A DNA stretch of 64,000 bases from Miscanthus floridulus (Eukaryota > Streptophyta > Magnoliopsida > Poales > Poaceae): assembly GCF_019320115.1 (NCBI RefSeq), contig NC_089584.1, positions 73,439,533 through 73,503,532 on the forward strand, written 5' to 3'. Both the position numbers and the translations under genes were made by a program. Shown here in pieces: positions 1 through 64,000 of the stretch (position 1 is the stretch's first letter; every line of letters begins with the position of its first letter). Below the pieces are notes generated by a model, which saw nothing but the letters and a program-made list of their open reading frames with translations, made no database searches and had not been told where the DNA came from.

Positions 1-4
1 TGAC

Positions 5-976
5 TTGTTCATAATGCAAATCTATGTTGATAATATCATCTTTGGATCAACAAATCAAGAATTTTGTGAGGAGTTTGGCAAGATGATGGCAAGTGAGTTT
101 GAGATGTCTATGATTGGAGAACTTAGTTACTTCCTTGGTCTTCAAATCAAGCAAATGAAAAATGGCACATTTGTGAGTCAAGGCAAGTATATCAAGGACA
201 TGCTCAAGAAGTTTGAAATGGATGAGAGTAAAGCTATTAGTACACCTATGGGGACAAGTGGAAGCTTAGATAGTGATGCTAGTGGCAACATGGTGGATCA
301 AAAGATGTATCAGTCCATGATTGGAAGCCTACTCTATGTGACCACATCAAGACCGGATGTGATGTTTAGTGTATACATGTGTGCTAGATTTCAAGCCTCA
401 CCAAGAGAAAGTCATTTGAAGGCAACTAAGAGAATATTGAGGTACTTGAAGCATACACAACATGTTGGATTATGGTATCCCAAAGGAGCAAGATTTGAGT
501 TGATTGGATATTCAGATTTCGATTATGCGGGATGCAAAGTTGAGAGAAAGAGCACATCGGGCATATGTCAACTATTGGGAAGATTACTTGTATCTTGGTC
601 ATCAAAGAAGCAAAATAGTGTAGCACTTTCAACCGCTGAAGCGAAGTATATTTTGGCCAGTAGTTGTTGTGCTCAATTACTTTGGATGAAGGCTACCTTG
701 AGTGACTTTAGAATCAAATTCAAGCAAGTGCCACCGCTATGTGACAATGAAAGTGCCGTAAAGCTCACCAACAACCCGGTTCAACACTCAAGAACAAAGC
801 ATATAGATGTCCGTCATCACTTTATAAGAGATCACCAATAAAAAGGGGACATCTGCATAGAGAGTGTGGGCACCAAAGATCAACTTACCGACATATTCAC
901 CAAGCCACTTGATGAGAAGAGGTTTTGCAAGCTAAGGAATGAATTGAATATACTTGACTTCTCCAATATGTGTTGA
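5..976 (+). pseudogene. copia-1 pol C-terminus: reverse transcriptase and RNase H (decayed)
   Basis: This frame encodes the C-terminal part of a copia polyprotein: the end of the RT palm, the SRPDVMFS segment, the tether, and RNase H with the YSDFDYAG and STAEAKY motifs. Two faults are visible. The catalytic YVDD box reads YVDN, losing the second aspartate. A TAA stop at 839-841 interrupts an otherwise open frame, which continues with the conserved TDIFTKPL ending to the natural TGA at 974-976. RT would copy element RNA and RNase H would degrade it in virus-like particles. With the active-site change this copy is predicted dead. It begins upstream of the window. Confidence 0.9.
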
Positions 977-2114
977 TGCACCCCTATTATATGACATGCC
1001 TCTCCTTCGAGCCAAGCAAGGTAAAGTTGATTGACATGTCATCCATACATTGCTAAGGACTTGTTTAGTGCATCTAGACATATTTCCCATTTGAATAGGC
1101 TCATTCATGAAGATAAAATGAATTTGATGCTTGTATGGTACCACTATTGCTTGTATGTATGAAATGATCTAGTGGTAGCATATGACATGTTTGTGGGCTT
1201 GTGAACCTAGTGTTTGATTTAGAAAATGAGCTATAAGTGTTTAACTCAACATGGTACAAGATAACCCTTATTTGGAGGTGTGAAGAAGCTTGTCCTTGGA
1301 TCAAACCGAGTTAAATAACTTTTGCAAGTACTCTAGATTGAATAAAATTGGGAAAATGATCCTCATTTCACATGGTTTCACCTCAACCTATCTATAATTT
1401 GAGGTCACCTTTGGTGCTAATTGTTGACATTGATAATCCTACCCTATCTATACTTTAAGCCTTTGTGGTCATTGATGACAACAGGGGAGAAATAGTGTAC
1501 AAAGATAGTGAAAAGACAACAAAGAAACAAAGGAAGAGGATCAATTAAAATTTTGAGCATACAAATAGGGGGAGCAAGCTCATGAACTTATATGGTAAAT
1601 TTGAATGTGCATTACATATGTTTGCTTGCATGGCATATTTTTTAATTTTCTATATCCATGCTTGTGTGGTGTATGCTAGTTGTAGGTTTGAATATTGAAA
1701 TAAAAAACTAGCATGCATAGGCTAAAGTAACTAGATCTATGTTCATTCTATAGAAACTAGACCCTTGCTTGTAATATTGATCTCATGAGGTATTCTAGTT
1801 TTTGTGTATGTCTAGTTACTAATGGTGCTAAGGATGGTATATTGGTGCACTCCGATTGGTATCACGCTTCAAAGGTCCATCTCTTATACCTTAGCATCAT
1901 TTGGTAGAAATTGTCTCCTATATTTCCTATCTAATCATATGTGCAAAGCTTCAATCCAAACTCTTAGCATATATGTAGCGGGAGCAATTGCTATCATATG
2001 GAGTTCGTGAAACTTATCCATATCCTTTACACATGGTAAATATGCTTGGGCAAGCAACATGGATTCAAATGAACTTTAATTCATATCTTTGTATAAGGGT
2101 TGTCATTAATTACC
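977..2114 (+). other. copia-1 spacer between pol and 3' LTR
   Basis: About 1.1 kb of AT-rich non-coding sequence lies between the pol stop and the polypurine tract. Short open frames exist but none resembles the third ORF found in copia-2, so this copy lacks that ORF or comes from a subfamily without it. I see no gene here. Confidence 0.7.
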
Positions 2115-2127
2115 AAAAAGGGGGAGA
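2115..2127 (+). promoter_or_regulatory. Polypurine tract of copia-1
   Basis: The run AAAAAGGGGGAGA sits directly before the LTR start (TT then TGAAAACTCT). It is the usual primer for plus-strand DNA synthesis and fixes the LTR start at 2129. The same tract precedes the copia-2 3' LTR at 38124. Confidence 0.85.
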
Positions 2128-2599
2128 TTGAAAACTCTAGTTTGATTTTGGTTAATTGATGAAACCCTAAGTGCTAACCTAGTTTATCAAGTGATCATGA
2201 GATAGGTAGCACTACTCCAAGTGATGAAGCAATGACGAAGATCATGACATTGGTGATGATCAAATGCTTGAACTTGGAAAAGAAGAAAGAGAAAAACAAA
2301 AGGCTCAAGGCAAAGGTATTAAATGTATGAGTCATTTTGTTTTAGTGATCAAGACACTTAGTGAGTGTGATCACATTTAAGATAGATAGCCGTACTATTA
2401 AGAGGAGTGAAACTCATATCGAAATGCGGTTATCAAAGTGCCACTAGATGCTCTAATTCATTACATATGCATTTAGGATCTAGTGGAGTGCTAACACCCT
2501 TGAAAATGTTTGTGAAAATATGCTAACACATGTGCACAAGGTGATACATGGTGGTTGGCACATTTGAGCAAGGGTGAAGAAGATAGAGTCAAAGAGGAG

Positions 2600-3055
2600 T
2601 TAGTCGCGCTGGTTACAGAGTGACCGGACGCGTCTGGAATGTGACCGAACACGTCCGGTATCTTGGCGACAGACTCAGCGACCGGACGCATCCGGTGACC
2701 ACACCGGACGCATTCGGTGTTAATAAAAAACTATAGTATATGGAGGACAGCTGATCGGACGCTGGTAGTGTTCGGTTCGGTATCACCGAATGTGTTCGGT
2801 CAGGCAGGTTGCTTACTGTACTCCACCGAACGCTGCGGCTCAGCGTCCGGTCATTTGTGACTCTACATCTGGTATGAGCGTCCGGTTGTTAGCAGAATGC
2901 GCAGCAATGGCTATGATGGTTTGAACTAGACACGTGGCAGTCTGGGGCTACCGGACATGTCTGGTATACCGACCGGACGCATCCGGTATTCACGACCGGA
3001 GCGTCCAGTGATGCGTCCAGTGCAGTGTGACCGGAGCGTCCAGTCGACGCGCAGT
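2600..3055 (+). repeat. Array of CCGGACGC / GCGTCCGG motifs in the LTR
   Basis: Within about 450 bp the motif ACCGGACGC(A/G)TCCGGT and decayed versions recur more than ten times in both orientations. Many copies are near-palindromic. Differences are mostly C/T and G/A changes at CG sites. The array ends just before the TATA-like box, the position of U3 enhancers. It is related to the arrays at 19981-20280 and 38578-38925. Confidence 0.8.
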
Positions 3056-3096
3056 TAGCCTGTTTTTTGAGCCAACGGCTCTATTTGATGGGGGCC

Positions 3097-3107
3097 TCTA
3101 TTTAAAG
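3097..3107 (+). promoter_or_regulatory. TATA-like box of copia-1 LTR
   Basis: CTATTTAAAGC lies after the motif array and before a CT-rich leader, consistent with the U3/R boundary. Placement is by motif and position only. Confidence 0.5.
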
Positions 3108-4029
3108 CCCCTTGGCCGGCTCAAGCTACAACTCTTGCACATTTTCATTGACATAGCAACCTTGTGAGCTTAGCCAAAGTACTCCCACTCATCTCCATCA
3201 TTGATTCATCATCTTTGTGAGATTGGGAGAGAATCCAAGTGTATTGCTTGAGTGATTGCATCTAGAGGCACTTGGTATTCGTGTTGCGCTGTGGATTTCA
3301 CTTGTTACTCTTGGTGGTTGCCACCACCTAGACGGCTTGGTGCAGCGGTGGAGGATCAGCACGAGTTGGTGATTGTTCATGGCCGCCTTCGGTGATTGTG
3401 AGGGGAGTTGTACCTTCTCTGGCGGAGTGCCGAAAGGTAACTCTAGTAAATTGCTCGTGTCATTGAGTTACCTCACTTGTGGGTAGGTTCTTGTGGTGTC
3501 CAATCATGTGGACGAGGTTTGTGAAACACCTCTTAGCCGCCGAACCACCAAGTGTTAGTCGACACAATGGGGACGTAGCGTGTTGGTAAGCACGTGAACC
3601 TTGGGAGAAAATCAGTTGTCTCTTGCCCATTTGGTATTCTCCCGGTGATTGGTATATATTCACCTTGTGATTGGTTCATCCCTCTACACGTCGGTATAAT
3701 TACCCTACTCACTCTCTTACATTCTTGCAAACTAGTTGTAGCAAGCTCTTTAGTGTAATTAGAATTGAGAGCTTACTTTCATATTTAAGTTTGCTTAGTG
3801 AAGCTCTTTAGAGTAGAAAGATTGAGAGCTCTTAGTGAGTAGTATCATAGCAAATTATGTGTCTAGCTATCATTTCAACTAGAATTGTTGGATAGGTGGC
3901 TTGCAACCCTTGTAGAGCTAGAGCAAGTTTGCATTTCACTATTTGTCTTACTAATCAAATTGCTCTAGTTGGTTTGTAGATTTCTAAATAGGCTATTCAC
4001 CCCCCATCTAGCCATATTAGGACCTTTCA

Positions 4030-4530
4030 GCTGGTCACACCGTTCAATCACCGATTGTGTTGTCTGATGATGGGGATGAGGATGAGGACGACACTGCTAG
4101 GTTAAGCGATCTCATTGCTCTTGCTGAGGCAGGCTTATAGACAGAGGGGGCAAAGGATGACACTGGCAGACTGAGTGAGCTCATCGCTCTAGTAGAGGCA
4201 GGCTTGCAGGCTGAGGAGGCTGAGGACGGCACTAGCAGACTGAGTGAGCTCATCACTTTAGCAGAGGTGGGCTTGCAGGTGGAGAAGGCTGAGGATGACA
4301 CTAGCAGACTGAGCGAGCTCATCGCTCTAACAGAGGTGGGCTTGCAGGTGGAGGAGGATGACAACATGTTCTTCACTCAGGCCGTAGAGACCGTAGATGA
4401 AGCGAAGGCCACTTACTACAGGAGACACGCAGGTCAAAGCAATGCAGGTGAGCCTAGCTACAGCAACAAGGTTATGGTATAGGACTAGTACTCGGATGAT
4501 GAGTTGCTTACTCAGTATGTTTTAGATTGA
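4030..4530 (+). pseudogene. Unrecognised acidic ORF with four 23-residue tandem repeats
   Basis: Immediately after the copia-1 LTR one frame reads through an acidic lead-in (DDGDEDED) and then four 69-bp repeats from about 4087 to 4362. Each encodes a unit of the pattern D-T-x-R-L-S-E-L-I-A-L-x-E-x-G-L-Q with an acidic end. The heptad-like spacing of L, I and L suggests a helical or coiled-coil repeat. A TAG at 4138-4140 falls where the other repeats have CAG (Gln). Two more TAGs (4480, 4486) precede a DDELLTQYVLD ending and TGA. I do not recognise the family. Because an LTR-like sequence starts 6 bp later, it may be the last ORF of a retroelement into which copia-1 inserted. That is inference. 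Confidence 0.55.
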
Positions 4531-4535
4531 GGATT

Positions 4536-4895
4536 TGAATGTGCATTTGCCCCCTATATGGGTTTTGGTGTATTGATGACATCCAAATTAGAGACTAATG
4601 TGATCTTAATGAGATATGTCATAGCTATTAGTCCCATGAAAGATTCAAAGAGTTGATAAAGATGAAATGGTACCCCTCAATTCTTGAAGTTGTAAAGGTG
4701 GACGAACTCAAAGTGCTCTCCAAAGGTATTATTTTTGTTTTTGAAATTGGTCTGAGGAAGATAGAGTGCTCAAGCATAAAAATAAAATCAAAAGAAAGAC
4801 ACTCTAGCACTCCACAAGCACATAGAATATTTTTCAGTGACTGTTGGTGTTGGAAGTCCCATCGTAAGCCAGAACTCCTGACCATCGGAAGTCCC
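4536..4895 (+). repeat. Fragment of a copia-type LTR, 5' end only
   Basis: It starts TGAATGTGCATTTGCCCCC and contains GGGTTTTGGTGTATTGATGACA, the arrangement seen at SIRE LTR starts (compare 38138 onward). It stops at 4895, where the Tekay LTR begins, so it was split by that insertion. The remainder of this LTR was not found in the window. Confidence 0.55.
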
Positions 4896-7800
4896 TGTAA
4901 CAGAACCGACCAATTTATAAGAGCACAAGTACAAAAGCAATCACTGGAGTGATCAAACCGTCATACTTGAACCCATATAAACCCGGTAGTCAACTGAAAC
5001 CATGAAGGATTTCAAACCAACTTATATACAACCAAGATCATAGTAATTCAACATAACAAGCCACATGTTACATCCATTTCACAAGTAGTTCATAAGTACC
5101 ACATACATCAGAGTACACATAGTTATTACAAAATGAGTTCACAAATAGCGGAAGCAAAGTAGTTTGACACCATCACACACACTTAGTTCAAATACAAGCC
5201 AGTACCATAGTCATATCCAGCAAAAGCAGTAAGATAAGATAACATAGATGATCATGCCCATGATCTAGTCTTCATCCCCCGTAGGGTGGAGACAATACCT
5301 GCAGTAGCCGTTATATAGCACGTCATCTGCAACAAGGGGAATAAACCCTGAGTACGAGAAGGTACTCAGCTAGACTTACCCGTCGTAAACTAGAAATAAA
5401 TGACACCAAGGATTATGCAAGGCTTTATCGATGGATCTAGCTTGACAACCATTTTGCATAAAAGCTTTAGTGATACGAGAGCATCATTTGATTGATGAAT
5501 AAGCAGCAAGTTAACAATATTAACCTATCAACTAGATTAGCACCTGTACTAGAGCAAGCAATTGATTAACTCCAAACATTAGTAACCATATCCGGTATAA
5601 TATTGTATCATCATCATTATTGATTTAACCATCAAGTTCAATTAGGTGCATCTATGTTGCCGCTGCTCAGTCAAGTTCTCACTATCTAGGAGAGACGGCG
5701 ATTTGAATCGATTCCTATCCAGCTGGAGGGGTATTCCTAACACAAACCCAGGCATACCTCGTGAAGGCAGCCTTAGGTCACCTTTGGTACATCTCAGGAA
5801 TCGTGGCTCCGAGCAGCGCTGCACCCTCAGGGAGTCCACTCTGCTAGGTGGTCAATCTCACCATGGACTTACGCCAATAGCTCCCCGCACATCCTTGCTA
5901 CCGCCAGGGTGCGCACTTTCACTTCTCGGTCTTCTGGCCTGAGTTGAGCTACTCGGCTTCACGGTCGGGGCTTGCCTTTCAGAAAAGATACTCAAAGTAA
6001 CCATTTTTAAAACATAGGAGACTTAGAATGCTCCGGGGCTTGCCTTTCAGAAAAGATGAAGGTTGGTGATCGGGGCACTCAAGAACTTCTTTGTTGACTC
6101 CTTCGGGGGCCTGCACCTCCTGCTCTTGAGCTGGCTGCTGCTCCTCCGAAAGTACTGGCTCAAATTCCAGAAGCGTAACTCCCTCTGGAACACCTATTGC
6201 ATGCATATGCATAGTATAAGGATCATGCATGCACAAGAATTGGAAGATGATGATGAAATGTATAGCCATGTATGAATGGACGCATGAAAGACATAATGAT
6301 GCAAGATTAACATTGATTTTTACCGAGTAGGCGCATATCTCTTTTAGAAAACAAGAACGGCACACTCACTAAGTTCTAATAACCTAAGATAAAGTTGTTC
6401 ATCTTCGGTAAGAGGTCTAGCACCTGCAACTAACAATTTATCTTAATTAGCCTAGCATCTAAATCATCACATCAACTCATATAAAGCAAACAAGTCAGTC
6501 ACTGCACTCAACAGTTTTCAGGCTGCAAATAGCAGCTACAAGTTTGATCCATAACTGGAGTTCTACAGATCCAATTACCATGATTTAAGACTTTCTGGAA
6601 ATCTTATAAAATTACCTACAACTCTTATTTAAACACCAAAAGCCAAATCACAATCTATCATAGCCAAAATAGTAAATCTATGCTTTGCTGTCTAGAATTA
6701 CATAATGGGAGAAGATAATTATTAACTTATGTTTCAAATATATAATTGGACAAGACCAACTTTACTAACTCATCACCCATATCAAAATAATACCAAAAAG
6801 TAGGGTGTTCACCACCAAATCATTTCTTTTAATGCTTTTCTTAATTTATTTAATTAATCAGGGGAAATGGTAAACATATATGAAAACTCTACCATTAAAT
6901 CTACAAAAATTACAGTAGGTACTACATGCTCTAAGTATACTACCAAAACAATTTCACACCATTTGAGTAAGTATAATAGCCTACATAAAAATGATAAGGC
7001 ATAATGGCTTGAAACGAAATAATTAGGAAACCTTAGTGAAAAGTGTCAAGCAACGGATTTCATATTTTTCCTAGCATACTTAAGGTACTAGGATGCTACC
7101 CACCAAATTTTAGGGTCATAGGATTCCTAGATAATTTATGAAAATTCACACAAGTATCAATCAATGGTAAAAGAAAAATCTATAACTCAAAAACCATACA
7201 TGCAATGACTCTCAAATTTTTACCAGAGCTTCTACTAAGCAAGAATAGCTTACCCACAAAATTTCATAATTTTTGGATCACAGAAACTCAAGATATAATT
7301 TAAACAATTTTGCATGCATTTAAAAACACATTTTAAGTTCCTATTTAATTCATCAAAAATTTCTACAACATGTGCTCATGTCCTATTTTTCTTAAATACT
7401 ACACTTCATTGTGACTCTACCAAAATTTGCCTCACTCCATTTGGATCTACCACTTAGGAGATACAAAAATCACAAAATAGCATAAAAATCTGCATTTAAA
7501 CTCAAATCTAAAACTCTATGAGCCATTGACAGGCGGGTCCCGCGGGGTCAATGGACCCACTGGCCAGTCGCAGCCGAAGCAGGGGAGGTCATTGACCGGC
7601 CACTACTCGACGATGGCGAGGATTCTGGCGAAGGGGGTGGCACCAACATGCTCAGCACACTGCCCCACGCCGATGGGAGTAGAAAACGATCCCCCTAGCT
7701 ACAGAGGAGGAGGTCACCGTCGGCAATGGTGGTTGCGGCGGCGCTGCGCAAGGTACGCCGGCCAACTCCGGCCATGGCGGTCCGATCTAAGACTGGCGTG

Positions 7801-8976
7801 AGCATCAGGAGTTCGCAGAGACAACGAGGGACGGGAGAGAAAGGAGGGAGAGAGCTCCGGTGGTGGTTGGCCACGGCGGGCTCACCTCCGATGAGGTTGC
7901 GACGGCGCGGGAACGCCGAATGCGGCCTCACCTGAGGTTGACTGACTACGTGGAGACGACAACGAGCAAGAGGAGGTCGCGGCGAAGCATGGAGCTGGCT
8001 GGCGGCAGCGTTTTTGCAGTGGCGCATGAGCGAGGTGATGGTGGAGGCTCAGCCGGCAATGGCGAGCAGCTGCGGCTTGGTGCTGCGCGCGATGAGGGCG
8101 AGAGGGAAACAAAAATGAACTTGAGGACCGGTCGGGCAGACGGACGCGGTTCAAGCAGTGGCCAGCAGCGCCAGGACGACCACGACGCGTGGCCTGCATA
8201 GCCAGGCGGCCAGTGACGAGTGTCCTCCATGCGGTGTTCTTTCTCTGTTGTCGGTCGGAACTATAGACACCGATTCAGTTACAAAGGTGCCGACTGACAG
8301 CAAAACTTGTCGACCATAGATCTCTCAAACTATGGTGATCCAGGTTAAGTCGTAGTTAACAAAGTTGGAGACCTATGTGAGTACTACAAGTTTGCTAATT
8401 GGAGCTCGAGCTGGTTTGGCTTGGTTAGTGAGATACAGAGCTCCAAACTAGCGTACATGAAACTGAAATCCAGTAAAACACTTAGAAAAATTTTCAATTA
8501 TCGAAACAGCTTTCAATTCTGACTTGTGGGTCCTTTTTGAACATCTTGTGCACATTTTCATGAGTTGGCTCCCAAACAAAGTTTGTTCCTTATAAAATTT
8601 GCTACAACTTTACTTTAGGTTGCTCAGACATGCAAACATTCTAAGTTGTACTTCTTAAACAGTCAAACTTAGGAGCTCTAGTGTTCTACAATGGTCAAAC
8701 CATGACTTGGAAGTGTAATTAGGTAAGATGATCAACATGAACATTATTGCTAAATACATTCTAAGTGTAGCTAAGTTGCTTAAGGGACATTTGACTCACA
8801 TTTGCATAGACCACACATTAGCACACACAATTGCTAGCATAAAACCAAGCAGTTCAAATAGAAACACACATGAAATGATAACATTCATAATGGTATGATG
8901 CTTATGAATGGGATGATGATGCTCATGCTCATGTGATGCAAGTGTTTTAGTGCAACCATAACACTGGGGTGTTACA
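4896..8976 (-). repeat. 3' LTR of gypsy-1 (4.1 kb)
   Basis: On the plus strand it runs from TGTAACAGAACCGACC to GGGGTGTTACA. The left end aligns with the gypsy-3 LTR start, and segments such as AACAAGGGG...AACCCTGAGTAC recur in both families. A GC-rich block (7520-8210) has many open frames on both strands, as do the corresponding blocks of gypsy-3 LTRs. I treat them as LTR sequence, not genes. Confidence 0.82.
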
Positions 8977-9769
8977 ACCCTCCCCCGTTATAAAAATCTC
9001 GTCCTGAGATTTGAAAAGCGTACCATTTTGAATAAAAGGTAGGGTATACATCCTTTAAACAATCTTCCCGTTCCCACATTGCATCGCTCTCACTACCCTG
9101 GTTACTCCACATAACCTAGTAGAACTTAACCACACAGTTCTGAGTTACTCTTTCTCTCGTGTTGATAACCCGCACTGGTCTTTCTTCATAGGATAGATCT
9201 GATTTCAACTTGACATCTCGAAGTGAAACTCTTTCTTCGGGAACACGGAGACATTTCTTCAATTGAGATACATGAAAAACATTGAAGATAGCTCTCATCT
9301 CATAAGGTAACTCTATCTTGTAAGCTACATTCCTACTCTTCTCTATGATCGGATATGGACCTACATACCTAGGTGCAAGCTTTCTCTTTACTTCGAATCA
9401 CAGCACACCTTTCATCGGTGATACCTTCAGATAAACGTGATCACCCACTTCAAACTCAATGGGCTTCCTTCTTTTATCCGCATAGCTTTTCTGCCTAGCT
9501 TGAGTGGCTTTCATATGTTTTTGGATAGTACGGACTTGTTGTTCAGCCTCTTCGACAAAAACAATGCCGTAGTATCTCCTTTCTCCAAATTCAACCCAGT
9601 TCAAAGGAGTTCTACACTTGCGACCATACAACGCTTCGAACAGGGCCATCTTGATACTTTCTTGATAACTATTATTATAGGAAAATTCAGCCAAGGGTAA
9701 CCACTTATCCCATGAACCTTTTGATGATATGACGCAAGCTCTTAACATGTCTTCCAATATTTGATTCAC
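8972..9769 (-). pseudogene. gypsy-1 integrase C-terminus and chromodomain
   Basis: The frame runs from the end of the integrase core (PLAEFSYNNSYQ motif) through the basic C-terminal domain (GDHVYLKVSPMKG, LAPRYVGPY, FHVSQLKKCL) into a chromodomain-like tail with the MWEREDCLKDVYP pattern. The final TAA lies in the first bases of the LTR (8972-8974). In chromoviruses this tail guides integration to marked chromatin. Stops near 9398 and 9115 break the frame. The ending identifies the Tekay/Del branch. Confidence 0.85.
8977..8990 (-). promoter_or_regulatory. Polypurine tract of gypsy-1
   Basis: On the minus strand AACGGGGGAGGGT directly precedes the LTR start TGTAACACC, the expected place for the plus-strand primer. 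Confidence 0.8.
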
Positions 9770-10427
9770 CCGCTCCGTCTGTCCGGAGGTTTACGGATGA
9801 TAAGCAGAACTTCTAACTAAGTTGGTCCCTATCATCTTATGTAATTGTTACCAAAAACGAGCGGTGAACTGAGGTCCTCTGTCAGATACAATGATTCTAG
9901 GAACACCATGGAGACATACTATCTGGTTAAAATATAGCTCAGCATAGTCACTTGGTCGATAGTCAACTCTAACTGGTATGAAATGAGCAGACTTTGTTAA
10001 ATGATCCACTATCACCCATATGGAATTAAAATTCTTTTGGGTAGGGGGAAGTCCAACAATAAAATCCATACTAATCTCTTCCCACTTCCATCCTGGTATA
10101 GACAATGGTTGGAGAAGTCCAGCAGGCTTCATGTGAATTGCTTTGACTCTACAACAATTGTCGCACCTTGCAACATAAGCTACGATTTCTTTCTTCATCT
10201 TTGTCCACCAAAAGCGAGATTTCAAATCTTGATACATTTTGCTACTTCCTAGGTGGATAGATAACTTGGATGAGTGAGCTTCTTCTAAGATTTGGTTTCT
10301 AAGCTCTTTGTCCTTCGGTACTACCAGTCTATCCTTAAACCATAGAACACCCTTCTCATCAATGCGAAAGTGTTTTGTCTCTTGTTCCTTCATCTTTCTT
10401 TTGATGTGGAACACACCCACATCGGTT
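9770..10427 (-). pseudogene. gypsy-1 integrase: zinc finger and catalytic core
   Basis: It contains the HHCC-type finger (HSSKLSIHLG ... CDNC), the first acidic catalytic site in ISMDFIVGLP and the second in IIVSDRGPQF. A TAA near 9848 follows. The YHPQTDGQ segment downstream is altered (a stop replaces Gln and Ser replaces Asp), but the glutamate of GQTERVN remains. The enzyme joins element DNA to the genome. This copy is broken. Confidence 0.85.
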
Positions 10428-10429
10428 TT

Positions 10430-11671
10430 CTAAAGCTCGATGATTTTACTTTCTAGAGAGCAACTAAGGGTAATACTATGCAGCACAGCAGGATGTAATA
10501 GATGTGCCAAATGATAATCTGCTTCCAAGAGAGAATTACAGTGAGATTTCCTACTCAAAGCATTAGCAACAACATTTGCTTTACCCGGATGATAATGAAC
10601 TTCTAAGTTATAATCTTTAATCAACTCTAGCCATCTTCTCTGTCTCATGTTCAATTCTGGTTGAGTGAAGATATACTTGAGACTTTTATGATTGGTATAA
10701 ACATGGCACACGTTATCGAGCAGGTAATGCCTCCAAATCTTCAAAGCATGCACAACCGTAGCTAACTCAAGATCATGAGTTGGATAATTAGCTTCATGCT
10801 TCCTTAGCTGACATGAGGCATAGGTGATAACTCAGCCTTCTTGCATAAGGACACATCCTAAACCACTACCTGATGCATCACAAAACACATCAAAAGGTTT
10901 CTCGATGTCAGGTTGTTCCAACACAGGAGCTGATGTCAACAAGGTCCTCAAAGTGCAAAAAGTAGTCTCACACTCTGGAGTCCAAACAAACTTTACATCT
11001 TTTTGAAGTAACCTGGTCATGGGCTTGGCTACCTTAGAGAAATCTAGGATGAATCGACGATAATACCCAGCCAAACCAAGGAAACTTCCGATCTCATGTA
11101 CTGAAGTTGGTGCTTTCCAATTCATGACTTCTTGCACCTTAGATGGATCAACCAAAATCCCTTCATCGGACAACACATGACCCAAGAAAGGTACTTTCTT
11201 AAGCCAAAACTCACATTTACTGAACTTGGCATAAAGCTTATGCCCTCGTAGCCTAGATAAAACAACTCTCAGATGCTCGGCATGTTCTTCAGCATTTACA
11301 GAAAAGATCAAGATGTCATCAATGAAGACAACTACAAATTTGTCCAGTTCTTCCATGAACACAGAATTCATCAGATATACGAAGTATGCAGGAGCATTGG
11401 TCAGGCCGAAAGACATAACCAGATACTCATACAACTCGTATCTGGTAGAGAAAGCGGTCTTAGGCACATCCTCCGGTCTAATCTTTATCTGATGATAACC
11501 AGATCTCAAATCAATTTTAGAGAATACCTTTGCCTTAGACAACTAATCAAACAAAATATCAATGCGGGGCAATGGGTACTTGTTCTTGATTGTCACCGCA
11601 TTGAGTGGACGATAATCCACACACATGCGCAATGACTTGTCCTTCTTCTTCACAAATATAGCAGGACAACT
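10430..11671 (-). pseudogene. gypsy-1 reverse transcriptase and RNase H
   Basis: The RT has [15 protein letters not shown], the FIDDIL catalytic box and the [11 protein letters not shown] thumb region. RNase H starts at [10 protein letters not shown] conserved RNase H aspartate is changed in the segment reading [11 protein letters not shown], where relatives (gypsy-3) have YTDHK. Stops occur at about 11543 (a TAG where CAG is expected) and 10829. Otherwise the frame is well preserved, suggesting recent loss. Confidence 0.88.
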
Positions 11672-12343
11672 CTAGGGAGAAGCACTAGGTCGGATAAGAC
11701 CTTTCTCTAACAGATCTTGTAACTGAACTTTCAGCTCTGCTAACTCATTGGGCGGCATCCTATAAGGCCTTCTAGAAATAGGTGCAGTGTCCGGCACTAA
11801 CTCGATCTTGAATTCAATATCTCGATCCGGCGGTAAACCAGGTAGATCATCAGGAAATACATCTGGGAATTCACACACTACTGGGACATCCTCAATTCTC
11901 GGGGTCTGGATAGCATTAGCAGTGTTGTGGAGTTCTAGCTCTTTGGGAAGTGGCACAAGGAAGGCTTCCTTGCTGATAGGATCCCTCAACATAACGACCC
12001 TAGTGGAAGTATCAATGAGCACTCCATGACCGCTCATCCACTTCATTCCCAAGATTACATCTATCCCTAAACCCAGTAGAACTACCACATCGGCCATAAA
12101 CACATGTCCCTCGATTTCGATACTTACCCCTAGCACTATTTGATTGGTCGAAATATTACTTCCAGCTGCACTAATGCAATAACTACCCATGGATACTATA
12201 ATTACCTTCTGATTGTATTTTGATGCAAAAGCTGGACTCATAAACGATTGCGAAGCACCAGAATCAAATAGTACAACTACCGGATGGTGATTCATAAGAA
12301 ACTTACCCGTGGTGACTACCTCTCCTGAGGGTATCTCAGTCAC
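11672..12343 (-). pseudogene. gypsy-1 aspartic protease and linker
   Basis: Contains the retropepsin active site VVLFDSGASQSF and the flap/second motif IDVILGMKWM, followed by the linker EFPDVFPDDLPGLPP that leads into RT. The protease cleaves the polyprotein. The frame ends at a TAG near 11672 where a Trp codon is expected. Confidence 0.87.
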
Positions 12344-12928
12344 GTTGGTGTAGTTAACATGTCCTTGACGAGCACCAGAATTCCCTTGCTTCTGATTGTT
12401 CTTCTACGGATACGGACAATTCTTGGACCAATGCCCTGTCCTGCCATAATTCCAGCAGGGCCTATTAGCTAGCGGAATAAAAGAATTTCCTGGTCCTGTG
12501 GTACCCTTTGGAAGAGGTACAGTAAATGCCTTCTTGAAACTAGTCTTGGCCTGATTCTTCTTTTGTGGCGGCCGGTACCTAACGGCTGTAGTCGGTGGGC
12601 GAAACTGAGTCTTCGCTACTAGAGCTCTAACCTGAGAGACACCTACCTCAAAGGCCCTCTTGAGATTTTTGGAAGCGGCATAGACATTATCGTTATTCTC
12701 TTGAGTAAGAGCATCGCTTATGAACTCATTGAATATGACACTCTTGTTGTTCCCCATGGACTTCATCAGTTTGGGACTAAGCCCTCTCTTAAAGCTGGTG
12801 ATTTTCTTTGCTTCTGAATCAACAAATTCTGGAGCATACCTTGCCAGATGATTGAAGGCATGAAGATATTTAGTGAGTGTCTTGGTGCCCTGCACCAACT
12901 TCATAAACTCATTATGCTTTATGGCCAT
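12344..12928 (-). pseudogene. gypsy-1 gag, C-terminal part with zinc knuckle
   Basis: Contains the capsid segment (LVQGTKTL, ARYAPEFVD, FKRGLSPKL) and a zinc knuckle reading CWNYGRTGHWSKNCP. The second cysteine is Tyr instead of Cys, so the knuckle is damaged. A TAG near 12404 separates it from protease. Upstream of about residue MAIKHNEF the frame becomes transposase sequence (VREQIEG), marking a fusion of two elements. Confidence 0.82.
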
Positions 12929-13930
12929 CAACCCCTCTATTTGCTCTCGCACGACATTAAGTATGCCCTAGTGCCTATCAGATATGATGTCAACCTCCCT
13001 GCCAGGCGCAACCACATGTATTTGGACTAGCCTCAAGAACCATCCCCAACTGTCATTGTTCTCCTTCTCAACCAAAGCAAATGTCAAAGGAACCAACTTG
13101 TTGTTTGCATCATAGGATATGGCTATAAGAAGTGTGCCCTGGTATTTGCCAATCAAGAACATACCATCAATGGAGAAGACGGGACGACAGTGCCTAAAGG
13201 CCTCGACACACTGAGGGAAGCACCAGAAAGCATGGAAGAATATCTACCTCCCATCTTTCTATGCATTTGGTTTTGGGATGTACTCATAATACATGCCTGG
13301 ATTCATCACTTTGATTGCATTGAAAAGTACTCATAGCTGCTCGTACCCATCCTCCCAGTCTCCATATATCATCTTCCATGCTCGCTGCTTAGCCCTCCAA
13401 GCTTTACCATAAGTTATCACATAACCTCCATACAACTCCTCAACGGTCCTGATAATTGTCCTAACCTTTATGTTCGGTTCTCCCTACAATATTCCCATCA
13501 TCCGCTTGGCAATGAGGTAGATATTAATCGCTAATGCTTCAGTGTCAGCTCATGGTTAGCACAATTGTGTGGCCCGACAACTTTTGTGATCTTCTACTTT
13601 TCGGTGACCTTTTGCTTCCTTGCACAAACCCTCCGTGGGTAGCATTCCTTGTCACACACAACTATGTAACGGCGCTTCACATATGAATGCAAGACCTTGT
13701 AAGGTCTCTTTCGTATCACTGTAAACACCTGCAACCACCTCTTTAGTATAGGGAGGTCCTTGAATACCCTCCCATTCTCAATTACCATGTTAGGACCGGC
13801 CTCAGGAGCTTCTAGGAGCTCATCATCACGTCCTTCTACACACGCCTGATTGAAATGAGAAGATTGCTAAACTCGTGAACTCTTGGATCACGGCGGCTGG
13901 GAAAGATATGCCTTAGCATCTCAACATCAC
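12929..13930 (-). pseudogene. Mutator-like (MURA) transposase, middle part
   Basis: The minus strand encodes the transposase DNA-binding domain (FKDLPILKRWLQVF, RPYKVLHSYV, CDKECYPRRVCARKQKVTEK) and the start of the MULE catalytic domain. The latter has the first Asp in FSIDGMFLIGKYQG and the second in DIISDRH. The third acidic residue is lost because gypsy-1 gag takes over at about 12928. Several frameshifts and stops lie between 13162 and 13594. The N-terminal part of the same gene is at 39359-40167. The two halves join when the copia-2 insertion and one ATCAC copy are removed. Confidence 0.87.
13926..13930. repeat. Target-site duplication ATCAC, left copy
   Basis: ATCAC precedes the copia-2 left end (TGAAGAATTT) and recurs after its right end at 39354-39358. 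It falls inside the transposase gene, whose reading resumes across it. Confidence 0.88.
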
Positions 13931-13987
13931 TGAAGAATTTTAGAATTAGCCCAATTCACCCCCCTCTTGGGCATCTTGATCCTTTCA
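13931..13987 (+). repeat. 5' LTR remnant of copia-2 (57 bp)
   Basis: The segment TGAAGAATTT...GATCCTTTCA ends exactly where the primer site starts. Its CACCCCCCTCTTGGGCATCTTGATCC part is the normal SIRE LTR end. Intact LTRs here are 1-2 kb, so more than 95% of the LTR is missing, yet the target duplication directly abuts the remnant. Confidence 0.82.
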
Positions 13988-13988
13988 A

Positions 13989-14001
13989 TTGGTATCAGAG
14001 T
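13989..14001 (+). promoter_or_regulatory. Primer-binding site (initiator tRNA-Met) of copia-2
   Basis: TTGGTATCAGAGT matches the complement of the plant initiator methionine tRNA 3' end (TGGTATCAGAGC pattern) and lies 2 bp after the LTR CA. It primes minus-strand synthesis. Confidence 0.88.
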
Positions 14002-14040
14002 CGTGTGCTCACTTATTTAGGCTTAACCGCCTAGAGAAAG

Positions 14041-16236
14041 ATGTCTCACGGGGATGGATCTCCTCCTATCTTTGAGGGAGATGATTTTCCTTATTGGAAA
14101 ATCCGTATGGAGGCGTATTTAGAAGCTCTAGATGTTGGAATACTTAGAGCCGCCTCACAAGGATTCCCAAAACCTCAGGATCCCACGCACCTTCAAGGCG
14201 ATGAAGTGAATTATGAGAAATGGAATGCAAAGGCTTGAAACACCATCTTTAGAGGCCTTTGCAAAGATGTGTTTAACCAGGTGGGAAACCACAAGGATGC
14301 CCATGTACTATGGTCGAACATTTGTGCGCTCCATGAGGGAACTAAGAGCGAGTGTGAGGAACACTATCATCTTGTTATGAAAAAGCTTAATTCTATTGAG
14401 ATGCTTCCTAAAGAGAGTGCTAATGAAATGTACTCACGCTTGAATGTTCTTGTAGAGGAAGTCAATGGGCTTGGACTTACTCAAATGCAACCATCCAATG
14501 TTGTGAGAAAAATTTTGAGTGTCCTCCCCATTGATAAATATGGGCATATTGTGACCGTGCTCCATCAAGGTGATCTTTCCACCGCTACACCGACTCAAAT
14601 CTTGGGAAAGATCAATGCTCATGAGATGTACATGCACATCACACCACAAGATGGCTCATCCTCTACTAAGAAGAAAGACAAAGACTTAGCATTCAAGGCT
14701 AGCCAAGAGAAGGGCAAAGCAAGAATTGAGTATGAGAGCTCAAGTGATGATGAAGTTGATGATGCAAGTCTTGCTCTCATGGTGAGAAGAACCACCAAGA
14801 TGCTAAAGAAGCTCAACAAGAGTGGCATCAAGTTCGATGGCAAGAAAAAGAAGTTCTTCACTAGCTCTAGAAGGAAGCCAATCTCTAAGATGGATTGCTA
14901 CAATTGTAGAGAACTTGGTCATCTAGCACACCAATGCACAAAGCCCAAGAAAGACAAGTACAAGAATAAGAAAAAGGGCAAGAAAGATGACTCAAGTGAT
15001 GAAGATGAAAAGAAGAAGAACAAGCCATACAAGAAGAAAGATGGCAAGAAGAAGGACTTCCATAAGAAGAAGAAAAATAGGAAGGCATACATCATCGATG
15101 ATTGGCTCACGGACATTGATTCATCAAGTTGCTCATCTGATGATGATAGTGATAATGAGAAGGTGGCCGCCATTGTGATTGATTCTTCATCATCTTCACC
15201 GACACCACTGCCATCATCCTCTACACACCTATGCCTTATGGCCAAGGGTGAACGAAAGGTATCAAATGATGATGATAGTAGTGGTGATGAACATGCTAAT
15301 GATGATGATAGTGATAGTGATGATGATGAATATGAAACACCTTCATATGATGATCTTATTAAATTGCTAAATCAATACACAATGATCATTAGAAAGACTA
15401 GAGCTAAGAATGACAAGCTAGAAGCTAAGAATGATTCTCTTTTAGCTAAATGTGATATAGCCGAAAAGGCTAGTGTTGAGCTTAGAGAAGCAAATGAAGC
15501 TATGTCATCCAAACTCAAGGAGCTCAAATCTTCTAAGAAAGAGCTTAAAGATAAACTTGAGTGAATGCATAAAGAGCTCATCACTAGCCACAATATGCTA
15601 AAAGAAGAATATACAACTCTCAAGATAAATCATGATAATCTTGTTATTGCTCAAGAATTTTTATCCAGTGAGCCACATGATGCTACTAATGATGTTGTTA
15701 AGATTGATATAGCTACATCATTGTGATGATTTAATTGTTGAGAGCATTGAGCAAGGATCTAGTGGCAAAGGCAAGCAAGTGGTTGAGTCTGATGACTATG
15801 ATGAGTATATCAAGATCAAGAATGAGAATGAGAAGCTAAAGAAAGATCTTGAGAAGCTATCAACCACCAACACCATTGTGCTAGAAACTCTTGATCATGA
15901 TGGTGACTTGATTCTTGAGAATGAGAAGCTCAAAGAAGAGAACAAGAAACTCAAGGAAGAGAAAAATAATGATGCACTCAAGGAAGAGAACAAGAAGCTC
16001 AAGTTGGAGAAAGAGCACCTCAAGATTGGATTGAGCAAGTTCATAAGAGGCAAGCATCTTCAAAGTGAGCTACTAATGAACACCAGTCATGAAGATGGAT
16101 AGAAGTGGCACTAGGTACTTGGCAAACCAAGGGGAAAAGGCTCAAGCTCAACAACAACAACAACACAAGTCAAAGCCAAAGCCAAAGAGATGTTTGAGTG
16201 TGGACAAGAAGGCCACTTTGCCCATGAGTGTCAAAC
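14041..16236 (+). pseudogene. copia-2 gag (long SIRE type with coiled coils)
   Basis: Starts MSHGDGSPPIFEGDDFPYW. The capsid-like half follows (WSNICALHEGT, MYSRLNVLVEEV) and then a zinc knuckle CYNCRELGHLAHQC (14896 on). Next come a very Lys-rich stretch, Ser/Asp-rich acidic runs, and a long coiled coil (KLKEENKKLKEEK repeats) to about 16060. A second knuckle, C-GQEGHFAHEC, sits near 16190. Faults: a TGA at 14236-14238 where Trp is expected, a TGA at 15562, a frameshift near 15725, and a 1-base loss inside the second knuckle. The long coiled-coil gag is typical of the lineage. Confidence 0.88.
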
Positions 16237-16385
16237 TCCACCACCACAACCCTTGCCCAAGCATGCTAGACCCTTTGCTTTCAATGCTCATTACATGCAA
16301 AGTCACTTGTTGAGAAGGTGAAGGCCCTCAACAAGTTTGGGTTCCTAAAGCTTGATCTCTTGTGTGTAGGTGAACTACAAGACCG

Positions 16386-17785
16386 GTGGAACTCATTGGG
16401 TAATTGATAGTGGTTGCACACAACATATGACCGGTGATCCTCGTATGTTCACCTCACTAGATGAAGAAGTAGATAGACAAGAAAGAATCACATTTGGAGA
16501 TAATTCAAAGGGCAAAGTAAGGATTGGGCAAAGTGGCAATATCAAATGATCATTCAATCTCAAATGTGCTATATGTTGCTTCATTGAGCTTCAACTTGAT
16601 ATCCGTTGGATAATTGTGTGATCTTGGCTTCCAATGCTTGTTTACCAAGAAGGAAGTTGTTGTATCTAAGAAGGTTGATGATCAAGTGATATTCAAAGGA
16701 TTTAGATACAACAACCTATATCTAGTGGATTTCTCCTCTGAAGATGCTAGTTTGAAGACTTGCCTATTCACCAAAACAACACTTGGGTGGCTATGGCATA
16801 GAAGACTTTTCATGTTGGGATGAGCTCACACAAGAAGCTAATGAAGAATGATTTGGTGAGAGGGTTGAAGGATATGAAGTTTGAGAAGGACAAGCTTTGT
16901 AGTGCATGTCAAGCCGGCAAACAAGTTGCAAATACTCATCCTACAAAAGCTTTTATGTCAACCATAAGAATGCTAAAGCTCCTTCACATGGATTTATTTG
17001 GACAACATACAAGAGTTTGGGAGGAAATCTTTATTGTCTTGTGATTGTTGATGACTATTCAAGATACACATGGGTATTCTTTCTTCATGACAAATCCAAA
17101 GTTGCATCATGCTTCAAGAAGTTTGCCAAGAGAGTACAAAATGAGTTTGAAGTGAAGCTCAAAAAGATTAGACCCGACAATGGAAAAGAATTTGACAACA
17201 CAAACATTGAAGCCTATGGTGATGAAGTTGGGATCAAGCATGAGGTCTCCTGCAACATATACTCCTCAATAAAATGGTATAGTTGAGAGAAAGAACCAGA
17301 CATTGATCATACTAGCAAGAACAATGCTTGATGAGTACAACACTCCCGAAGCTCTATGGGTGGAAGCTATCAACACCGCATGCTATGTATCCAACTAGCC
17401 TATTCCTTCAAAAGTTCCTTGGCAAGACACCTTATGAGTTGCTCAATGGAAAGAAGCCGGACATCTCCTTCTTTAGGGTGTTTGGCTGCAAATGCTACAT
17501 CTACAAGAAGCAGGCAACACCTAGGGAAGTTTTAAAGACGTTGTGATATTAGTTTTCTTGTTGGTTACTCATCAAAGTCCAAAGCATATAGAGTATTTAA
17601 TCATGCCACTGGCTTTGGTTGAAGAAACATATGATGTGGAATTTGATGAATCTAATGGCTCCCAAGGAGCACATGAGAATCTTGATGATGTAGGTGATAA
17701 ACCATTGAGGGAAGCCATGAAGAATATTCCGGTTGGAGACATCAAGTCACAAGATGATGTACAAGTGATTAATACACCTTCTTAA
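16386..17785 (+). pseudogene. copia-2 protease and integrase
   Basis: The protease active site HWVIDSGCTQHMTG is at 16394 onward. The integrase starts with the GAG-pre-integrase finger (LWHRRLFMLG region, CSACQAGKQ), then the catalytic core. It has the first Asp in LLHMDLFG, the second in RPDNGKEF, and a Glu in NGIVERKNQ, with a stop (TAA) replacing a Gln just before it. The C-terminal ISFFRVFGCKCYIYKK segment follows. At least five frameshifts or stops interrupt the region, including TGA at 16548. Confidence 0.85.
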
Positions 17786-17983
17786 TCAAATGTGTCACAA
17801 GATGGTGATAAAGATGGGAGAGTAGAAAATGAAGACATTCATGTCTCCCATGAGCAAATGGTGGTACAAGCACAAGATGTTGATGCTCCACAACCTCCCC
17901 CTCAAGTGGTTGATAGAGGAAATTCACCTCTACTACAAGCTCATCCATAAGATCTCATCATAGGGAGTCCATCAAAGGGAGTA

Positions 17984-19534
17984 ATGACTCGCTCTCAAAA
18001 GCTTGCTTTATTTATTGAACATCACTCTTTTGTCTCTTGCTTTGAGCCTACTAAGGTAGAAGAAGCTCTTCAAGATCTGAATTGGATAAACGCCATGCAT
18101 AAAGAGTTGAACAACTTCACCCGTAATGAAGTGTGGACTCTTGAAGAGCGACCACAAGGTGTAAGAGTCATTGGAACAAAGTGGGTGTTCCATAACAAGC
18201 AAGATGATCAAGGCATTGTTGTGAGGAACAAGGCAAGACTAGTTGTAAAGGGATTCTCTCAAGTTAAAGGTTTAGATTTTGGAGAGACCTTTGCACTGGT
18301 TGCAAGACTAGAAGCCATTCGTATCCTCCTTGCATATGCATCACATCTTGAAATAAAACTATATCAAATGGATGTGAAAAGTGCATTTTTAAATGGCTTT
18401 ATTAATGAACTAGTCTATGTTGATCAACCTCCCTAGTTTGAAGACCCCTAGATATCCTAATCATATTTATAGGTTGTCCAAGGCGTTATATGGGCTTAAG
18501 CAAGCCCCAAGAGCTTGGTATGAGCGCCTTTGGGACTTCCTCATTGAGAAGGGCTTCACCATTAATAAGGTCGATACCACACTATTCACCAAGAAGCTTG
18601 ATGGACATATCTTTATTTGTCAAGTGTATGTTGATGATATGATATTTGGATCATCAAATGAAGATTCTTGCAAAGAGTTTGGTGAATTGATGTCGAAGGA
18701 GTTTGAGATGTCCATGATTAGAGAGCTTACATTCTTTCTTGGTTTTGAAGTCAAGCAAATGAGAGAAGGGATTTTCATCTCTCAAGAGAAATACACCAAG
18801 GATCTTCTCAAGAGGTTCAAAATGGATGAGTGTAAGCCAATCAAGACACCAAGGCCAACTAATGGACATCTCGACCTAGATGAGGGAGGTAACATGGTTG
18901 ATCAAACTCTCTACCGCTCTATGATTGGTAGCTTGTTATATTTAACCGTATCTAGGCCCGACATCATGTTTAGTGTGTGTATGTGTGATAGATTTCAAGC
19001 TAATCCTAAGGAAACTCATTTGATTGCCTGTTAAAAGAATCCTTAGGTATCTTAAGCACACACCAAGCATTGGCCTTTGGTATCCTAAAGGAGCTATATT
19101 TGAATTAGTTGGCTATTCCGATTCGGATTATATCGGTTGTAAAGTTGATAGAAAAAGCACATCTAGAGGGTGTCATTTTCTTGGTAGATCACTTGTGTCT
19201 TGGTCGTCCAAGAAACAAAATAGTGTGGCTTTGTCCACCGCCAAAGTAGAATACATTGCCATGGGTGCTTGTTGTGCACAAATACTTTACATGAAACAAA
19301 CTTTGCTAGACTATGGTGTAGTTCTAGAAAAAGTACCTCTTTTGTGTGACAATGAGAGTGCGGTAAAACTTGCTAATAATCCAGGTTCAACACTCTCGCA
19401 CCAAGCACATAGATATCCGCCATCACTTTCTTAGAGATCATGTTGCTAAGAATGATATTTCACTAGAAAGTGTAAGGACCGAGGATCAATTGGCGGATAT
19501 CTTCACTAAACCTGCTAGATGAGGCAACATTATG
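17984..19534 (+). pseudogene. copia-2 reverse transcriptase and RNase H
   Basis: RT runs from the W-x-x-A-M-x-x-E-L start ([12 protein letters not shown]) through [11 protein letters not shown], the [11 protein letters not shown] motif and an intact YVDDMIFGS box to SRPDIMFSV. RNase H has YSDSDYIG and a degenerate STAKVEY in place of STAEAEY. Frame breaks: a TAG at 18433-18435, a shift near 19020 and another near 19385. The final DIFTKP motif is near 19500. The YVDD box is intact, unlike copia-1. Confidence 0.88.
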
Positions 19535-21028
19535 TAGGTTGAGGAATGAGCTCAATGTGCTTGATTTTAGCAATTTCACTAGAAAATGAGCTTGTGTTGT
19601 CCCTTGCATTGCATTGTAATATACAACATGTTTAATCTTTGGTAATGCATATAGGGCTTGTCTAACATGGTTAAGATAACCACCGAAAAGCGTGTGAAGA
19701 AGCTTAACCTTGGATCAAACTTGACAAGTAACTAGAATTACTTTCAAGTATTGCATTGCATATGCATGAATGTTGTTTTGTTGTTTCTCTTAAAATCACC
19801 CTTTTATTGCCTATTTTCTTAAAAAGAATTATAGCCTAAGGCAAAATATTTTGAAAAATTTGAGGGTTTGAGAGAGGTCACTCACATCAGTCCCAATTGG
19901 TGTTTATTTGGATCTTATCGAAGTTGGGACTTGATTGGGAACAGGCAGCACGAAGAACTTTGAAGAATTGTTGAAAAGGAGTGACCGGACGCTGGACCGG
20001 ACTTTGCTCCCCTGCATCCGGTCAGTTCATAGGAGGTGAACTTTTCTACGAAGGAGTGACCGGACGCTGGAACAATGTTCTCCCTATGTCCGGTCAGAAG
20101 GTGATCCTACGTCCGGTCAAGCGAAGAAGACAAAGTCAGGATCGATTAGACTCTGGCTATGTCTGGTCAGTTGTGATTGGATGCATCTGGTCATGACTCC
20201 AGGAGATTTGGACCTCTCTAGAGTCGACCAGACTCTAGGTGGCAGTGTCCAGTCGTTGCCACCAGGAGCGTCCGGTCAGTAGAAAATATGCGGATTCCGA
20301 ACTCTTTCCTGTTTCCTTTTCTCTTACGTCACGGGGCCACCATAAAACCTAGATTGAGCAGCGTCGTGACCTAATCCGCCCATACATGCGCCGACATCGC
20401 CGCATCCGTGTCCTAGCTACCCATCTCGCCATTGCATCCCACGCCACCACATCCTACGCTACCGTGCCGGAGCTGCTCCACGCGCCCGTGCATCTGCTCC
20501 GCGCCCCTGTACCTTCATGCCATCGCGTAGCCACCCTTACGCCACCACACCACTACCGTTGAGTGCTCCTATGCCCTAGTGCCGCCCACAAGCACTCACC
20601 AGCACCGCCTGCCGTCATGCTCCATGCCGAAAACCCTACTATCATCCTTGCGCTCTTGCCCTCATTACATTGCTCGGCCACCAAACTTCGCCGCAACCCT
20701 AACCCTAGATGTCCAGTTGTTGATCCGGTGGTTCCCCTGTTTCGTTGCTCTTCTCTTTGGTTCACCAGTTCATCGGGTAGCAAGCCCTCGACTCTAATTT
20801 TGTATCTAATTGCTTGCTTCTTAAGGTTTTGTATCTCTAGATATATATTGAAATTATTCATATATCCGATCTATTCAAACATGCAGTGAGTCAGTGTTTT
20901 TGAGGTCTCTTTGGCAGTTGTCAGTCAACTTGAGGCCAAGCTCACGAGTACAGATCAAGGCCAAGCCTTGGAAGTGACAGTTGGCAGTTGATTCTTGTTA
21001 GTGCAATTGTTCTTTTTAGCTCCATTAG
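19535..21028 (+). other. copia-2 spacer and leader before the third ORF
   Basis: 1.5 kb without a supported gene. It holds AT-rich sequence to 19980, a CCGGACGC motif array (19981-20280), then a C-rich, ACC-rich leader (20380-20770). An intron-like segment follows (GGTAGCAAG at about 20776 to CATGCAG at 20886), ending in the third-ORF start at 21029. The order array, possible TATA (ACCATAAAACC near 20340), leader and ORF resembles a promoter for the third ORF. That is inference. Confidence 0.5.
19981..20280 (+). repeat. CCGGACGC motif array in copia-2 spacer
   Basis: GTGACCGGACGCTGGA occurs twice (19981, 20055) with several TCCGGTCA or TCTGGTCA copies between and after. It is the same motif family as in the copia-1 LTR, but here lies inside the element body. 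Confidence 0.75.
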
Positions 21029-22470
21029 ATGGCTCATGTCAAGAACATCGGAGGTGGTCCTGGTGATGAGGATCTAAGGCCCCCGCTTTGCCTGCCTTCT
21101 GAGGCAAAAGGTAAGATGACGAAGAAGCTCATGTCAAAGAAGTGGAAGTATGCAGATACAGATATAGTGAGAGCAGCCGTAGTTGTAGCCACCGCAGAGC
21201 TTGCTGAGAGAGGAGGTGCTCGAAGTGGTGTAGTCATTGCAGATCTGCTTTCACCTGCTTAGAGGACCGCTGTCTAGGAGGTTGAGCGTCATCATGGTGG
21301 TCCAACTAGGATGGCCATGGTTGGAGGACGGCGTGTCGCTATAGATGAGAGTCAGTCTCAGTGGGAGCCACAGCCGTAGGCATAGCCAACAGAGTAGACT
21401 GAGGAGGGAGAGCAAGCCGAGTAGGCCGAGGAGACAGAGCTGGCACCACAGCTTCGCTGCTCTAGTCATACCCGTACCTAGGTGACACCGAGGGTAGAGA
21501 CACAATGAAGGGGTTCTTGTCCGCCTCTTAGACCACATGGTCCACCTATAGTGACTCATCTAGATTTGAGGGCCGCCATGGCCAAGTAGGTGCAGCAGCT
21601 CAGGTTCGTTTAGTTTGAGGAGTGGTTTCCACCGAGGCAGGATGAGCGTGCTTCAGAGGGCTTCTACACACCACTATAGGAAGATTTTTATAATGTATAT
21701 CTTAATAGTGGGGCATCATTTAGGTCTCATAGGGTTTGCTCCATTGAGTCCATTTTTACAGCAGCTAGAGAGCAGATTCGCCCTTACCTATCTTACTTGC
21801 TAGGGTTGACAGACTTACTCAGACAGATATGCAGATATGTTCCATCTTGGGTCTAAGAGTTCTATGCTACACTTTGGATTGACCTGCAACACAAATTCAT
21901 TCACTTTGCTTTTAGAGGCAAAGATTATAGGCTAATGAGCTTTAGGGTCAGGGAGATTCTTAGGCTTTAGGAGCAACCCATCTAGCTACATGAGGTGTGC
22001 TATGGTCAGACAGCTCCTCCCAAACGTCCACATGGCGGTCTTGTGCCTCCTACTGATTTGGTCCGCCATTGCTTCTCTAGAGCCATTTGGCGAGGGATCG
22101 AGCTAGACACCCAGTGACCTCACTCCTATAGCTAGAGTGTTTGATGCTATCATGAGGAGGACCCTACTTCCAAGGATGGGATATCATGAGGGCTTGACTT
22201 ATACTCAGTTGTGGCTTCTAAACTCTATGATGCAACAGACTGTATTTGATATTTGGGATCTCTTACTATCTGAGATGGAGGATACTATTGCAAAGAGGTT
22301 TAGAGGTCACCGATACTTGCCCTATGCTCACTAGATCACATTCTTGATTCACAGAGCAACTACAGTGAGGCCACCTGAGATGCTAGCAGAGTACAATGGT
22401 TCTACTATAGAGTTTCCTACCTAGACTCAGATGCTCCACCATAGTGTAGTGAGGACACCTAGTCAGCCAC
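21029..22470 (+). pseudogene. copia-2 third ORF, N-terminal part (env-position ORF)
   Basis: Starts MAHVKNIGGGPGDEDLRPP, then a Lys-rich basic patch (KGKMTKKLMSKKWKY) and an Ala/Glu helix. A conserved-looking block follows: FYATLWIDLQHKFIHFAFRGKDYR, LHEVCYGQTAPPKRPHGG, MRRTLLPRMGY, VFDIWDLLLSEMEDTI. I see no signal peptide or membrane segment, so it is in the env position but not env-like. Similar ORFs occur in grass SIRE elements, and the FYATLW block loosely recalls Athila ORF-1-type proteins. Function is unknown. In-frame stops are nearly all TAG at expected CAG codons. The ORF is cut at 22470 by a gypsy insertion and resumes at 36623. Confidence 0.72.
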
Positions 22471-22945
22471 TAATGAGGACATCACTCCTTCGGATGTACC
22501 CACTGATCCTCCAACCGTCATGCAAGGTCCAATGACTCAGGCTCGAATGCGTCAACTCAATTTAGAGGTGAGCTCGTTCTTAAGCGATCCTTTTTATACT
22601 TATGAGCATAGACTACTACCTAATGATGTTATCTTGCTTAGGAACATTGGAGAGGGTCATGAAGGACTTTGAGGACATGGTGGAGGCGAAGATGACCAGC
22701 AAGGACGTCCAACAGGAACCGGAGGCCTAGTCCAACACAATTTCGAGTCTGCCTCGGCCTCCAAGACCAGTCTGCCTTAAACTGGTCACCCAGGATGCAC
22801 CCGGACTCCGTTTTCGACGATCCACATATGGATGGAAAGCTAATTTGATATGGAAGCCAATCCAAGTGGTCTCACATCAAAAGCTCTTCGAAATCAACAT
22901 GAATCGTTAAAACAAGTTAGCATCTAGAATCTGCCAGGGTGCTGC
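22471..22945 (+). repeat. gypsy-2 left LTR, first part
   Basis: 475 bp matching 35700-36179 of the right LTR, up to AGGGTGCTGC, where the CACTA element begins. The last three bases (TGC) are the target duplication. Confidence 0.88.
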
Positions 22946-23270
22946 CACTGTAACACAACATACTTTTGCTGACACTTTCTATTGTAGGCAAAGGACACCT
23001 TTGCCGATAGATAACCTCCCGTGAAAAGTTTTGCCAACAGTTTAGAAATAGTCGCGTTAGAAGCCGTCGGCGAAACTTTTGTCGACAGTTAACAGAATCC
23101 CCGACACTTTATGTGTAGGCAAACGGTCTACCTACGTCGACAGTTGAAACCTTTGCCGACAGTTAACCCTTTGCTGATAGTTAAGACCTACACCGACAGT
23201 TAAGACCTTTTCTGACAGTTTGTATGTTGGCCAAACTATTTTCAATGTATTTTACAAACCATACCATACC
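22946..23270 (+). repeat. CACTA left terminal and subterminal repeats
   Basis: Degenerate copies of TTTGCCGACAGTTAA recur about ten times (for example 23003, 23033, 23081, 23147, 23163, 23177, 23196), some written GTCGACAGTT or GCTGATAGTT. Such subterminal repeats bind the CACTA TNPA protein in related elements. Confidence 0.82.
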
Positions 23271-24305
23271 CAAAAAAACTGTCGGCAAAACTGCATAGAT
23301 ATAATTATAATTAAAATAATTTGACAAATCCACTTTTGCTCATATAGAAGGCATCACATTAAACAAATTCACTTGATTTTTGTATAAATAATATATTAGA
23401 TCTTCCATACTAGTATATTAAATCTTCTATACATACTGGTCGTAGGCATATAGCCAAATACATGTCCAAAATATAGATGAGTTATTCACAAACATAGACT
23501 TATACTAAATTATTACAAGCTATAGTGTAATTATTCAAATCAAAGGCAGAAGTGTTGAGCAACACTATGCTATGGACTGATGCATTAGCTATCAGTCTTT
23601 GAGCTAAATGGTTATGGCTGGAAGGGCTACCACTCCAAAACACTTGGAGCAGTTGCTTGCTTGTTCCATGAAAGGTTTGCCAACCCAAAAATACTTGCAA
23701 CACCTCATAGCTAAAGTACCTAACATGGAAAAAAGTTGAACTATCAGCGTAATATGCTCTATGCTTTAAATTTGTGTCATGCAATTCACACTGTTATATC
23801 ACATATAAGTCAAACTCTCCAAGTAAGTTTCAACAATATTTGCACTGTTATTTGCATGAGGATATATCTTTCTGCAAACATATTTTACCAAAAAAACTAA
23901 TGATGAAAGGCATGCATGGGAGAACATTCCAAGTCCAACAACAAGTAAAACAGAGTAAGGATGAGGATCATCTACAGCAGCTATACTATACACTAGTAAT
24001 TGGACTGAATGAAAGAATTTTGAGGTTTCAAACTAGAGGCACTATCAATAGGTCATTGTAATAGTATTATGGATAATTGTTGCTAAATTAGAACATGATA
24101 AATGATATTAAAGGACTAGAGGGTGGTATTATCAAAATTATTAGCACCAGCAAAACTTGACTTGGGTGAGAGTGAGTCTCTGTGACTACACACAAGGTAG
24201 TGCTCATGGCTTTTGAATTTAGTGACTAGCATCCACAGTCTTTAAATGCCTACTAAAACTGACAAAAGCATGCACAAATTAACTTAACCATGAATCTAGT
24301 GTTAC

Positions 24306-24506
24306 CATGAACCCTAGGGGAATAAAGGTAGGGAAATTCCATGGTCCTCTTTAGGTCACCCTGAATATATGTCAAGAACAGTACTAAAGGTCCACAAACA
24401 AGTCCTGAAATCCTAGGCAGACAGGTTATAAGATACAACAGCTGTTGTAATGTTGGCCACAAAGACAATAGCATACCCATGAGCATCAAATGACAAGTCT
24501 CGAGCT
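24306..24506 (-). pseudogene. Captured exon of a nucleotide-sugar transporter (drug/metabolite transporter superfamily)
   Basis: The minus-strand segment follows a TTTGTTGCTAG acceptor and ends before GTAAC. One frame reads ARDLSFDAHGYAIVFVANIT. After a shift near 24415 a second frame reads GLVCGPLVLFLTYIQGDL and MEFPYLYSP. Both pieces recall plant SQV-7-like nucleotide-sugar transporters of the Golgi/ER, where a DLSFD...GY segment and a MEFPYL segment flank transmembrane helices. The segment between them has lost bases, so the frame is broken. It is one exon only. The match is from memory of the family, with moderate certainty. Confidence 0.55.
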
Positions 24507-25489
24507 CTAGCAACAAATACACCAAATACAATCAAAGCCACACTGATAAAAAGCTTGGTTAACAACCAGATAGTGGAACATTATAGATTCAGAACAGTAC
24601 CAAGTTTTGAAAATGTTCAGCATAACAAATGTTGTATCCAAAGAAAAAGGATACAGGTATAGTAGTAGGTACAGAAACCTATTACTACTGGATGAAACAA
24701 ATATAATCATATAATCAAAGGCTTATACAAAATTGATAATGTGTTCAAATACTTATGTTTGACACTGCCTAGGGCATAAATGCATTAAACGAAATGAAAC
24801 TCTTAGAACTGTGTACTCGTATTTGTTGATATTTGAAAATATAGATGTTGGGCTTGAATTTTACCAGCTCCTCCAATTTACCACTATAAATGAGGATCCC
24901 ACCAAGTCCTCAATAGATTACTATTAATCAGTTTAGGACATGAGACTCGGATGAAACAGACTACAATGAATTTCAAATAACAAAAATGAATTAATGATCA
25001 AATCAGGAACTAATTCATATTGAAAGCAAATGTGAGTTTAAACATTGTGCTGGGGATGACAGCTTACAAACCCAATGGCACAACATTGCAGTTGCAGCTT
25101 CACAAACTAGCAGAACAGAGATAATTGTGCTACATTATTACAAAGGTATTTGTCCCAACTTTCAGGCCATGGCATGTAAAATTAAAATTCAGAATAATGG
25201 GATAGATACCAACTAATAGATGGCTATACAAGACCGAATGGCGTACTGAAAGCAGACAATGGCCTCAATATAGTAACATTCACACAAACACAGAGCATCC
25301 AAGAGACTTGGTATTTACTACCATATAATCTGATTTGGATAATAAGATTCATCAGAAACATTTAATGGAGCAGTGACAAATTTAAGTATACCACGTCAGT
25401 GAAGTATCGATCACCAACCTAGAGCAGTGACAAATTTAAGTTAGAAAACTTGTACATGTTATGAGTAAATAGCTCATAATTAAACTCCT

Positions 25490-25585
25490 ACCATCACAAG
25501 ATTTGAGGCTAAACAACCAAAGTAAGTCTCTATTTCCTTGGCTGCTCCACCAGGTTTCTTTGTATCTGCACTCAACAGGATAGGT
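25490..25585 (-). other. Exon-like segment of unknown origin in the CACTA element
   Basis: On the minus strand a frame preceded by GTGCAG and followed by GTAGGA reads TKKPGGAAKEIETYFGCLA. The splice-like borders and open frame suggest another captured exon between the Aux/IAA and transporter pieces. I do not recognise the protein. Confidence 0.3.
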
Positions 25586-26423
25586 ATATGCAAGTATAAA
25601 TGGTAAAATATTGGAATTTTAACTGATTTGGAAATTGCTATTGATATCTCTCATGCTATTACGTATCTTCGGGATGTACCTCTCCATTCAGTCAAACATG
25701 CATCTTAATTTCAAAATAGCTGTACTCCAACTTATAACCTTGTGATCGGATTCCATGAACATAATGCAGCAAAAGAACTACAGCATCTCTGAATGTAACA
25801 ACCTTAAAAAATGGAAGAAAACTTTATGTACATGTACTAACACATGTACTAAAACATTTCCAAGGAGAATCTGGATCAGAAATGTTTCTGGCAGAATACC
25901 AAATGTGCCAAAAGATTAGTAACACATATGCTAGTGCGTACACATATGTTAGTATATTTTTGTAAAACCTTGGTAGTTCTAGAAATTCGAGGTAGGACAA
26001 AGCCAAAGTAAACTATTTGGAATGGAGTATAGGGAAAAAAATTTCTGCTACAAAGGTGTATTCATAGAAATCCATGCATTAGCTAATCTGAATCCTCTGA
26101 TCCAAAAAAGTGCAAAACTGAACATTCCAAAGAAGTTAGTAAAAATAGAATAGCCAATTTCGCACACAAGTGGATCTAAACATTCTATCAAATTACAGTC
26201 TCTTTACTAGAACCATTTCCTAATTTTTCAGTTGCCACATCTTAAACGCAAGTGTTTTCTAATGAATTGCACCTACTCTTGACTCTAGGCTCTAGACTGC
26301 TCAACCAAAACCATATCGACTTCCATTAGTTTCAAGAAAAAGAACTCTATCATTTGCATATAAACAGAAAAGGAACACTGTCATATGGATAATATTGCAA
26401 ACCACGGTAAGTTAGGAACTCAC

Positions 26424-26565
26424 TCCTAGGGCAGATCACCAACGAGCATCCAGTCAGCTTCTTTATCTTCGTAAGTAAGGACATATTCTTGGTCCTGAAG
26501 GGCATCAGCCCTAGAACCATCAGTAAGCCTCTCCCTTCTTGATGTCTTGCGTGAACTGCTTTGGC
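26424..26565 (-). pseudogene. Captured Aux/IAA exon (PB1 domain, C-terminal half / domain IV)
   Basis: After a TTTGCAG acceptor the minus strand reads SSRKTSRRERLTDGSRADAL and then DQEYVLTYEDKEADWMLVGD. The latter is the signature of Aux/IAA domain IV, part of the PB1 interaction surface (acidic EDKEADW patch). A TAG replaces the expected Trp after VGDLP, followed by a good donor GTGAGT at 26423. It is 142 nt, like native Aux/IAA exons that end at this point. With 27421-27583 it forms two consecutive exons separated by an 855-bp intron-like gap with consensus borders. Confidence 0.82.
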
Positions 26566-27420
26566 CTGCAAACATCACTAGTTTAGACATGTGTATTTAT
26601 TTGAAAAACATCTATATTTATAGAACAAAGGAAGGCCTTGGTCCTAAAGTACAGACAAAAATATTCCCACAAAAAGAGGAGCTAGAAATGTTTCATGTAG
26701 ACAAATATACTTTTACAGACACAATGGGCAATACTTCTTAAATTTCAGAGTAACTGATCCAGAGAATTATGAAACACAGGTAAACATACATCATTTCTTT
26801 TTGCTCTCCTCCTTAAAGGTATTGATTGACAATAATGTTTACTGTCATTTTCCATTAGTTTGCTATGAAGAGTAGGAGGATAAGACCTTTAGTTGCAAGT
26901 TCAATTTATATCATTATTCTTTTAAAGAGGACATTCCATATAATCTTGGAAAATACTTATTTGATGATGCAATGCTGTTGACTAGTCAAAATAGAATGGG
27001 CACTGATTTTCAGCTAGTTCAAACTACTAGTCTCTCCCACCTTCCCTCCCTCTCTCTCTCTGCTATATATATGCAGGGAAGAAGGTTTTTAGAACCTTAG
27101 TTAGCAATCAAGCAATGACACCTCTTTTTCTTTTGAAAGGACATTCTACCTAGTTCCTGTAAACAAATTTAAATTGTTGACTGAGATTGATAATCAAAAT
27201 AGTGCAGAGGCCATTGTTCAACTAGTGTAACTAATTATATATTAACTATGCATTGTAACTGTCAGTTGACTCCTCAAGACTTTATGCAGAAAACATTATA
27301 CCTAATTGTACATGTACTGGTGACACAGTAACTCATTACATCATAATAACAGGAGTAAATAACCAGATGGGGAACAAGTAAATTGGTAATTGTGGCAGAA
27401 AAAACTAACAGAAAACTTAC

Positions 27421-27583
27421 CAGTGATGAAGCAGCTGAACATTTTCTCCAGACCATGCTGACCTTAACATAACAGCATCCCGCCTCACTCCTACCTTCAT
27501 CTTCCCCCTTTGTCTTTGTGGCACTCGCAGCTAGTGTATTCTTTCGGTAGCTCCTAACTGGCGGCCATCCAACAACTTGTGCC
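27421..27583 (-). pseudogene. Captured Aux/IAA exon (degron domain II and part of domain III)
   Basis: Following a TTATGTTCTAG acceptor the minus strand reads [15 protein letters not shown], the auxin degron (core GWPPV) through which TIR1/AFB receptors bind Aux/IAA repressors. A spacer and CCYVKVSM follow, the start of domain III. The frame then jumps: the sequence for [11 protein letters not shown] follows in a different frame up to a perfect donor GTAAG at 27420. Roughly the middle of domain III has therefore been deleted. Domain I with the LxLxL repression motif is not visible upstream. The product, if made, would carry a degron but no complete PB1 domain. Confidence 0.85.
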
Positions 27584-28189
27584 CTAGAACATAAACACTC
27601 AAAGATTAAGTCCATGCCACTAAAAACATCATGAAAAAGGTTGCTCAGCAAAATCATAAGACTCATTTGAGTACATTAGTATGTCTAGACCTCCGGGATG
27701 GTCCACGTATTCCATACATGGTACATAATCTGGCTGCTTATATCCCAAACAACTTCTTTATGGCCTCTAACAAAGAAAAAGGCCATAAATGGAAGAAAAC
27801 TTTATGTACATGTACTAACAAAGAAAAAGGTTTTCTACAAGGAATATAGCCATTACACATAGTGCTGAGAATGTAGATGGAAGGATCCTAATCAGTTTGA
27901 AATCACTTCAAGAATAGTTTATGGCTTAAATGTGATTGCCCTAATCAGTTTGAAAGCACTTTAAGAAAAAAATAACTGGAATAATTCTCTTTAAGAAACA
28001 AAAAAAAAAGAAATGCAATGTACTATAGTCAGTGTATATACCTTAGATGGAGCGATCTACCTTCTTGATTTAGTAAAATATGCATCTTAATCTTGAAATA
28101 GCTATGCCATTACACGGTCATCGTTAGCTAAGTAACAAAAAGTAGGGTTATTACCTGTAGAGGGCGAGGTAGCGCACGCTGCCGCATCA

Positions 28190-29060
28190 GCTAGTCACCT
28201 GCACAAAGGAGAACATGGAGGGATGCAGGACCTGGGGGAGCAGTCATCAAATAGAGGAGTAGAGGGTGAGGTCTCACCAGATCTGGCCACAACAGAGAGG
28301 AAGAGGTGATGCGCCATGGGCAGGGCAAGGTGCCAAGCGGAGCCGTAGATAGGGCAAATGAAGAGGCAACCACGTAGGGCTGATGGGTCGGCCGGGGTCG
28401 CCAAACTAGGGCAAGGGGTGACTCAGCAAAGCAGGCACCATCGGGGATGGGGCCTAGGGCATGACGGGTGGCCCGCGGTTGTAGCAGCCTAGGGTGATTG
28501 CGTGGCCCTATGGGAGGCAAGCGAGGTTGGCAGGAGCACCGCACCATAGTTGCATGTGCTGTAGATGAGGGAGGGGGAAAGCATGGCGCCTGTGCTGGAG
28601 CCGTCACTCCATTACGCACCAGCCACAGGGGAGGGGGGCACCGTCGCCCGTGACCCGTGTTGGGCCTGCCCATGCGAAAGCCGTCGAGGACCGGGAGGCT
28701 GGATCTATGCGCCCCTCCCTAGAGATGCAGCAGTAGTCGGCGGATCCATGCACCCCTCCTCGGTGGGTGGCCATGAATGCAGCTTTCTTCACCAGTGCAG
28801 AAGGGGTTGGCGTGGGGGTAGCCAGGTAGGGGCTAGCGTGGTTAGGGTTCCGGCTAGGTGGCGGTGACTGTGCAGGGTGGTGATGGTAGGGAGCTAGCAT
28901 GGGAGGCAGAGGCGACGTGCACTGGCATGGGAAGTGGTGCGCCACAGGGCACTAGCGTTGGTGTGGGAGGCTGGTGGCGGACGCTGGCGGGGGAGGCGGC
29001 GGCGGACACTAGGCGGGGGAGGCGGCGGCACACGCGAGGGGTAGGAGAGAGAGAGTAGGG
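28190..29060. other. GC-rich segment of the CACTA element
   Basis: A GC-rich block, about 870 bp, near the right end, with open frames on both strands (for example 28191-28673 minus, 28565-28867 plus). They have no recognisable domain and biased Pro/Arg/Gly content. It could be a captured first exon or promoter island from a grass gene, or element sequence. I do not call a gene. Confidence 0.4.
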
Positions 29061-29144
29061 TTGGATTGGGTTTCGCGTGGGCTATAGACTCCATCCCAAA
29101 AGGACTCCGCGCGTGCATTAATAGAGGTGAAAAGATCTAAAACC

Positions 29145-29399
29145 GGATATCCTTTCGCCGACACTTAGATAGTTGGCTTGTTTAGGAAATGTCGACACTT
29201 ATTTTGTCTAAAAACATTTGCCGACAGTTTTATTGTCCTAAGAGAAATGCCGACAGTTAAACTTGTAGCCATACAACATCATTGCCGACAGTTTACATGG
29301 ACTTTAAAAAGGTTGTACAATTACCAACACATAGTGTGTTGGCAAAACCAATCATTTGCCAACAGATAAGTGTAGGCAAATGTGTATCGTGGTGTTGTG
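29145..29399 (+). repeat. CACTA right terminal and subterminal repeats
   Basis: Copies of TTGCCGACAGTTT, TTTCGCCGACACTT and ATTACCAACAC mirror those at the left end. The last 40 bases (GATAAGTGTAGGCAAATGTG...) are the imperfect inverted counterpart of the left terminus. Confidence 0.82.
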
Positions 29400-29840
29400 T
29401 GCGACACCGTCTTTTGGTCCGTTGGACCGTGTATCGTGTTTGGGCCCATTAGGGGTGTGTCCAGGGGTCTTGCATGACCCTAGAGTCTTCATAAACAGCC
29501 ACCGCCCCTCCATTAGGGTTTGGGTTTTGCTTAGATTATTCTGTCAAGAACAGTTTCGCCATTCATCGGTTTGTGAGACCCCAACTTCGTGAGATTAATC
29601 ATTCATCTACAATTTGGTTGTGTTCTTTCTTGTTCTTGCTTGTGTTCTTCGTTGCGTAGGTAGGGATTAGCCTTCTTGGCGAGGTCAACCTGGTCCATGA
29701 CTTGGTTGATAACTAGAGGAGCTGTGGTGCTAAGATTGTAGGGTTTGATCTTTCGATCTAAAGCCGGATCGGTGTGTCATTCTCCGCCACAACGATAGTT
29801 ACCTCTAACTGTCGGAAGATCGGGATCCCTATTTCCATTA
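29400..29840 (+). repeat. gypsy-2 left LTR, second part
   Basis: Matches 36180-36622 of the right LTR (CGACACCGTCTTTTGGTCC ... ATTTCCATTA). The first three bases are the CACTA target duplication. Confidence 0.88.
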
Positions 29841-29842
29841 AG

Positions 29843-29855
29843 TGGTAATCAGAGC
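29843..29855 (+). promoter_or_regulatory. Primer-binding site of gypsy-2
   Basis: TGGTAATCAGAGC differs from the initiator tRNA-Met complement by one extra A and lies 2 bp after the LTR end. Confidence 0.75.
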
Positions 29856-30998
29856 TAAGGTATACCATCAGGTTCACATTTATCCCCTAGTTTTTAGTGT
29901 TTCGCTTTCGTCCCATAGTCCAGTGCCATACTTTTATTTCTTATCCTAGAACCTTCCGCACCATAGCCTTTGCATATTTCGGTTTTAGAGTTCGTCGTGT
30001 TGAGTTTGTGTCTTGGTTGAGGTCTTGTTGCTGGTTAGGTCATGTTAGAGTCCAGTTCGTGTGTTTTCCTCCATCGTTTCCATCAAATCTTTGTTGTTGT
30101 GACCAGTTTTGCGCACATTGTTCCCGTTTTGTCCTCTAATTCGGAGCCAATTCTTAAAACTGGTCTAGTTTTCGCATACGAACTCCGATTTCGATGTTCC
30201 ATATATCAAAATTGATTTGCCGGGGTTTGAAAATTTTAAATTGGTCAAAAAGTGGTCACAAGATCCTCTTTTCGTGGTCACAAGGTTTTTGTTGATTTTG
30301 AGCAAGTTTTCTGAAAATTCCACAGTCCACGTCTTACACTTGTTTGAGCTCATATTTTCTGTGGTTACTTCTTTTGTGCTCCTAAGTAAAGAAAAAATAT
30401 AAAATAAATAAAATAAAAAGTCGAAATTTTCCCAAAAAAACAACGACAGCCTAAAAAATAGAAAAAAAGAGAGGGGCAAAAGAGGAACAATATCTGGAGG
30501 AGCACATAGAGAAGACCAAAGTGAGCTGTATTTGCGTGTGCTATCTGGTTCCTTGTTTGTGTTGCTGTTTCCATCCACCATACTTATTTTTCACACACCA
30601 TTCACCTTGCTATCCACCATACTTGCTTGTTTGTTACACACCTGGTACTTGGAGCATTTTAGACCAGCAACGAGAATAAGTACTTTAGACTATAATTCAA
30701 CATTACTTTCCGTTACTGACTTGTATACTAGATATATATATTACTTCTTGTGTGCCTTCCTAAGCTCCACAAACTCTTCAGATCAGTACAGAAAAGGGCC
30801 TCGCAATCTCGGTACCACTGCCTCACAGGTATCACAATCCAGCCGCCTGGTTGTACCGCCCACTGCTTGCATTAGTAAGAACTTTGTAAGAGCCTGGTAA
30901 GATGCTTCCACTTGCTATGAAAAGTGACACCACTACAACCACGTAATCATTTATTAGGGATAACTTTCACCGTTTGTTCCTATTTTTTTGTGTTTACA
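29856..30998 (+). other. gypsy-2 untranslated leader
   Basis: About 1.1 kb between primer site and gag. It is AT-rich and T-rich, with no recognisable coding content. Small open frames in it look random. Confidence 0.6.
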
Positions 30999-32412
30999 AT
31001 GGCAAGAGGTGAATAGACTGGAGATAATAATCCTACGGGTCTCAATGAGTGTGTTAGCCAAGAGCAACTACAAGTTGTTGTAGAGGATGCCCAAAAAAGG
31101 ATGAATGAGGCCGTTAGGAAGGCCATCACTAACGCACTCATTGAACTCAACATTGGCAATAGCATGGAGAGATTGGATAAACGAATTTCCACGCTAACCG
31201 ACAAGGTTACTGAGTTGGAAACATTGGTGGCGGTCAACAACAATGATGTCTCCGGTAGCAACACCGATGGTCTCTTGCCTAGAAGACACAGGTGCATGAT
31301 GTCGTTGGGAACATAGATCGAGCAGTCTTCCGACAAGCAAGATTACGACGACGTCTTCGCCGCAACACAATAGGTATGGGTGGTGTCCACCACCATCTAG
31401 GTAATAATCACCATGTACCCTAATGATCCTTATGCTAAGATTAAGTTCACAATACCTTCTTTTTCAGGTCATTATGATGCTGAGGGATATCTTGATTGGG
31501 AGATGACAGTAGAACAAAAGTTTAGTGCCCACCTTGTGCCTGAGCATCATAGAGTTCGATAAGCTACTAGTGAGTTTAAGGATTTTGCCATTATTTGATG
31601 GAATGGGCTAGCTACACAGGATGCTTTACCTGGTATGTGGGATGAACTTAAGGTAGCTATGCGTGATCATTTTGTTCCCCCTTCTTATTATAGAGACTTG
31701 CGTAAGAAATTGATGCATTTAGAATAAGGAGATAAATCTGTACAGGATTACTATGGTGAGCTCCAAAAGGGATTGATGCGCTGTAGTGTTGTGGAGGGGA
31801 ACGAAGATGCCATCTATCATTTTTATTCAGGGTTTGAGGCTTGAGATTCAGGACATTGTTGATTATAAAGAATTTAACACTATCAAACAGTTATTTTAGT
31901 TTGCTATGCTTGCAGAAAAGGAATTGCAGGGGCATGAACAGCAGAGCAAGAGCAAGGTCAGCACCACATACACGCCACGCTCGGCACCATCTTCGGGGCT
32001 AACCAAGCCAACCACTTTTTGAGCGCCTCCACCAGTGAGCAAGCGACCAACAACCTTTGGAGTTTCTGCTACACGACCTTTAGATTTAGGTAAAAATTCT
32101 TTGCAGGTGTCTACCAAGAGTGCCTCATCCGTTGCATCGATGGGATGCACTTCGGGCATTCAGTGCCACTGCTGCCATGGCATTGGCCATGTGCAGAAGG
32201 ACTTTCCAAGTCAGCGGGCATATATTGCTATAGAAGATGGTTACATCAGCACCTCTGACATTGAGGATGAAGAAGATCGAGATGCAGATGAGGAGGACGG
32301 TGAAGTCCTTGGTGACGAGGCCACGATGGCCTATAGGAGCATCATTGTACAGCAGGTGCTTAGCTCACAAGTCCAGCAACCTAAGAAGCTACAATGCCAT
32401 AACTTGTTCTAG
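30999..32412 (+). pseudogene. gypsy-2 gag
   Basis: An ATG at 30999 opens a helical N-terminus (coiled-coil-like NEAVRKAITNALIELN). After breaks, the capsid block FTIPSFSGHYDAEGYLDWE, HFVPPSYYRDLRKKLMHLE follows. The zinc knuckle near 32160 reads CHCCHGIGHVQKDFPSQR. The last cysteine of the CCHC motif is Phe, so zinc binding is lost. An acidic DIEDEEDRDADEEDGE tract follows. Several TAG stops stand where Gln is expected (codon 6, near 31722 and others), plus frameshifts near 31835 and 32023. Confidence 0.82.
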
Positions 32413-33100
32413 ATTTTCTTCATCATCAGCAACCGTCGAGCACATGTCATTATTGATGGAGGTAGCTGCAACAATTTGGTGAGTTCTAATTTGGTTAAGA
32501 AGCTTGGCTTGACCACACGTCCACACCCATGTTCATATCATATTCAGTGGCTAAATGATTCTGGTAAAGCAAAGGTAACCCAAACTTGCAGAGTTTCATT
32601 TTCCATTGGTTCTTATGCTGATTCTGTTGATTGTGATGTGGTACCTATGTAAGCTTGTTCACTTTTATTGGGCCATCCTTGGGAACATGATAATGATGCT
32701 ACACACCATGGTAGAAGTAATAAATACACTTTTGTTTATAAAGGAAAGAAAATTACTTTGGTACCTTTGACCCCTGCTCAAATTGTACAAGCTGATAGAG
32801 AATGCACTGCTAGTTTGAATGATGTTCAATCTGAAAATCAGCAAGTTGCTAATTCTATTTTCTCACCTAAAAAGGATAAGTATACATCTATTTCTAAGGC
32901 TGAGGGAATTAAATTGAAGGGTGGTGTTATGCTTGCAACAAAATGTGACTTTGCTGAAATTTCTGATGATGATATTTGCTATGCTTTGGTATGCAAACGA
33001 GCTATGTTTTCGCTTGATGATATTGTTAGCTCGGTGCCTCCTGCTGTCACTAACTTTTTGTAGGAGTATGAGGACATTTTTTCAGCTGAGATACCCCCGG
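32413..33100 (+). pseudogene. gypsy-2 protease region and linker
   Basis: Downstream of gag the frame reads VIIDGGSCNNLVSSNLVKKL, a retropepsin-like motif in the DGGS form seen in CRM/Reina relatives, then LLLGHPWEHDNDATHHGRSN. A linker follows with LKGGVMLATKCDF and ends at EYEDIFSAEIPPGLPPMRG, which leads into RT. Stops at about 32650 and 33061 break the frame. Confidence 0.78.
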
Positions 33101-34419
33101 GGCTGCCACCTATGAGAGGAATAGAGCATCAAATTGATTTGATTCTGGGAGCAACCTTGTCCCAACCGTGCTGCCTATCGAACCAATCCCGAGGAGATCT
33201 AAGGAAATTCAGTGGCAAGTCCAAGACCTTCTAGACTGCGGGTATGTACAGTGAAAGCCTTAGTACTTGTGCCGTTCCTGTACTTTTGGTTCCTAAGAAA
33301 GATGGAACTTGGCGTATGTGTGTTGATTGTAGAGCCATCAATAATATTACTATTCGGTATCGTCATCCTATTCCTAGGCTAGATGACATGCTTGATGAGT
33401 TGTGTGGTTCTATAATTTTCACTAAGATTGACTTGCGAAGTGGCTACCACCAGATGAGAATAAAACTTGGAGATGAATGGAAAACTGTGTTTAAAACCAA
33501 ATTCGGGTTGTATGAGTGGTTAGTTATGCCTTTTGGTTTGACAAATGCACCTGGCACTTTCATGCGCTTAATGAATGAGGTTTTAAGAGTTTTTATTGGT
33601 CATTTTGTGGTAGTTTACTTTGATGATATATTGATTTACAACAAGTCTTTTGAATGAACATATGGATCACTTACGTGCTGTTTTTAATGCTTTACGTGAT
33701 GCACGTTTATTTGGTAACCTTGAGAAGTGCATCTTTTGCACAGATCGAGTTTCTTTTCTTGGCTATGTTGTAACTCCACAGGGAATTGAGGTGGACAAGA
33801 TGAAAATTGAAGCCATAAAAAGCTAGGCCGGTTCTCCCAAACCGTCACATAGGTGAGGAGTTTTCTTGGTCTTGCAGGATTCTACCGCCGCTTCAGTCAA
33901 AGATTTCAGCACCTATTGCTACCCCGTTGCATGAGTTGACGAAGAAAGGAGTGGTGTTCCATTGGGGAAAGGCACATGAGGAGTCCTTTGACACTTTGAA
34001 GGACAAGCTTACACACGCACCATTGCTGCAACTTCCAAACTTTGGTAAGACTTTTGAGCTAGAATGTGATGCTAGTAGAGTTGGCATTGGAGGTGTTTTG
34101 ATGCAAGATGGTAAACCCATTGCTTACTTTAGGTGAAAAATTGCATGGCCCTGCTCTTAATTATTCCACGTATGATAAGGAATTGTATGCACTTGTTCAT
34201 TCTTTAGAGACGTGGCGTCATTATTTGTGGCCTAAAGAATTTGTTATTCATTCTGATCATGAATCGCTTAAGTATCTTTGCTCTCAAAATAATCTGAATC
34301 GTAGGCATGCTAAATGGGTTGAATTTATTGAATCTTTTCCTTATATTATCAAACACAAGAAAGGGAAGGATAATGTGATTGCTGATGCTTTGTCTAGAAG
34401 ATATACATTGCTATCCTAA
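33101..34419 (+). pseudogene. gypsy-2 reverse transcriptase and RNase H
   Basis: RT has [45 protein letters not shown] and the catalytic YFDDIL box, all intact. A frameshift follows at about 33650. The thumb is broken again near 33830, where a stretch of the RSFLGLAGFYRRF motif is recoverable only by changing frame. RNase H contains [27 protein letters not shown] and [16 protein letters not shown]. Several frame changes make the copy inactive. Confidence 0.87.
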
Positions 34420-34429
34420 CTTGATTGTT

Positions 34430-35699
34430 GAATTTTTGGTCTTCAATCAATTAAAGAATAATATGCGCTTGATCCTGATTTTAAGGATGTGTTGCTTAAT
34501 TGTAGAGAGGGACGTACATGGAATAAGTTTATGATCAATGATGGGTTTTTATTTAGAGCTAACCGCCTATGCATTCTAGTTGGTTTCCGTTCATCTTTTG
34601 TTGTTGCAGGAGGCACATGGAGGCGGATTGATGGGACATTTTGGTGCCAAGAAGACAGGAGGAGGTGCTGTCCACACACTTCTTTTGGCCAAGGATGAGG
34701 CAGAGATGTAGAGCGGTATGTGGCTCAGGTGTGCTACATGTCAAAAAGCTAAGTCATGGTTGAACCCACATGGTTTGTATATGCCTCTTCCTATTCCTTC
34801 TACTCCTTGGGCTGATATATCTATGAATTTTGTGTTGGGTTTGCCAAGGACTAAGAGGGGGAGGGATAGCATTTTTGTGGTGGTTGATCGTATTTCTAAG
34901 ATGGCTCATTTTATTCCTTATCATAAGAGCAATGATGTTGTTCATATTGCTGACCTTTTCTTTCAAGAAATTGTTCGCTTGCATGGTATGCCTTCTACTA
35001 TTGTTTCAGATCGCGATGCAAAATTCTTGAGTCATTTTTGGCGCACGTTGTGGAATAAATTGGGGACCAAGCTGCTGTTTTCTATAATATGTCATCCCCA
35101 AACTGATGGGCAAACTAAGGTTGTGAATTCAAACATTGTCCACCATGTTGCGAGCAATTTTGAAGCGCAATTTGAAGATGTGGGAAGAGTGTTTGCCGCA
35201 TGTGGAGTTTGCATATAACAGGGCGGAACATTCCACCACCAAGGTAAGTCCTTTTCAGGTAGTGTATGGTTTTAACCCCCGTGCTCCTATTGATCTTTTA
35301 CCTTTACCTACCACTGAGAGAATACAGTAGTGATGCTAGAGAGCAGTGCTGATTTTATTCGTAAGTTGCACGAAACGACTAAAGCAAATATTGAAAGCAT
35401 GAATGAAAAGTATAGAATTGCTGGTAGTAAAGGTAGAAAAGAGATTAAACTTGAACCAGGGTGATTTGGTTTGGTTACATTTGAGAAAAGATAGATTTCC
35501 TAAGCTGCATAAGTCTAAATTAATGCCAAGAGTAGCTGGTCCTTATAAGATAATTGAGAAAATAAATGATAATGCCTACAAACTTGAGTTGCCACTCGAG
35601 TTCGGGGTTAGTCCCACCTTTAACATTGCAGATTTGAAACCTTATTTGGGAGAAGATGAGTTTGAGTCGAGGACTGACTCCATTTCAAGAGGGGAAGGA
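34430..35699 (+). pseudogene. gypsy-2 integrase
   Basis: The zinc-finger half is fragmented (GGLMGHFGAKKTG recoverable, then CATCQKAKS). The core has [11 protein letters not shown], where the first catalytic Asp context reads MN instead of MD, the second Asp in [10 protein letters not shown], and [10 protein letters not shown], where the catalytic Glu is replaced by Lys. Two of three catalytic acids are therefore lost. The C-terminal part (GDLVWLHLRKDRFPKL, FNIADLKPYLGEDE) is preserved. Frames change near 35130 and 35380. Confidence 0.86.
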
Positions 35700-36622
35700 T
35701 GATGAGGACATCACTCCTTTAGGATGTACCCGCTGATCCTCCAATCAGTCATGCAAGGTCCAATGACCCGCGCTCGAATGCGTCAACTCAATTTAGAGGT
35801 GAGCTCATTCTTAAGCGATCCTTTTTATACTTATGAGAATAGGCTACTACCTAATGATGTTATATTGCTTAGGAACATTGGAGAGGGTCATGAAGGACTT
35901 AGAGGACATAGGTGGAGGCTGAAGATGACTAGCAAGGACATCCAACAGGAACCAGAGGCCTGGTCCAACACAATTTCGAGTCTGCCTCGGCCTGTAGGAC
36001 CAGTTTGTCTTAAACTGGTCACCCAGAACGCATCCGGACTCCATTTTCAACGATCCACATATGGATGGAAAGCTAATTTGGATAAGGAAGCAAATCCAAG
36101 TGGTCTCACATAAAAAGCTCTTCGGAAATCAACAAGGAATTATTGAAACAAGTCAGCGTCCAGAATCTACCAGGGTGCTACGACACCGTCTTTTGGTCCG
36201 TTGGACCGTGTATTGTATTTGGGCCCATTAGGGGTGTGTCCAGGGGTCTTGCACGACCCTAGAGTCTTCATAAACAACCACCGCCCCTCTATTAGGGTTT
36301 GGGTTTTGCTTAGATTATTCTGTCAAGAATAGTTTCGCTGTTCATCGGTTTATGAGACCCCAACTTCGTGAGATAATCATTCATCTGCAATTTGGTTGTG
36401 TTCTTTCTTGTTCTTGCTTGTGTTCTTTAGTTGCACTAGGCAAGGATTAGCCTTCTTGGCAAGGTCAACCTAGGTCCTGTGACTTGATTGATAACTAGAG
36501 GAGCTGTGGTGCTAAGATTGCAGGGTTCGATCTTTGGATTTGAAGCCGGATCGGTGTGTCATTCTCCACCACAATGATAGTTACCTCTACCTGATGGAAG
36601 ATCGGGATCCCCATTTCCATTA
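35700..36622 (+). repeat. gypsy-2 right (3') LTR
   Basis: 923 bp from TGATGAGGACATC to CCATTTCCATTA. The first 410 bp (35724-36113) keep an open frame beginning near GPMTRARMRQLNLEVSSFL that continues the pol C-terminus into the LTR, as in CRM-type elements. It differs from the left LTR by scattered substitutions and small indels. Confidence 0.85.
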
Positions 36623-37660
36623 GCCCGTGCCGTCATCCAGAGGTGCCAGAGACTGTAGCCTAGCAGGATGAGACTATCAGGGGTATTGCAGCTATAGAGG
36701 AGGAGCAGTTAGATGCTCAGCAGGAGGGTATGGTCGAGAGCGACCCCTAGTGATAGTACTGATGATGACTACCACTGACATCCCTCTGATGCCTACACGA
36801 TGACATGACCATGAGGCTAGTAGTTCTAGTTCAGCTCCACCTGCACCACAGACAGATCCCTCTCTACTTGCTATCCTTGAGCGGATGAGGCAAGATCAGG
36901 CTTGCCAGGCCTAGGAGACAGCAGCTGCTCTAGCACAGGTTCAGGCTAGATAGGATGAGTTCTAGCATCAGCAGTAGGCTATCTAGCAGCAGCAGCAGGC
37001 CATGCAGCAGCATTAGCTCCTCATGCAGCAGCAGTTACTTGGATTCATGTAGCATATAGTTACTGCTATTGGGGCTCCACCACCATAGCCTTCACCCTAG
37101 ATCGGCCAGCCTGCCACCACTTCTATGACTCTAACTTTATAGCCTAGTGGGCTTTAGAGTTAGGGACAACTAGCAGCATAGTTTCCTTCACCTATAGAGT
37201 AGGTGTCCTAGTGGTTTGCCTTACCAGTGGCAGCCCCATAGTTTTCACCTCTACAGATGGGCTTCACGCTGGCACAGACTTCCTCGCTGCTAGCGCCAGA
37301 TACCACAGTTTTCAGGAGCCTTGGTGCTACCTTTAGTGAGTTGATAGGGCAGCCTACTTCGCCATATCTACATGTCCCTAGACCTTCCACAGTTGCACCT
37401 ATTATCAGGGACTACAAAGATGCTCTCTTCCTCAGTTGCATCATCAGAGCCGCCTGCCATAGTTATACCTACAAAGTCACAGGCCTCACCAGTCCTTGAT
37501 CCGACGTAGACTGCTTCAGCGTCGCTTCTAGCTATAGAGGGTCAGACTGCTCAGAGCTTAGGATTAGATGATGATGACATGTAGTTCTAGCTCGCTCCTC
37601 GCACCTCAGCGCCTGACTCGTCCGCTGCAGCCTCGCCGATTGACCCCTAGGTTTTGGTGT
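36623..37660 (+). pseudogene. copia-2 third ORF, C-terminal part (Gln-rich)
   Basis: Reading resumes after the gypsy insertion with CRHPEVPETVA, an acidic/Gln helix (IEEEQLDAQQEGMVESD) and a long Gln-rich stretch. In that stretch many CAG codons are now TAG (at least 15 in-frame TAGs between 36660 and 37230). The last part (FTLAQTSSLLAPDTTVFRSL) is better preserved. The Gln/Ala-rich tail and the overall layout do not suggest an envelope protein. It is the downstream half of the ORF starting at 21029. Confidence 0.65.
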
Positions 37661-38123
37661 TTGACGCCAAAGGGGGAGAGGGATCGAGTATGTTAGACTT
37701 AGGGGGAGCTGATACATTTAGGGGGAGTCTATCTATTATATTTGGCTTTTTATGTGTTATACACTATTATGCATTCATGTGTTTACTTTCATGTATCGAA
37801 ACTATATTTATGTGATAGTGATATCTATGTGATCATGATATTTATGTGATATGTGATATGTGTGCTCTCTACTTTGAATCATTTATATGTCATATCACTT
37901 GTGTTATGCTCTTTTGCTTTGCTTTCGCGTTTAACTCTGATGCAAATGAGCTTTATTACTTGTACTCATGCTTATTTCATATCTATTGAGTATATCATGT
38001 TGGCTTGGGTCGTATAAGCTTGCCTATCTCTTTCATTCTTTTTGTCAAAAGCTTATATGAACCAAGCATGTTGAAAACCTCATCTCTTTCATATACTCAA
38101 GGTGGTATTGTCAATCAATCACC
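37661..38123 (+). other. copia-2 spacer before the 3' end
   Basis: About 460 bp, AT-rich, beginning with several purine-rich runs (AAAGGGGGAGAGGGA at 37669, TTAGGGGGAG twice). These look like decoy or duplicated polypurine tracts. No gene seen. Confidence 0.6.
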
Positions 38124-38136
38124 AAAAAGGGGGAGA
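38124..38136 (+). promoter_or_regulatory. Polypurine tract of copia-2
   Basis: AAAAAGGGGGAGA, identical to the copia-1 tract, 1 bp before TGAAAGCATC. Confidence 0.85.
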
Positions 38137-38137
38137 T

Positions 38138-39353
38138 TGAAAGCATCTAGGACCCCTTGTTGGGTTTTGGTGATTAATGACAATAGGAGATTACTGTGAC
38201 TAACATGTGTTTTGTAGATGCAATTAAGTTAGGTCATGGTAATGGCAATTGATTGGACAATCATGGTTGTCATACCCCTACGATGGAAATCATTTCGGTT
38301 TTCAAAGGATGGATGACAAGTTTAAGGATGGACTAGTTCTAAGTGTCGTTTGGTGTTGAAGAGACACTTAGAGTAGTTTAGGACTTTGTTTTTCCTTTGG
38401 CCGTACTATTAAGGGGGGTATGGATGGGTAGCTTGACCTAGGTGAGTCTAGTGGGTTAGGTGTGGTGCACACTTGTCAAATCTAGCACTAGGTAGCTCCT
38501 AAAAAGCCCTTAGATCAATTGGAGTAAACTTCATTTACATATGATTGCGAGTTGGAAGTGAATGGAGGGTCAAATGTTGACCGGACGCTGGTTTCGGTGT
38601 GACCGGACACTAGCGCAGAGTCTAGTTAGTTCATTTAATCAAGGTGAAGTCAGTCTGGACATGATCGGACACTGAGAGGTGAGTGACCGAATACTGGGTG
38701 CCAGCGTCCGGTCGACTCTAGTAAGGGTCTAGAGAGGGAAAATCCTGATCAGCGTTCAATCAAGATTTCCCCTCTCTAGACCCTTACTGGAGTCAACCGG
38801 ACGCTAGCATCCCAGCGTCTGGTCACTCACCTCTCAACAGTTCGGTCGCATCCAGATGACTTCACCTTGATCAAATAAACTGACCGAACTCTGCGCTAGC
38901 GTCTGGTCACACCGAAACCAGCGTCCAGGTCAATATTTGACCCTTCCATTCCACTTCCATCTCGCAATCATATGTGAATGAAGTTTGCTCCAATTGATCT
39001 AAGGGTTTTTAGGAGCTACCTTGTGCTAGATTTGACAAGTGTGCACCACACCTAACCCACTAGACTCACCTAGGTCAAGCTACCCATCCATACCTCTCTT
39101 AATAGTACGACCAAAGGAAAAACAAAGTCCTAAACTACTCTAAGTGTCTTTTCAACACCAAATAACACTTAAAACTAGTCCATCCTTTGAAAACCAAAAT
39201 GATTTCCATCAGTAGGGGCATGACAACCATGATTGCCCAATCAATTACCATTACCATGACCTAACTTAATTGCATCTGCAAACACACATTAGTCATAGTA
39301 ATCTCCTATTGTCATTAATCACCAAAACCCAACTAGGGGCCTAGATGCTTTCA
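38138..39353. repeat. 3' end of copia-2: palindrome of U3 sequence, ~600-bp arms, 19-bp loop
   Basis: Left arm 38138-38744 is the first 607 bp of a SIRE LTR (TGAAAGCATCTAGG...). After a 19-bp loop (38745-38763) the same sequence returns in inverse orientation (38764-39353), ending CCTAGATGCTTTCA. By eye the arms are about 93% identical with a few small indels (one of about 19 bp). The usual R and U5 part of the LTR is absent. The outer ends are TG...CA and the ATCAC duplication follows directly. CCGGACGC motifs lie in both arms. Confidence 0.9.
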
Positions 39354-39358
39354 ATCAC
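39354..39358. repeat. Target-site duplication ATCAC, right copy
   Basis: Pairs with 13926-13930. On the minus strand GTGAT joins the transposase frame (…TESD) to the left half. Confidence 0.88.
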
Positions 39359-40167
39359 TCTCTGTTCAGCTCTCCAACAAGGTGCAATCATCATCAGAAT
39401 AAAGAGCCCTTGCCATCTCATAAGGCTCTGAATCATTCATAATTTCAACACTATTGGAAGCCACTAGAATCCATCTCCACAGTGCACTTGCGTAGCAATA
39501 GGGGGCACATCCACATTGTCAGGGATGTCTCCTACAACATAAGTAGAGAAATGAGGAAAGAATGAAAGAAATGGATGTAAGGAAGGGGGTAAGCTCCCAA
39601 TAACCATGCGGATAAGACACTTACTTGGATGATTCTGTATCAAAGGGATCTCATGAGGATGATCTGCCACAACAATTGAGTCTGATAAGCATCTCCAAAT
39701 ACCTCAATTGGGGGCAGATTGAGCATCGAGAACCATAGGTGCAACCTCCACATCCATATCAAGGTTCTAGGATGGGAGGGTCGAAGTGTGCCTGCTGACC
39801 CATTGGTGGAGAAAACCCATGAGAGATGGGATCAACTAACACCCGACGCACAACCACGTCCAAACATTGCAACTGGCTCTTCATAGCCAATCTCACATAG
39901 TTCTCCCACTGATTGCACACATTCAATTGAGATCATTCGCTAGAGGATGTTGGGAGGAGAACCTAGGTGTAGTACACCCTCAACTGCAATGCCATCATCA
40001 TCATCTCTAAGGTAATGCAGCTCCTCCTAAGCCCTTGCAACCACCTCACTAAATGAAGGCCTATCATTGAATAGCATAGGCATGCTTTGCATGTCAACAA
40101 ACTCAACATATACATAGCAATCGCTTTCAACGGTGCCTCCATGATATATGGTCACTAGGTTGTCCAT
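39359..40167 (-). pseudogene. Mutator-like (MURA) transposase, N-terminal part
   Basis: The minus-strand ATG at 40167 opens MDNLVTIYHGGTVESD, the N-terminus typical of grass MULE transposases. SEVVARA and EELHYL follow (a TAG between them), then EGVLHLGSPPNILRRM and ARALYSDDDC. Several frameshifts are present. The gene continues at 13930 beyond the copia-2 insertion, where TESD and VEMLRHIFPS become adjacent. The transposase would cut and join Mutator ends. Only its N-terminal regulatory segment is here. Confidence 0.82.
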
Positions 40168-41215
40168 CTATTTCAAACACGTAACGAAACACATGTCCTT
40201 TAGTAAAAATACACGCTAACTACTAATGTGAAGGTCTCTAGTATTTAGATAAGTAAATGTATACTATGTACTAAGTACTACATATATATACTAAGTACTA
40301 AATATATACCTATGTATGTATCTAACTATGTAATAACTATATACGAAAACTAGTTATACCCACATAAGTATCTATATATCTATCTAAATATCTATCTACC
40401 TATTACACCCTAACTATTGTTAACTAACTACTAAATTACCAATTCAAATGAATAAAGTAACTTACTTTACTGCACAGTCAGTGGAGCATCGGTGGAGTGC
40501 AACAACAAGCCACCAGAACGCCTTGGCGTGCTTGGGCCAGAGCTCTCGCGGTCCTTGGCATGGCGGGTAGGGGCGGGCATGGCATGGCAGACCGTGCAGG
40601 GCGCGCGGGCACGGTGGCTGGCGAGGGCGCATGGGCACGATGGCTGTCGAGGGCGCACGGGCCATGGACGGGTGGGCACAGGGCGAGCCCCGGCACCGTG
40701 TGGCGTGGCAGGGTAGGGCGGGATGGCGCGTGGCATGGCTGGCAGGGCGGGCACGGCGGTCGGCGAGGGCGCGCGGGCATGGCAGCCGACGAGGGTGCGC
40801 GGGCCGCGGACAGATGGGGGAGGGCAGGGCCGTGGTGCCGAGTGGCACTACGGGCGCGGATGCTGGCGCGGGCGCGGGGCGGCTCGGGCGGGGATGACTC
40901 GGACGGTGCGGGCGGGGATGGTAGAGAGAAAGAGATAGGAAGAGAGAAATGAATCTCGGGCCCATACGTAAGAGGGCTTGGCGCCAGGATTGTTGGCATC
41001 GAGCTCAGCGCTAAGATCCACGGCGCCGAGTTGGCTGCCATGTCAGCGTCCATGGCTTCACGTGGCCCCGAGCTCAGCGCTAGTAACAATGGCGCCAAGC
41101 AGTTGCTGGCGCCGAGCTAAGGGTCTAGATTTAAGGGTTCATATTTTGAAATCTTACCTCTAGGGGCATATTAGTGATTTTTTTTTCAAAAAAGGGCCAA
41201 AAAATAAAAAATTCG
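40168..41215 (-). other. MULE 5' terminal region with GC-rich island
   Basis: Upstream of the transposase start (minus orientation) there is AT-rich sequence with a TATC microsatellite (40371-40402). A very GC-rich block follows (40461-41100), with all six frames open, and then a segment rich in GGCGCCGAG / GAGCTCAGCGC motifs. The end region CATATTAGTGATTTTTTTTTC...GGGCCAAAAAATAAAAAATTC (41168-41213) resembles a MULE terminal inverted repeat. I see no convincing gene in the GC block. Confidence 0.5.
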
Positions 41216-41600
41216 GATGCGATGGTCGCATGCTGTGGCCAGGTTGGATGGTGGTTGAGTGCTACCTAGGTTCGCAACTTGGAATGATGGCTGTGGTGCA
41301 GATAAAAACAAATCGGATTTGTATAGAATCAGATTCGGGTATTATCTTTTATCATAGTTTAATTCAAATTTAAATTTGAATACAAAATGGATATCTTAGA
41401 TTCGGATATTTACTTAATCCAACTTAAAGCAAATATTATTAAATTCAACTAACATGAATAGAGTTTTACTACTAAGTTCATTAACAGCCAAAATAAAACA
41501 AAATCAAAGTACACCTCTACTAATCTCCAAAGTGAACTAAAGTATAATGGATAATATTTAATAAAATAAAAGAAAAATGAAGAAATTCAAAATGGTAGGC
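41216..41600. other. AT-rich flanking DNA left of gypsy-3
   Basis: About 390 bp with ATTCGGATAT and ATTCGGGTATT motifs, continuing to the right of gypsy-3 (54576-54890), where GATTCGGGTATTGG recurs. Probably a small non-coding repeat that gypsy-3 interrupted. No gene. Confidence 0.4.
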
Positions 41601-41605
41601 AACAA
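41601..41605. repeat. Target-site duplication AACAA of gypsy-3, left
   Basis: AACAA before TGTGGCAGAACC matches AACAA at 54571-54575 after GGTGTTACA. Confidence 0.92.
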
Positions 41606-44600
41606 TGTGGCAGAACCTCCTAAATTATAGGGCCCACATGCACCTGTCACTGTCCGACGACCTTTGACATCTGTGCCTATGTTTCCGATAACTTAAGAAG
41701 ACTGTCAGGGTGTCCTCGGGGAACCCCGAATCATCCACGATTTCCGAGCAGGATCACGTTACAGAGTCATTGCAGTATTACAACATTTATTCAAATATCT
41801 ACACCAGAGTAAAAACAATGGAAGTCTTACAATAACATAATTTACAAACAGTAGCTTCAAACCTCACAACTAAGTTCGATGATTATTACAAAACAAAATA
41901 GTGGAGTGGCATTATAATATAGTACAAAACACACAATGAAACTGCCCTGCCCAAGGGCCACACATTTACTTCTCATCATCATCACAAGGAACAACCAGTC
42001 ATGCAGCACGATCCAAAATAGATCTGCTCATGAGCCTCACCTGCAACAAGGGGTCAACGAACCCTGAGTACAAAAGTACTCAACAAGACTTAACCTGAAA
42101 TAAAACTGAAAAGACTCAGGAATGCAGGCTTAAGGATTCAAGGTATGGTTTTAGCAATAATCAAAGTTATTTTGCGTAAAAGCTCTTTAACAAAATTCTT
42201 TATTTCAACAGTTAAAATTTCATAAGTACCACATACGAAATCTATCATGATCCGTAATGAGATCATGAACTTCATATCAATCTCTTTCTCAAACCATACT
42301 CAAGTTCCAGTTATTAATTACTACGATGATGAACAGTGAGTTGAGTCTCCTATAACCGAGGAGCAACGACGATTCGAACCGATTAAGCCCAGCTAGGGGA
42401 TTCCAGACCACACGACATATGTAGGTCCCCAGACCTACATATACCAACCTACTCTCAGATCCTCTAAAACAAGAATGGGTCCACGCCACCCGAGAATATA
42501 GTACTCCACCATTCCAGCCCATGGTCACGTGGGTACACGCTATTCCCACCATCTCTCCACTCCTAGTGCACGAGTAGCCATTCTTGTACTAGAATCGCCA
42601 AGTTAAGGCTTACCAGAGTATGTGGTTAGTACTATAAATTCTCACCTCATGCAATTCAACAACGGACGTGTCTTAATCGACATAGGCGGAAAGAACCCGC
42701 TCACAAGACCTCTATGTCTTGTGGCTCACACACACCGAGTCCGCCCGGTCTAGATTTATTACTCCACATTCCCATATCACATGATAACTTAAGTAACCAA
42801 AGTTCCATATAAAACTTGCAGGTGGCAGGTAATCACCTGACTTTCATCGTTCTAAGCATAGCTAAGCAAAACTAGGCATATACGAATTTAAGACTGGTAA
42901 TATGGTAAGTATGGAATAACAAGGTTGGTAATGTACCAATTTGGTTTGTACTTGACTCCTAATCACTTAATGCAGTAAAAAGAAGCAAAAGCGAAATCAA
43001 TTTGAAAAATACAAGGTAGGGTTGTATGCATCCAGGGGCTTGCCTTCGTTGACGGAAAGTCCGGTTCCTGCGACTGTTTCACAAGTATTCGATCCAACCT
43101 CAATAGACAGGACTAACTTCCTCAGCAACTTGGTTAACTATCACATGTTCACCTTCATTCACTACATGTAGTAGCAATACCATGTTTAACATGATGCAGA
43201 ATACGAAACATGATGCTTGATGATGATGCAAAATTTAACAATTCGAATATAACTGTCCTTCGCGGTACAGTGGCAAGTCAAACTAATTAAACCTTTTTCG
43301 CAACACCCAAATCAATTGCCAAGGATCATTATCAACTAATGACCCAAGGACATCACTCAATCAAAAATTCAAACAAAACATAAATCACTAAAGGTTACTA
43401 TTTGCTTTTATGAATTAATTAATTAATTAAGAATTATGAAATAAATCAACTTGTTCCAATTGACCTCAAAATATTTGTAAATGTTCATTACATGATAACT
43501 AAGTGGCAAAACAAATTTCATAATTTTTGGATAAATAAATAAGCCTAGAAAAATCATGGAAATTCATTTATTAATTAATTGAGCAATTTTCATCACATTC
43601 AAAAAGTATTGAAAAACATTATTTCATATTTTTCTTAAATATTATACATCACAGTAGAAGTCACACAAAAATGTTCATAATTTTTGGAGCTCTAAATAAA
43701 TCTACACAAAAATAACAAATTACATCACTATTCATTCAAATTTGAAAATAGAAAAATCCATTTTGAACTACACAGCCACTGACATCCGGGTCCCACCTAT
43801 CATCCCCAACCTCTGGCTTTGACTGCGACTGGCGACGGCGCTGACCGGTGCTAACTCGCCGACGGTGAGTCCTAACGGCGACGGCCAAAGTACCAAAACA
43901 CTCACAACAACATGGAGCATCGATTGGAGACACTAGCTAACTCAAGTCACGACACTGATTCAAGGCTGACGCCTGGCCATGGCGGACGCGGTGGCATGGC
44001 AGCACTATGCCGGCGATGTGAAACCAGTAGAGCTTAAACAAAGGATCTAGGAAGCACCAGTAGCTCACCTCGAATGCATTGAAGCAAGAAGCGAGGTCGG
44101 AGAAGCAACGGAGAGACGTGACGACGACCACGGTGATCACGGCGGAGCAAAGATCATCGGTGAGGGAGAACCGGTGACTGCAGTGATCAAAATGAGCAAG
44201 CAACAAAGGATTAAGCACCATATCATTGAGATGAAGCCATAGGCGCACAGATCACGGACAATGGCTCACCGAAGGATGCTGGCCGTGGAGAAACATAATC
44301 TCGGGTGAGGTGGCCGGCCGCGAGGAAGAAAGCGACAAACAGTGAACTCACGATGAAATCAATCGACCAGAGCTAGCTGGCTGGGTGTGCAAGGAGTAGG
44401 CGAAGCTATCAAGTATTATGCCATGACGGTGAAGACGCTACCGCGATGGTGCGAGCTCGTCGGAGATGAGCCAGGCGACGGGAAAACAGAGAAGGAAACG
44501 ACAATGACAACGGCGGCTCAGGTTATAAAGGATGGCCAGGAAGCGCAAGAAAGCCACAGCGAAGCCATTTCCCTCGCCAGCGCGATGCCCAGACGGCCAT

Positions 44601-45208
44601 GCGCACGACTGGAAGCAAGCCGAAGGGTCACCGGCAATGTAGCAAGAGCGGTGAACACTGTTCAACGAAATTACAGAATTGCCATCCAGTTTAAAATCCA
44701 AATTACTCCCAAATTTGTATAACAACTCAAAAATCTCCAAAAATAAAAGTTGTTCGAAATTAAAAGTTCTACAACTTTTCTTTTATAACTAACCCCAAAT
44801 TCGGTCTAGATTTTGAAATGAACTTTTGAATTCGAATAGGGGAAATTTAACGAATTACGCCTTTTTGAATTACTCCAAATTTTTTCATAACAACTTTGAA
44901 AACTCCAAAAACAAACTTTGTATAACTTGTCAAGCTCTACACTTTTGCTTTTGGGCTCAACCCCAAAATATGCTTAGATTTTGAAATGAGTTTTCAGGGT
45001 AGGATTTAAATGCTGAAAATCAGAGTTTTCGGAATTTCAAATCAATACAAAGATTTTAGAACTTGATTCAAACAATACCAAGCAATGCTTATAACATAAA
45101 TGTAAACTTGTTTTAGTGAATGCATACAAAGTTTTCAATATGACCAAATGCCTTGCAATGCATACGATGACATGGCAGTTTTAGTATTTAAATACCCGAG
45201 GTGTTACA
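41606..45208 (-). repeat. 3' LTR of gypsy-3
   Basis: Plus-strand borders TGTGGCAGAACC and ACCCGAGGTGTTACA. It contains a GC-rich block (43780-44640) with open frames shared with the other LTR, and a repeated AATTAATTAATTAATT run near 43416. Confidence 0.93.
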
Positions 45209-45224
45209 ATCCTTCCCCCTAAAA
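45209..45224 (-). promoter_or_regulatory. Polypurine tract of gypsy-3
   Basis: On the minus strand TTTTAGGGGGAAGGAT directly precedes TGTAACACC. Confidence 0.85.
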
Positions 45225-45370
45225 GAAATCTCGCCCCAAGATTCAAAGCCATAGGGTAAGTAATGGAAAAGGAAATGTGTCGCGAGTACACATACAAGAT
45301 CTATCCATAAAACAGCTGAGGTCCTTTTATAAAACACAATTTGTAACAACCTAGCTCAACTAACATTACT

Positions 45371-46285
45371 CTATATTGACGCCAGAAACTCTGGAAAATT
45401 TTCTAATAAGTAATCTTCTGATTCCCAAGTAGCTTCTTCTTCTTAATGTTGATTCCATTGTATCTTCTTGAACTTGATTGTCCTTCTTCGAGTAACACAA
45501 TCTTTCTGATCCAAAACTCGGATAGGATATTCTAAATAAGTCAAATCTGGTTCAAGTTCCACTCCTTCAACCTCAATATTCTGCTCAGGCACTCGGAGAC
45601 ACTTCTTCAATTGAGAAACATGGAACACATCATGCACAGCTGTGAGATGTTCAGGTAATTTCAAGTGATATGCCACTTTTCCATACCTCTCCAAAATTTG
45701 ATATGGTCCAATATATCGAGGTGCCAACTTGCCTTTAACACCAAAATGGGTAACTCCCTTCATTGGTGACACTTTCAGATATACAAAATCTCCTTTGTTA
45801 AACACCAATGGTCTACGTCGTTTATCCGCATAACTCTTTTGTCAGGATTAAGCTATCTTCAAATTACTTTGTATTTGCTTAACCTTGTCTTCTGTTTCTT
45901 TCACAAGGTTAACCCCAAAGAATCTTCTTTCTCCAGACTGAGACCAACTCAGCGATGTTCTGCACCTACGACCATAGAGTGCTTCAAATGGAGCCATTCT
46001 AATGCTTTCCTGATAACTATTGTTGTATGAGAACTCGGCCAAAGGCATTCATCCCACTTTTTGGAATAGTTAAGAACACAACATCTTAACATATCTTCAA
46101 GTACTTGATTGACTCTTTCAGTCTGACCATCAGTCTGGGAATGATAAGCTGTACTGTACAGAAGTTTGGTACCTAACGAAGCATGTAAGTGTTTCCAAAA
46201 GCTAGAGATGAACTGTGTACCCCTATCTAACACTATGGTCTTTGGTACTCTATGTAAGCTCATGATTCTTGCTAAGTACATCTTG
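45371..46285 (-). pseudogene. gypsy-3 integrase core end, C-terminal domain and chromodomain
   Basis: From the second catalytic Asp (VLDRGTQF) and the Glu in QTDGQTERVN, through PLAEFSYNNSYQ, to the basic domain (GDFVYLKVSPMKG, LAPRYIGPY, FHVSQLKKCL). It ends in a chromodomain-like tail (EEEATWESEDYLLENFPEF). A TAA near 45443 replaces one residue just before the chromodomain. Frame changes occur near 46050 and 45835. The TAG at 45371 ends the polyprotein. Confidence 0.86.
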
Positions 46286-46930
46286 GCATATTAGATCATA
46301 GGATATATAGTCTTGACAGGAAGAAAATGTGCTGACTTAGTGAGTCGATCTATAATAACCCATACTGAGTCAAATCCCTTGGATGTCTTGGGTAGACCAA
46401 CAATAAAGTCCATACTTATGTCCTCCCACTTCCAAGATGGAATAGGTAATGGTTGTAATTCACCAGCAGACCTCAAATATATAGCTTTCACCTTTTGACA
46501 AGTATCACACTTTGCTATATATCTAGCAATCTCTATTTTCATTTTAGTCCACTAGAATCTTTGATTCAAGTCATGGTACATCTTGTTGCTTCCTGGATGG
46601 ATAGATAACCTAGTAGCATGTGCCTCGTCTAGAATTGACTGCTGCAACTTAGGAACCTTTGGCACCACCAGGCGATCCTTGAACCATAGCACACCTTCAT
46701 CATCTATGCTAAAGCATTCTGCTTTTCCATTCTTGACTCTTTCCTTGATATGGGCTATACCCTTGTTTTCCTTCTGAGCAGCAACAACTTGATCTCGAAT
46801 ATTGGCTTCAACAATTATGTTGGTCAAGCTACCTTGTTGAATTACTTCTACATTCAATTTCTCCATTTCTTGGCATAAAGTCAAACCCATTGTTCTCACT
46901 GCCAGACAATTGCAATAACTTTTGCGACTA
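46286..46930 (-). pseudogene. gypsy-3 integrase zinc finger and start of core
   Basis: Contains the HHCC finger (EAHATRLSIHPG ... CDTCQKVKA) and the first catalytic Asp in ISMDFIVGLP. Upstream is the linker with VLWFKDRLVVP. Stops near 46551 and 46290 break it. Confidence 0.84.
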
Positions 46931-48066
46931 AGGGCATCTACAACAAATTTGCTTTACCGGGGTGATAATGTACTTCCAAGTTATAATCTTTAATCAGTTC
47001 TAACCATCTTCTTTGTCGCATGTTCAACTCTGACTGAGTAAAGATATACTTTAAGCTTTTGTGGTCTGTATACATATGGCACGTATTACGAAGCAGGTAA
47101 TGCCGCCAAATCTTCAGAGCATGAACCATAGCTGCTAACTCTAGATCATGAGTCAGATAGTGTTCTTCATGTTGCTTAAGTTGCCTAGATGCATAAGCAA
47201 TGACTCGGCCTTCTTGCATCAACACACATCCAATACCAATACCTGAAGCATCACAATAAACATTAAATGGCTTCTCGATATCAGGTTGGGCTAATACTGG
47301 TGCAGTAGTCAACAATCTCTTCAAAGTCTGAAAACTTGACTTGGTTCTTCAACAATTCAGTTATGGACTTTGATACTTTAGAGAAATCTAGAATAAACTG
47401 ACGGTAATACCCCGCCAATCCTAGAAAACTCCAAACTTGATGAACTATGGTTGGTGGTTTCCAATCAAGCACATCCTTCACTTTGCTTGAATCAACTACA
47501 ACGCCTTCAACTGACAAGACATGTCCAAGAAATTATACTTCCTTAAGCCAGAAATCACATTTGCTGAACTTGGCATATAGTTGATGTTCTCTCAAACGGG
47601 TCAGAACAATTCTGAGATGTTCCGCATGTTCTTTCTTATTCTTGGAATATACTAGAATGTCATCAATAAACACCACTACAAACTTGTCTAGCTCAGGCAT
47701 GAATACTGAATTCATCAGATACATGAAATGAGCTGGAGCATTTATCAAACCAAAAGACATTACCAAGTATTCATATAATCCATATCTTGTGGTAAATGCC
47801 GTTTTGGGAATATCTTCAGGCTTTATCTTGATTTGGTGATATCCTGACCTCAAATCTATCTTGGAGAAAACTTTGGCTCTGGCCAATTAATCAAAAAGCA
47901 AATCTATCCGAGGTAATGGATACTTATTCTTGATGGTCACTTCATTCAACAGACGATAGTCGACACATAACCTCAGGGTCTCATCTTTCTTTTTCACAAA
48001 AATTGCCGGACATCCCCAAGGTGATGAACTAGGTTGGATAAACCCCTTCTCAATCAATTCTTGTAA
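46931..48066 (-). pseudogene. gypsy-3 reverse transcriptase and RNase H
   Basis: RT has [15 protein letters not shown], the FIDDIL box and [14 protein letters not shown]. RNase H has [11 protein letters not shown] and an intact [11 protein letters not shown]. Between them, after LLKNQVKF, a short deletion (about 20 nt) shifts the frame. The RNase H frame starts again at [15 protein letters not shown]. Stops at about 47530 and 47887 also interrupt RT; the latter is at a Gln position. Confidence 0.87.
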
Positions 48067-48699
48067 CTAAGTCTTCAACTCAGCCAATTCCTTAGGTGGC
48101 ATCCTATAAGCTCTTTGAGAAATCGGAGCTGTTCTAGGTTGCAACTCTATGTTAAACTGTACATCCCTATCAGGTGGTAGACTGGGTAAATCTTTAGGAA
48201 ACACATCCAAAAATTCACACACTACCGGGATATCTCTAATTTCTTTGACAGCAGTTGCACATATCTTGCCCACTGATCTTCTTAAGGTTGGAAGTTGGAT
48301 GAGAAGTTGAGAAGTACTATCAGGCAAACTTACCCTTAAAGTTCTATTCAAAGCATCTATAACAGCCTTATGCTGATACATCCAATTCATTCCCAAGATT
48401 ACATCTATATCTTGATCCTTAAGGATAATCATGGTAGTGGGAAAAATATGCCCACTCAGGTTTATGGGTACCTGGTGTACCATTTCCTTAGTACACAGAC
48501 GTCCCCCGGGCGACTGTATAAAGAAATTTTCCTTTGTTGCCCCAATTAAAATTTCATACTTCATGACAAATGTTCTATTGATGAATGAATGCGATGCGCC
48601 AGAATCAAAAAGTATAACTACGGGGTGATTGGCAATAGGAAACATACCCATCATCACTGGCTCCCCTTCCAGAATTTCTCCAGCTTGAATATAGAACAC
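48067..48699 (-). pseudogene. gypsy-3 aspartic protease
   Basis: Active-site VILFDSGASHSF, second motif IDVILGMNWM, then the linker EFLDVFPKDLPSLPP. This segment is open over 210 codons and looks intact apart from the stop near 48067 that separates it from RT. Confidence 0.87.
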
Positions 48700-49844
48700 C
48701 CGTCCTGTCTTCCTCTCATCTTTGCCCTTCTGAGCATTCTGATTGGGGTTCTTGTTTGGTGCCTGACCCTGTTGTTGATTGGCAGGGGCCTTCTGATAAT
48801 TTTGATTAGCCTACCTGGGATATGGACATTCCCTGGAGAAATGACCAGTCCTTCCACAATTGTAACACGGATAGTTGTGACCCTAGGACGTTGGAGCATT
48901 GCCACCAGGAGCATTGGTCGACTATGAATTTGGGTAGGTTATAGCAGGACGGACATTTAACTATTGCCCGGCTTGGGACTACGACGGATGATAAGAAGGA
49001 TGATTATGATGTACTGGATGATAAATCACCCTCTGCCTCTTCTAATTTCCTCCAAAGGATCCAGACGGCATACTCTTTTTTGTCTTTAGCTCCTTATGCT
49101 GCCGATACTTTGCCTCTGAAGCAATTGCAATATTTACTGCCTCATGGTAAGTGACATTGGTACAGGTGGTCATCATAGTCTGCAATTTGGTATTCAGGCC
49201 TTTCATAAACCACCTCTTCTTCTTAGCATTAGTATTGACATGTTCAGATGCATATTGTGACATGTGATTGAATCTTCCCACATACTGCATCACTGTTTGA
49301 TCTCCTTGCTTCAAAGCAAGGAATTCATCCAGCTTCATAGCCATAACTCCTTTGGGATATAATGGGCTCTGAAGGCGGTATGGAACTCAGCCCAGGTTAT
49401 TGGAATGCCAACTGGTTGCATAGCCACTAAGTTTGCCCACCAAGCACTTGCTGCTCCTCTAAGTTGCTGAGCGACAAACGCAGGTTTCTGATACTCCGTG
49501 CATGGAATAAGATCAAATTTCTGCTCCATGGTTCAAAGCCAGTCATCAGCCTCCAATGGTTCATCTGCCTTGGTGAACACCGGTGGTCTTGTGTCTGTAA
49601 AATCAACATATGTAGCCTCCTGTCTGTTATGGTGGTGACCACAGTTTCTGTGCATCTGATTCTGATTACTCTGAGCTATCTCATGAAGCAAAAGAGAATT
49701 TTTGGCCGTCACATTGATAAGTGCGGTTATAGCATCAGCCAGATTTGTTGGAACTAGTGGCAGATCTAGAATACCATCCTCATCTTGTGAAGTTCCAGGA
49801 ATATACGAACCCCACGTACGATGCATCTGCTCATAATAAACCAA
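48700..49844 (-). pseudogene. gypsy-3 gag with zinc knuckle
   Basis: Starts near MVYYEQMHRTWGSYIPGTSQ. The capsid block contains AAQQLRGAASAWW-type sequence (seen as QQLRGAASAWWANL), FRAHYIPKELW, and MKLDEFLALKQGDQTVMQYV. A complete CCHC knuckle, CYNCGRTGHFSREC, lies near 48830-48872. Stops at 49533 (where a Trp or Gln is expected) and 49040 and frame changes near 49335 break it. It packages element RNA. Confidence 0.85.
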
Positions 49845-50004
49845 ACTTTATTCACAAGTCTTTATTGATTTGCACCAAAGCTTACTCCAGACACATTACA
49901 TAGAGTTTACTTAATATAAACACAAACCCGCAAGTACCAAAACAAGACTACATAACTTAACTAGAACTAACTATTATACAACTCTACTCCTTTCCTTGAT
50001 TACT

Positions 50005-50577
50005 TCAAACTTTAGGCTCGGTATCCATTCCGGAATTATTACCGCCTTCATTATCACTTTCATCGATCATTACTAATTCTTCAGGATCTTCTTCTTCTTC
50101 TTCTTCTTCCGATTCATCATCATCGGCAAGGATGACACTAGGGTCCATGGCATCAGCTTGGGGCTCATGATTTGGATTTAGTAGATTGCTAAGCCTATGA
50201 ACTTCCTCATGTAGATAAGTATTATGTTTTTCTAAATCTTCTACATAGAATTCTAGCTCATGAGTTCTAGCTCTAGCTATATTTTCCCTATGCCATGCTT
50301 CATTCCTTCCCTCCACTGTATGAACTAACATACTTTCGCAGTTCCTATGCGCGGTGGTGAGATGCCTCAATTGATCCTGTAATTCTCCTACCTGTATAGC
50401 ATCCAAAGCCCTATCTCTAGTAGCTTGTGCTAACTCTACAGAAATCCTCTATATCTCTACCTGGGGATCAGGCCTAGAGCTGCTACTGCTAACACCGTCA
50501 TTCCTAGGGGCAAGTTGGTGATGAGGAACTCCTTTGGGTCCAGTGGACTTATGGGGCGTCATCTTGGTATGAGCCAT
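50005..50577 (-). pseudogene. Accessory ORF upstream of gag: histone-H3-tail-like N-terminus, coiled coil, acidic tail
   Basis: The minus-strand ATG at 50577 opens MAHTKMTPHKSTGPKG, followed by VPHHQLAPR. Aligned with the histone H3 tail (ARTKQTARKSTGGK...QLA), Ala1, Thr3, Lys4, Thr6, Lys9, Ser10, Thr11, Gly12 and Lys14 coincide. With one inserted residue, so do Pro16, Gln19, Leu20 and Ala21. The H3 Arg2 and Arg8 positions are His with CAT codons, one transition from CGT. A Ser-rich linker follows, then a predicted coiled coil (residues about 55-125) and an acidic run of seven Glu. One in-frame TAG lies at codon 43 (50449-50451). It sits between the primer site and gag, about 190 codons. Function is unknown, and the H3 resemblance is my own alignment. 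Confidence 0.72.
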
Positions 50578-50966
50578 ACTGTAGGAAGCCAATTTAATCC
50601 AAATAAGATCATTTGATCAAAGTCTAAAGAGCAGCTATGATGGATTATATTACTCAAACCAGACTCACTACTCAACTCCAGACTCAGAGGTGAAGGAAGT
50701 AACTAGTAAATTAATCATGATGCATGAATCGTTCTTATAAACAAAAACATCAAAGTTTATAATGCACATAAACAACATTTATTTTTATATAGGGCATAGT
50801 AAGATTACTACTCCACCACGCAAAACCTTTTTAATTAAATAAGGAATGGTGAGAAAGAAATAAGATAAGTCAAAAGCAATTTGGACCAAATTATCAAGTT
50901 AAATTTAGTCATCCAAATCATTTTGAAGTTTTTGTAAAACAATACAACAAAAACCTTGTAACGATC

Positions 50967-50978
50967 GCTCCGATACCA
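50967..50978 (-). promoter_or_regulatory. Primer-binding site of gypsy-3
   Basis: On the minus strand TGGTATCGGAGC, one mismatch from the initiator tRNA-Met complement, three bases after the LTR end. Confidence 0.87.
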
Positions 50979-50981
50979 TTC

Positions 50982-53900
50982 TGTGGTAGAACCTCCTAAA
51001 TTATAGGGTCCACATGCACCTATCACTGTCCGACGACCTTTGACATCTGTGCATATGTTTCCGGTAACTTAAGAAGACTGTCGGGTGTCCTCGGGGAACC
51101 CCGAATCATCCATGATTTCCAAGCAGGATCACGTTACAGAGTCATTGCAGTATTACAACATTTATTCAAATATCTACACCAGAGTAAAAATAGCGAAAGT
51201 CTTACAATAACATAATTTACAAATAGTAGCTTCAAACCTCACAACTAAGTTTGATGATTATTACAAAATGAAATAGTGGAGTGGCATTATAATATAGTAC
51301 AAAACACACAATGAAACTGCCCTGCCCAAGGGCCACACATTTACTTCTCATCATCATCACAAGGAACAACCGTCATGCAGCATGATCCAAAACAGATCTG
51401 CTCATGAGCCTCACCTACAACAAGGGGTCAACAAACCCTGAGTATAAAAGTACTCAACAAGACTTAACCGAAATAAAACTGAAAAGACTCAGGAATGCAG
51501 GCTTAAGGATTCAAGGTATGGTTTTAGCAATAATCAAAGTTATTTTGCGTAAAAGCTCTTTAACAAAATTCTTTATTTCAACAGTTAAAATTTCATAAGT
51601 ACCACATACGAATCTGCCATGATCCGTAATGAGATCATGAACTTCATATCAATCTCTTTCTCAAACCTTACTCAAGTTCTAGTTATTAATTACTACGATG
51701 ATGAACAGTGAGTTGAGTCTCCATAACCGAGGAGCAACGATGATTCGAACCGATTAAGCCCAGCTGGGGATTCCAGACCACACGACATATGCAGATCTCC
51801 GATCTACATATACCAACCTACTCTCGGATCCTCTAAAACAAGAACGGGTCCGCACCACCTGAAAATACAGTACTCCACCATTCCAGCCCATGGCCATGTG
51901 GGTACACGCTATTCCCGCCATCTCTCCACTCCCAGTGCGCGAGTAGCCATTCTCGTACTAGAATCGCCAAGTTAAGGCTTACCGGAGTATGTGGTTAGTA
52001 CTACAAATTCTCACCTCATGCAATTCAACAACAGACGTGCCTTAATCGACATAGGCGGAAAGAATCCGCTCACAAGACCTCCATGTCTTGTGGCTCACAC
52101 ACACCGAGTCCGCCCGGTCTAGATTTATTACTCCACATTCCCATATCACATGATAACTTAAGTAACCAAAGTTCCATATAAAACTTGCAGGTGGCAGGTA
52201 ATCACCCGACTTTCATCGTTCTAAGCATAGCTAAGCAAAACTAGGCATATACGAATTTAAAACTAGTAATATGGTAAGTATGGAATAACAAGGTTGGTAA
52301 TGTACCAATTTGGTTTGTACTTGACTCCTAATCACTTAATGTAGTAAAAAGAAGCAAAAACAAAATCAATTTGAAAAATACAAGTTAGGGTTGTATGCAT
52401 TCGGGGCTTGCCTTCGTTGACGGAAAAGTCCGGTTCCTGCGACGTTTCACAAGTATTCGATCCGACCTCAACAAATGGACTAACTTCCTCAGCAACTTGG
52501 TTAACTATCACGTGTTCACCTTCGTTCACTACACGTAGTTGCAATACCATGTTTAACATGATGCAGAATACGAAACATGATGCTTGATGATGATGCAAAA
52601 TTTAACAATTCGAATACAACTTTCCTTCGCGGTACAGTGGCAAGTCAAACTAATTAAACCTTTTTCGCAACACCCAAATCAATTACCAAGGATCATTATC
52701 AACTAATAACCCAAGGACATCACTCAATCAAAAATTCAAACAAAACCTAAACACTAAAGGTTACTATTTGCTTTTATGAATTAATTAATTAATTAAGAAT
52801 TATGAAATAAATCAACTTGTTCCAATTGACCTCAAAATTTTTGTAAATGTTCATTACATGATAACTAAGTGGCACAACAAATTTCATAATTTTTGGATAA
52901 ATAAATAAGCCTAGAAAAATCATGGAAATTCATTTATTAATTAATTGAGCAATTTTTATCACATTCAAAAATTACTGAAAAACATTATTTCATATTTTTC
53001 TTAAATATTATACATCACAGAGAAGTCACACAAATTTTTCATAATTTTTGGAGCTCTAAATAAATCTACACAAAAATAACAAATTACATCACTATTTATT
53101 CAAATCTGAAAATAGAAAAATCCATTTTGAACTACACAGCCACTGACATCCGGGTCCCACCTGTCATCCCCAACCTCCGGCTTTGACCGCGACGGCGATG
53201 GCGCTGACCGGTGCTAACTCGCCGAAGGTGAGTCCAACGACGACGGCCAAAGTACCAAAACACTCACAACAACATGGAGCATCGATTGGAGACACTAGTT
53301 AACTCAATCACGGCACGATTCAAGGCTGACGCCGGCCATGGCGGACACGGTGGCACGGTAGCGCTACGCCAGCGACGTGAAACCAGTAGAGCTTAAACAA
53401 AGGATCCAGGAAGCACCAGTAGCTCACCTCGAACGCGTTGAAGCAAGAAGCGAGGTCGGAGAAGCAACGAAGAGGTGTGACGACAACCACGGTGATCACG
53501 GCGGAGCAAAGATCGTCGGTGAGGGAGAACCGGCGACTGCAGTGATCAAAACGAGCAAGCAACAAAGGATTAAGCACCACAGCATCGAGACGAAGCCGTA
53601 GGCGCACAGATCACGGACAACGGTTCACCGGAGGATGCTGGCCGCGGAGAAACGTAATCTCGGGTGAGGTGGCCGGCCGCAAGGAAGAAAGCAACGAACG
53701 GTGAACTCACGACGAAATCAATCGACCAGAGCTAGCTGGCTAGGTGCACAAGGAGTAGGCGAAGCTATCTAGTGCTATGCCGCGACGGTGAAGACGCTAC
53801 CCGCAACGGTGCGAGCTCGCCGGAGATGAGCCCGGCGACGGGAAAACAGAGGAGAAGGAAACGGCAATGACAACGGCGGCTCAGGTTATAAAGGATGGCC

Positions 53901-54570
53901 AAGAAGCGCAAGGAAGCCATGGTGAAGCCATTTCCCTCGCCAGCGCGACGCCCAGACGGCCACGCGTGCGACTAGAAGCAAGCCGAAGGATCGCCGGCAA
54001 TGTAGCAAGAGCGGTGAACACTGTTCAACGAAATTACAGAATTGCCATCCAGTTTAAAATCCAAATTACTCCCAAATTTGTATAACAACTCAAAAATCTC
54101 CAAAAATAAAAGTTGTTCAAAATTAAAAGTTCTACAACTTTGCTTTTTATAACCAACCCCAAATTCGGTCTAGATTTTGAAATGAACTTTTGAATTCGAA
54201 TAGGGGAAATTTAACGAATTACGCCTTTTCGAATTACTCCAAATTTTTTCATGACAACTTTGAAAACTCCAAAAACAAACTTTGTATAACTTGTCAAGCT
54301 CTACACTTTTGCTTTTGGGCTCAACCCCAAAATATGCTTAGATTTGAAATTAGTTTTCAGGGTAGGATTTAAATGCTGAAAATCAGAGTTTTCGAAATTT
54401 CAAATCAATACAAAGATTTCGAACTTGATTCAAACAATACCAAGCAATGCTTATAACATAAATGTAAACTTGTTTTAGTGAATGCATACAAAGTTTTCAA
54501 TATGACCAAATGCCTTGCAATGCATATGATGATATGGTAGTTTTAGTATTTAAACACCCGAGGTGTTACA
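50982..54570 (-). repeat. 5' LTR of gypsy-3
   Basis: Plus-strand borders TGTGGTAGAACC and ACCCGAGGTGTTACA. It aligns along its whole length with 41606-45208. Confidence 0.93.
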
Positions 54571-54575
54571 AACAA
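54571..54575. repeat. Target-site duplication AACAA of gypsy-3, right
   Basis: Matches 41601-41605. Confidence 0.92.
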
Positions 54576-55302
54576 GTAGTCTTTTTGCTTTATCAATGGT
54601 TTTGTAATTATAAAAATATCACATAAGTAGAGATTAAAGGCATATATATATATAACATAGATAAGCATAGTTCATCAAAAATAATATAGTTAGCGATGAA
54701 TATTTAATAATTAAATATATCAATTATCTATCATTAGTTGTATAATTTTACCATAAAATTATAAATTATATAAAATAATTTACATTAGTATATAAAAAAG
54801 TTAAAGTATTAAAATAATTTAAAACAACTAAATTAGAAAAATACTAATATAGATATCTATATTATAAGTTTTAGCGGACATAAATATTGGATGATTCGGG
54901 TATTGGTTTCCATTCTCCATCCCTAGGTTGTCGAATGAGCTCGATGATGACTCGGAATCCTACCGAGCCTACTAGATTCACTCAATTGTTTTCCCAGATC
55001 GGTGTTGTAGGTAACCGTTTCCTAGATCGGTGTTGTAGGTATTGGATCCGCACAACAGCAGCCTATAGCACCCCTGACAATGACCTTGAATTGAGGCGCG
55101 ACAGCGAGCACAAAGCACCGTGACGGCAACCAAACAGGTGGCACAACGAGTTGCGGTGGTGTGGCAGCAATAGCGCTTGCAGAGGACACTGCAATGGATG
55201 AGAGGTGTCCAGAGCCAGGGACGCGGGGCTCGATCGTGAAGGCAAATGAAATCATGATTTTTCGAAACTTTTTTTACTTGTGAATTTACTTTAGGCTAAT
55301 AG
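54576..55302. other. AT-rich flank and unassigned sequence right of gypsy-3
   Basis: Strongly AT-rich to about 54880, including a TATATATATATA run near 54638, then mixed sequence. AGATCGGTGTTGTAGGTA is directly duplicated (54996 and 55023). Short open frames (54887-55123 plus) show no known domain. I see no gene. Confidence 0.4.
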
Positions 55303-55311
55303 TTTAAAAAA
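55303..55311. repeat. 9-bp target duplication, left (TTTAAAAAA)
   Basis: Pairs with TTGAAAAAA at 56157-56165 (8 of 9 identical). A 9-bp duplication points to Mutator-type transposition. Confidence 0.65.
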
Positions 55312-56156
55312 GGAAAAAGTCTACTTAACTCCCACCTTTCATACTTGGTCTACTTCACCCTAACTATGAAACCATCTGTTTTACCCCCTGAACTTTTCAA
55401 AACCGTCTATTTTACCCTCTGGCGGTTTTCAGCGGTGGTTGCTACAGTACAGAGGGTTTTGAATTTTAATTTGTTTTATTTATTTTCGGTGAATTTTTGA
55501 AAAATCATAAAATAAAAAATCTAATTTTATTGTACTCCACATGAGTAGATCTACACAGTGAATATATAATACGGTATGCTTTAGTACAAATTTTTTACTG
55601 TAGCCTTAGATTAATTGAAAAATCTAATTTTGTCTGTAATTAATTGGAATAATTCATAGCTGCAGCTTCTATGGTCTAATTATGGTGAAATTTTTATGGT
55701 ACGCTAATTATTGTATGCTTGAACTATAGTAAAAATTTCGTACTCATTGGACTATGTATAACTTAGTTATAGATAAATTCTAATTAATTACAGATAAAAT
55801 TAGATTTTCTAATTAATCTAAAGCTACAAAAAAAAATTTGTACTAAAGCATACTGTATTATATATTCAATGTGTAGATCTACTCACGTGGAGTCCAATAA
55901 AATTAGATTTTTCATTTTATGATTTTTCTACGATTTACTATGATTTTTCAAAAATTCACCGAAAATGAATAAAAAAAAAAAATTTCAAACGCACCGGCAA
56001 TGTAGCAAACGCCGTTACTACTGTAGCAACCGCCGCTGAAAACCGCCCAGGGGTAAAATAAACGGTTTTAGAAAGTTCAGGGGTAAAACAGACGGTTTCA
56101 TAGTTGGGGGTGAAGTAGACCAAGTATAAAATGTGGGGGTTAAACAGACTTTTTGC
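55312..56156. mobile_element. 845-bp fold-back Mutator-type non-autonomous element
   Basis: Left end GGAAAAAGTCTACTTAACTC and the inverse of the right end (GCAAAAAGTCTGTTTAACCC) begin long inverted repeats of roughly 350 bp each. These share the ACTTGGTCTACTTCACCC, AACTATGAAACC and GTTTTACCCC segments and the AAATCTAATTTTATTG block. The centre is about 130 bp, AT-rich. No coding sequence. Imperfect arms and a 9-bp duplication suggest a MULE-type MITE. Confidence 0.75.
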
Positions 56157-56165
56157 TTGAAAAAA

Positions 56166-57100
56166 TGTCCAGGAATATAAAAAAAACATTCCACGTTAAG
56201 TCTAAGAAGCGATTGGTCGCGCTCCGACTCTACCGCGCGACACCAGGCCACGACGGGCCGGCCCAGCAGACAACCCCCTCCCCTCATCCAACGTTGCGGC
56301 CAACACTCCGAGCTCCCAACGCTTTTTCTTTCTCCTTTCGTTCCGACAGCGCATACGGCCAACGAATCCGGCGTTGCTGGCGGAAGCGCAGCCGGCGACC
56401 AATGGTGGACGGAGTTGCGGCGGGCGATGACAGAGGAAGTTCTCGGATTCCGCCGCATGTCCAGATCGCCGCTTGTTCTGCATCTGCCCCGACATGGTTG
56501 GGCTCCGACCCCAACAGCGGTTGTGGCGGCCTGGTGGTCCTCCCCCACCCTGACGGCGGTCATGACGGCTGCTGTCCCTCCAGCCGCGAGCCCGCGAGCG
56601 CCCCTCCCGCTGGGGCTCGCTGGAGGTCGCCGGCCCCGCGCTCCCCGCCCGCTGGTGGTCGCCGGAGGTCGGCCCTGTGCTCCTGCTGCTTGGATCGGAT
56701 GAGCTGTGCTGTTATGCTGGTACTCGTATATTTTGATTCCTGTTCCCAAGGTGTATTCGTTCTGATTTCCTCTGCAAAGATCCGCTGCACAACTGACTCA
56801 CAGATTCGTTCCCCCCTGCTGCTTGGATCTTAAGGCCATCAACATCCCTGCCATGTGTTAAGCATTCATATGTGTAAGATGAAAATAACTGCTAGGTTGC
56901 AGGTGATCAGTTTCCACTGCTAGAGTACAATTTGATTGCAATGTGGTGCATTTGCGTTCAGTCTGATGCAGCAATATTCTGTGAGCCCCCCTTTTAGGTG
57001 ACTGTATGGATGTACATGACGCTTAACTGGAATACAGAATTACGATACTGCATTTTATCAGGAATACTGAGTGAGCATATTGAATGGTCAGATAATGAAA
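56166..57100. other. Unassigned GC-rich segment and 3' flank
   Basis: GC-rich from 56200 to 56700, open on both strands (226 codons plus at 56153-56833, 243 codons minus at 56018-56749). Both frames have low-complexity Pro/Arg/Ser/Gly content and no recognisable motif. One frame even runs through the fold-back element end, so I do not call either a gene. It could be the promoter and first exon of a decayed gene. Confidence 0.35.
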
Positions 57101-57720
57101 AACATTGTTCAGGAAATATGCAGTGTTTCATTATCTATTTCAGAGATTCAGTTTTATTGTTTTATTTTGGTAGCTATTTCAGTGCTTCAGTTTCAGTTTT
57201 ATTAGGTTCAAATGTCTTTCATAATTGGTAGTTATTTTTTGTTTCATTGTTTCATTTTTCAGTCATGTTTTTATTTCGGTGCTTCAGTTTTAGTTTCATG
57301 TTCAAATGTCTTTCGTAACTGGTAGTTATTTTTTTGTTTCATTTTCAGTTTTTTTTAGTTTCATATTTCAGTCACCCTTTTAGGTTACAATGTCTTCCTA
57401 AATCACGCATATTAGTGGTCTCACCTACAATGTATAAGTTGTTACAAAACGATAGCTATTGCATACATAAGTTGTCCCAAAAAAAATTGCCTCCGAGTTT
57501 CAGAAGTTTTTTTAGTTTCAGTTTTCAGTCATGTTTTATTAATGTTTTTTCAGTTTCAGTTCTTAGTTACTCTTTCAGGTTTGAATGCATTCGTAAATTC
57601 TACATATTAGTTATATAATAACTTTTTTTTCTCAATTATTTGTTTTGTTTTCTGGTTGTTAATTTCTTTTTTAGTCACTAGTAATTTCAGTTTCAATTTT
57701 TTTTCACTGGTTTATACTAT
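57100..57720. repeat. T-rich degenerate tandem repeat region
   Basis: Two units of about 100 bp (57170-57272 and 57273-57370) share TTCAAATGTCTTTC and TGGTAGTTATTTTT..GTTTCATT. Further TTTCAGTTTT copies follow to 57700. No gene. It lies directly before the Tat LTR. Confidence 0.5.
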
Positions 57721-57758
57721 TAAGCCACTAGTGATGAGATCTATCAAATAAGACTATG

Positions 57759-58968
57759 TGTCGGGTTTATAAACCTGGGGTCCCTCGGGGATCGGCTTCT
57801 ACGCCAAGGCTCGGCCCAAGAGTTTAAAAACAATAGGGCAAAGGGACGGTCCAGCAAACCGACTGGAAGGCCAGGCCCAAGAAGAGCAATGCACGCTTGT
57901 CGGCTACTTCGGCCCACCTCTCTGACCGGATCGCTCAATTCGGGCTTCAGCCGCCTCCGGACGGCCTTTCCGATCGGAAGGCCTGCCTCGAGCCCTACTT
58001 CTGACTCTGACCCCGCGTCCTTCCGACCGGGGCTTGTAGGAACCATGCTCACCGCACTTCTCCGACCGGCGCACAAAGAGCCAACTGGAGCCATCCGACC
58101 AGGGACGTCCGCTCGGTAGGAACCAGAAAACGTGCAGAGAAAGGCAAGGCTCACAAGTCAAAACCACTGTACCAGGGACCATACCCTGCACAGAACAGTA
58201 CTTTGCAGCCACATGACACAAACAGTATTGTAGGCGTCGACATCTCCCTCCACAGCATTGTAGGGGTCGCTAAAATTCTCATACGGTAAGACTCCCCGTG
58301 TGTCTCTAGACATCGATAGCGGTATGGGCACCAGGATTTACCGTACCGAGTGAACATAACGTGACTCCTCACATGCCTCTAGGCATCAAACAGTATTTGT
58401 AGGTACCGACATCCACCATCCCTGAAAAAGGCAGCACGACCTCCTGTGTGCACCTGACGTTCTACAGCGACAACAATAGCGTTGTAGGCGCCTACCACTA
58501 TCTGGAACCCGCTGGTGTGGGCAACAAGGCTCGGTAGGCGTGGACAACAAGGCTCAGTAGCACACGCACCCTTTTCCTCTCACTTGTAAAGTCGCCCCCT
58601 TCATCTATAAAAGGGGGTGCGCTTCCTCCGACCAAGAGAGAGAGACCGATTGATCTAAGCTTAGTTCCTTTAGATTCATTAGACCAATAGCTTGAACACT
58701 TAGCTCATAGCGAAGTTTCTGTCACTCTCGGCCCTTCTGGTTGGAGCCGACCGGACCTCTTGTACATCCTATCTTTCTCCCTCTCGTTTGTAACCCCACT
58801 GCAAACTTCAAGCAACTGGGCTCAGGAATAAAGTCACCGACCAACCCCGACTAGACGTAGGGCACGTTGCCTGAACCAGTATAAATCCTGTGTCATTGAG
58901 TGCTAGGCCACCTCCGATCACAACGTACAGCAAAACTACAAATATTCACTAGTTGGTCACATTCTGCA
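57759..58968 (+). repeat. 5' LTR of gypsy-4
   Basis: 1210 bp. GC-rich, with repeated CCGACCGG-like motifs, a TATA box near 58606 and an AGAGAGAGA leader. It ends ACATTCTGCA followed by CCCACAG and the primer site. Confidence 0.82.
58606..58614 (+). promoter_or_regulatory. TATA box of gypsy-4 LTR
   Basis: TATAAAAGG in the context CATCTATAAAAGGGGGTGC is a strong TATA match about 360 bp before the LTR end. Confidence 0.75.
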
Positions 58969-58975
58969 CCCACAG

Positions 58976-58994
58976 TTGGCGCCATCCGTGGGGA
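58976..58994 (+). promoter_or_regulatory. Primer-binding site of gypsy-4
   Basis: TTGGCGCCATCCGTGGGGA follows the LTR end by seven bases. The TGGCGCC...GGGGA form is shared by Tat/RIRE2-like elements and differs from the initiator-Met sites of the other elements here. Confidence 0.78.
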
Positions 58995-58996
58995 AG

Positions 58997-60620
58997 ATGC
59001 TGTACATTCAACACTTTTTTGGTCATAGGATGACCCATACTTCCGCCACCCCCGCCGTGGTAGGCTCGGGCGATACGATTCGCTTCGGCTCGTTAGAGTT
59101 TCTCGCACTCTCGCCCGCCGGGATGTGGGTTCCACCCGTCTTCGAGCCATCCCAGGTCTTCCTCTTCGGAAGTCTGGATTTTGTCGTCGACCGGCTCAGC
59201 GTACTCCACCTCCGCGAGGAGACTCGCAACCCGACACCCATCGGAGGGACGTCCTCCATCGACTCCGGGACGCGCGACTTCAATGGCGCGGCATCTGCGC
59301 TTCATTCCGAGCAAACTCTCTGCTCAAACCCCGTTGTGAGTAATATACATGCTGTTATTCACTTACTACATTCTATCCTCCGCCAAATATCCGATGGAAC
59401 CCTGTTGTCCCCAACACAACCGCCGTACGACCGGTTCCCTTATGGCCTCGCATCTTCCGCGAACACATACGTCCGGGGACTCCAAAAGGTGCTGGCGCTG
59501 CACCCTCTCATGTCTGAGTTCATGGGGATGGCGAGCTATGCTCCCACCTGTTTCCTCGACATCATGGATGACGACGTCAGGAGTGATGGCTCCAGCATCG
59601 GTGACATGGCACCTAGCCACCGTCCATCCCTAGAGTGCGCCATGGCGGACCCTCCGGGACACCCACCGGTGAAGGCGAAGTCCTCATGGACTCACGCCCC
59701 TCCGGGCCCTCATGCAGAGACCCTCGAGCTCACACGTGAGCATGGGGAGGATCTACGATGACAGTGGCCGCATCAGCCACCGACTGCACCAGCACGCTCG
59801 GCGCACCACACTGCGCCCCATGCGCATAGACCGGCGAACGACGCTCGGGGTCGCGCCCGTTAGCCCTAGCGCAACAAACCGGTTAGGGGGACCAATCCCC
59901 TGCAGTTCGCTCGGGCCAGTCAGAACATTGCCGCTGCGGCAATGCTCCTCGCGACCTATCCGAGCCGAATGACCCTCGCGAATGGGCGATCCACCAGAAC
60001 CTCCGGGTGCTGCTGGAGATCGCCGCCGTTCAACAAGCGGAGTGTTCCGTATCACGACGCCGACTCGCGACCTCGCTCCCCGTCTGGGGAACAGGGACGC
60101 AGCAGATGGGGCACTACACCCTATCACCGCAACAACCACAGAGTGCGGCCTAGGAAGCTACAATGGCACCTCACCTCCACTTGACGACCGCTCCGTGCCG
60201 ACCGCCTGTCCACGTGTGGCTCGGACCGAACCGAGATAGGCGCAGCATCGACCGGAGTCCTAGCCCTGATAGCTTGGGACCACGGACCTTTGTCCAACAC
60301 CTCCAGCAAGCGCCGTTCCCACTGCGCTTCAATGGAGGCCGCGGCAAAGGTAAGGCCAAGCGCTAGGATCAAGATGAGGGCCGCTCCACGCAATGGGAAA
60401 AAAGAACATAAAGGATCGCCGCCAACTGACCAACTTCGCGTCGGTCGCCACGGCCGATCACGCGGGCACGCAGCCCTAGCAAGACACTCCGGGCCACTTC
60501 CATGATCTCATGGAGAGCCCGTGCACCAACGATGACTACCCCGTCAAACACCTCTATAAGGACTGCCAGCTCCTCAAGCGCCTGCTGAGGTAAGCAGGCA
60601 GGCCAAAGGAAGAAAAAGGC
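58997..60620 (+). pseudogene. gypsy-4 gag, core domain apparently missing
   Basis: From ATG 58997 the frame reads LEFLALSPAGMWVPPVFEPS, LFGSLDFVVDRLSVLHLREE and YGLASSANTYVRGLQKVLAL to 59761, the N-terminal region of Tat gag. Broken frames then lead to QQAPFPLRFNGGRGKGKAKR (60300-60365), where the conserved capsid block of RIRE2-type gag should lie after PFPxRF. It appears deleted. The nucleocapsid-like end SPCTNDDYPVKHLYKDCQLL follows (60515-60580). The missing core and lack of pol indicate a non-autonomous derivative. The deletion is inferred from memory of the family. Confidence 0.62.
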
Positions 60621-61390
60621 GAGGAAGCAGCAACCGAAGAAGGGGGCACATTGGGCAAGGATCTAGACGACTAAAGGATGAAGTGATCCGACTGGACGCC
60701 TACCGACTGAAGGACAACAACAACGACGCTCTCTCCGAGCACCTTAGAACAACTATGTCATTCTTTCTTTTCCTAAGTTTTAGTCTTACCTTTGTTTACT
60801 TAGCGAATGCTCCTATAAGAGCACCCCAACCTGAACACTTTTTGGCTTGGGGTGCTCGGGGGCTCCACTAGGGGGCTCTACTACCCCTCTGTTTTGTTTT
60901 TACTTTAAGTACTCTTTTACTTTCATATGGAGAAACTCCTTCGTACCCGAACAAAAGGGCAGTTCACTCCTTTGATTTACCTTACGTAACTTTGCTTTAA
61001 AACATTTCGACTGATCGCACCCTGCCTTTTCCTACAGTTACGATCGGCCGAGCCTCGCGGGCCACGCCCTGGGCTCGCAAAGTTGTAGTCTACGGAACAA
61101 ATGGGCAGGCACGAGAAAGAAGGAAATAAAAAACAAAATTATGCTAAGGGAAAACTAAGGAACGAAAGGGAACATGCTTCCCCGAACAGAGCAACTCCAT
61201 CACAAAAACAAAAACCGATTGCAGTCATTAAAACACACAAACGTTTTACACTGGGTCTTCCCCACAAATTTAAACTTTTTTACGTTTACTAACTACTTAT
61301 ATTCTGCAAGCTATGAAACCGGCCCGGTGACATGTGCTGACGGTGCGACCGACGAAGGCGTAGGCTGCTCACTCCCCGGCAGCATGGCAT
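60621..61390. other. gypsy-4 spacer
   Basis: About 770 bp between gag and the antisense gene, with T-rich and A-rich stretches. I see no gene or pol remnant. Confidence 0.55.
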
Positions 61391-64000
61391 TTGGCTCAAT
61401 CAGGACCAAGGCAACGTTCCCCCCAAACCAGGCTTCGTGGTATCTACAGGCTCAGAGGCATCCTGCCCACACATGCTTCGAGCCATGTCTTCACGGTGAA
61501 CATCCATCACCCACTCGGCGGATACTTGCTCCGACACCGACCGCGCGTGTGGCAGCAAGCTCTCCCCGATTGACTGGATGTCCTCCATGCTTAGGCCTTC
61601 AGCATACCCACCACAGATAGTGGCGAAGTCCAGATTCGGGTGGTACATCGCCACCGAGGTCAGCACCCTCGACGCCCTGTAAAACAGCCCGCTCCTAACA
61701 AGGTCCTTGACCGCGTCCGGGACCTTCGCCAGCTGGACAGCAGGCGCGCTAGTGCTTGGCACCGACCCGAAGACTTCCGAGATGATGAGCTAGGCAACGT
61801 TGCGGATCTGGTCAAGGTCCCCCTCAAGAGCACGTCGCTCTTCATGGGACTTGGCTAGCTCCTCTGCATTCGGCTGAGGGTCGCCTTGGTCGTCTCTAGG
61901 TCCTGCTCCAGCGTCTTCACCTTTCCATCTAGCTCTGAAGGAGGGACGACAAGCTCAGGAACAGGCTAAAGAAAGAAACCAACGCAACAAAAAAAGAAAG
62001 GGGACATACCAGTGTGAGAGTTCTCAAGGGTGGAGAACTCCTCCACCTGTCGAGTCACCTATGCATAGACAGGCGTTCGCTTCCTCCGTCCCCATCACCC
62101 GGCCTCGGAACATGAGCACCTCCTGGTCCGCCTCTGATTGGGCCCTCTGCTTCGCCTCCAGGGCCTTCCTTGCCAACTCCAGGGCGGCCCGCTCTGACAC
62201 CAGAGCACTCTGCTCCGGCTCAAGGGCCGCCAAGGCCTCTTGAAGTGCCGCCTCGGTGTTCGCTAGGGATACCCACAACCTCGCCTCAGTCTTCGCCTGG
62301 CGAGCTTTCATCGCCTCGAGCCCTTGCTCGGCGGCAGTCGCCCGCTCCGCTGCACGCTGCCCCTCCGCCCGCGCCGTGGCCGCCTCGGCCGCCTAGTCCT
62401 GGGACTCACGGTGAGCAGACTCTACCCAGCGCTCGAGCTTAGCCATCTAGGCATGTTTCGCCTGGAGGAAGTAAGACTTGCGGGACGACATCTTCCTTAT
62501 ATCCTATGAAAAACAAGCATGCTAAAGACAACCGATGAAAGATTCAAAGGGCAAGGATGAGTACTAGAAACTCACCTCCGCGGCGAGCTGCAGGTCACCC
62601 TCAACCAATTGCCGAGCGAACTGAGCCTGCTTCCGGGCACTTTCGAGCTTCGTGGACAGCTTGGTGAGGTCGAACACCATGCATGCCCTTGCCCCCCAAA
62701 AATGTCCTAGAGCTGACGCTCCCGGGAATCCCGGAGGACGAACCGTGCCTTCGATGGGTCCTCAAGGCAGGGCCACTCTAGGTCACCCTCCAGTGAACTA
62801 CCGGAGGGCCTAGCCTCCAACTGGACCACCGCCAGCTCCCGCGGCGACACGGCCAGCTCCTGCGGCGACACTTCCAGCTCTCGCAGCGACACCAGTGGCT
62901 CCGCCGTGATGTCCGCCTCATCATCAGACGGGATCTCCACCACCTCATCTGCGTGGAATGCCGCCAGGCATCCTAACTCTGTCTCGGCCACCCTTCCCTC
63001 TGGCGCCTTTGGCTCCGACGGCATGGATAAGCCGTGCGGTCCTTCACCCGATGAGATAGGGAGCTCGCCCTCCCTCATCTCTTCCACCGTGACTGTCGGA
63101 GGATGGTCCACAAGAGTTACCTTCGACATAACCCCCACTGTCGGCACCGGGATCGTCGCCAACACCGACGCCGCCACTGCCGCCTTATTAGCAGCCGCCC
63201 CGGGGGGCACCACCCCTGGGAGGGAATGCTACGGGGTAGGCCTCCAAGTCTCCCACATGGGGGTCGGAGCAACGCTCAACCCCGGCATCCCTCGGCCGCT
63301 AAATAGAAAGTACGGGTAAGTCACCCTCTGAAAAAGACTCGACCGGCAAAAGATCGAAGAGCAACAAAGGGAAACATACCGGGAGGTGAGCGGCACAACC
63401 CTGAAGGTAGGCCTCGACGACAACAGACCTACGGGACATGGGCCGCTCCTAGACTATGACCCACGCCCACTCGCTTCAGACGGGGGTGGAGTCGTCCCGA
63501 CCGGCTCCTGCCCGGCCTGCGGGTCACTACGACCTCCGGCTCGGGACTCCTCGACCAGAGCAACGGACAAAGCATCCTCCAACCGCAAGACGCGCGTCGC
63601 CCGAGCGCCAGTCTGCTCCTCAGACCGCCTAGACTGCTTGACCGCACCCACAGTAGGTAGGGTCTCCTCCAGCTGTGAGCCAAGCATTGGCACCGGTCCC
63701 ATCAGCACACAAGTGCCAGTCCGCTCCTCGGACCGCCCGGCTCGCTCGGCCACGTCCGCCACAAGCGACGACGGAACTGGCGACGCCACCGAGGGGTGCG
63801 GTGACCGTGTCCGCTTCGCCGCCCGTTCGCCAATGATGTCCACACTTGCTGTGCGCTTCCTTGACGTAGGAACATCCGCACACCGTGCGACCTCCTGCTC
63901 CTCACCAGCGGCCGCCACCATAGGGTCACGACGCTCCACCGAGGTCAAAGCCACCTCATGACTCCTCCTTCCGCTGAACCTCCCTGGTTCTCTTCTTCTT
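61391..64000 (-). pseudogene. Antisense ORF of gypsy-4 (spliced, coiled-coil protein)
   Basis: The minus strand holds at least four coding blocks. From about 63960 comes a basic, Ser/Arg-rich block (TSRKRTASVDIIGERAAKRT) and MSRRSVVVEAYLQG near 63435. 63327-62576 is acidic (VVEIPSDDEADIT), with an LRELEVSPQELAVSPRELAV repeat. 62495-62011 is a long Ala/Glu coiled coil (AALELARKALEAKQRAQSEA). 61965-61397 ends with VRSGLFYRASRVLTSVAMYH and SAEWVMDVHREDMA. GT...AG-like borders occur at 63379/63328, 62575/62496 and 62009/61966, with gaps of 44-80 nt. TAGs replace some Gln codons. Tat elements often carry such antisense ORFs of unknown role. Confidence 0.65.

What the first reader, a model, noticed from the sequence alone, without database searches (positions are those of the whole stretch)
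50449..50577. Retrotransposon accessory protein that opens with a histone-H3-tail look-alike
The ORF upstream of gag in gypsy-3 starts MAHTKMTPHKSTGPKG. Against H3 (ARTKQTARKSTGGK) nine of fourteen tail residues coincide, including Lys4, the Thr6...Lys9-Ser10-Thr11-Gly12 block and Lys14. After a one-residue gap Pro16 and Gln19-Leu20-Ala21 also coincide. The two arginines at H3 positions 2 and 8 are His encoded by CAT, one CG-type transition away from CGT. The ORF then has a coiled coil and a Glu-rich acidic tail. The same element encodes an integrase chromodomain, a domain class that reads H3 Lys9 marks. A speculative reading is a histone mimic that could be modified like H3 and engage the element's own chromodomain or host chromatin readers. 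I know of no description of this.
Basis: partly seen in the sequence, partly recalled or inferred. Interest (0 to 1): 0.88.

Follow-up and report, generated by a model that had tools for sequence, protein, structure and literature searches.

The report
Retrotransposon protein with histone-H3-like tail
A plant jumping gene carries a small extra protein whose first 21 or so residues resemble the tail of histone H3, and the likeness is kept in very different relatives, so it probably works by engaging the plant proteins that normally handle histone tails.

Summary
On the minus strand at 50577-50005, between the 5' LTR and gag of a Tekay-type element (41606-54570), an ORF0 starts MAHTKMTPHKSTGPKGVPHHQLA; 13 of 23 positions match histone H3 1-23. 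None of 2,000,000 shuffles does as well. This copy is decayed: stop at codon 43, His at H3 positions 2, 8 and 17. Relatives are closer: ARTKQTARKKTGPKGVPRHQLA, ARTKITARKSTGPHGVPRHQLA. A profile of 16 N-termini against PDB sequences returns H3 or H3-tailed chains in all 60 rows shown, best E 7e-8. In 141 database proteins Lys9 is kept in 140 and position 4 is Lys or Arg in 141. Between two clades the rest is 43% identical, the N-terminus 77% with dN/dS 0.16; within the window's clade no extra constraint shows. A model has a free tail, one long helix and an acidic end. I read it as a conserved H3-tail mimic, most likely a decoy or pseudosubstrate for host H3-tail-binding silencing proteins. Binding is untested. 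ORF0 itself is published; my searches found no report of the H3 likeness.

The parts
50503..50574 (-). H3-tail-like segment, ORF0 codons 2-25 (AHTKMTPHKSTGPKGVPHHQLAPR)
   Evidence: relatives
50005..50577 (-). ORF0 (5' additional ORF), 190 codons plus stop, interrupted by a stop at codon 43 in this copy
50449..50451 (-). in-frame TAG (codon 43) that breaks ORF0 in this copy
50179..50466 (-). stretch matching the long helix (residues 38-133 of the relative P0001)
   Evidence: AlphaFold2 model of P0001, block pLDDT 95-98 for residues 41-130; position transferred by residue number
50041..50124 (-). acidic C-terminal tail (DDDESEEEEEEEDPEELVMIDESDNEGG)
   Evidence: relatives
50982..54570 (-). 5' LTR, 3589 bp
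41606..45208 (-). 3' LTR, 3603 bp; 95.65% identical to the 5' LTR over 3583 aligned bases
54571..54575 (.). target-site duplication AACAA (+ strand)
41601..41605 (.). target-site duplication AACAA (+ strand)
50967..50978 (-). probable primer-binding site TGGTATCGGAGC just inside the 5' LTR
   Evidence: identification as an initiator-tRNA type site is recalled
49042..49844 (-). gag remnants (PF03732 on the 49045-49344 piece; other pieces by position only)
46938..48699 (-). protease (PF08284), reverse transcriptase (PF00078) and RNase H (PF17917) pieces
45443..46953 (-). integrase pieces (PF24626 over its cut-off; PF17921 and PF00665 below theirs) running into a frameshifted chromodomain remnant not detected by Pfam
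   Evidence: intact form in sister copies

Best explanation
ORF0 of this Tekay-type chromovirus family encodes a molecular mimic of the histone H3 N-terminal tail. SHOWN by sequence: residues 1-21 follow H3 in order and register, with one inserted Gly and near-fixed changes at H3 positions 13, 15, 18, 22 and 23; the segment starts at the initiator Met as in H3; it is the best-conserved part of a fast-diverging protein. PREDICTED: the tail is disordered and free, followed by one long helix and an acidic end. INFERRED: Met removal exposes the N-terminus as in H3; the helix pairs into a coiled coil and so shows two or more tails at once; these engage host proteins that bind the first ~21 residues of H3, around the kept Arg2, Lys/Arg4, Thr6, Arg8, Lys9, Thr11 and Pro16-Arg17-x-Gln-Leu-Ala. 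Most likely use (about 0.35 on its own): a decoy or pseudosubstrate that keeps H3 methyltransferases, LSD1-type demethylases or H3-tail readers away from the element's chromatin, as the SNAG domain does to LSD1; less likely, recruitment of such a protein to the particle or integration complex.
For: Window match 13/23, 0 of 2,000,000 shuffles. P0137 against the PDB: 124 sequences at E<=1, the 60 shown are all H3 or H3-tailed (one row named Cse4), best E=0.0049. Profile of 16 N-termini that I chose to span the groups: 141 sequences at E<=10, the 60 shown all H3 or H3-tailed (one Cse4), best E=7.3e-8. 141 proteins match H3 at 11-17 of 23 positions; 18 groups formed on the rest of the protein (136 of the 141; 13 groups are single proteins) average 14.8, and 0 of 100,000 column permutations reach it. 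Lys9 140/141, Thr6 137/141, Thr3 136/141, Lys or Arg at 4 in 141/141. In a 35-protein alignment both invariant and 10 of 15 nearly invariant columns lie in the first 25 residues. Clade A versus C in the own genome: N-terminal identity 0.77, dN 0.21, dS 1.31, ratio 0.16; rest 0.43 identical; four single pairs give Fisher p from 0.0019 to 1.1e-7. Model: free tail, helix 38-133, free acidic end. Precedent for a decoy: GFI1 SNAG peptide blocks LSD1 (PMC5896174, passages).
Against: No binding, modification or expression data. Within clade A the N-terminus is not slower than the rest (ratio 0.47 versus 0.20), and 14 of 24 intact copies carry Thr3 to Ala. Ser10, Ala7, Gln5 and Lys14 are not conserved across groups. 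One large group has MPPRTR or MARTR starts, so the exact N-terminus and Lys4 are not universal. The 141 proteins were chosen by a script that asked for the register, a P..Q/L/A-type motif and at least 9 template matches, so counts at 16 and 19-21 are biased. Exceptions outside the 141: P0020 has Met at 9, and P0048 and P0070 lack the tail altogether, leader sequence running straight into the helix region.
Confidence: 0.55

Rival explanations
1. Targeting tether: the mimic is methylated at the Lys9 equivalent and is then read by the element's own integrase chromodomain or by a host H3K9me reader, bringing the particle or integration complex to heterochromatin.
For: Lys9 kept in 140/141; sister elements encode an integrase chromodomain (PF00385 over its cut-off in L054, just below it in L050 and L053); the partner of plant type II chromodomains has not been found (PMC3350952 passages; PMC6317226 passages).
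Against: In the aligned stretch the chromodomain keeps the Trp but has His for Tyr; Ala7 is Pro in 36 and Gln in 24 of 141; published dicot Tekay elements have type II chromodomains without a similar ORF (PMC3485330, PMC11728184, PMC3605345 passages).
Confidence: 0.13
2. Nuclear import or chaperone route: the H3-like tail is an import signal that uses the importins or chaperones of newly made H3.
For: Grass 5' aORF proteins are predicted to be nuclear (PMC11728184 passages); the segment is basic and without structure in the model. That importins bind H3 tail residues is recalled.
Against: A simple import signal would not need the register and the uncharged matches Thr3, Thr6, Gln19, Leu20, Ala21 to be kept; Lys14, thought important for import (recalled), is K in 40 of 141.
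Confidence: 0.14
3. Unrelated function: a basic leader under selection for something else (RNA binding, capsid contact), alike to H3 by chance.
For: Some of the most conserved residues (Gly insert, Val15, His18, Pro22, Arg23) are not H3 residues.
Against: 0 of 2,000,000 shuffles; only H3 or H3-tailed chains in the 60 best PDB rows; the likeness is higher in several distant relatives.
Confidence: 0.12
4. Fossil of a captured H3 gene start, kept by inertia without an H3-related role.
For: Continuous match from Met1 over about 21 residues with one insertion looks like homology rather than short-motif convergence.
Against: Synonymous sites have changed far more than amino acids between clades; little codon-level trace of host H3 (third positions agree at 4-6 of 15-16 matched codons).
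Confidence: 0.06

Closest known systems
ORF0 / 5' aORF of grass Tekay elements (Retrosat2, RIRE3, RIRE8, FRetro3, ZMsat2, Sorsat2)
   Same: Extra sense ORF upstream of gag in a chromovirus with LTRs over 3 kb; fast-evolving; predicted nuclear in grasses (PMC3485330, PMC11728184; passages).
   Different: Those papers give ORF0 no settled function, with guesses of hydrolase or double-stranded-RNA-binding likeness; the word histone does not occur in the main text of either. Their ORF0 sequences are not held here, so direct identity is untested.
Influenza A NS1 histone mimic (ARSK)
   Same: A parasite protein with an H3 1-4-like motif that binds H3-tail proteins (PMC10612106 passages).
   Different: NS1 has a 4-residue motif in its C-terminal tail without a free N-terminal amine; ORF0 has about 21 residues at the N-terminus.
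SNAG domain of GFI1/SNAI1
   Same: N-terminal peptide that mimics the H3 tail and fills the LSD1 pocket (PMC5896174 passages).
   Different: Host transcription factors; that SNAG has little sequence identity with H3 is recalled.
Anti-silencing accessory proteins of VANDAL transposons
   Same: Plant transposon accessory proteins that counter silencing (mentioned in PMC11728184, passages).
   Different: DNA transposon proteins acting sequence-specifically; no H3 likeness known to me (recalled).

Membership tests
Grass Tekay ORF0 / 5' aORF | Sense ORF between 5' LTR and gag | tested here: met
   ORF0 50577-50005 on the minus strand, 5' LTR inner end at 50982, gag pieces from 49844 downwards
Grass Tekay ORF0 / 5' aORF | LTRs longer than 3 kb | tested here: met
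   LTRs 3589 and 3603 bp with a 5-bp target duplication
Grass Tekay ORF0 / 5' aORF | Integrase chromodomain of type II (first and usually third cage aromatic missing) | tested here: inconclusive
   Chromodomain present downstream of sister ORF0s: PF00385 over its cut-off in L054, just below in L050 and L053; third aromatic is His; the first cage position was not covered by the best alignment; broken in the window copy
Grass Tekay ORF0 / 5' aORF | LTR termini TGTCACACCC...GGGCGTGACA as in Retrosat2 and RIRE8 | tested here: not met
   Here TGTAACACCTCGGG...ACCACA: if related, a different family
Grass Tekay ORF0 / 5' aORF | Sequence identity to published RIRE3/RIRE8/Retrosat2 ORF0 | not testable with these tools
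   I found no route to those records in the collections offered
Histone H3 | Core histone fold (PF00125) | tested here: not met
   PF00125 is in none of the rows shown for 10 ORF0 relatives at E<=1 (for P0142 only 25 of 62 rows were shown); model is a single helix
Histone H3-tail mimics | Sequence likeness to an H3 segment beyond chance | tested here: met
Histone H3-tail mimics | Maintained by selection | tested here: met
   N-terminal dN/dS 0.16 between clades A and C (Fisher); not seen within clade A (0.47 versus 0.20 for the rest)
Histone H3-tail mimics | Binds or is modified by H3-tail proteins | not testable with these tools
   needs peptide binding and enzyme assays

The most novel reading that the evidence does not exclude
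Tekay retrotransposons make a pseudo-histone: a coiled coil that displays several near-complete H3 tails, modified at the Lys9 and Lys4 equivalents by host enzymes, which jams H3K9 methylation and H3K4 demethylation at newly expressed elements, and may also be the missing partner of plant type II integrase chromodomains.
Probability: 0.25. Interest if true: 0.95.

Novelty: new variant of a known kind. Interest (0 to 1): 0.82.

Why it matters
Histone mimics are known from viruses and host factors, often as motifs of a few residues (NS1 has four). A retrotransposon family with a mimic of about 21 residues at the N-terminus would give ORF0 a first testable function, offer a candidate partner for the unexplained type II chromodomains, and suggest that a transposon fights H3-based silencing by imitating H3 itself.

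Tried and rejected
Recent capture of a host H3 gene: not supported. Ten host H3 loci (six distinct starts; 10 fetched of 150 histone matches listed) agree with ORF0 at 4-6 of 15-16 third positions of matched codons. Ancient capture is not excluded.

Conservation of DNA rather than protein: rejected between clades. In four single A-C pairs synonymous sites differ at 0.58-0.82 and nonsynonymous at 0.15-0.17.

Chance likeness of a Lys/Thr/Ser-rich leader: rejected.

Relatives in viral contigs: one scan, 12 stretches held the pattern, none was confirmed as a relative. Pfam on ten ORF0 relatives: every row shown lay below its curated cut-off. The window copy's own chromodomain was not detected by Pfam; it is broken.

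Left open: published RIRE3, RIRE8 and Retrosat2 ORF0 letters, and the species behind the database proteins, which are unnamed.

Full report
WHERE IT IS. The finding lies in a long-terminal-repeat retrotransposon on the minus strand. LTRs are at 50982-54570 and 41606-45208 (3589 and 3603 bp, 95.65% identical, 140 transitions and 16 transversions; about 1.7 My at an assumed 1.3e-8 per site and year), flanked by the same 5-bp repeat AACAA. Inside are a probable primer site, ORF0 (50577-50005), gag, protease, reverse transcriptase, RNase H and integrase pieces. The integrase is in pieces and the chromodomain frameshifted in this copy. Stretches fetched 2-8 kb downstream of sister ORF0s carry a chromodomain: PF00385 over its cut-off in L054, just below it in L050 and L053. 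I class it as a Tekay-type chromovirus from this anatomy and the published descriptions; no reverse-transcriptase tree was made. The host genome is 2.68 Gb, unnamed; that it is a grass is inferred from published ORF0s being grass-only (PMC3485330, passages and section 14).

THE OBSERVATION. ORF0 reads MAHTKMTPHKSTGPKGVPHHQLAPRNDG..., with a stop at codon 43. Against H3 1-23, 13 positions match, counting one inserted Gly. None of 2,000,000 shuffles of the same residues reaches 13 with any single gap, and of 889 ATG-led 24-mers in the window the next best scores 9. Alone in a database search it is not significant (H3 first at E=0.4, p53 next at 0.5).

RELATIVES. A whole-protein search found 240 proteins (120 listed). 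A search with the first 45 residues of P0004 found 55 of 56 candidates at E<=1. A profile search found 3347 at E<=1 (7992 candidates scored, 120 listed). In all, 249 proteins were fetched. A script took 141 as carrying the N-terminus; it demanded a Met in register, a P..Q/L/A-type motif and at least 9 matches to a template, so the counts at positions 16 and 19-21 are biased upward. Of the 108 others, 13 still show the motif without the full register, and 95 do not. Of the 95, P0020 does have the tail, with Met at position 9 and Ala for Pro16. P0048 and P0070 lack it: leader sequence runs straight into the helix region, by deletion or splicing. The remaining 92 are pieces that, as far as their starts show, begin at an inner Met of the helix region. 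Distant relatives are often closer to H3 than the window copy: P0137 MARTKQTARKKTGPKGVPRHQLAPR, P0142 MARTKQTARKMTGPKG..., P0149 MARTKITARKSTGPHG..., P0151 MARTKTTARKSTGPKG....

DATABASE TEST. P0137 against 177,635 distinct PDB sequences gives 124 at E<=1; the 60 shown are all H3 or H3-tailed chains (one row named Cse4), best 0.0049. A profile of 16 diverse N-termini, chosen by me to span the groups, gives 141 at E<=10; the 60 shown are again H3 or H3-tailed (one Cse4). The best is 7.3e-8 for an H3 fragment and 7.7e-7 for a whole H3 chain.

CONSERVATION. Over the 141 proteins: Lys9 140, Thr6 137, Thr3 136, Gly12 125, Arg2 123, Arg8 121, Thr11 117, Ser10 112, Ala1 82, Lys4 69 with Arg in the other 72, Ala7 59, Lys14 40, Gln5 4. 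Over 18 groups made on the rest of the protein (136 of the 141; 13 groups are single proteins): Lys9, Thr3 and Thr6 18/18, Arg8 17, Ala7 8, Ser10 5. Mean group match is 14.8 of 23 against 2.6 for permuted columns, maximum 9.4 (0 of 100,000). In a 35-protein alignment both invariant and ten of 15 nearly invariant columns lie in the first 25 residues.

SELECTION. In the same genome a second clade (L029-L048) starts MAKTKKTARKSTGPHGVPRHQLAPR or close to it. Between 10 intact clade-A and 17 intact clade-C copies (of 48 loci then held), N-terminal identity is 0.77 with dN 0.21, dS 1.31 (ratio 0.16), while the rest is 0.43 identical with saturated dS (the 170 pairs are not independent). Four single pairs give Fisher p from 0.0019 to 1.1e-7. 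Against this, inside clade A the N-terminus is not slower than the rest (0.47 versus 0.20). In 47 of 48 sampled clade-A loci (L004 dropped for lack of the N-terminus; the sample is the best matches of three searches and includes the window copy as L001) a Thr3-to-Ala form makes up 14 of 24 intact copies, and nonsynonymous changes from the majority codon number 82 (27 at CG sites) against 57 synonymous. Lys4, Lys9 and Ser10 are unchanged in all 47. Arg2 is intact in 24 of 24 whole copies and in 15 of 23 broken ones (p=0.0016), in line with decay at CG sites; Arg8 and Arg17 show no clear difference.

ORIGIN. Ten host H3 loci with six distinct starts share 4-6 third positions of 15-16 matched codons with ORF0. 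This speaks against recent capture; ancient capture and convergence remain. The continuous register from Met1 and changes common to nearly all relatives (Pro13, Gly insert, Val15, His18, Arg23) favour one origin.

SHAPE. AlphaFold2 on P0001 with 34 relatives: residues 1-37 without structure (block pLDDT 53-58 for 1-30), helix 38-133 (blocks 95-98 for 41-130), acidic end without structure; mean pLDDT 75.7, pTM 0.42. Pairing of the helix is inferred.

MECHANISM. What is kept is a footprint over H3 1-21 with an almost fixed Lys9, an always basic residue 4, and loss of Ser10, Ala7 and Lys14 in many groups. That suits a pseudosubstrate or decoy for proteins that grip a long stretch of the tail better than a chromodomain ligand or an acetylation switch (the contact preferences are recalled). 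SNAG domains are the precedent: N-terminal H3 mimics that fill the LSD1 pocket and block demethylation (PMC5896174, passages). The own-chromodomain idea is weak: the third cage residue is His, as in type II domains in general, whose partner is unknown (PMC6317226, PMC3350952, PMC3605345, passages). An import signal and an unrelated role remain possible.

LITERATURE. ORF0 is known as an extra ORF without settled function (PMC3485330: passages and section 14; PMC11728184, PMC7264820, PMC6317226: passages). 'Histone' does not occur in the main text of the first three and occurs once in the fourth, about chromodomains. Searches for a description of the H3 likeness showed none in their listings: searches (listed in full; 15 of 2086, 20 of 3909 and 10 of 46 listed), in a library of open-licence papers that misses most subscription journals. 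A 2011 survey of such ORFs by Steinbauerova and colleagues is cited in papers seen but was not itself seen.

Noticed in passing
own-genome clade-A copies such as L020, L022, L025, L027, L028: A form with Thr3 changed to Ala (MARAKMTPRKST) makes up 14 of 24 intact clade-A copies sampled, against 6 of 23 broken ones.
   Followed up: partly
P0048 and P0070: Two database proteins have leader sequence (for P0048 it resembles the LTR-end reading frame at window 50835-51026) joined straight to the ORF0 helix region, without the H3-like tail; deletion or splicing could make a tail-less ORF0.
   Followed up: no
hits: Many of these proteins carry bacterial names from their source such as 'glutamine synthetase type III' or 'chromosome segregation ATPase'; probably plant DNA in metagenome samples.
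   Followed up: no
P0154, P0155, P0171 and others: A large ORF0 group begins MPPRTRKTARKSTGP or MARTRKTARKSTGP, with Arg at the Lys4 place but an intact TARKSTG block.
   Followed up: partly
41606-45208 versus 50982-54570: LTR differences are 140 transitions to 16 transversions, which suggests decay by cytosine methylation.
   Followed up: no
55380-56088: Nested inverted repeats (arms 55489-55650 / 55777-55938, 90%; 55380-55449 / 56019-56088, 87%) next to the element.
   Followed up: no
50041-50124 and relatives: The acidic end often keeps an EEEDPEE-type motif and the helix end an LHEEVHxL-type motif across groups that otherwise differ widely.
   Followed up: no
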